Virus record (IMG/VR): IMGVR_UViG_3300035204_000030
Span: 1-29,348 of that record
DNA: 29,348 nucleotides
Strand: one strand, 5' to 3'
From: a virus
Shown piece by piece: positions 1 to 29,348 of the stretch. Under the pieces are notes generated by a model, which made no database searches, had not been told where the DNA came from, and saw nothing but the letters and a program-made list of their open reading frames with translations. Numbering within the stretch: the first letter of the stretch is position 1; every line of letters begins with the position of its first letter. A program made the translations under genes and the position numbers.

Positions 1-1
1 A

Positions 2-709
2 GAAAGAATATTAAAATCAGACCAAGGTCCAAAATGTGTAGTATTTGAAAGTGTATATTCTATGGACGGAGATATTGCTCCTGTAAAAGAAATAGCTGAC
101 TTATGTAAAAAGTATAATGCAATTTCTTATATTGATGAAGTACACGCTGTTGGTCTTTATGGACAAGAAGGTGCTGGAATATGTGAAAGAGATAATGTAG
201 AAGTTGATATAATAAATGGAACTTTAGCAAAGGCGTTCGGTGTACAAGGTGGATACATTGCAGGAAAGAGAGAGTTTATTGACGCAATAAGAAGTATGGC
301 GAGTGCTTTTATTTTTACAACTTCTGTAAGTCCAGTTATTTGTGCTGGTGCTTTAACAAGTGTTAAGTATGTTAGAGACCATCCTGAATTAAGAGATAAG
401 ATACACGAAAGAGCAAACAAAACAAAAGAAGAACTTGAAAGACAAGGAATAGAAGTTATGAAAAATGATAGTCATATTGTTCCTGTTATTATTGGAGAAG
501 CAAAAAGATGTAAAGCAATATCAGATGAATTACTTTACAAAGAAGGTATCTATGTACAACCTATCAATTGGCCAACGGTTGCTGTAGGTACTGAAAGATT
601 AAGATTTACTCCAACACCATTTCATACAGATAAGTTAATATTTGATATGGTAGTTAAAGTTAAATCTGCTATCAAAAAGTGTGGTAAGGGTTTAAAATAT
701 GATAGATAA
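2..709 (+). CDS. hemA: 5-aminolevulinate synthase, C-terminal part (cut by window edge)
   Basis: The reading frame is open from base 2, so the N-terminus lies outside the window; about 235 of the usual ~400 residues are present. ALAS condenses glycine and succinyl-CoA to 5-aminolevulinate, the first step of the C4 route to heme and other tetrapyrroles. Visible signatures are ESVYSMDGD, the PLP-contacting [10 protein letters not shown], and [12 protein letters not shown], whose lysine (codon 230-232) should form the Schiff base with PLP. The C-terminal [21 protein letters not shown] matches the family end, so the gene looks intact at its 3' side. These motifs favour ALAS over the related enzymes AONS (BioF) and KBL. 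It overlaps the next small gene by 11 nt. In a T4-like genome it is an auxiliary metabolic gene. The C4 pathway is typical of alphaproteobacteria, which fits a host of that class (inference). Confidence 0.9.
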
Positions 710-878
710 AATTATAGCTGACGGTGGAGATGGTTTAGATGTTCTAATATATTGTCTATTCAACGAACCTTTTATACAAGGAATTATATTATTTGGGTTG
801 TTTATAGCGTTATTTTCTTGGTACTATGATAAAAAAATAGATGATAAAGCAAACTGGCACGGAAGCGACCACCTATAA
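699..878 (+). CDS. small single-pass membrane protein, unknown function
   Basis: A 59-residue protein starts inside the end of the ALAS gene (11-nt overlap) and stops just before the late promoter of gene 13. It begins [10 protein letters not shown] and has one hydrophobic helix at about residues 27-42 ([19 protein letters not shown]), then a charged tail ending in WHGSDHL. The layout suggests an inner-membrane protein with a short hydrophilic C-terminus. The overlap suggests translational coupling to ALAS. I do not recognise a family. It could be a structural or lysis-associated small protein, but nothing in the sequence settles this. Confidence 0.6.
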
Positions 879-880
879 AT

Positions 881-888
881 TATAAATA
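881..888 (+). promoter_or_regulatory. T4-type late promoter upstream of gene 13
   Basis: The sequence is an exact TATAAATA, the -10 element used by gp55-programmed RNA polymerase in T4-like phages. It lies between the stop of the small membrane protein and gene 13, with 26 nt before the ATG at 915 and an AAGGA ribosome site at 903-907. No -35 element is needed for this promoter class. Confidence 0.75.
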
Positions 889-914
889 TAGCAAAGAATT
901 AGAAGGAAATAACT

Positions 915-1721
915 ATGGCAAAACCAAATACCAGACAGACATTAATCTCTTATGCTAAAAGGGCATTGGGACATCCTGTTATAGAGATAAATGTTGATGA
1001 TGACCAAATAGATGATAGAGTAGATGAAGCGCTACAATACTATCAACAATATCACTATGACGCCATCAGAAGAACATATTTAAAATATCAATTAACTGAA
1101 GCAGACCAGAATAGAATTCTAGCAGATAGTACTGAAGGTGCAACAAAAAATTCTGTAACCACTACTTGGAAAGAAGGCAACAATTATATTATTGTTCCTG
1201 ATAGTGTATTTTCAGTAATAAACATATTTCCTTTTTCAAACAAAGGTAATTTAAATTTATTTGATGTAAGATACCAATTAAGATTAAATGACCTATATGA
1301 TTTCTCATCAACTTCTGTAATTAACTATGATGTAGTTATGAGACAATTAGATTTCCTAGACCATATATTAGTTGGTGAAAAACCTTTAAGATTTAATGTA
1401 CACGATAATAGACTTTATGTTGATATGGATTGGAAAAATGATTTACAAGTTGGCGAATATCTAGTTATAGAAGCATACAGAACTTTGGATCCTGATACTT
1501 ATACCGATGTATATGATGACCTGTGGTTAAAAAGATATACTACTACTTTAATAAAAAGACAATGGGGACAAAATTTAAGTAAATTCGCTGGGGTCGCAAT
1601 GATAGGTGGAGTAACCTTGAAAGGCGAAGAAATTTACACACAAGCATTACAAGACCAAGAAAATTTGGAAATAGAAATGAAAAAGTCTTACCAATTAAAC
1701 CCAGCATTTATGATAGGATAA
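915..1721 (+). CDS. 13: neck protein gp13 (head completion)
   Basis: The 268-residue protein corresponds to the T4 gp13 neck/head-completion protein (309 residues in T4, shorter in marine relatives). With gp14 it seals the filled head at the portal and forms the tail docking site. The N-terminal region about residues 1-70, with TLISYAKRALGHPVIEINVDD and DRVDEALQYYQQYHYDA, is the typical start of this family in marine T4-like phages. It is first in the series 13-14-15-16-17, as in T4. An AAGGA ribosome site lies 7 nt before the ATG, and an exact late promoter lies upstream. Assigned from family resemblance and gene order. Confidence 0.85.
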   Translation: MAKPNTRQTLISYAKRALGHPVIEINVDDDQIDDRVDEALQYYQQYHYDAIRRTYLKYQLTEADQNRILADSTEGATKNSVTTTWKEGNNYIIVPDSVFSVINIFPFSNKGNLNLFDVRYQLRLNDLYDFSSTSVINYDVVMRQLDFLDHILVGEKPLRFNVHDNRLYVDMDWKNDLQVGEYLVIEAYRTLDPDTYTDVYDDLWLKRYTTTLIKRQWGQNLSKFAGVAMIGGVTLKGEEIYTQALQDQENLEIEMKKSYQLNPAFMIG

Positions 1722-1728
1722 AAATAAA

Positions 1729-2568
1729 ATGGCCGTTAATCATTATTTTCAAGGCGGCGATGGCATAGGTAGTCAAAGTGAGAAAAGATTAATAGAAGAT
1801 TTAATCGTAGAGAATTTAAAAATCTATGGACACGCTGTTTATTATTTACCGAGAACTCTAGTTAATAGAGATTTAATCCTTGGCGAGGATTCTGCGTCTA
1901 GGTTTGACGACTCGTATTTAGTAGAAATGTATTTTGACACACCACAAGGGTTTGCTGGTGAAGAAGAAATAATTAGTAAGTTTGGATTAGAAGTAAGAGA
2001 CGATACGACCTTTGTTGTTGCGAAAAGAAGATTCCAAGAACAAGTAGATGACCCAGCAAACCTAATGGTGGATGGCAGACCTAATGAAGGTGATGTAATT
2101 TACTATCCTTTAATGAACAAGTTTTTTGAAATTGCGTTTGTAGAAGACCAGGAACCTTTCTTTCAATTAGGCAATTTACCTGTCTATAAATTAAGATGTA
2201 AAACATTTGAATATTCAAGTGAAGAATTTAATACAGGTCACGCTGATATTGACCAAGCTGATGATAGAAAATCACTTGATACATCTTTGGCACACCAGTT
2301 TAGACTTGAAGATGGTACACTAAATCAATCTTCTTATGATGGTTTCTTATTATTAGAAACAGGAGACTCACACGGTAATCCACTATACTTAATTAATGAA
2401 GAATGGGACGACACTACAACTGATGGAGACGCTGCTGAAAGTGTACAAACAAAATCTGCTTATGCTGATAATTTAGATTTAGATTCGGCTGCTGGTTTTG
2501 ATACTGCAACGGTTAATGACGATATATTAGACTTTACAGAAAAGAACCCATTTGGAGATGTTAAATAA
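1729..2568 (+). CDS. 14: neck protein gp14
   Basis: The 279-residue protein is the second neck component (T4 gp14, 256 residues), which binds gp13 under the portal. The N-terminus (HYFQGGDGIGSQSEKRLIED) and the segment VYYLPRTLVNRDLILGED are typical of marine T4-like gp14. The C-terminal ~60 residues are acidic and rich in Asp/Thr/Ala. It follows gene 13 by 7 nt and its stop overlaps the ATG of gene 15 by one base (TAATG), suggesting coupled translation. Assigned from sequence pattern and synteny. Confidence 0.85.
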   Translation: MAVNHYFQGGDGIGSQSEKRLIEDLIVENLKIYGHAVYYLPRTLVNRDLILGEDSASRFDDSYLVEMYFDTPQGFAGEEEIISKFGLEVRDDTTFVVAKRRFQEQVDDPANLMVDGRPNEGDVIYYPLMNKFFEIAFVEDQEPFFQLGNLPVYKLRCKTFEYSSEEFNTGHADIDQADDRKSLDTSLAHQFRLEDGTLNQSSYDGFLLLETGDSHGNPLYLINEEWDDTTTDGDAAESVQTKSAYADNLDLDSAAGFDTATVNDDILDFTEKNPFGDVK

Positions 2569-3380
2569 TGCTTGGAACTCATTTTTATAACGAAGGTATG
2601 CGAAGATTGACCATTGCTTTTGGTCAGATTTTTAATAAGATTATTGTACAAACAAAAGACGCAAATGGTTCAGTAGTTAAAAGATTTACGGTGCCATTAG
2701 CGTATGCACCAAAAGAAAAGTTTATTACTAGATTAACTCAACAAGGTGATTTACAAGATACTCAATTCGCAACAATACTACCTCGTATGGGATTTGAAAT
2801 ATCTGGTATAGATTATGACCCTAGTAGAAAGTTAAATAAATTACAAAAATATAGAAAACCAAAAACAGATGGTTCTTCTACAGACCAAGCTAACAAAATG
2901 GAATTTAACTATTCTCCAGTTCCATATAATATAACATATAAATTGTTTATATTTACAGCAACTGCTGAAAATGGATTACAGATAGTTGAACAAATAGTAC
3001 CATACTTTCAACCAGATTATACGGTTACAATTAATATGGTACCAAGTTTAGGAATTAAGCGTGATGTTCCTATTATAATTGGAGACATAACATACGAAGA
3101 TAGTTATGCTGGAGATTTTGAAACTAGAAGAGCAGTAATATATACATTAACCTTTACTGCTAAAACTTATCTATATGGACCTGCTACAAGTGCTGGTGTA
3201 GTTAGAAAAGTACAATCAGATTTAGGAACAGACTTTGATAAAAAAGCAAGGGAAGAAAGAATAGTAATTACTCCTGATCCTTCAACAGCAAAACCAGGAG
3301 ATGATTTTGGATTTACAACAACTATATCATTTTTTGAAGATGGTAAAAAATATGACCCTTCAAGTGGAAGTGATACATAA
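2568..3380 (+). CDS. 15: tail sheath stabilizer and completion protein gp15
   Basis: The 270-residue protein matches T4 gp15 in length (272) and position between 14 and the terminase genes. In T4, gp15 forms the hexameric terminator ring that caps the sheath and tube and joins the neck. The N-terminal MLGTHFYNEGMRRLTIAFGQIFN and the internal FATILPRMGFEISGIDYDPSRK are family-like. The start overlaps the gp14 stop by one base. No truncation or frameshift is visible. Confidence 0.85.
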   Translation: MLGTHFYNEGMRRLTIAFGQIFNKIIVQTKDANGSVVKRFTVPLAYAPKEKFITRLTQQGDLQDTQFATILPRMGFEISGIDYDPSRKLNKLQKYRKPKTDGSSTDQANKMEFNYSPVPYNITYKLFIFTATAENGLQIVEQIVPYFQPDYTVTINMVPSLGIKRDVPIIIGDITYEDSYAGDFETRRAVIYTLTFTAKTYLYGPATSAGVVRKVQSDLGTDFDKKAREERIVITPDPSTAKPGDDFGFTTTISFFEDGKKYDPSSGSDT

Positions 3381-3392
3381 TGAGAGGATATA

Positions 3393-4073
3393 ATGGACGA
3401 GATTTTATACAAAGAAAATTGCTTACCAGGTAATGTAGCAAATAGTTTTCAAAATAATATATACAGATTAGGTTATATAATATCTAAAGATATATTAGCA
3501 AATCAAATGGACAATCCAGGTATTGTTAAAGATGACAATACTTTCAATACCGTTCAAATGGTACACCGAGTCTATTCACACATAGACCAAAGACCACAAG
3601 TTAACCCAGGATTTGAACCAATTAAATATGCTTTGAATATGATGGTTGAAGGTTTTGGTTATAAAGTGAAAGAAATATTAAGATTAAAATTTAATATGAT
3701 ACAACCCCATCCAGATTTCAAAGAAGGTATGTATAACACAGCACATATTGATGATGAAGAAATGGCAAACCATTTTGTCTTAATTTATTATCCAATAGAT
3801 TCTGATGGCGATACTTATTTGTTTAATGAGAAATTTGATAAGCTAAAGAAACCAGAAAAACTAACTATACATAAACGAATAACACCAAAAGCAAATAGTT
3901 GTGTTATGTTTAAGGGAAATAGATTTCACGCAAGTGCTAATCCAATTAAAAGTGAAATGAGAATTATATTAAATTGTAATTTTTCTTTAGTAGAAAAGGA
4001 AGAGTTTAATGAACATAATAGAGATACAAGAAATGATCCTTTTAAAGGAACAAGTATAGAAGGTAAAGACTAA
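3393..4073 (+). CDS. 2-oxoglutarate/Fe(II)-dependent oxygenase inserted between genes 15 and 16
   Basis: The 226-residue protein has a double-stranded beta-helix oxygenase pattern. The probable iron ligands are H118 and D120 (AHIDDEE) and H179 (NRFHASANP), and the 2-oxoglutarate-binding arginine is R190 (SEMRIILNCNF). Proteins of this class couple oxidative decarboxylation of 2-oxoglutarate to hydroxylation or demethylation of a substrate. The layout resembles prolyl-4-hydroxylase-like phage enzymes, but the substrate cannot be read from sequence. It has its own AGAGGA ribosome site (3383-3388), and its stop overlaps the ATG of gene 16 by one base, so it is embedded in the late head/tail operon. 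A role in modifying a virion or host protein or nucleic acid is possible (inference). Confidence 0.8.
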   Translation: MDEILYKENCLPGNVANSFQNNIYRLGYIISKDILANQMDNPGIVKDDNTFNTVQMVHRVYSHIDQRPQVNPGFEPIKYALNMMVEGFGYKVKEILRLKFNMIQPHPDFKEGMYNTAHIDDEEMANHFVLIYYPIDSDGDTYLFNEKFDKLKKPEKLTIHKRITPKANSCVMFKGNRFHASANPIKSEMRIILNCNFSLVEKEEFNEHNRDTRNDPFKGTSIEGKD

Positions 4074-4573
4074 TGGGAAAACTAGAAGATAAGGTAAATG
4101 ATATTTTAGGTATTAAGGAAGAAAGTACTCCTGTCGCTGAATTAATGGTGCAAGAGAAAAAAGTTCCTGTGCCTAGAAAAGAGGATCCTAAAAAGGACGA
4201 TATAGATAATGATTACAAATATAGTAGAGAAAACTATTATGAATTAATTGAAAGAGGACAAGACGCAATACAAGGTATATTAGATGTTGCAAAAGAAGGA
4301 CAACATCCAAGAGCATATGAAGTTGCAGGTGCATTGATTAAAAATGTAGCAGACACCGTTGATAAATTACAAGACTTACAAACTAAATTATCAAAACTAA
4401 AAGAGTTACCTAATAAGACAACTGCCAATATCAAAAATGCTTTATTTGTTGGGAGTACTACAGACTTGCAAAAGATGTTAAAAGATAAAAAGATTAAAAA
4501 TGTAAATAAACAAACACCATCAGAAACAATGCAAGATGAATTAGAACCAATAGAGACAAAAGATGATAAATAA
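4073..4573 (+). CDS. 16: terminase small subunit gp16
   Basis: The 166-residue protein matches T4 gp16 (164 residues) in size and in its place directly before gene 17. Small terminase recognises concatemeric DNA and stimulates the large subunit during packaging. The central region from about residue 55 to 125 (YELIERGQDAIQGILDVAKE, then the helical VAGALIKNVADTVDKLQDLQ) fits the helical core of the family. The N- and C-terminal parts are charged and low in complexity. It overlaps the preceding oxygenase by 1 nt and gene 17 by 11 nt. Confidence 0.85.
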   Translation: MGKLEDKVNDILGIKEESTPVAELMVQEKKVPVPRKEDPKKDDIDNDYKYSRENYYELIERGQDAIQGILDVAKEGQHPRAYEVAGALIKNVADTVDKLQDLQTKLSKLKELPNKTTANIKNALFVGSTTDLQKMLKDKKIKNVNKQTPSETMQDELEPIETKDDK

Positions 4574-6200
4574 TGACGCATATTTAGGAAATCCAAATCT
4601 TAAAAAATCAGGTACTAAAACCGAGTTTACGGAAGAACAAGTAAATGAGTTTCAAAAGTGTACTGAAGATCCAATATATTTTATTAAAAACTATGTAAAG
4701 ATTGTTTCACTTGACCACGGTTTAGTTCCTTTCAAAACTTATAAGTTCCAAGATAAGATGGTTGATACTATGCACAACAATAGATTTTCAATCTATAAAT
4801 TACCTAGACAAAGTGGTAAATCTACAACTATCATATCTTACTTATTACATTATGCGTTATTTAATCCCAATTCAAGTATAGCGATTCTTGCCAATAAATC
4901 TTCTACTGCTAGAGATATATTGGGAAGATTACAACTAGCTTATGAAAACTTACCTAAATGGTTACAACAAGGTGTTATCAATTGGAACAAAGGTAATATA
5001 GAATTAGAAAATGGAAGTAAATTAGTTGCGGCCGCAACTTCTTCAAGTGCTGTCCGAGGTGGTTCATATAATATAATATTCCTTGACGAGTTTGCTTTCG
5101 TACCTACAACGATTGCCGAACAATTTTTTAGTTCAGTTTATCCTACTATTACTTCTGGTAAATCAACTAAAGTAATTATAGTATCAACTCCACACGGAAT
5201 GAATCAGTTTTATAAACTATGGATAGATAGTGAGAACGGAAAAAATGATTATGTTCCATTAGAAGTACATTGGTCAGAAGTACCAGGTAGAGACGCAAAA
5301 TGGAAAGAAGAAACAATTAGAAATACATCGGAAGCACAATTTGCTAGTGAGTTTGAGTGTGAATTTTTAGGTAGTATAGATACATTAATAGCTGCCTCAA
5401 AAATAAAAGCGACACCGTATATTACACCACTTAAAACAAATGGTAGATTAAGTATCTTTGAACAACCAGTAAAAGGCAACACATACCTATGTACGGTTGA
5501 TGTTGCCAGAGGTACATTAAAAGATTATTCAGCATTTATTGTTTATGATGTAACCAACTTACCTTATAGAGTAGTTGCTACATTTAGAGACAATGAAATT
5601 AAACCTATGTTATTTCCAGAAATGATTGCTAAAGTATGTAAGCAATATGACAATGCACATATACTTGTTGAAGTAAATGATATAGGCGCTCAGATTTCAG
5701 ATGGACTACATTTTGAAATTGAGTATCCAAATGTATTAATGACTACACAAAAAGGTAGAGCAGGACAAATACTTGGTGCAATGTTCAGTCAAAGAGGTTC
5801 ACAATTAGGTGTCCGTATGACAAAACAAGTTAAAAAAATGGGTACTGCTAATATAAAATCAATTATAGAAAGTGATAAACTAGTTATAAATGACTTTAAT
5901 ATCATAGAAGAAATGTCTACTTATACCCGAAAGAATCAATCTTGGCAAGCAGAAGAAGGTTGTAATGACGACTATATGACTTGTTTAGTTATACTTGGTT
6001 GGGTTGCAAACCAAAGGTTTTTTAAAGAATTAACAGACAGAAACATACGAGCAGAAATGTATAAAGAACAAGAAAAGCTAATAGAACAAGATATGGCACC
6101 TTTTGGATTTGTAGATGATGGTATAACCAGAGAGGAAGACAAACCGACCGTAGATGAATATGGAACGGTCTGGCATCCTGTAGTACGCAAAGGACAATAG
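4563..6200 (+). CDS. 17: terminase large subunit gp17 (packaging ATPase and nuclease)
   Basis: The 545-residue protein is the packaging motor. The ATPase domain shows Walker A PRQSGKST at residues 81-88, Walker B IIFLDEFAF at about 171-179 with the catalytic Glu after Asp, and the coupling motif VIIVSTP at about 204-210. The C-terminal RNase H-like nuclease domain shows its first acidic residue in CTVDVARG (D313) and a late acidic pair in NDDYMTC near residue 480. T4 gp17 is 610 residues, so this is a slightly shorter version as in other marine T4-like phages. I chose the ATG at 4563, which overlaps gene 16; the ATG at 4573 is in another frame and stops at once. It ends the packaging operon. 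Confidence 0.95.
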   Translation: MINNDAYLGNPNLKKSGTKTEFTEEQVNEFQKCTEDPIYFIKNYVKIVSLDHGLVPFKTYKFQDKMVDTMHNNRFSIYKLPRQSGKSTTIISYLLHYALFNPNSSIAILANKSSTARDILGRLQLAYENLPKWLQQGVINWNKGNIELENGSKLVAAATSSSAVRGGSYNIIFLDEFAFVPTTIAEQFFSSVYPTITSGKSTKVIIVSTPHGMNQFYKLWIDSENGKNDYVPLEVHWSEVPGRDAKWKEETIRNTSEAQFASEFECEFLGSIDTLIAASKIKATPYITPLKTNGRLSIFEQPVKGNTYLCTVDVARGTLKDYSAFIVYDVTNLPYRVVATFRDNEIKPMLFPEMIAKVCKQYDNAHILVEVNDIGAQISDGLHFEIEYPNVLMTTQKGRAGQILGAMFSQRGSQLGVRMTKQVKKMGTANIKSIIESDKLVINDFNIIEEMSTYTRKNQSWQAEEGCNDDYMTCLVILGWVANQRFFKELTDRNIRAEMYKEQEKLIEQDMAPFGFVDDGITREEDKPTVDEYGTVWHPVVRKGQ

Positions 6201-6216
6201 TATAGATTTGGTTAAT

Positions 6217-6224
6217 CATAAATA
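6217..6224 (+). promoter_or_regulatory. probable late promoter upstream of gene 18 (CATAAATA)
   Basis: CATAAATA differs from the late -10 consensus only at the first base. It lies in the 139-nt gap between genes 17 and 18, the longest gap in the virion module, where T4-like phages are expected to start strong sheath/tube transcription. Predicted initiation near 6230 would give a leader of about 110 nt. Confidence 0.5.
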
Positions 6225-6290
6225 TAAGTAATTGAGAAATTTGAATATGGGCGTATGAATAATACGAGTTTTGAACAATAAGGTAAATTA

Positions 6291-6310
6291 TGTATTTAAA
6301 TTTAAATACA
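6291..6310 (+). other. 20-bp perfect palindrome in the gene 18 leader
   Basis: The sequence TGTATTTAAATTTAAATACA reads the same on both strands. It lies about 17 nt before the AGGAG ribosome site (6327-6331) of gene 18. A smaller hairpin, CGTAT(6252-6256)/ATACG(6262-6266), precedes it. As RNA it could form an AU-only hairpin, as DNA a dyad for a protein. It may also be chance in AT-rich DNA. Confidence 0.4.
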
Positions 6311-6339
6311 AAAACAAATAATAAAGAGGAGAAAACCTA

Positions 6340-8283
6340 ATGGCATTTCAAGTATCACCAGGAGTTCTCGTACAAGAAAAGGATTTAACTAATATAATCC
6401 CAGCTGTATCTACTAGTATTGGAGCTTATGCTTTCAATGCTACAAGAGGTCCAGTTTCGGAGGTTACTTTAATAACTTCTGAACAAGATTTAGTTAGTGT
6501 TTTTGGAAAACCGACACAAAGTAATTTTGAAGAGTATTTTACTGCTTCATCTTTCCTTCAGTATTCCAATGCCCTAAAAATTGTACGAACAGAAAATACT
6601 GGTATAAAAAACGCTGTAACCAATTCAGGAACAGCGACATTGATAAGAAATACTAATGAATATAATTCTACATACTTAGCGGGATCAACGCCATACTCAG
6701 GAATCTCTGGAGTAGAGTTTGCTGCTAGATTTGCAGGAGTTTGGGGTAACGGATTAAAAGTATCTGTTTGTCCTTCAGCAACTGCATATGAACTAGAGGC
6801 GGTTACAACCGTTTCTGATTCAGCTGTAGCAGTAGGCGATACAACAATAACGGTAGCAAGTGGAACTAACATTAATGTTGGTGACATAATTGCATTTTCT
6901 ACAACGGCCGCAACTAACGACTATGATGACGGCCAAGAATACGAGGTTACGGTAGTTTCATCTAACGATATAACATTTAAAAGAGCAGTTGGTACAGGTG
7001 GATTAAATAGATCCATTACTAATGGTTCTAATGTTAGACGAAGATGGCAATACTATGACCGAGTAAGTGGAGCACCTGGAACATCTCCAGATGTATCTTC
7101 TGCTGGTAGAACAAATGACGAGCTACACATTGTTGTTGTTGATTCAGATGGTTCAGTAAGCGGCACAAAAGACGCTGTATTAGAAGTATATGAAAAAGTA
7201 TCAAAAGCAAAAGACGCCAAGGATGCAGGTGGTTCAAATAATTTCTATCCAGAAGTTATTTTTAAGAAATCATCTTACATCTATTGGGGAGACCACAACT
7301 CAAACGGAACTAATTGGGGACAAAGTAAAACTGAAAGTACTTCTGCATTTACAGATGTTACCGCTCCTATCGCACTAACCTTCGCTGGTGGTGTAGATGG
7401 TACGGCAACTGATGGTGCTAGATTAACTGGATTTGAATTGTTCCAAGACGCTGAAACCGTTGATGTTGGATTAATTATGGCTGGTAATGCTAGCGCTTCT
7501 TTAATCGGTGATTTAATTACAATCGCTGAGAAGAGAAAAGATTGCGTTGTATTTGCAAGTCCACAAAGGTCCGATGTAGTAAACATCACTTCTGCGATAA
7601 CACAAACAAACAATGTATTGGCATTTTTTAATACAATACAATCATCATCTTACATAGTCTTTGATAGTGGTTACAAATATACATACGATAGATATAGTGA
7701 TGTATATAGATATGTTCCACTAAACGGAGATATGGCTGGCTTATGTGCTAGAACAGACCTTACTAACGACCCTTGGTTTAGTCCTGCTGGATTAAATAGA
7801 GGTATAATTAGAGGCGCTGTTAAGTTGGCGTATAGTCCAAATCACTCACAAAGAGACGAGCTTTATAGAGCGAGAATCAATCCTGTTGTTTCTTTCCCTG
7901 GTCAAGGTATAATCTTATTTGGAGATAAAACTGGACTTACTACACCATCAGCATTTGACAGAATAAATGTAAGAAAATTGTTTATCGTTTTAGAGAAGGC
8001 AATCGCTACTGCTTCTAAATTCCAACTATTTGAATTCAATGATGAATTCACTAGAGCTGGTTTTAGAAATATGGTAGAACCTTTTTTAAGAGAAGTACAA
8101 GGTAGACGAGGTATCACAGACTTTTTAGTAGTGTGTGATGAAACTAACAACACAGGTGAAGTAATTGATAGAAATGAATTCATAGCTGAAATTTATATTA
8201 AACCAGCTAGAAGCATTAACTTTATCACATTATCTTTCATCGCAACAAGAACTGGCGTGGCTTTTGAAGAAGTCGCAGGTTAA
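6340..8283 (+). CDS. 18: contractile tail sheath protein gp18
   Basis: The 647-residue protein corresponds to T4 gp18 (659 residues), the contractile sheath subunit. The N-terminus (AFQVSPGVLVQEKDLTNIIP) is the classic start of myovirus sheath proteins. The C-terminal ~150 residues (INPVVSFPGQGIILFGDKT, then VRKLFIVLEKAI and FITLSFIATRTGVAFEE) form the conserved core that lines the tube and carries inter-subunit strands. The middle region (about 120-330) is more variable and Gly/Ser/Thr-rich, as expected for surface-exposed domains. An AGGAG ribosome site lies 8 nt before the ATG in the context AAAGAGGAGAAA, which recurs before gene 19. High expression is likely. Confidence 0.95.
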   Translation: MAFQVSPGVLVQEKDLTNIIPAVSTSIGAYAFNATRGPVSEVTLITSEQDLVSVFGKPTQSNFEEYFTASSFLQYSNALKIVRTENTGIKNAVTNSGTATLIRNTNEYNSTYLAGSTPYSGISGVEFAARFAGVWGNGLKVSVCPSATAYELEAVTTVSDSAVAVGDTTITVASGTNINVGDIIAFSTTAATNDYDDGQEYEVTVVSSNDITFKRAVGTGGLNRSITNGSNVRRRWQYYDRVSGAPGTSPDVSSAGRTNDELHIVVVDSDGSVSGTKDAVLEVYEKVSKAKDAKDAGGSNNFYPEVIFKKSSYIYWGDHNSNGTNWGQSKTESTSAFTDVTAPIALTFAGGVDGTATDGARLTGFELFQDAETVDVGLIMAGNASASLIGDLITIAEKRKDCVVFASPQRSDVVNITSAITQTNNVLAFFNTIQSSSYIVFDSGYKYTYDRYSDVYRYVPLNGDMAGLCARTDLTNDPWFSPAGLNRGIIRGAVKLAYSPNHSQRDELYRARINPVVSFPGQGIILFGDKTGLTTPSAFDRINVRKLFIVLEKAIATASKFQLFEFNDEFTRAGFRNMVEPFLREVQGRRGITDFLVVCDETNNTGEVIDRNEFIAEIYIKPARSINFITLSFIATRTGVAFEEVAG

Positions 8284-8306
8284 AAGGTAAAGAGGAGAAA
8301 TAAAAA

Positions 8307-8834
8307 ATGGCTAATATAAATGACTTCAAAACCAAACTTGCTGGCGGAGGAGCCCGAAAGAATCAGTTTAAGGTTACAATGCCTTTTCCTGGTTACGCAC
8401 AAGTTGGTGGAGAAACAGAAGAGTTAGCATTCTTATGTAATGCTACTTCTATTCCAGCAATGAGTATTGGTGTAGCTACGGTTAATTTCCGTGGAAGACC
8501 AGTCTACTTGGCAGGTGATAGAACATTCGCTGAATGGAGTATTACCGTTCTTAACGATACAAACTTTAGATTAAGGGACGCATTTGAAAGATGGCAAAAT
8601 GGTATTAATAATATGTCTGATAACGAAGGATTAGTAAATCCTGTTGATTATCAAGTAGACGCATTTATTGACCACCTTGACAGAAACGGTGCTACTATTA
8701 AATCATACACATTAAGAGGTTGTTTTCCAATCTCTATTAGTAGTATTGCTTTAGATATGGGCGAAGCTACTGAAATTGAAACTTTTGATGTAGGATTTAG
8801 ATACCTAACTTTTGAATCGAGAACGACTACTTAA
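8307..8834 (+). CDS. 19: tail tube protein gp19
   Basis: The 175-residue protein matches T4 gp19 (163 residues), the tube subunit inside the sheath. The N-terminal NDFKTKLAGGGARKNQFKV and the strand pattern FLCNATSIPAMSIG, VNFRGRPVYLAGDRTF and EWSITVLND are typical of the family. It follows gene 18 by 23 nt with the same AAAGAGGAGAAA ribosome-site block (AGGAG 8293-8297), consistent with co-expression. T4 and its relatives keep the order 18-19-20. Confidence 0.95.
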   Translation: MANINDFKTKLAGGGARKNQFKVTMPFPGYAQVGGETEELAFLCNATSIPAMSIGVATVNFRGRPVYLAGDRTFAEWSITVLNDTNFRLRDAFERWQNGINNMSDNEGLVNPVDYQVDAFIDHLDRNGATIKSYTLRGCFPISISSIALDMGEATEIETFDVGFRYLTFESRTTT

Positions 8835-8840
8835 TAGTTG

Positions 8841-8848
8841 AATAAATA
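8841..8848 (+). promoter_or_regulatory. possible weak late promoter upstream of gene 20 (AATAAATA)
   Basis: AATAAATA differs at the first base from the late consensus and lies in the 42-nt gap between genes 19 and 20, 28 nt before the ATG. In such AT-rich DNA a single 7/8 match is weak evidence. Placement in a gap is the main support. Confidence 0.25.
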
Positions 8849-8876
8849 ATTAGTACAAATAAAGTGAGGATATAAA

Positions 8877-10400
8877 ATGGCGGAACTTTTCGGTTTCCAA
8901 ATAACTAGAGTTAAACAAACTCCAGACCCGAAGCAAAGTTTTACACAACCTAAAGCGGATGACGGTACACAAACCGTCGCCGCTGGAGGTTATTTTGGTC
9001 AGTACCTTGATATGGAAGGTACTGCTAAAACTGAACAAGACTTAATTCGTAGGTATAGGGAAATTTCAATACATCCAGAATGCGATATGGCAGTTGAAGA
9101 TATAGTCAACGAAGCTATTGTTGCAAACGAGATTGAGAAAGATCCAGTTAGAGTAGATTTAAAAGATACAGACTTTTCAGACCAAATAAAAAGAAAAGTT
9201 GAAGATGAATTTAAAGAAGTTTTAAGACTTCTAAACTTTTCTACGAAAGGACACGATATATTTCGTAGATGGTATGTAGATGGAAGAATTTACTATCATA
9301 AAATAATTGATAGAGAATCTCCAATTAAGGGTATTACAGAATTAAGATATATTGACCCGAGAAAAATTAAGAAGATAAGAGAAATTAAAAAAGGTAGACC
9401 TGTACCATTAGCAAATATTCAGGTCATACACGATTATAACGAATACTTTTTATATAATGAAAAAGGTGTTGCAGGACCAGGTATGGCAAGTGGTGGATTA
9501 AAAATAGCACCAGACGCCATAACTTTTACTCCTAGCGGATTGGTTGATTTGAATAAGAATATGGTTATGTCTTATATGCACAAAGCAATTAAACCTGTCA
9601 ATCAATTAAGAATGATTGAAGACGCTGTTGTTATATACAGAATTGCAAGAGCACCTGAAAGAAGAATTTTTAAAATTGATGTAGGTAATTTACCTAAAGT
9701 AAAAGCAGAACAATATTTGCGTGATGTAATGGCAAGATACAGAAACAAACTTGTCTATGACGCAAGTACTGGAGAAATTAGAGACGACAGAAACTATATG
9801 TCTATGCTTGAAGACTTTTGGTTACCAAGTAGAGAAGGTGGTAGAGGAACAGATATTACTACTCTTCCTGGTGGTCAAAATTTAGGCGAAGTTGCGGATA
9901 TAGAATACTTCCAAAGAAAACTATACCGTTCGCTTAATGTACCTATTAGTAGATTAGAAGCAAGTCAAGGTTTCAATTTAGGAAGAACAACTGAAATCAC
10001 TAGAGACGAACTTAAATTTACAAAATTTGTACAAAGGTTGCGTAAGAAATTTACAGAATTGTTTAATGATTTGCTGAGAACACAATTAGTTTTAAAAGCA
10101 ATCATAAACGAAGACGATTGGGTGAATGTCAAAGAGAAAATTAAATATGATTTTCTTGCTGATGGTCACTTCTCGGAACTGAAAAATGCTGAATTATTAA
10201 AAGAAAGAATAATGTTGGCAAATGATGTACGAGACTATGTTGGTAAATACTTTTCAGTTAAGTATGTTAGACAAAATATACTTAAACAATCTGAAAGAGA
10301 AATGGCAGACATAGACAAACAAATTAAAAAAGAAATTAATGATGGTATTATTGCAGGTCCACAAGTAAGTGTATCTGGCGATGAACCTGATATAATATAG
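8877..10400 (+). CDS. 20: portal vertex protein gp20
   Basis: The 507-residue protein matches T4 gp20 (524 residues), the dodecameric portal through which DNA enters and leaves the head. Family-like segments include HPECDMAVEDIVNEAI near residue 65, YYHKIIDRESPIKGITELRY near 140, YRIARAPERRIFKIDVGNLP near 260, and TDITTLPGGQNLGEVADIEY plus LNVPISRLEASQGFNLGR in the 320-380 region. The ribosome site GTGAGGA lies just upstream. It sits between tube and core/protease genes as in T4. No disruption is seen. Confidence 0.95.
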   Translation: MAELFGFQITRVKQTPDPKQSFTQPKADDGTQTVAAGGYFGQYLDMEGTAKTEQDLIRRYREISIHPECDMAVEDIVNEAIVANEIEKDPVRVDLKDTDFSDQIKRKVEDEFKEVLRLLNFSTKGHDIFRRWYVDGRIYYHKIIDRESPIKGITELRYIDPRKIKKIREIKKGRPVPLANIQVIHDYNEYFLYNEKGVAGPGMASGGLKIAPDAITFTPSGLVDLNKNMVMSYMHKAIKPVNQLRMIEDAVVIYRIARAPERRIFKIDVGNLPKVKAEQYLRDVMARYRNKLVYDASTGEIRDDRNYMSMLEDFWLPSREGGRGTDITTLPGGQNLGEVADIEYFQRKLYRSLNVPISRLEASQGFNLGRTTEITRDELKFTKFVQRLRKKFTELFNDLLRTQLVLKAIINEDDWVNVKEKIKYDFLADGHFSELKNAELLKERIMLANDVRDYVGKYFSVKYVRQNILKQSEREMADIDKQIKKEINDGIIAGPQVSVSGDEPDII

Positions 10401-10409
10401 GAGAAAAAA

Positions 10410-10841
10410 ATGGCTGATAATGAAACAAAAACAGATACAGGTCAAATGTCACCGAAAGGTTTTTTTGACCAATCAAATAAGACTGCAAGTTTTGTAGATA
10501 AACTTGCTACTGGTGATAATAAAGGTGCAGGTGAAGACTTTAAAGACGCATTAAGAAATAAAGTAGGGGACGCTTTAGACGCAAGTAGAAAAGACTATGC
10601 TTCTTCTTTATTCAATGCTGCTAAAAATGTGATGACACAAACACCTGGACAAGCAGAACCTCACTCGGATCCGAAACCAGAAGTGGCTTCCCCGATTGCT
10701 CAGACTGCTACAAGGGATGATGTTCAAAATGCAATGACGCCAGATGGAGCTGCTAATGCTACACCTGCTGATACGGCACCTGCCGAAACAGCACCTGCAG
10801 AAGCACCTGCTGATTCTGGTTCAGAACAAACGGGAGAATAA
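10410..10841 (+). CDS. probable prohead core protein, gp67-like by position
   Basis: The 143-residue protein lies directly after the portal gene, where T4 has the small core gene 67. Residues about 42-66 (EDFKDALRNKVGDALDASRK then DYASSLFN) look like the short helical core segment of gp67-type proteins. The C-terminal 40% is a disordered-looking Ala/Pro/Glu/Thr tail with repeats of the PAETAPAEAPAD type. T4 gp67 is only 80 residues, so this would be an extended form. Core proteins are cut by the gp21 protease during head maturation; cleavage sites here cannot be named with confidence. The assignment rests mostly on position. Confidence 0.45.
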   Translation: MADNETKTDTGQMSPKGFFDQSNKTASFVDKLATGDNKGAGEDFKDALRNKVGDALDASRKDYASSLFNAAKNVMTQTPGQAEPHSDPKPEVASPIAQTATRDDVQNAMTPDGAANATPADTAPAETAPAEAPADSGSEQTGE

Positions 10842-10843
10842 AA

Positions 10844-11080
10844 ATGGCATTAACGGTATCAAGTATAGTTGGTAATGTATCAGGTTTTATTGGTAACGAC
10901 AGATATAATAATCTATCACCTTCTATGAAAGAAGCTGTAAAGCAACTAATAGAAAGTTTAGATGGAATAGATTGGTCGCAACCACAAGATTTGGTTAACA
11001 TTATTGAAACAAAAGTGGCCGAAGTATCGGCTGCAACTGGTGTTGTAGAGTCAGATATTAAAGCATATTTTGAAGAGTAA
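10844..11080 (+). CDS. small protein of the head module, unknown function
   Basis: The 78-residue protein starts 2 nt after the preceding stop. It contains NLSPSMKEAVKQLIESLDGI and a second helix-like stretch (VNIIETKVAEVSAATGVVES), so it is probably mainly helical. It lies in the head core region between genes 20 and 21. I do not recognise it. A core or scaffold accessory is possible from location only. Confidence 0.6.
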   Translation: MALTVSSIVGNVSGFIGNDRYNNLSPSMKEAVKQLIESLDGIDWSQPQDLVNIIETKVAEVSAATGVVESDIKAYFEE

Positions 11081-11085
11081 AAAAT

Positions 11086-11457
11086 ATGACTTTATCTGTC
11101 GCAACAAAAGTTGATGACACCAATAAGGCAATTATAACTGCTAACGGTGTAGGTGAAGATAGTGGAACTTTATATAGTTCCGACAAGAGTATATCTTTAG
11201 CGAATGTATATTATGAGATAAGAGGAAATGATTACGAAGAAGGAATCTATCCAAAGGTGACTCTTACACTCGGAGACCAAACTTTAGTTTTAGAAAGGTT
11301 TGGTAATTGGGGATTGAAAGAAGGAGAAGCTAGAAAAGTTATAGACCAAAAATTAGATACGGCTACTGACTTAAAGGTTTCTGCTGATAAAGAAGTTAGT
11401 AAATTTACATTAGCAATAGAAGTACAAAAAGAAACAGAATTAGGACCAAATAGTTAG
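11086..11457 (+). CDS. beta-rich putative structural protein, unknown
   Basis: The 123-residue protein has alternating hydrophobic stretches (SISLANVYYEIRG, YPKVTLTLGDQTLVLERFG, VSKFTLAIEVQKE) that suggest a compact beta-sandwich. It ends close to the next gene and has only a weak ribosome site, so coupled translation is likely. The middle and C-terminal strand pattern recalls the next protein (11467-11862), so the two may be diverged duplicates. Location in the late head module suggests a virion or decoration protein, but the function is not recognised. Confidence 0.6.
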   Translation: MTLSVATKVDDTNKAIITANGVGEDSGTLYSSDKSISLANVYYEIRGNDYEEGIYPKVTLTLGDQTLVLERFGNWGLKEGEARKVIDQKLDTATDLKVSADKEVSKFTLAIEVQKETELGPNS

Positions 11458-11466
11458 GGAATAAAA

Positions 11467-11862
11467 ATGGCAGACGCAATAACAACACAGATAATATCAG
11501 ATACAGCTGGAGTTAAATATGTTGTTAAGAGAACAAACATAAGTGATGGTACAGGTGAAACTGATAGTGTGTTAGTTAATCCAACTACATCAAATTTTAT
11601 GACTGCTGACGCAACGAAAACTATAGCAAAAGTATGGTATTCAATTAATACAGCAAACTCAAAATCGGCAGTAGAGATATCCTGGGGAGGTTCTTCTGCC
11701 AATACAACAGCACTTGTATTATCAGGAAATGGGGTTTTTGACTTTAGAACTGCAGGAAATGATATAGCTAATAACGCTACTGGTGCTACAGGTTATGTAT
11801 ATTTGTCAACTAAAAACTTTGCTTTACACGACAACTATACTTTGATTGTGGAATTTAGATAA
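11467..11862 (+). CDS. putative virion structural/decoration protein, unknown
   Basis: The 131-residue protein is beta-rich and Thr/Ser/Asn/Ala-rich (YVVKRTNISDGTGETDSVLV, AKVWYSINTANSKSAVEISW, FALHDNYTLIVEFR). Proteins of this pattern are common among structural genes of marine phages, where they usually have no assigned role. It sits in the same series as the preceding gene, 9 nt downstream. A head decoration or fibre-associated role is a guess from composition and position. Confidence 0.6.
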   Translation: MADAITTQIISDTAGVKYVVKRTNISDGTGETDSVLVNPTTSNFMTADATKTIAKVWYSINTANSKSAVEISWGGSSANTTALVLSGNGVFDFRTAGNDIANNATGATGYVYLSTKNFALHDNYTLIVEFR

Positions 11863-11869
11863 TAAAATG

Positions 11870-11877
11870 TATAAATA
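11870..11877 (+). promoter_or_regulatory. T4-type late promoter upstream of the gene at 11901
   Basis: An exact TATAAATA lies in the 38-nt gap before the ATG at 11901, with a purine-rich ribosome site (GGAAAGAGAGAG) between them. Position and exact match support a functional late promoter serving the gene at 11901 and the protease gene 21. Confidence 0.7.
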
Positions 11878-11900
11878 TTAAGGAAAGAGAGAGATAATCT

Positions 11901-12224
11901 ATGAGTTATTTAAAACATAAGCCAGGTAGTCTGGAAGAAAGTGTGATGAAAGTCCACGAAAAAGAAAATATCAAAGAAGCAAGATATAGAGTATCAGGTC
12001 AAATGGGTTATAAAGGTATAGGTGGAACTGATGGATTTGAAATGGTTATTAATGCAACTAGTGAAAGGGATGCTATTAATAAAGCAGAAAAAGAATTAGA
12101 CAAAGCAAGAAGAAAAAGAGATATAGGACCAGGTGGTGGTGGAAATGTAGAAGATGTTGATATAGACGGTGCTGAATTAACTACTGATCCTTTAGAGAGT
12201 CCATCTTCTTTTATGCTACATTAA
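11901..12224 (+). CDS. head-module protein before gene 21 (gp68 position), unknown
   Basis: The 107-residue protein lies immediately before the prohead protease, where T4 has core gene 68, but I cannot show homology to gp68. It has a charged N-terminal part (SLEESVMKVHEKENIKEARY), a middle that may form a small alpha/beta domain (GFEMVINATSERDAINKAEK), and a Gly-rich acidic C-terminal tail (GPGGGGNVEDVDIDG). A prohead core role is inferred from position and the exact late promoter upstream. Confidence 0.5.
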   Translation: MSYLKHKPGSLEESVMKVHEKENIKEARYRVSGQMGYKGIGGTDGFEMVINATSERDAINKAEKELDKARRKRDIGPGGGGNVEDVDIDGAELTTDPLESPSSFMLH

Positions 12225-12242
12225 AAAGGATTAGGAAAAACT

Positions 12243-12896
12243 ATGAAACTTATAACAGAAGCAATAGATAATGTAGAATACATCAAAGAAGATAACGGAC
12301 AAGGTGGCAAAAACTACAAAATCCGTGGAGTATTCTTACAATCAGAAATTAAAAATAGAAACGGTAGAATCTATCCAAAAGAAACTTTAGAAAAAGAAGT
12401 AAGTAGATATAATAGAGAATTTGTTGAACAGAAGAGAGCTTTTGGCGAGTTAGGACATCCTGACGGACCAACGGTAAACTTGGAAAGAGTATCACATATG
12501 ATAACTAAACTATATCCAGATGGAAATAACTTCATCGGAGAAGCAAAAGTTATGGATACTCCATACGGAAAGATTGTAAAAAATCTTATAGATGAAGGCG
12601 CTAAATTAGGCGTATCTAGTCGTGGTATGGGTTCATTACAAAGAGGCAGAAACGGTGAGGCACAGGTCGGACAAGACTTTTATCTTGCTACTGCCGCTGA
12701 TATTGTTGCAGATCCATCAGCTCCAGACGCTTTCGTAGAAGGTATTATGGAAGGAAAAGAGTGGATATGGGAAAACGGTGTCATTAAACAAAAAGAGCTA
12801 GAAGAATATAAAGAGTACATCCAAGAGGCAAAACGACTAAAAATCGCAGAAGCAAAGGCAAAAGTCTTTGATTCTTTCCTTAAAGGATTGTATTAG
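12243..12896 (+). CDS. 21: prohead core protease gp21
   Basis: The 217-residue protein matches T4 gp21 (212 residues), the serine protease that matures the prohead by cutting scaffold and shell proteins. Conserved parts are IRGVFLQSEIKNRNGRIYP, the catalytic-histidine motif GELGHPDGP (H72), and the catalytic-serine motif LGVSSRGMGSL (S125 or S126). The C-terminal tail (about 180-217) is Lys/Glu-rich and helical, as expected for the part removed on activation. It sits directly before scaffold gene 22 as in T4. Confidence 0.93.
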   Translation: MKLITEAIDNVEYIKEDNGQGGKNYKIRGVFLQSEIKNRNGRIYPKETLEKEVSRYNREFVEQKRAFGELGHPDGPTVNLERVSHMITKLYPDGNNFIGEAKVMDTPYGKIVKNLIDEGAKLGVSSRGMGSLQRGRNGEAQVGQDFYLATAADIVADPSAPDAFVEGIMEGKEWIWENGVIKQKELEEYKEYIQEAKRLKIAEAKAKVFDSFLKGLY

Positions 12897-12904
12897 TATA
12901 AATA
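12897..12904 (+). promoter_or_regulatory. T4-type late promoter upstream of gene 22
   Basis: An exact TATAAATA follows the gene 21 stop. The predicted leader is about 45 nt and includes a 14-bp AT palindrome (12919-12932) and a strong AAGGAG site (12941-12946) before the ATG at 12955. It would drive scaffold gene 22 and capsid gene 23. Confidence 0.75.
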
Positions 12905-12954
12905 TCTAGCAAAAGAAGAAAATAATTATTTTTTTAAATTAAGGAGAACTTCAT

Positions 12955-14106
12955 ATGGCCGAAACAGAAAAAGTTGTTAGTGAAAACACGGTAGCAGACG
13001 CTCCTAAAAAGAACGCTGTTGCTGCTGAGCCAACGCAATTGAAAAATGACGCCGAGGATTTAGGTCCAGCTGTAGTTAAACCTACAGACGAAACGCCTAA
13101 AGCTAACAAAAGCACAAAAGAAGTTTCTGGACAAGCACCCCAAAAGAACGAAGGTAAGCCAGACGCTATGCCTACTCTTAAAGGTGAATCGAAAGAAACT
13201 GATTCTGATGGCAAGAAGATTTCCGAGGGAGATATGCCTGACGGTCTAAAAAAATTCCTAGATAAAAAAGACGATAAAAAAGAGTCTAAAGATGAAAAAT
13301 CTAAAGATGATGAAGTCAAGTCTGAGGAAAAAGATGACCAGAAAGCAAAAGATGTTGATGTTAAAGAACACATTGACGCTTTAACCTCTGGAGAAAAAGA
13401 CTTGTCGGAAGAATTTAAAGCCAAAGCTGCTACTATATTTGAAGCTGCTATTAAATCTAAAGTTAGAGAAATAGAAGAATCAATGGAAGCAGATTATAAT
13501 AAAAAATTTGAAACTGAAAGTACTAAGCAAAAATCAGAACTTGTTGAAAAAGTAGACAATTATTTGAACTATGTTGTCAATGAGTGGATGAAAGAAAACG
13601 AACTTGCTATTGAAAAAGGTATCAAGGGAGAGATTGCTGAGGACTTCATTAACGGTCTGAAAAAACTTTTTGAAGACCACTATATTGATGTACCTGATGA
13701 AAAATATGATGTGTTAGAAGACCAAGCTTCTAAAATAGAAGAATTGGAAAAGAAACTTAACGAAGAAATCGGAAAGAATGTTGAATTGAATAAGAAAAGC
13801 AATATGCTTGAAAGAGCTGACATTTTAGCTGATGTTGCTTCTGACTTAGCAGATACTTCTAAAGAAAAATTTGCTAAACTTACAGAAGAAGTTGAGTATT
13901 CCGACGCAGAAACTTTTAAGAAAAAATGTGAAACTATTAAAGAATCATATTTTGGAAATAAAAAAGAAGCGAATTCTGACAGCGAAGTAGATAATGCGGT
14001 AGCTGGACAATCAAATGAAGTAGATTCAAAAGATTTGTCTAATGCAATGGCTGCTTATACTACCGCTATTAGTAAAACTAAAGACATTAAGTTGTCTGTA
14101 AAATAA
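12955..14106 (+). CDS. 22: prohead scaffold core protein gp22
   Basis: The 383-residue protein is acidic and Lys/Glu/Asp-rich, as expected for the main internal scaffold that is degraded by gp21. T4 gp22 is 269 residues; the extra length here is mostly an N-terminal disordered stretch of about 140 residues with runs such as DKKDDKKESKDEKSKDDEVK. The conserved-looking core begins around residue 145 (FKAKAATIFEAAIKSKVREI) and continues through NYLNYVVNEWMKENELAIEK, followed by coiled-coil-like heptads (ASKIEELEKKLNEEIGKNVE). It lies between genes 21 and 23, fixing the assignment. Confidence 0.92.
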   Translation: MAETEKVVSENTVADAPKKNAVAAEPTQLKNDAEDLGPAVVKPTDETPKANKSTKEVSGQAPQKNEGKPDAMPTLKGESKETDSDGKKISEGDMPDGLKKFLDKKDDKKESKDEKSKDDEVKSEEKDDQKAKDVDVKEHIDALTSGEKDLSEEFKAKAATIFEAAIKSKVREIEESMEADYNKKFETESTKQKSELVEKVDNYLNYVVNEWMKENELAIEKGIKGEIAEDFINGLKKLFEDHYIDVPDEKYDVLEDQASKIEELEKKLNEEIGKNVELNKKSNMLERADILADVASDLADTSKEKFAKLTEEVEYSDAETFKKKCETIKESYFGNKKEANSDSEVDNAVAGQSNEVDSKDLSNAMAAYTTAISKTKDIKLSVK

Positions 14107-14127
14107 TAATAGAGAGAGGAAAAAGAT

Positions 14128-15462
14128 ATGTATTTATCTGAAAACTACCAAAAAAAATGGCAGCCAGTATTAGACCATCCTGATTTACCAAAAATCAGCG
14201 ATACCTATAAAAGAGCTGTAACCTCGGTTATCTTGGAAAACCAAGAGAGAGCCCTTAAAGAAGACGCTCAATTTATGACCGAAGCTGCTCCTGCCAATGC
14301 TACTGGTGCTAACATTGCGAATTGGGATCCAATCCTAATTTCGTTAGTACGAAGAGCTATGCCAAACCTTATCGCTTACGATATTGCTGGCGTACAACCA
14401 ATGTCTGGACCAACTGGACTTATATTTGCTATGAGAAGCAGATACAAAGCTCAGGACGGAACTGAAGCATTATTTGATGAAGCTGAATCTGAATTTTCGG
14501 CAACTAAGCAACCGACATCTAACTTGCCTGGTTCTGCTGGAACTTCATCTGCTGGAGAAACTAACCCTGCTGTACTTTTAGACTCACCTGCTGGCGCTTA
14601 TACTGCTGAAGGTGGAATGGCTACGGCTACTGCTGAAGCACTAGGGGATACTACTTCAAACGCATTTGCTGAAATGGCTTTCTCAATTGAGAAATCTACG
14701 GTAACTGCAAAAAGTAGAGCTCTTAAAGCAGAATATACTATGGAATTAGCACAAGACCTTAAAGCAATTCACGGATTAGACGCTGAAACAGAATTAGCGA
14801 ACATCTTATCTGCTGAGATCCTTGCTGAAATTAATAGAGAAGTTGTAAGAACAATCTATGTTAATTCAGAAAAAGGTGCTCAAACTGACACAACTAACGC
14901 AGGTATCTTTGATTTAGATACTGACTCAAACGGTAGATGGTCTGTTGAAAGATTTAAAGGACTTATGTTCCAATTAGAAAGAGACGCTAACGCTATCGCA
15001 CAAAGAACTCGTAGAGGAAAAGGAAACATTATAGTTTGCTCTTCTGATGTTGCGAGTGCTTTACAAATGGCTGGCATCCTTGACTATGCTCCTGCACTTA
15101 ATAACAATCTAAATGTTGATGACACAGGCAATACTTTTGCTGGTGTTCTTAACGGTAGATTTAAAGTGTATATAGACCCTTACTCAGCAAACCAAGCTGC
15201 TAAACAATTTTATGTAGTTGGTTATAAAGGAACTTCTCCTTATGACGCTGGTATGTTCTATTGCCCATATGTACCTTTACAAATGGTTAGAGCTGTTGGA
15301 CAAGACACTTTCCAACCGAAAATCGGTTTCAAAACGAGATACGGCTTACAAGCAAATCCTTTTGCTGAAGCAAGTGTTTCTTCTGACGCTGTTATTGACG
15401 GTGCTGGTGCTGCTAACGCTAATAGATACTACAGAAAAGTACAAGTTGTTAACCTTGCGTAA
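14128..15462 (+). CDS. 23: major capsid protein gp23
   Basis: The 444-residue protein matches marine T4-type gp23 (T4 itself has 521). The N-terminal ~50-60 residues (LSENYQKKWQPVLDHPDLPK then a segment through FMTEAAPANATGANIANWDP) resemble the propeptide and its cleavage zone; gp21-type cleavage near FMTEAA is plausible but inferred. The conserved body contains LVRRAMPNLIAYDIAGVQPM, GPTGLIFAMRSRY, and the C-terminal MVRAVGQDTFQPKIGFKTRY. The ribosome site AGAGAGAGGA (14111-14120) is strong. It is followed by an intrinsic terminator, consistent with very high late expression. Confidence 0.97.
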   Translation: MYLSENYQKKWQPVLDHPDLPKISDTYKRAVTSVILENQERALKEDAQFMTEAAPANATGANIANWDPILISLVRRAMPNLIAYDIAGVQPMSGPTGLIFAMRSRYKAQDGTEALFDEAESEFSATKQPTSNLPGSAGTSSAGETNPAVLLDSPAGAYTAEGGMATATAEALGDTTSNAFAEMAFSIEKSTVTAKSRALKAEYTMELAQDLKAIHGLDAETELANILSAEILAEINREVVRTIYVNSEKGAQTDTTNAGIFDLDTDSNGRWSVERFKGLMFQLERDANAIAQRTRRGKGNIIVCSSDVASALQMAGILDYAPALNNNLNVDDTGNTFAGVLNGRFKVYIDPYSANQAAKQFYVVGYKGTSPYDAGMFYCPYVPLQMVRAVGQDTFQPKIGFKTRYGLQANPFAEASVSSDAVIDGAGAANANRYYRKVQVVNLA

Positions 15463-15500
15463 TTGCAATTAATAACTATATTATCTGTAAACTGAAATAG

Positions 15501-15538
15501 AAAAAGGCGAGACCTAAAAAATCTCGCCTTTTTTTTCG
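15501..15538 (+). terminator. intrinsic terminator after gene 23
   Basis: A 12-bp stem pairs 15501-15512 with 15522-15533 around a 9-nt loop, with a GGCGAGA/TCTCGCC core and a following run of T. The stem also has an A-run on its 5' side, so it could work in both directions. It separates the head module from the next transcription unit. Confidence 0.92.
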
Positions 15539-15549
15539 TTTAAAACTCA

Positions 15550-15557
15550 TATAAATA
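15550..15557 (+). promoter_or_regulatory. T4-type late promoter, start codon at predicted +1
   Basis: An exact TATAAATA ends only 5 nt before the ATG at 15563. In T4 late promoters this element covers about -13 to -6, which puts +1 on the A of the ATG. No ribosome site can fit between them, so the main transcript from this promoter would be leaderless. Confidence 0.7.
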
Positions 15558-15562
15558 ATAGT

Positions 15563-16183
15563 ATGACTGATATAAATTCTATAACAAGACAACCCACGCA
15601 ACTAGATTACGCTTCACCAGCGCAGTTTAAGTTTAAAATTACAAAACTTCCTAAAGTAGAATACTTTTGTACCGAGGTTAATATACCTAGTTTACAAATG
15701 AATAGTGCTACACAACCAACTCAATTAAGACAAATACCTATACCTGGAAGTACACTTGACTTTGGAGATTTAAGTCTTACATATATGGTAGACGAGAAGT
15801 TTGAAAATTTTGAAGAAATACACAATTGGTTAAGAGGATTAGGAGTACCTATTGACCATAAAGACTATCATAATTTAGTGGCAGCTGGTAGAGATAGATT
15901 TCCTAATCAAGGAAAAGAAGTTAGTCTTACAGGTAAAAAAGAACAACCTGCTACAAATATGGGCGCTGCTTTATCAGACGCTACATTAGCAATTTTATCA
16001 GCAAAAAACAATGTAATAAAAGAAGTTAGATTTATAGATGTTTTTCCTGTTGCAATGTCTGGTGCTAGTTTCACACAACAAGCAACGGATATTAACTATA
16101 TAACTTCCACGGTTACATTTAAATATGCGTATTTTGAATTCGCTACGCCTGGTGGGACTGCTAATCAGGTTCCTACTACATAA
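15563..16183 (+). CDS. gp19-like tail protein at the gp3 position
   Basis: The 206-residue protein has the strand pattern of the tail tube/gp19 superfamily: QFKFKITKLPKVEYFCTEVN, IPIPGSTLDFGDLSLTYMVD and the helix FEEIHNWLRGLG. It is not the main tube protein, which is encoded at 8307. In marine T4-like phages the slot between gene 23 and uvsY often holds a protein annotated as tail completion gp3, and this gene is a good candidate for that role. A tube initiator or baseplate cap of the gp54/gp48 type is an alternative. The start at 15563 is the only plausible ATG at the N-terminus and lies 5 nt past an exact late promoter. Confidence 0.65.
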   Translation: MTDINSITRQPTQLDYASPAQFKFKITKLPKVEYFCTEVNIPSLQMNSATQPTQLRQIPIPGSTLDFGDLSLTYMVDEKFENFEEIHNWLRGLGVPIDHKDYHNLVAAGRDRFPNQGKEVSLTGKKEQPATNMGAALSDATLAILSAKNNVIKEVRFIDVFPVAMSGASFTQQATDINYITSTVTFKYAYFEFATPGGTANQVPTT

Positions 16184-16198
16184 AATAGTCCCAGGTTA

Positions 16199-16227
16199 TT
16201 GACAAACACTACTGAATAGTGTATTAT
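16199..16227 (+). promoter_or_regulatory. sigma70-like early promoter for uvsY
   Basis: TTGACA (16199-16204), a 17-nt spacer and TATTAT (16222-16227) make a near-consensus host-type promoter. Predicted start is near 16234, giving a ~14-nt leader that just includes GGAG before the ATG at 16248. The sequence around the -35 (AGGTTATTGAC) recurs before gene 55. It starts the recombination module. Confidence 0.8.
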
Positions 16228-16247
16228 ATATTAATAATGGAGATATT

Positions 16248-16676
16248 ATGACACTTGAAGAATTACAAGAAATCACCGAAAAGAAATTAAAAATTAATGA
16301 TACGGAGTTAGATGTTGAAGCATTAAAAACTCCACAACTACATAATGAGTTTTTGAAACACTACAACAAATTTAGACTTTTACTTAACAGAACAGAAAGC
16401 GAATTAGCAATTATAAAATTGCATAAGTGGGAATACTACACAGGAAAAGCTGATCCAGCAGTATATCAAACTAAACCATTCAATTTAAAAATTTTAAAAC
16501 AAGATGTTGATAAGTACATTGAAGCAGATGAAGATTACATAAAGTTAAAACAAAAAGTTGAGTATTTAAAAACTATATGTGATTACCTAGACAAAACAAT
16601 CAAACAAATATCTAATAGAGGATTTTTAATTAAGGACGCAATTGAATGGCGTAAATTTACTTCTGGCGCTATTTAA
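16248..16676 (+). CDS. uvsY: recombination mediator UvsY
   Basis: The 142-residue protein matches T4 UvsY (137 residues), which loads UvsX recombinase on single-stranded DNA covered by gp32. Typical features are the N-terminal helix, the segment FLKHYNKFRLLLNRTESELA, the LHKWEYYTGKADP motif, and a long C-terminal helical region (EADEDYIKLKQKVEYLKTIC, CDYLDKTIKQISNRGFLIKD, IEWRKFTSG). It has its own early promoter. In T4-like phages uvsY and uvsW are neighbours; here a small oxygenase gene separates them. Confidence 0.92.
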   Translation: MTLEELQEITEKKLKINDTELDVEALKTPQLHNEFLKHYNKFRLLLNRTESELAIIKLHKWEYYTGKADPAVYQTKPFNLKILKQDVDKYIEADEDYIKLKQKVEYLKTICDYLDKTIKQISNRGFLIKDAIEWRKFTSGAI

Positions 16677-16678
16677 TT

Positions 16679-17242
16679 ATGATTTTAGAGAAACTATACT
16701 GGCGACAGGACGGTTTATTTGATTCTTCTTTTATTAAGAAAGTTAAAGAACTAGCTAGTCAGCAAAAATTAAAAGACTTACAATTACAAGATAAAAACCG
16801 AACACTTTTAACTAGAGATAGTAAAGGTTGTTTTATAAAAAGCACTTGGTTACAAACTCAATTAGCTCCTGTTATTAATAATACAAATAGGACTCTTGGT
16901 TGGAATTTTAAACTATCAAAATTAGAAGACTTACAATATACATCATACGATAAAACACAACACTATTCTTGGCATACAGATACACACGCTAAACCATATG
17001 CAGATGGTATGGTTAGAAAAATTAGTTTCTCTTTAATATTAAATGACGAATTTGAAGGTGGTGACTTTGCAATATGTGAAGCACATCCTGACCCAGCAAA
17101 AGCCGTAATACATAGATTTGAAAAAACAAAACCAGGTACTATCATAGTATTCTATTCTGGTCTATGGCATAAAGTTTATCCTGTTAAATCAGGACAAAGA
17201 CAATCACTAGTAGGTTGGACATTAGGTTCCAAATTTCAATAA
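16679..17242 (+). CDS. 2-oxoglutarate/Fe(II)-dependent oxygenase (PKHD-type) between uvsY and uvsW
   Basis: The 187-residue protein shows a complete iron- and 2-oxoglutarate-binding set: H99 and D101 in YSWHTDTH, H164 in LWHKVYPV, and R174 in GQRQSLVGW, with the strand ISFSLILNDEFEGGDF between them. This layout is that of the prolyl-4-hydroxylase-like PKHD family (PiuC/YbiX type). The substrate is unknown. It starts 2 nt after uvsY and its stop overlaps the uvsW ATG by one base (TAATG), so it is part of the early recombination operon. That position suggests a role during the DNA or host-takeover stage rather than in the virion (inference). Confidence 0.88.
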   Translation: MILEKLYWRQDGLFDSSFIKKVKELASQQKLKDLQLQDKNRTLLTRDSKGCFIKSTWLQTQLAPVINNTNRTLGWNFKLSKLEDLQYTSYDKTQHYSWHTDTHAKPYADGMVRKISFSLILNDEFEGGDFAICEAHPDPAKAVIHRFEKTKPGTIIVFYSGLWHKVYPVKSGQRQSLVGWTLGSKFQ

Positions 17243-18720
17243 TGGTTGAACATAGATACTTAATATTAGAAAAGAAAAATGAAGTATATCTTACTATAGA
17301 AGCAGACGCTGATATTCGTAGAGACTTATCGGAGTTTTTTACTTTTGAAGTTCCTGGATATAAGTTTATGCCCCAATATAGAAATAGATATTGGGACGGT
17401 AAGATTAGATTATTTAAGTATGCTAGTGGAGAAATATACTATGGTCTATTACCTTATATAAGAAAATTTTGTGTTGATAATAACATAACAATTGTATCAA
17501 AATTAAAAGTAGAAAAGGAACCATTAGATAAATTAGAGTGTGCTAAATTTTGTAAAGCATTAAAGATACCTTTAACTATTAGAGACTATCAATTTAATGC
17601 GTTTTACCACGCAATACAAGAGGATAGATGTTTATTATTATCACCTACAGCGTCTGGTAAATCATTAATAGCATATCTAATATTAAGATTTCAGTTGTTA
17701 AGATTAAGAAATAAGAAAGCAAATAAGATATTAATTATTGTACCTACAACAAATTTAGTAGAACAATTATACAAAGATTTTGGAGACTATGGATATAACA
17801 CTAGTCATATTCATAGAATATATCAAGGACACGATAAAGATACTCCAAAGAAGATAGTAATATCTACTTGGCAATCAGTATATAAACTACCTAAAAAATG
17901 GTTTGCTGATTTTGGTTGTGTTATTGGAGACGAAGCACATTTATTCAAAAGCCAGTCCCTAACAAGTATAATGACGAAGATGACTAATTGTAAGTATAGA
18001 GTGGGTATGACAGGAACTTTAGATGGTAGTAAAACACATAAACTAGTACTAGAAGGATTATTTGGTGCTGTTAATAAAGTCGCACAAACAACAGATTTAA
18101 TTGAGAAGAAACAATTAGCGAGGTTTAAAATCAATTGTTTAATATTAGCACACGGAAAGAATAGTAGAGATTACTTAAAAGATAAAACATATCAGGAAGA
18201 AATGGACTTTTTATGTTCAAGTAAAGCACGGAATAAATATATAAGAAACTTATGTTGTGGTCTATCTGGTAATACATTATGTTTATTTCAGTATGTAGAG
18301 AAACACGGAAAGGAATTATATGAATCAATTAAAGATAAAGCAGTTGACAAACAAGTATTTTATGTCCACGGTGGAGTGGATGCAGACGAAAGGGAAACAA
18401 TACGAGCAATTACCGAAAAGTCTGATGGCGCTATTATCGTTGCAAGTTATGGGACTTTCAGTACAGGCATTAATATACGGAACTTGCATAACATTATTTT
18501 TGCTAGTCCTAGTAAGTCTAGGATAAGAAATTTACAATCTATAGGTCGTGGTCTCCGACTAGGAGATAACAAGACAAATGCAACTTTATATGATATATCC
18601 GATGATGTATCTTATGGAGAAAAAGAAAATTATACTCTACAACACTTTAGAGAAAGAATAAATATATATAACGAAGAAGGATTTGATTATGAAATCCATA
18701 ATGTGGAACTAAAGGAATAA
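17242..18720 (+). CDS. uvsW: recombination DNA/RNA helicase UvsW
   Basis: The protein is 492 residues from the ATG at 17242. I prefer this start to the upstream in-frame codon at 17215, because it overlaps the previous stop by one base and the N-terminus then aligns with T4 UvsW (DLSEFFTFEVPGYKFMPQYR, NRYWDGKIRLF). Helicase motifs are Walker A PTASGKS (135-141), IIVPTTNLVEQL, DEAH (230-233), VGMTGTLDG, and motif VI QSIGRGLRLG near residue 452. UvsW unwinds branched intermediates and R-loops and helps switch from origin- to recombination-dependent replication. Confidence 0.95.
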   Translation: MVEHRYLILEKKNEVYLTIEADADIRRDLSEFFTFEVPGYKFMPQYRNRYWDGKIRLFKYASGEIYYGLLPYIRKFCVDNNITIVSKLKVEKEPLDKLECAKFCKALKIPLTIRDYQFNAFYHAIQEDRCLLLSPTASGKSLIAYLILRFQLLRLRNKKANKILIIVPTTNLVEQLYKDFGDYGYNTSHIHRIYQGHDKDTPKKIVISTWQSVYKLPKKWFADFGCVIGDEAHLFKSQSLTSIMTKMTNCKYRVGMTGTLDGSKTHKLVLEGLFGAVNKVAQTTDLIEKKQLARFKINCLILAHGKNSRDYLKDKTYQEEMDFLCSSKARNKYIRNLCCGLSGNTLCLFQYVEKHGKELYESIKDKAVDKQVFYVHGGVDADERETIRAITEKSDGAIIVASYGTFSTGINIRNLHNIIFASPSKSRIRNLQSIGRGLRLGDNKTNATLYDISDDVSYGEKENYTLQHFRERINIYNEEGFDYEIHNVELKE

Positions 18721-18721
18721 T

Positions 18722-19219
18722 ATGGCAACTAACCCTAAAGATATGAATCCTGATGGTACTACAACGGTTAAAATCGTTAAGATAATAAACGGAACAGATG
18801 TTGTTTGCATTATACCCACAAATAAAGATACAGCAAACTCACCATTACTTACACTTGATAAACCATTAGAGATTAAATATGTACCCCAAATAACCAACTT
18901 GGGTATTAAGGATTATATTGCCTTGGTGAAATGGGCAGGTTATACGCAAGACCAATTAGTGACCATACCAAAAGATAAGATACTTACAATAACTAACGCT
19001 AGTGATGATATGATTAGGTCATATAAAAAGGTTGTCGGCGAGTATCATATTGTTGATAAATTACATAGACGAGAAGATAACCCGAGAACTAGAAAACTTA
19101 TGGACCGAGAAATAATGTCCAGATTGGAACAAGATGAATTAAATAATAAACTTGATGATATAATAGATGAATTTACTGATATTCACGATGACGATATTAA
19201 GAAGAAAACTATTCATTAA
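18722..19219 (+). CDS. conserved phage protein downstream of uvsW, possibly Sm-like N-terminal domain
   Basis: The 165-residue protein starts 1 nt after uvsW with an AAGGAA site. Residues about 13-85 (TTTVKIVKIINGTDVVCIIP, PLLTLDKPLEIKYVP, DQLVTIPKDKILTITNASDD) show the short-strand pattern G-[DE]-V then V-L-x-x-P-L-x-I seen in small Sm-like proteins that follow uvsW in marine T4-like phages. The C-terminal third is charged and helical (NPRTRKLMDREIMSRLEQDE, then an Asp/Glu-rich stretch). The Sm-like reading is my inference from pattern only. Its last codons overlap the predicted minus-strand terminator of a possible small RNA. Confidence 0.6.
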   Translation: MATNPKDMNPDGTTTVKIVKIINGTDVVCIIPTNKDTANSPLLTLDKPLEIKYVPQITNLGIKDYIALVKWAGYTQDQLVTIPKDKILTITNASDDMIRSYKKVVGEYHIVDKLHRREDNPRTRKLMDREIMSRLEQDELNNKLDDIIDEFTDIHDDDIKKKTIH

Positions 19220-19254
19220 TAGTTGCTCTATAGACTCTATCTCTCAGCGACAAC
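19201..19254 (-). ncRNA. candidate small RNA on the minus strand
   Basis: A minus-strand promoter at 19289-19261 predicts a start near 19254. About 30-48 nt downstream is a 7-bp hairpin (AACTATT 19207-19213 with AATAGTT 19218-19224) followed on the minus strand by a pyrimidine run TTCTTCTT, as in an intrinsic terminator. The RNA would be about 50-55 nt and contains the palindrome TCTATAGA (19227-19234). No reading frame of note lies in it. It would be antisense to the last codons of the 18722-19219 gene. Prediction only. Confidence 0.35.
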
Positions 19255-19260
19255 ACGCTG

Positions 19261-19289
19261 ATAATAACATAAATTTTTAAATCTGTCAA
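19261..19289 (-). promoter_or_regulatory. minus-strand sigma70-like promoter, divergent to the gene 55 promoter
   Basis: Read on the minus strand, TTGACA (19289-19284), a 17-nt spacer and TATTAT (19266-19261) match the same layout and -10 as the uvsY promoter. It is the only clear minus-strand promoter I see. It faces away from the gene 55 promoter, with 37 nt between the two -35 boxes. A CAGCG/CGCTG hairpin (19245-19260) lies across the predicted start. Confidence 0.5.
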
Positions 19290-19326
19290 TAGTCCAACAA
19301 TCGGGACCGAAATTTTAGTTAGGTTA

Positions 19327-19355
19327 TTGACTCTAACAACAAAATATAGTATAGT
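19327..19355 (+). promoter_or_regulatory. sigma70-like promoter for gene 55
   Basis: TTGACT (19327-19332), a 17-nt spacer and TATAGT (19350-19355) form a good host-type promoter. The flank AGGTTATTGAC is identical to that at the uvsY promoter. Predicted +1 is near 19362, only about 3 nt before the gene 55 ATG at 19365, so no ribosome site is left in the mRNA. Confidence 0.75.
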
Positions 19356-19364
19356 GAGAACATA

Positions 19365-19943
19365 ATGACAATTGATAATAAACCCAAAAGAATACGAACT
19401 CCTGCCAAAAAAGAACACTATGTAAATAACAAAGTGTTTTTGGAGGCAATGATTGAGTATAAGAAGAAGTGTAAATCAGCCAAAAAGAGAGGACGCAAAA
19501 ATCCTCCTGTGACCAATTATATAGGTGAGTGCTTTTTAAAGATAGCAAACCATCTATCATATAGACCGAACTTTATTAATTACACATTTAGAGACGATAT
19601 GATAAGTGATGGCATAGAAAATTGTTTGCAATATCTAGCAAACTTTAATCCAGAAAAATCTAAAAATCCATTTGCTTATTTTACACAAATAATATATTAC
19701 GCATTTATACGAAGAATACAAAAAGAAAAGAAACAAACTACAATTAAACATAAACTAATCCAGGACGCAAATTATGATGATATGACTTTGCAACCAGGAG
19801 ACGATAGAGAGTTTAAGAATCAGTTTACTGAATTTTTACAAAAGAATCTTCCAATGGAAGACGAAACAAAAGAAAAGAAAAAACCGAAACCGACAAAAAA
19901 ACGAGTAAGAAAAGCGAAGGCGAATTTAGAAGACTTTATATAA
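19365..19943 (+). CDS. 55: late-transcription sigma factor gp55
   Basis: The 192-residue protein matches T4 gp55 (185 residues), the small sigma factor that binds host RNA polymerase core and recognises TATAAATA late promoters. The central part (PPVTNYIGECFLKIANHLSY, then FRDDMISDGIENCLQYLANF and FAYFTQIIYYAFIRRIQKEK) is the sigma region 2-like core. The Lys/Arg-rich ends are charged, and the C-terminal EDFI may act in the sliding-clamp/gp33 circuit as in T4 (inference). It has its own early-type promoter and starts a transcription unit with 47 and 46. Confidence 0.92.
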   Translation: MTIDNKPKRIRTPAKKEHYVNNKVFLEAMIEYKKKCKSAKKRGRKNPPVTNYIGECFLKIANHLSYRPNFINYTFRDDMISDGIENCLQYLANFNPEKSKNPFAYFTQIIYYAFIRRIQKEKKQTTIKHKLIQDANYDDMTLQPGDDREFKNQFTEFLQKNLPMEDETKEKKKPKPTKKRVRKAKANLEDFI

Positions 19944-19944
19944 T

Positions 19945-21003
19945 ATGAAAATAGCATTATTGAACGACACCCATTTCGGTGCTAGAAACGATAATCCTGC
20001 GTTTGTAAAATACTTTAATAGATTTTATGATGAAATCTTTTTTCCGTATTTAATACAAAACGACATCAAAACATTAATCCATTTAGGCGATGTTGTTGAT
20101 AGACGAAAGTTTATTAACTTCAATACTGCTCATAACTTCCAAGAAAACTTTTGGAAAAGATTATGGAACTTAAAAATAGATACACACATTATACTAGGTA
20201 ACCACGACACATATTATAAGAACACAAACAAAGTAAATTTCACACACTTAATTAAAACCTTTGATGGTGAAAATGAACCTTGGATATATGAGAAACCGAC
20301 AACGGTTAACTTTGATGGTTTAGATATATTATTATTACCTTGGATATGTCCTGAAACAGAAGAAGAAAGTATATTTGAAATTGATAACTCACACGCTGAA
20401 GTTTGTATGGGACATTTAGAAATCAAAGGTTTTGAAATGCACAAAGGACACTTTCAGGAAGTTGGTTTAGATATGAATCAATTTAAAAGATTTGACAAAG
20501 TATTGTCTGGACATTATCATAGAAAATCAGATAACGGAACAATATATTATTTAGGAACTCAATATGAAATAACTTGGTCAGATTATCAATGTCCAAAAGG
20601 GTTTCATATATTTGATACAGATACAAGAGAACTAACTAGAATACCAAATCCACTTACTATGTTTGAAAAGATTATATACAATGATACAAAACAAAGTTAT
20701 GCCAATATGGATATATCAAAGTATAAAGATAAACATATTAAAGTTATAGTAGAAGAAAAAACAGACCCTACTCAATTTGGAGAATTTGTTGATAGACTAC
20801 ACAATGAAATTAATACATACGAAGTTAATGTTATAGAAGATAGTTATAATATTAATGCAACAGCAGATATTAATATAATAGACCAAGGAGAAGATACTTT
20901 AACTTTCTTACACAATTATATTAATAGTTTAGATACTGAATTAGATAAGGCAAAAATAAACTCTATAATGAAAGAGTATTACCAAGAGGTACAAGAGAAG
21001 TAG
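19945..21003 (+). CDS. 47: recombination endonuclease subunit gp47 (SbcD/Mre11-like)
   Basis: The 352-residue protein matches T4 gp47 (339 residues), the metallophosphoesterase nuclease that pairs with gp46 to resect DNA ends. Motifs are D8 and H10 (LLNDTHFG), GDVVDRR (48-54), GNHD (85-88), CMGHLEIKG, and SGHYHR near 188-193, all metal-binding parts of the Mre11 fold. It follows gene 55 by 1 nt, and its TAG stop overlaps a GTG start of the next small gene by one base. Confidence 0.95.
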   Translation: MKIALLNDTHFGARNDNPAFVKYFNRFYDEIFFPYLIQNDIKTLIHLGDVVDRRKFINFNTAHNFQENFWKRLWNLKIDTHIILGNHDTYYKNTNKVNFTHLIKTFDGENEPWIYEKPTTVNFDGLDILLLPWICPETEEESIFEIDNSHAEVCMGHLEIKGFEMHKGHFQEVGLDMNQFKRFDKVLSGHYHRKSDNGTIYYLGTQYEITWSDYQCPKGFHIFDTDTRELTRIPNPLTMFEKIIYNDTKQSYANMDISKYKDKHIKVIVEEKTDPTQFGEFVDRLHNEINTYEVNVIEDSYNINATADINIIDQGEDTLTFLHNYINSLDTELDKAKINSIMKEYYQEVQEK

Positions 21004-21251
21004 TGAAAACAATTATTCACATTAACAAAAATATTATACAACAAAATAATAAAAGAGGAACAAAACTACCTGTTTGTAGAGTTGAACTAAAAGGAAAGAC
21101 TTGGTATGGTAGTAAAGTTGATATATTAGGTCCTAGTGAAATGATTTATAGTCCAGATAAACCGAGAAAGTGTGGTGCGAGATTATGGATTGAAACCGAT
21201 TCCGAGGTTGTTATTCATAATAAAACAACATATAGAGAAATGACAAAATGA
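21003..21251 (+). CDS. small conserved protein between 47 and 46, unknown function
   Basis: The 82-residue protein starts with GTG at 21003, overlapping the gene 47 stop (TAGTG). It is basic at the N-terminus (IHINKNIIQQNNKRGTKLPV) and has the segments CRVELKGKTWYGSKVDILGP and CGARLWIETDSEVVIH, suggesting a small beta-barrel. A similar short gene between 47 and 46 is known in marine T4-like phages, without a function I can name. The 4-nt overlap with gene 46 (ATGA) supports expression within this operon. Confidence 0.7.
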   Translation: MKTIIHINKNIIQQNNKRGTKLPVCRVELKGKTWYGSKVDILGPSEMIYSPDKPRKCGARLWIETDSEVVIHNKTTYREMTK

Positions 21252-22963
21252 TAATATTTCATAATATAACTTGGAAGAACTTTTTATCAACAGGTAATAC
21301 TCCTATAAGTGTTAATCTAGCAGAAAAACCTACAACATTAATTATAGGAACTAATGGGTCAGGTAAATCAACATTGTTAGACGCAATATGTTTTGCTTTG
21401 TTTAATAAACCATTTAGAATTATTAAGAAAGACCAGATGGTCAATACGATTAATAATGCTGATACCGTAGTAGAATTAAATTTTAGTGTAGGTCCTAAAA
21501 AGTATAAAGTTGTTAGAGGAATTAAACCTAATGTATTTGAAATATACCAAGACGGAATTTTAATTAACCAAGACGCAAGTACTATAGACTATCAAAAACA
21601 TTTAGAAAAAAATATAATGAAATTAAACTATAGGTCCTTTTGTCAAGTTGTTATATTAGGGTCTTCTTTATATGAACCATTTATGAAGATGAGAGCAAGG
21701 AATCGTAGAGAAGTAATTGAAGAAATATTAGACATTAAAGTATTTCAAAATATGAACTACTTATTAAGGAGCAAACAGCAAGACCTTACAAAAGATATTA
21801 CTACATTAAGACATCAAGTAGATTTGATTGAGAATAAAGTTGACCTACAAGAGAAACATTATAATGAATTACAAGGTAGAGATACAGACGCTATATCTAA
21901 AAAGAAAGAAGACATAGAAAAAGCACATAGTCATAAGAGAGATTATATGACTAGAATAGAAAGTCTTAATAAAGAACTTAATGAGAACGAACAGAAATTA
22001 TTAGGCAAGACAAAGACAAAAGATAAGTTTACACAATTACATAAGTTAGAAGCAAAGATAGACCAGAACTTAAAGACACATAAGAAAACATTAAAATTTT
22101 TTGAAGACAATACTAATTGTCCTACTTGTACACAGGAGATAGAACAAGGTTTTAGACAGACAAAGATTAGTAAGGAGAAAGACGCTGTAGTTAAATTACA
22201 AGATGGTTATAAAAAATTATTATCAGAAATAACTAATACAGAAGAAAAAATATTAGGATTTGATAACATTGCACAAAAAGTTAGAACCATAGAAACTAAT
22301 GTTGCAAAACTAACCACTTCTATTGATGAGATTAAAAGACATACAGATAGAATACAAGATGAGATAGATAGGTTATCAGTTGAGGATGCTGGCGGCCTAA
22401 ATATAAAAGAAGAAATTGCTAAACTAAAAAGAGAATTAGTTGACGCAAAAGTACAAAGAGATAATGTTATTGAGGAGAAAAAATATATTGATATATTGAG
22501 ACAGATAGTAGATGATAGTGGAGCAAGAGCACAAATTATTAAAAAGTATTTACCGATTATGAATACTTTAATTAATAACTATTTACAAGCTATGGACTTC
22601 TTTGTATCATTCCATTTAGATGAAGAATTTAACGAAACGGTTAAGAGCAGACATATGGACTCCTTTAACTACAATAACTTTAGTGAAGGTGAGAAAATGA
22701 GAATAGACCTTGCATTATTATTTACTTGGAGAAGTATTGCAAAAATGAAAAATAGTGTTAATACAAACTTACTAATATTAGATGAGATATTTGATTCAAG
22801 TTTAGATGGACAAGGAACAGATGATTTCTTTAAAATTATTAAGACACTAACAAAAGAAAACATCTTTATCATATCACATAAAGGAGATATAATGTTTGAT
22901 AAATTTACTAATATAATTAAATTTGAAAAGTACCAAAACTTTACGAGGATAGCAAATGTCTAA
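21248..22963 (+). CDS. 46: recombination endonuclease subunit gp46 (SbcC/Rad50-like)
   Basis: The 571-residue protein matches T4 gp46 (560 residues), the ATPase partner of gp47. Walker A is GTNGSGKST (34-42). The signature motif FSEGEKMRIDLAL lies near 477 and Walker B LLILDEIFDSSLD near 508. The middle is a long coiled coil split by a zinc-hook motif CPTC (290-293), as in Rad50 and SbcC. Gene 46 overlaps the following deformylase gene by 8 nt, so the accessory cassette downstream is likely co-translated. Confidence 0.95.
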   Translation: MIIFHNITWKNFLSTGNTPISVNLAEKPTTLIIGTNGSGKSTLLDAICFALFNKPFRIIKKDQMVNTINNADTVVELNFSVGPKKYKVVRGIKPNVFEIYQDGILINQDASTIDYQKHLEKNIMKLNYRSFCQVVILGSSLYEPFMKMRARNRREVIEEILDIKVFQNMNYLLRSKQQDLTKDITTLRHQVDLIENKVDLQEKHYNELQGRDTDAISKKKEDIEKAHSHKRDYMTRIESLNKELNENEQKLLGKTKTKDKFTQLHKLEAKIDQNLKTHKKTLKFFEDNTNCPTCTQEIEQGFRQTKISKEKDAVVKLQDGYKKLLSEITNTEEKILGFDNIAQKVRTIETNVAKLTTSIDEIKRHTDRIQDEIDRLSVEDAGGLNIKEEIAKLKRELVDAKVQRDNVIEEKKYIDILRQIVDDSGARAQIIKKYLPIMNTLINNYLQAMDFFVSFHLDEEFNETVKSRHMDSFNYNNFSEGEKMRIDLALLFTWRSIAKMKNSVNTNLLILDEIFDSSLDGQGTDDFFKIIKTLTKENIFIISHKGDIMFDKFTNIIKFEKYQNFTRIANV

Positions 22964-23777
22964 AAAAACAAGAAGACCAATGACGGTTGAAGAAGAAGAA
23001 AAATTTAAAGATGAAATGATGGCGATGGCAGATAAACAATTTAAAGAAGGTACTCCAGATACGCAAGAAGGCGTGTGGGAAGATACAACCAACATCAAAG
23101 AAAAATTAGAAAAACAAGCAGAAGATAATAAGATTTTGAAGGAAGTACCAGTAGAAGATATTCCTTACGAAGTAAGAGACGGAGTTAATCCTAAAACATT
23201 TAATAAACAATTAATAGAACCAGCTAATCCTATGTTAAGGTCTCCTGTTGCACCTTATAAAGATGAACTACTTAAAGAGTTTGGTCTTAAAAGTAGAAAA
23301 GAATTAGTAGATAGTATGTTTGAACTTATGCACAAATATGGTGGTATAGGTTTGAGTGCGATACAAATAGGATTACCATTCAATATGTTTGTTGCAGGTG
23401 ACCATAAGTCAATTGAAAACGGAATGAAACTTGCAATGTTTAATCCTGTAATATTATCAAGTAGTGAAGAAACGGTTATGATGAAAGAAGGTTGTTTAAC
23501 TTTTCCTTTCTTATTCATTAACATTGTTAGACCTAGAAAATGTGTTATGAAATATGAAGATGAAAATGGTGATTTAAAAGAAGCACATTTAGATGGTATG
23601 ATGAGTAGAGTATGTCAACACGAATACGACCATCAAGCAGGAATATTAATGCCAATGAAAGTTAGTAAAATGAAACTAGACTTGGCATACAAGAAAGCTG
23701 AAAAGGAGATGAAAAAATGGAGACGATACCAGAAACAAATGGAAAAATCAAAACCAGTAAAGGTGAAAAATGGTTGA
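22956..23777 (+). CDS. def: peptide deformylase with a long N-terminal extension
   Basis: The 273-residue protein carries all three deformylase motifs: GIGLSAIQIG (130-139), EGCLTFP (178-184) and QHEYDH (221-226). The Cys and two His should bind the catalytic metal, and the Glu is the general base. The enzyme removes the N-formyl group from new proteins. Typical bacterial and phage deformylases are about 130-190 residues; here about 90 extra residues precede the domain, acidic and probably disordered (MTVEEEEKFKDEMMAMADKQ). The C-terminal Lys-rich tail is also long. Deformylase is known in cyanophages as an auxiliary gene. It overlaps gene 46 and the next gene by 8 nt each. Confidence 0.92.
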   Translation: MSKKTRRPMTVEEEEKFKDEMMAMADKQFKEGTPDTQEGVWEDTTNIKEKLEKQAEDNKILKEVPVEDIPYEVRDGVNPKTFNKQLIEPANPMLRSPVAPYKDELLKEFGLKSRKELVDSMFELMHKYGGIGLSAIQIGLPFNMFVAGDHKSIENGMKLAMFNPVILSSSEETVMMKEGCLTFPFLFINIVRPRKCVMKYEDENGDLKEAHLDGMMSRVCQHEYDHQAGILMPMKVSKMKLDLAYKKAEKEMKKWRRYQKQMEKSKPVKVKNG

Positions 23778-24246
23778 AATAATTAACGACATATCTCATA
23801 TAAAAGATTTCGATTCTTTTAAATACGATGGTTTTGAAACAGGTTTATTAAATGTAGATAACACAGCGTTTGCTGAAGTAGCTTGGCCACCATTAGATAA
23901 AGAGTATTTACCTGAAAAGGCAAAGAAAGAAATAGAAAAAATTAAATCACAATTAGAACCAATCTTTAAAAAGAGATACAAAAATATTAAATTAAATTTT
24001 ACTGGTGTCTGGAAAGGTTATGTTGAAGGTGTACGAGGCAATGTAATAGTGTACCTAGATAAATCAGACTATACTACAGGCAACTTTATTGAGGTTACAG
24101 CACTAGACAGATGTAAGATATTTCCTGAACAAGGAGAGTATGTTTGGTTTAACGATAATATTAAATTTGTAAAAAGATTTAACAATGATGAGGTAAATAA
24201 TATCAGGTTTATACACTTTGATTACAAATTAAATAATGATGAGTGA
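23770..24246 (+). CDS. unknown protein in the accessory cassette
   Basis: The 158-residue protein has a helical middle (PEKAKKEIEKIKSQLEPIFK) and a beta-rich C-terminal half (GNVIVYLDKSDYTTGNFIEV, EQGEYVWFNDNIKFVKRF, IRFIHFDYKL). The strand order loosely recalls the double-stranded beta-helix of oxygenases, and an Arg in NNIRFIHFDY sits where the 2-oxoglutarate-binding Arg would be, but there is no HxD motif. A degenerate member or unrelated fold is possible. Overlaps of 8 nt before and 11 nt after tie it to the deformylase and the fusion enzyme. Confidence 0.6.
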   Translation: MVEIINDISHIKDFDSFKYDGFETGLLNVDNTAFAEVAWPPLDKEYLPEKAKKEIEKIKSQLEPIFKKRYKNIKLNFTGVWKGYVEGVRGNVIVYLDKSDYTTGNFIEVTALDRCKIFPEQGEYVWFNDNIKFVKRFNNDEVNNIRFIHFDYKLNNDE

Positions 24247-25432
24247 TAAAGACTTGCAAGAGTACGAAGATAATATTAAAATGATGAAGAAAAAGGAAAT
24301 GAAACCTTGGCAAAAAGGATTTGATTTAGATTATCTAAAGAAGTTAGAAAAGAACTTTAATAGTTATAACGAGTATGCTCAACACGAATTAAGTAAGTTT
24401 AAAAAGAACAATATTGCTGAAGCATTGAGTAGAGATAATATTCAATTAATAGGTCCAGCACTTATCCACACAGAAGAAGTAAAGAGTAAAGTAAATATAT
24501 GGATGTTTCCAGGAGTACTTTTAGGTACGAAGTATCCAGGAGATTTACATATTAAACATTTAGGTTATACAGATGAACAAGATAGAAAAAATATTATCAC
24601 AACATTAACAGAAGATATAAGATACATAACTAAAAATGTATGGTTATTTATTAATGAAGAAAATCCTAACGATAAAGATATTGCTGAAAAAGCAGGATTT
24701 AAAAAAGTAGGTGCCAAATACAATTCAGTTGCAGATTTGATTGGTGTTTATTATAAAGATTCTAATAGTGCTTTAGAAGAAAGACAACACCCACATATTC
24801 CAACTTACGAAAAATATACATTAAAACCATTACAATTAACTTTTTCAGGAATAGTACCAATACTAGCAAAACAATTAGAAGAAAAAGCAATAGAGTTTAC
24901 TAATCATTATTCAAATTATAATAAAGAAAAAGCTTGGAGTGCTATATCATTAAGAGGTTATAGTCCTGATTGGAGATTTATTACCAAACCAATAGAAATG
25001 AATAAGAAGTGGCAAGAAGAAAACAAAGATAAAAAATTTAAACTACAAGATACAGAATTACGAAAAGAGTTTCCATTAGTTGAAGATATATTAGATTTCT
25101 TTCCAACTGAAATACACCGAGTTAGATTTATGAATTTGAAACCAGGTGATGGAGAACTTGAAAGACATACAGACCAAGTGGATCCAGACATAGGAATATC
25201 AAATGGAAGATTAATGAGATTACATATTCCTATTGCAACCAATTCAAAAGTAGAGTTTACAAGTTGGGGTATAACAGGAAGTAAAACAATTGTTAATATG
25301 GAAGAAGGACATTGTTGGTATTTGGATATAAGAAAACCACATAAAGCAATCAATGGTGGTAAAACTTGGAGAACTCATTTAGTAATAGATGTAGTTGCTA
25401 ATGAACAAATTAGAAGTATGTTATCAGTATGA
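24236..25432 (+). CDS. two-domain protein: GNAT-like N-terminal part and aspartyl/asparaginyl hydroxylase-like C-terminal domain
   Basis: The 398-residue protein appears to be a fusion. The C-terminal ~200 residues resemble the aspartyl/asparaginyl beta-hydroxylase family: H311 and D313 (ERHTDQVD), the strand RLMRLHIPI (325-333), EEGHCWYLDIRKPH with H369, and R379 in WRTHLVID. These would bind Fe(II) and 2-oxoglutarate. The N-terminal ~175 residues end in IAEKAGFKKVGAKYNSVADL followed by IGVYYKD, which looks like the last strands of a GNAT acyltransferase; the acetyl-CoA loop is not clear, so this part is tentative. Start may be 24236 or the next codon, also ATG (24239). The substrate is unknown; amino-acid or peptide hydroxylation is possible. 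Confidence 0.7.
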   Translation: MMSDKDLQEYEDNIKMMKKKEMKPWQKGFDLDYLKKLEKNFNSYNEYAQHELSKFKKNNIAEALSRDNIQLIGPALIHTEEVKSKVNIWMFPGVLLGTKYPGDLHIKHLGYTDEQDRKNIITTLTEDIRYITKNVWLFINEENPNDKDIAEKAGFKKVGAKYNSVADLIGVYYKDSNSALEERQHPHIPTYEKYTLKPLQLTFSGIVPILAKQLEEKAIEFTNHYSNYNKEKAWSAISLRGYSPDWRFITKPIEMNKKWQEENKDKKFKLQDTELRKEFPLVEDILDFFPTEIHRVRFMNLKPGDGELERHTDQVDPDIGISNGRLMRLHIPIATNSKVEFTSWGITGSKTIVNMEEGHCWYLDIRKPHKAINGGKTWRTHLVIDVVANEQIRSMLSV

Positions 25433-26184
25433 AAGCGTATGAGTTTCCAAAAGTAGAGATAGAACAACACGAAGGTATCTTTGTATTAAGAGACGATAAA
25501 CTAGAAGGTGGTTCTAAACGGAGATTTATTGATAGATATATCCGTGAAGAAATATCTAAAGGTGCAAATGAATTTGTATTTGGTGGTTGTCCTGCAACAG
25601 GATATGCCCAAATGTCATTACCTCTACAAGCAAAACAATATGGTGCTAAGGCAACTTTATTTATGGCAAAAAGAAGTTTAGATAACTTACACCCATACCA
25701 AAAGAAAGCGTTAGAATATGGTTGTGATATACGCTGGGTAAAAATGGGTATGTTAAATATAACACTATTTCACGCTAGAAAATATTACGAACAAGACACT
25801 TATCATAGAAGAAATTTTCCATTAGGATTAGAAGATGAAAGAGTACTACAAGATATAGAAGAATTAGGTAAACAAATTGCAGATGAATGGTCTGCTGAAA
25901 ACTTTTCAGAAATATGGACCGTAGGTTCTAGTGGTACTTTATCCAGAGGATTACAAAGAGCATTTCCGAAATTAGAAGTGCATTGTGTATCTGTAGGTCA
26001 CAGAATGAGTGAAAGAGAACTAGGTAGAGCAAAGTTTTATAAATCACCTTATAAATTTGACAAACCTATTAAGAAAGAAGAAGCGCCACCGTTTCCGTCT
26101 GCACCAACATATGACGCAAAGGCGTGGCCATTTATTAAACAATATGCAAAGCCAAGGGCTTTGTTCTGGAATGTAGGAGCATAA
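25429..26184 (+). CDS. fold-type II PLP-dependent enzyme (ACC deaminase/D-cysteine desulfhydrase-like)
   Basis: The 251-residue protein starts with an ATGA overlap on the preceding gene. VLRDDKLEGGSKRRF (19-33) matches the lysine region of the ACC deaminase/D-cysteine desulfhydrase group, with K30 as the likely PLP lysine. GGCPATGYAQMSLPLQAKQY follows, where family members have an Asn/Gln-rich substrate loop, and GSSGT (166-170) fits the PLP phosphate loop. At 251 residues it is shorter than the usual ~330, lacking part of the C-terminal region. The reaction cannot be fixed from sequence: deaminase, desulfhydrase, or another beta-elimination activity. It closes the cassette; an intergenic promoter follows. 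Confidence 0.65.
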   Translation: MKAYEFPKVEIEQHEGIFVLRDDKLEGGSKRRFIDRYIREEISKGANEFVFGGCPATGYAQMSLPLQAKQYGAKATLFMAKRSLDNLHPYQKKALEYGCDIRWVKMGMLNITLFHARKYYEQDTYHRRNFPLGLEDERVLQDIEELGKQIADEWSAENFSEIWTVGSSGTLSRGLQRAFPKLEVHCVSVGHRMSERELGRAKFYKSPYKFDKPIKKEEAPPFPSAPTYDAKAWPFIKQYAKPRALFWNVGA

Positions 26185-26199
26185 TACAAAAACCGCTTA

Positions 26200-26228
26200 T
26201 TGACAAATTAATTGAAAGCTGATAATAT
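26200..26228 (+). promoter_or_regulatory. sigma70-like promoter for the small-gene cluster at 26235
   Basis: TTGACA (26200-26205), 17-nt spacer and TAATAT (26223-26228). The -10 is weaker (4/6). The flank TTATTGAC is shared with the uvsY and gene 55 promoters. Predicted +1 falls on or next to the A of the ATG at 26235. Confidence 0.6.
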
Positions 26229-26234
26229 AGTAAT

Positions 26235-26387
26235 ATGATAAAAATAATAGATTATCTGATAGACAAATTAACCAAGTTAAGGAATAAACTAGATAGAAAT
26301 AACTTTGTATCTATGCCTTTAACAGATACACCACAGGACGAGTGGTTAAAAGGATATTGGAAATGGCGAAAGCAAAACAAAAAGTAA
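26235..26387 (+). CDS. small 50-residue protein, unknown
   Basis: The protein has an N-terminal helix (IKIIDYLIDKLTKLRNKLD) and a C-terminal basic aromatic end, DEWLKGYWKWRKQNKK. It begins directly after a host-type promoter with no room for a ribosome site. The end overlaps the next gene by 25 nt in another frame. I know of no function. The clean promoter-ATG arrangement and the following run of tightly spaced small genes support that it is real. Confidence 0.55.
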   Translation: MIKIIDYLIDKLTKLRNKLDRNNFVSMPLTDTPQDEWLKGYWKWRKQNKK

Positions 26388-26530
26388 GAGAAAAAATATA
26401 CGAGAGAAACCCTAACACAGGAGTTATTCGTTGGCGTTATGTAGGCGAAAGTCCTGATAAGTTTGGGTGGCCAAATTATGGAAGGATATTGAAAGATGGA
26501 AAAAAACGAAAGATACTTAAAAGCACTTGA
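26363..26530 (+). CDS. small basic protein, unknown
   Basis: I place the start at the ATG at 26363 (MAKAKQKVREKIYERNPNTG) because AGGA at 26351-26354 lies 8 nt upstream; an in-frame GTG at 26342 is less likely. The 55-residue product is Lys/Arg-rich with NTGVIRWRYVGESPDKFGWP in the centre. It overlaps its neighbours on both sides (25 nt before, 35 nt after). Function not recognised. Confidence 0.55.
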   Translation: MAKAKQKVREKIYERNPNTGVIRWRYVGESPDKFGWPNYGRILKDGKKRKILKST

Positions 26531-26687
26531 AAAAATGAAAAGTAAGAAACAAGTTAAAGTAGATAAAACAGACTATCAGGATATAGCAGATTGTATAAGA
26601 AGTGACCAAGTACCTGCTCCTGCAATAGTAGAATATTTTAGTGATAAACTATTCTACAAATGGTATTCAGATAAGTACTTTGTATGA
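26496..26687 (+). CDS. small protein, unknown
   Basis: The 63-residue protein has a good AAGGA site about 9 nt before the ATG. It is charged and probably helical (MEKNERYLKALEKMKSKKQV) with VDKTDYQDIADCIRSDQVPA and an aromatic C-terminus, FYKWYSDKYFV. It overlaps the previous gene by 35 nt and the next by an ATGA. Function not recognised. Confidence 0.6.
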   Translation: MEKNERYLKALEKMKSKKQVKVDKTDYQDIADCIRSDQVPAPAIVEYFSDKLFYKWYSDKYFV

Positions 26688-27022
26688 GCAACTTTAAAGA
26701 CAATTCTGGTTTAGAGAAAGAGAAACCTAAAATGTCTAAAGAAGAACGAGATAGATTAATGAAAGAGTTTTTAGAAAAAGGTGGTAAAGTACAGAAGTTA
26801 AGACCAGGTTATCCTATTAATGTTGGAAGTTTAGATAAGTCAAAGAAACCTAGATATACAAAACAAGAAGTTGAAAGTGGCAAAGATAAAGGTACAGCAC
26901 CAATGCCTGATTTATCTTCAAGACAACAAGAAGTATATGGTGGCACAACGGTTGAATATGGGAATAAGGTTCCTGTATATGAACCAGGTTACACAGGAGA
27001 TTATAGGAAGGATAAAGAATGA
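26684..27022 (+). CDS. hydrophilic protein, unknown
   Basis: The 112-residue protein is highly charged and low in hydrophobic residues, suggesting disorder. The N-terminus has KMSKEERDRLMKEFLEKGGK, then VQKLRPGYPINVGSLDKSKK, and a Gly/Tyr/Pro-containing tail. ATGA overlaps link it to the genes on both sides. No family recognised. Confidence 0.6.
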   Translation: MSNFKDNSGLEKEKPKMSKEERDRLMKEFLEKGGKVQKLRPGYPINVGSLDKSKKPRYTKQEVESGKDKGTAPMPDLSSRQQEVYGGTTVEYGNKVPVYEPGYTGDYRKDKE

Positions 27023-27207
27023 ATGCAATAGTACAGAAGATAGGTAAATGTCATAGTAAAGTATTTGGATATGTTTCTAAAAAAGCAAAAACAAGTAAGT
27101 GGTGGGCAATAGCATTAACCGTACTTGTTTTATATGAATTAGTAGAACACATAGTATATCCAATATTAGTACCTTGGTTATTATATTTAAATTTTTGGGC
27201 AGATTAA
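27019..27207 (+). CDS. small membrane protein, unknown
   Basis: The 62-residue protein has a basic N-terminal ~27 residues (KIGKCHSKVFGYVSKKAKTS) and then a hydrophobic stretch of about 32 residues (WWAIALTVLVLYELVEHIVY, continuing PILVPWLLYL), enough for one or two membrane passes. Positive-inside charge predicts a cytoplasmic N-terminus. A GGAAGGA-rich ribosome site precedes the ATG. A small holin- or antiholin-like role is possible, but no lysis gene is visible next to it. Confidence 0.6.
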   Translation: MNAIVQKIGKCHSKVFGYVSKKAKTSKWWAIALTVLVLYELVEHIVYPILVPWLLYLNFWAD

Positions 27208-27210
27208 ACA

Positions 27211-28356
27211 ATGAAGAAGTTAACAGATGTAAAGGGTAGTGCTACTTTAGGAGCTTTTGTAGATATTCAAGGTGAAGAGAATATTACAAGCAAAGGCAAT
27301 CTTAAAGGAGTGGTTACCGATGAAGCAGAACTAGAAAAGAATATACAAGAGGTATATGATTTCTGGCAAACAAAAGGTTTCCCTTATTATAGTACAGATG
27401 AGACTTGGAGAAAACAAAAGATGTCCAAGTTAAGAGCAGTTGATTGTAAGAATTTATTAACGCAAGATAATGTTATTAAGCCACACCAAGAAGGACTATC
27501 TTTAGCGTGGTCTTATATGCCACATAGTTTTGCTATTAGATGTGGTAAGATGAAAACTCCTATGGAGATATATGAAAGTGAAGAACATTTTAAAAAAGGA
27601 ATTAAGAAACTATTAACAGGTTCTTTTTTTGGCAAGTTTTCAGTAGACGATATAAAACCTTTATCATATGACATATATGGTAAAGAAACATATAGAAGTG
27701 ATTTAGCGAAACACAAAGCAGAAAGTACAATGAGGTCTTTATTAAGAAGATATACAGGAACTCAATGTGTATCTAATTTCAGACCTACGGCAGCCGCTTG
27801 TTTATATCAAAACTTTATGCAACCAGGTGAATTAGTATGGGATATGTCAATGGGATATGGTGGTCGTATATTAGGTGCTATTATATCTAATGTTAATTAT
27901 GTAGGTACTGACCCAGCAACATTAACATTTAAAGGATTAAAAGAGATTAAAGAAGAATTTGGTAATCCAAATAATCATTACTTCTTAAATAAACAAGGTA
28001 GTGAAACATTTAAACCTAAAGAGAATAGTTTAGACTTTGCATTTACAAGTCCACCTTATTTCAATTGGGAACAATATTCAGATGACGCTGACCAATCATT
28101 TAAAAACTTCTCAACCAATGAAGATTGGAACGAAGGATTTTTAAGACAGACAATTAAAAATGTTTATACTGGATTGAAACCTGGTAAGTATATGGGATTA
28201 AATGTAGCGAATATTAAGTCGCATAAAACCTTTGAAGATGATACGGTACGAATCGCTGTAGAAGAAGGATTTGAACATACTGATACATACAAGTTGCAGT
28301 TGTCCTCACAAGAATCGGGTGCTAAATACGAACCTGTGTTTATATTCAAAAAGTAA
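27211..28356 (+). CDS. solitary DNA methyltransferase (TSPPY type)
   Basis: The 381-residue protein has an SAM-binding motif I variant, VWDMSMGYGGRILGA (DMSMGYGG at 211-218), an acidic motif II region GTDPATLTF, and catalytic motif IV TSPPYFN (279-285), which marks amino-methyltransferases (N4-cytosine or N6-adenine). The first ~185 residues are an extra domain (FPYYSTDETWRKQKMSKLRA; SLAWSYMPHSFAIRCGKMKT) that may bind DNA or be catalytic in another way. No restriction partner is nearby, so it is probably an orphan methylase that protects or marks phage DNA. Whether the product is DNA-, RNA- or protein-directed is not proved by sequence. Confidence 0.75.
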   Translation: MKKLTDVKGSATLGAFVDIQGEENITSKGNLKGVVTDEAELEKNIQEVYDFWQTKGFPYYSTDETWRKQKMSKLRAVDCKNLLTQDNVIKPHQEGLSLAWSYMPHSFAIRCGKMKTPMEIYESEEHFKKGIKKLLTGSFFGKFSVDDIKPLSYDIYGKETYRSDLAKHKAESTMRSLLRRYTGTQCVSNFRPTAAACLYQNFMQPGELVWDMSMGYGGRILGAIISNVNYVGTDPATLTFKGLKEIKEEFGNPNNHYFLNKQGSETFKPKENSLDFAFTSPPYFNWEQYSDDADQSFKNFSTNEDWNEGFLRQTIKNVYTGLKPGKYMGLNVANIKSHKTFEDDTVRIAVEEGFEHTDTYKLQLSSQESGAKYEPVFIFKK

Positions 28357-28387
28357 AAACTCATATAAAACCGTGTTTTTTAGTGTG

Positions 28388-28471
28388 ATGTCTGTATCAT
28401 AGACATACGGAAATGCCACCCTCCGCCGTTCCTAGGGCGTTTAAATCGCATAAAATAAGGGAAATTAACGC
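28388..28471. other. GC-rich, foldable intergenic block
   Basis: Within a 154-nt gap (28357-28510), the section 28407-28440 is about 60% GC, far above its surroundings. It can form ATGTCT/AGACAT (28388-28393 with 28401-28406), then either CGGA/TCCG (28408-28411 with 28422-28425) or CGCC/GGCG (28424-28427 with 28436-28439), and a longer-range GCGTT/AACGC (28437-28441 with 28467-28471). No reading frame fits. It lies upstream of the early promoter at 28472, so it is not in that transcript's leader. It could be a 3' RNA of the methylase transcript, a small RNA, or a DNA site. Confidence 0.4.
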
Positions 28472-28500
28472 TTGACAATGAATTTGATTTATGGTAGGAT
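28472..28500 (+). promoter_or_regulatory. sigma70-like promoter for the metallopeptidase-like gene
   Basis: TTGACA (28472-28477), a 17-nt spacer and TAGGAT (28495-28500). Predicted +1 is near 28507, about 4 nt before the ATG at 28511. A late-like TATAAATG at 28505-28512 overlaps the start codon and could add late expression. Confidence 0.65.
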
Positions 28501-28510
28501 GTATCTATAA

Positions 28511-29347
28511 ATGATACAAAAAGGACACATAAAAAAAGATACTATCAATTTTGACCAGAAGTCAAACCTTGCAAAATTATTAGCCACAGAAAATATCACG
28601 GTTCAACACGACCAAGTTAAAACTGCTTCATTTAATTTAGAAGACAGGATTTTAACAATCCCTATATTTAAAAATCCAAAAGGTGCTGTATATGATATGT
28701 TAGTGGGACACGAAGTTTCACACGCATTACACACGCCACAAAAAGACTGGATTGACGCATTAAAAAAAGATGACTTAATGAAGATTAAAGATTACATTAA
28801 TGTTATTGAAGATGTTAGAATAGATAAAATGATACAGAAGAAGTATCCTGGATTAGTAAATGATTATAGAGACGGATTTCATATATTATGGAATGATAAT
28901 TTCTTTGGTTGTAAAGATAAAGACCTAAACAAAGAATTAATGTTGATTGATAAAATCAACTTGCATTTTAAATCTTCAAAAACTTTAGATATTAAATTTT
29001 CAAATGCTGATAAGTTATTTGTTAACCTTGTTGATAAGTGTAAAACATTTAAAGATGTTATAGAGGCAGCTAAAAAACTTGCAGAATGGCAAAAAAAAGA
29101 AAACGAAAAATTAGAGAAGTTACCAGATTTTGATAGCCACCCCCTAACTTTATCTTATGGAGAGAAACCTAAAGAAGAAGAAAACCAAGATGATAACGAA
29201 GGTTCTTCTCCATCAGATAAATCAGATGACGAAAAATCAGATATAGAAAAAGCTATAGAAGAAGCAAACGCAATTAAAAAAGAGGCAGAAGGTAAAAAAG
29301 ATTCAGAAGATAATGAGAAGTCAGGAAGTGCTGATAAAGATACTAAA
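28511..29347 (+). CDS. zinc metallopeptidase-like protein, N-terminal part (cut by window edge)
   Basis: The frame is open to the window end, giving 279 residues without a stop. HEVSHALHT (HExxH at 67-71) is a zinc-peptidase site. The following INVIEDVRIDKMIQKKYPG (from about 97) has the E-D pair expected for a third metal ligand in the metallopeptidase domain found with VWA/CobT-like proteins in T4-like phages. From about residue 210 the chain becomes acidic and Ser/Lys-rich (NQDDNEGSSPSDKSDDEKSD), like the linker in CobT-type proteins; a VWA domain may follow outside the window. No other ATG is available before residue 63, so I use 28511 even though no ribosome site precedes it. The target is unknown. 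Confidence 0.75.
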   Translation, partial: MIQKGHIKKDTINFDQKSNLAKLLATENITVQHDQVKTASFNLEDRILTIPIFKNPKGAVYDMLVGHEVSHALHTPQKDWIDALKKDDLMKIKDYINVIEDVRIDKMIQKKYPGLVNDYRDGFHILWNDNFFGCKDKDLNKELMLIDKINLHFKSSKTLDIKFSNADKLFVNLVDKCKTFKDVIEAAKKLAEWQKKENEKLEKLPDFDSHPLTLSYGEKPKEEENQDDNEGSSPSDKSDDEKSDIEKAIEEANAIKKEAEGKKDSEDNEKSGSADKDTK

Positions 29348-29348
29348 G

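Follow-up and report, generated by a model that had tools for sequence, protein, structure and literature searches.

A viral 5-aminolevulinate synthase gene beside the neck genes of a pelagiphage-like contig, and the membrane-protein genes that accompany it

The analyzed window was the entire IMG/VR record IMGVR_UViG_3300035204_000030 (29,348 bases). Its first gene, valaS (positions 2–709, plus strand), encodes the C-terminal 235 residues of a 5-aminolevulinate synthase (ALAS), the initial enzyme of heme biosynthesis, in a frame that runs without an internal stop from the record's first base to a TAA codon at 707–709. A 59-residue protein with one hydrophobic stretch is encoded next (699–878, plus strand), and its gene begins inside valaS, overlapping the end of valaS by 11 nt. 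The neck genes follow on the same strand: gp13, the head-tail adaptor Ad2 (915–1721; phrog_211, E = 5.8e-43), and gp14, the head closure protein Hc2 (1729–2568; phrog_460, E = 3.5e-73). A first-pass annotation, made from the letters alone, had described an ALAS fragment with intact visible motifs, located beside neck genes and overlapped by 11 nt by a small membrane protein. All of these elements were confirmed, the visible frame containing the motif GTLAKAFG and matching the ALAS model TIGR01821 far above chance (E = 1.7e-95).

The visible part represents approximately 58–60% of valaS, and the 5′ portion of approximately 42% (about 166 residues relative to L002, a full-length relative with 96% identity) is absent. 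Because the record comprises just 29,348 bases and the window covers all of them, we attributed this absence to the contig edge and not to a lesion. Close relatives with 95–96% identity over the visible part are 400–401 residues long from the aligned start, placing the beginning of the window at residue 167, and full-length viral relatives range from 397 to 412 residues. Stops or lost catalytic residues in the missing part had been named beforehand as grounds for rejecting the annotation; in the 95–96% identical relatives, the 5′ parts were intact. The window copy of valaS looks intact, cut solely by the contig start, and is under purifying selection (dN/dS of 0.12–0.23 against close relatives).

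We compared the fragment with related enzyme families, given that 8-amino-7-oxononanoate synthase (AONS, BioF) and 2-amino-3-ketobutyrate CoA ligase (KBL) belong to the same superfamily (Pfam match of the fragment: E = 2e-44) and that the fragment also produced significant matches to both. These matches were far weaker than that to ALAS: the fragment scored 320.3 bits with TIGR01821, as compared with 196 bits for bioF and 195 bits for glycine C-acetyltransferase, leaving a gap of 124 bits to the next family. The score lies just under the whole-protein cut-off of TIGR01821 (338.6 bits), as expected for a fragment that covers 58% of the protein length. The top PDB matches of the fragment were ALAS crystal structures (7x98 and 2bwn), and a profile of the full-length viral proteins matched the same structures with E values of 5.5e-142 and 4e-138, respectively. 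The ALAS-type residues Thr83 and Asn85 were present in 62 of 62 viral sequences, at positions occupied by Ser/His in BioF and by Val/Phe in Kbl. Two trees with Escherichia coli BioF and Kbl as the outgroup, a placement that the first-pass annotation had proposed as a check, both positioned the window within a viral ALAS group and away from the outgroup. ALAS separated from BioF and Kbl with 97–99% SH-aLRT support; the outgroup branches are very long, and the root position is not firm. Profile scores, trees, and the Thr83/Asn85 residues together ruled out AONS or KBL, and we consider it extremely improbable that the protein is any alpha-oxoamine synthase other than ALAS.

Next, we focused on the catalytic residues. 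Besides Thr83 and Asn85, Ile86 was conserved in all 62 viral sequences and Arg21 in 14/14 full-length relatives, these positions lying outside the window; Arg21, Thr83, and Asn85 of the Rhodobacter capsulatus structure are the residues that mark the use of succinyl-CoA. Within the window, the codon for the PLP lysine of GTLAKAFG, equivalent to Lys248 of R. capsulatus ALAS, is located at 230–232 (plus strand), and Lys was found at this position in 62/62 viral sequences. Likewise, the active-site Asp and His in the motif IDEVH and the active-site Arg in GTERLR occurred in the window and in every viral sequence (62/62). Two residues, His342 and Cys400, have been named for heme feedback (PMC11480375). 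In the alignment, an Arg codon (506–508, plus strand) occupies the His342 position, where His was found in 0 of 62 viral sequences, and a Cys codon (680–682, plus strand) aligns with Cys400, where Cys was found in 30 of 62, the C-terminal alignment being less certain. The replacement of His342 by Arg suggests that heme feedback is weakened or absent, and the retained Cys400 equivalent suggests that it may not be fully lost. The enzyme had been annotated as probably active. The conserved residues, the dN/dS values, and the activity of a homologue from the freshwater phage CB_2, which rescued an E. coli ALA auxotroph while its lysine mutant did not (PMC11480375), support this view, and the window's own copy is probably active.

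The window contains a T4-like pelagiphage backbone that includes the major capsid protein, gp13, and terminase. The major capsid protein showed 79% identity to that of Pelagibacter phage Mosig and 70% to that of HTVC008M, and gp13 showed 74% and 56% identity, respectively. By its protein sequences, the phage is Mosig/HTVC008M-like, that is, a pelagiphage, and these identities make SAR11 the probable host; Methylophilales phage Melnitz is also close. Several other genes on the contig attracted our attention. A 251-residue protein (25429–26184) that matched phrog_7093, annotated as threonine dehydratase (E = 2e-27), and had no Pfam match is perhaps a second PLP-type enzyme of the phage. A peptide deformylase (22956–23777; PF01327, E = 2e-36) carries an N-terminal extension of approximately 90 residues, and the contig breaks off within a phage peptidase gene whose first part is present (28511–29347; phrog_459, E = 2e-77) and encodes the motif GHEVSH, which resembles that of metallopeptidases. 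At 24236–25432, 3393–4073, and 16679–17242, the contig encodes a protein resembling aspartyl/asparaginyl hydroxylases (PF05118) and two that resemble 2OG-Fe(II) oxygenases, one of these weakly.

In the nearest relatives of the window, the gene order is hemO, pcyX, valaS, the small membrane protein gene, gp13, gp14, and subsequently terminase. Relatives with 95–96% identity (e.g., L002, L003, and L004) carry hemO and pcyX directly upstream of valaS, and since the window starts inside valaS, the same two genes are predicted upstream of its own copy. A second arrangement (L024–L027 and L039) has hemO, pcyX, gp13, and gp14 in succession, with valaS further on before terminase and the small gene absent. 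When 41 valaS records were searched whole, bilin reductase (PF05996) was detected in 32 and heme oxygenase (PF01126) also in 32; absence from the remaining records proves little because many of them are fragments. Ferrochelatase (PF00762), sought as a further heme gene, was absent from the 41 records. The "putative ferrochelatase" genes of Mosig and HTVC008M (L200:6708–7478 and L201:1809–2450) had no Pfam match, which renders this annotation doubtful. In one locus, an IscA/HesB-type iron-sulfur assembly gene (L145:9188–9493; PF01521, E = 6e-14) is located directly behind valaS.

The location of valaS at the extreme end of the record raised the question of whether a bacterial gene had been joined to the contig end by misassembly or had recently been picked up from host DNA. 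The order valaS, small gene, gp13, and gp14 recurred across many independent contigs, and this synteny ruled out a chimeric contig end. As for a recent host origin, the best cellular ALAS among 385 alphaproteobacterial genomes was 58% identical to the phage protein, as opposed to up to 96% for viral relatives, and two cellular ALAS from AT-rich small genomes (27% GC) were just 49–50% identical to L002 and still fell in the cellular group. The window was placed in a purely viral ALAS group, separate from every alphaproteobacterial ALAS sampled, and the 33 cellular ALAS of the second tree all fell into a single group (SH-aLRT of 100). A recent host origin was therefore not supported, and we give either form of contamination hardly any credence. 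The viral enzymes are separate, with no sampled alphaproteobacterial copy closer than approximately 58%, which confirms that ALAS belongs durably to a pelagiphage lineage and is no stray host gene. A scan of IMG/VR yielded upwards of 500 stretches that code for relatives of the enzyme, a number that may include other alpha-oxoamine synthases. Together with a published description (PMC11480375), this settled the earlier doubt as to how widely phage ALAS is reported. With regard to isolated phages, a tblastn search of a phage collection with the ALAS fragment yielded weak superfamily matches only.

To characterize the small membrane protein, we collected its homologues. Twelve homologues from phage contigs could be aligned (lineage length of 59–66 residues), and pairwise dN/dS was 0.13–0.41 in the close clade; on these grounds, 699–878 is a real gene. 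Because it overlaps valaS, it is probably translationally coupled to it. The protein had no Pfam or PHROG match, including none to PF04304 (DUF454/YbaN), and no match among 50,697 phage records. A scan of the viral collection detected 24 loci, with valaS upstream in all 24, using a search profile that was built from valaS-linked copies and with short proteins being easily missed. The first-pass annotation had suggested a functional link between this protein and ALAS, and the strict co-occurrence supports such a link at the level of gene content. It is also conceivable, although we lean against it, that the protein is a structural or lysis protein of the phage encoded there by chance: phages often encode small membrane proteins, the gene adjoins the neck genes, gp13 is also adjacent in most carriers, so that linkage to either neighbor is confounded, and the origin of the search profile favors valaS-linked loci. 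However, in L152 and most of L155–L163, loci in which no gp13 was found, valaS is followed by a DUF454 gene and then by the small protein gene. Conversely, the small gene is absent where pcyX abuts gp13 with no valaS between them (Mosig; L024–L027 and L039), and the 24 loci with valaS came from a scan for the small protein itself.

DUF454, a family distinct from the shorter one encoded at 699–878, occupies the corresponding place in other lineages, in which all six of the genes tested behind valaS matched PF04304 (YbaN; E = 1e-25 to 1e-30). We took a census of 67 viral ALAS clusters (approximately 90% identity), each flanked by 700 nt or more on the 3′ side. DUF454 was located on the same strand no more than 60 nt behind valaS in 29/67 clusters, none of which belonged to the window's clade, within 3 kb in a further 18, and elsewhere in the locus in 4; the small membrane protein was found instead in 4 clusters, and 12 had neither. 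Among 80 bacterial ALAS loci, DUF454 was found within 4 kb of ALAS in none. DUF454 genes at or close behind valaS, often with overlapping starts and stops, occurred in L152, L154–L156, L160–L163, L165–L167, L174, and L176, and further examples in L184, L185, L187, and many of L204–L273. In the window's own clade, no DUF454 match exceeded the family cut-off in records of up to 177 kb, and weak matches (E of approximately 1e-4) contained stops and were discarded. A strict tie of DUF454 to valaS was ruled out, as 30 of 63 distinct DUF454 phage loci had no valaS in the available stretch. One such phage cassette comprises heme oxygenase, bilin reductase (hemO-pcyX), and DUF454 with no ALAS in the available stretch (L370:650–2252). 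On another phage contig with no valaS in the available stretch, uroporphyrinogen decarboxylase (L310:5150–6115; PF01208, E = 5e-64) is encoded approximately 1.7 kb behind a DUF454 gene, and a literature search for this enzyme in connection with phages and auxiliary metabolic genes returned no paper. According to published work, DUF454 occurs together with heme oxygenase in the neighborhood of T11SS genes (PMC12282271) and is induced by iron limitation or starvation (PMC7970244).

These patterns led us to a tentative proposal, to which we assign less than even odds, that viral ALAS and a small membrane protein work together as a module specific to viruses, the membrane protein being DUF454 in most lineages, the 59–66-residue protein in that of the window, and both in an intermediate lineage (L152 and most of L155–L163). 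The partner might anchor the enzyme to the membrane, control its activity, or handle there the enzyme's product, heme, or iron. Co-occurrence cannot separate function from shared transfer. If the module were real, it would provide the first concrete place in tetrapyrrole metabolism for DUF454, a widespread family with no assigned function. The recurrent pairing of viral ALAS with membrane proteins offers a handle on DUF454/YbaN, and in this respect it matters more than the confirmation of ALAS.

Overall, we assign a probability of approximately 0.93 to the reading that the window gene is a pelagiphage valaS, which usually occupies third place in a hemO-pcyX-valaS cassette immediately ahead of the neck genes, and that it supplies tetrapyrrole in the following scheme. 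During infection, an enzyme with weakened or absent heme feedback would provide extra or less-regulated ALA synthesis and maintain the tetrapyrrole supply, to the presumed benefit of the phage. The resulting heme could support respiration or be directed to bilin, being opened by phage HemO and reduced by PcyX. The small membrane protein probably serves the same step, putatively at the membrane, for instance by anchoring the enzyme or by handling its product or heme. Because Mosig has hemO, pcyX, and gp13 without valaS, the gene is dispensable in close kin.

The finding of a phage ALAS as such is already known, since Wegner et al. (2024, Nat Commun 15:8783; PMC11480375) described valaS in marine and freshwater phages, either by itself or accompanied by hemO and pcyA/X, and showed one member to be active. 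They inferred a pelagiphage origin by gp13 and reported that viral AlaS is separate from the bacterial enzymes and has lost heme-regulatory residues. The window agrees with their vAlaS in the enzyme, the hemO-pcyX(-valaS) cassette, the gp13-based pelagiphage origin, the missing feedback residue or residues, and the separation from bacteria, whereas their characterized vAlaS comes from the freshwater phage CB_2. The main text of that paper does not mention DUF454, YbaN, membrane, or transmembrane, and a literature search confined to main texts outside subscription journals found no paper linking DUF454 to phage ALAS; the membrane-protein genes that travel with valaS (small protein and DUF454) thus seem to be undescribed in print. 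Mosig (EXVC030M; MT647606) and HTVC008M (KC465899), neither of which was matched by the tblastn search with the ALAS fragment, belong to the same phage group as the window; Mosig carries hemO and pcyX directly before gp13, and HTVC008M has 2OG-Fe(II) oxygenase genes in their place. The ALAS of R. capsulatus (2bwn) is collinear with the viral relatives over nearly the full length and shares the PLP lysine region, but it is a cellular enzyme with His342 at the position where the window encodes Arg.
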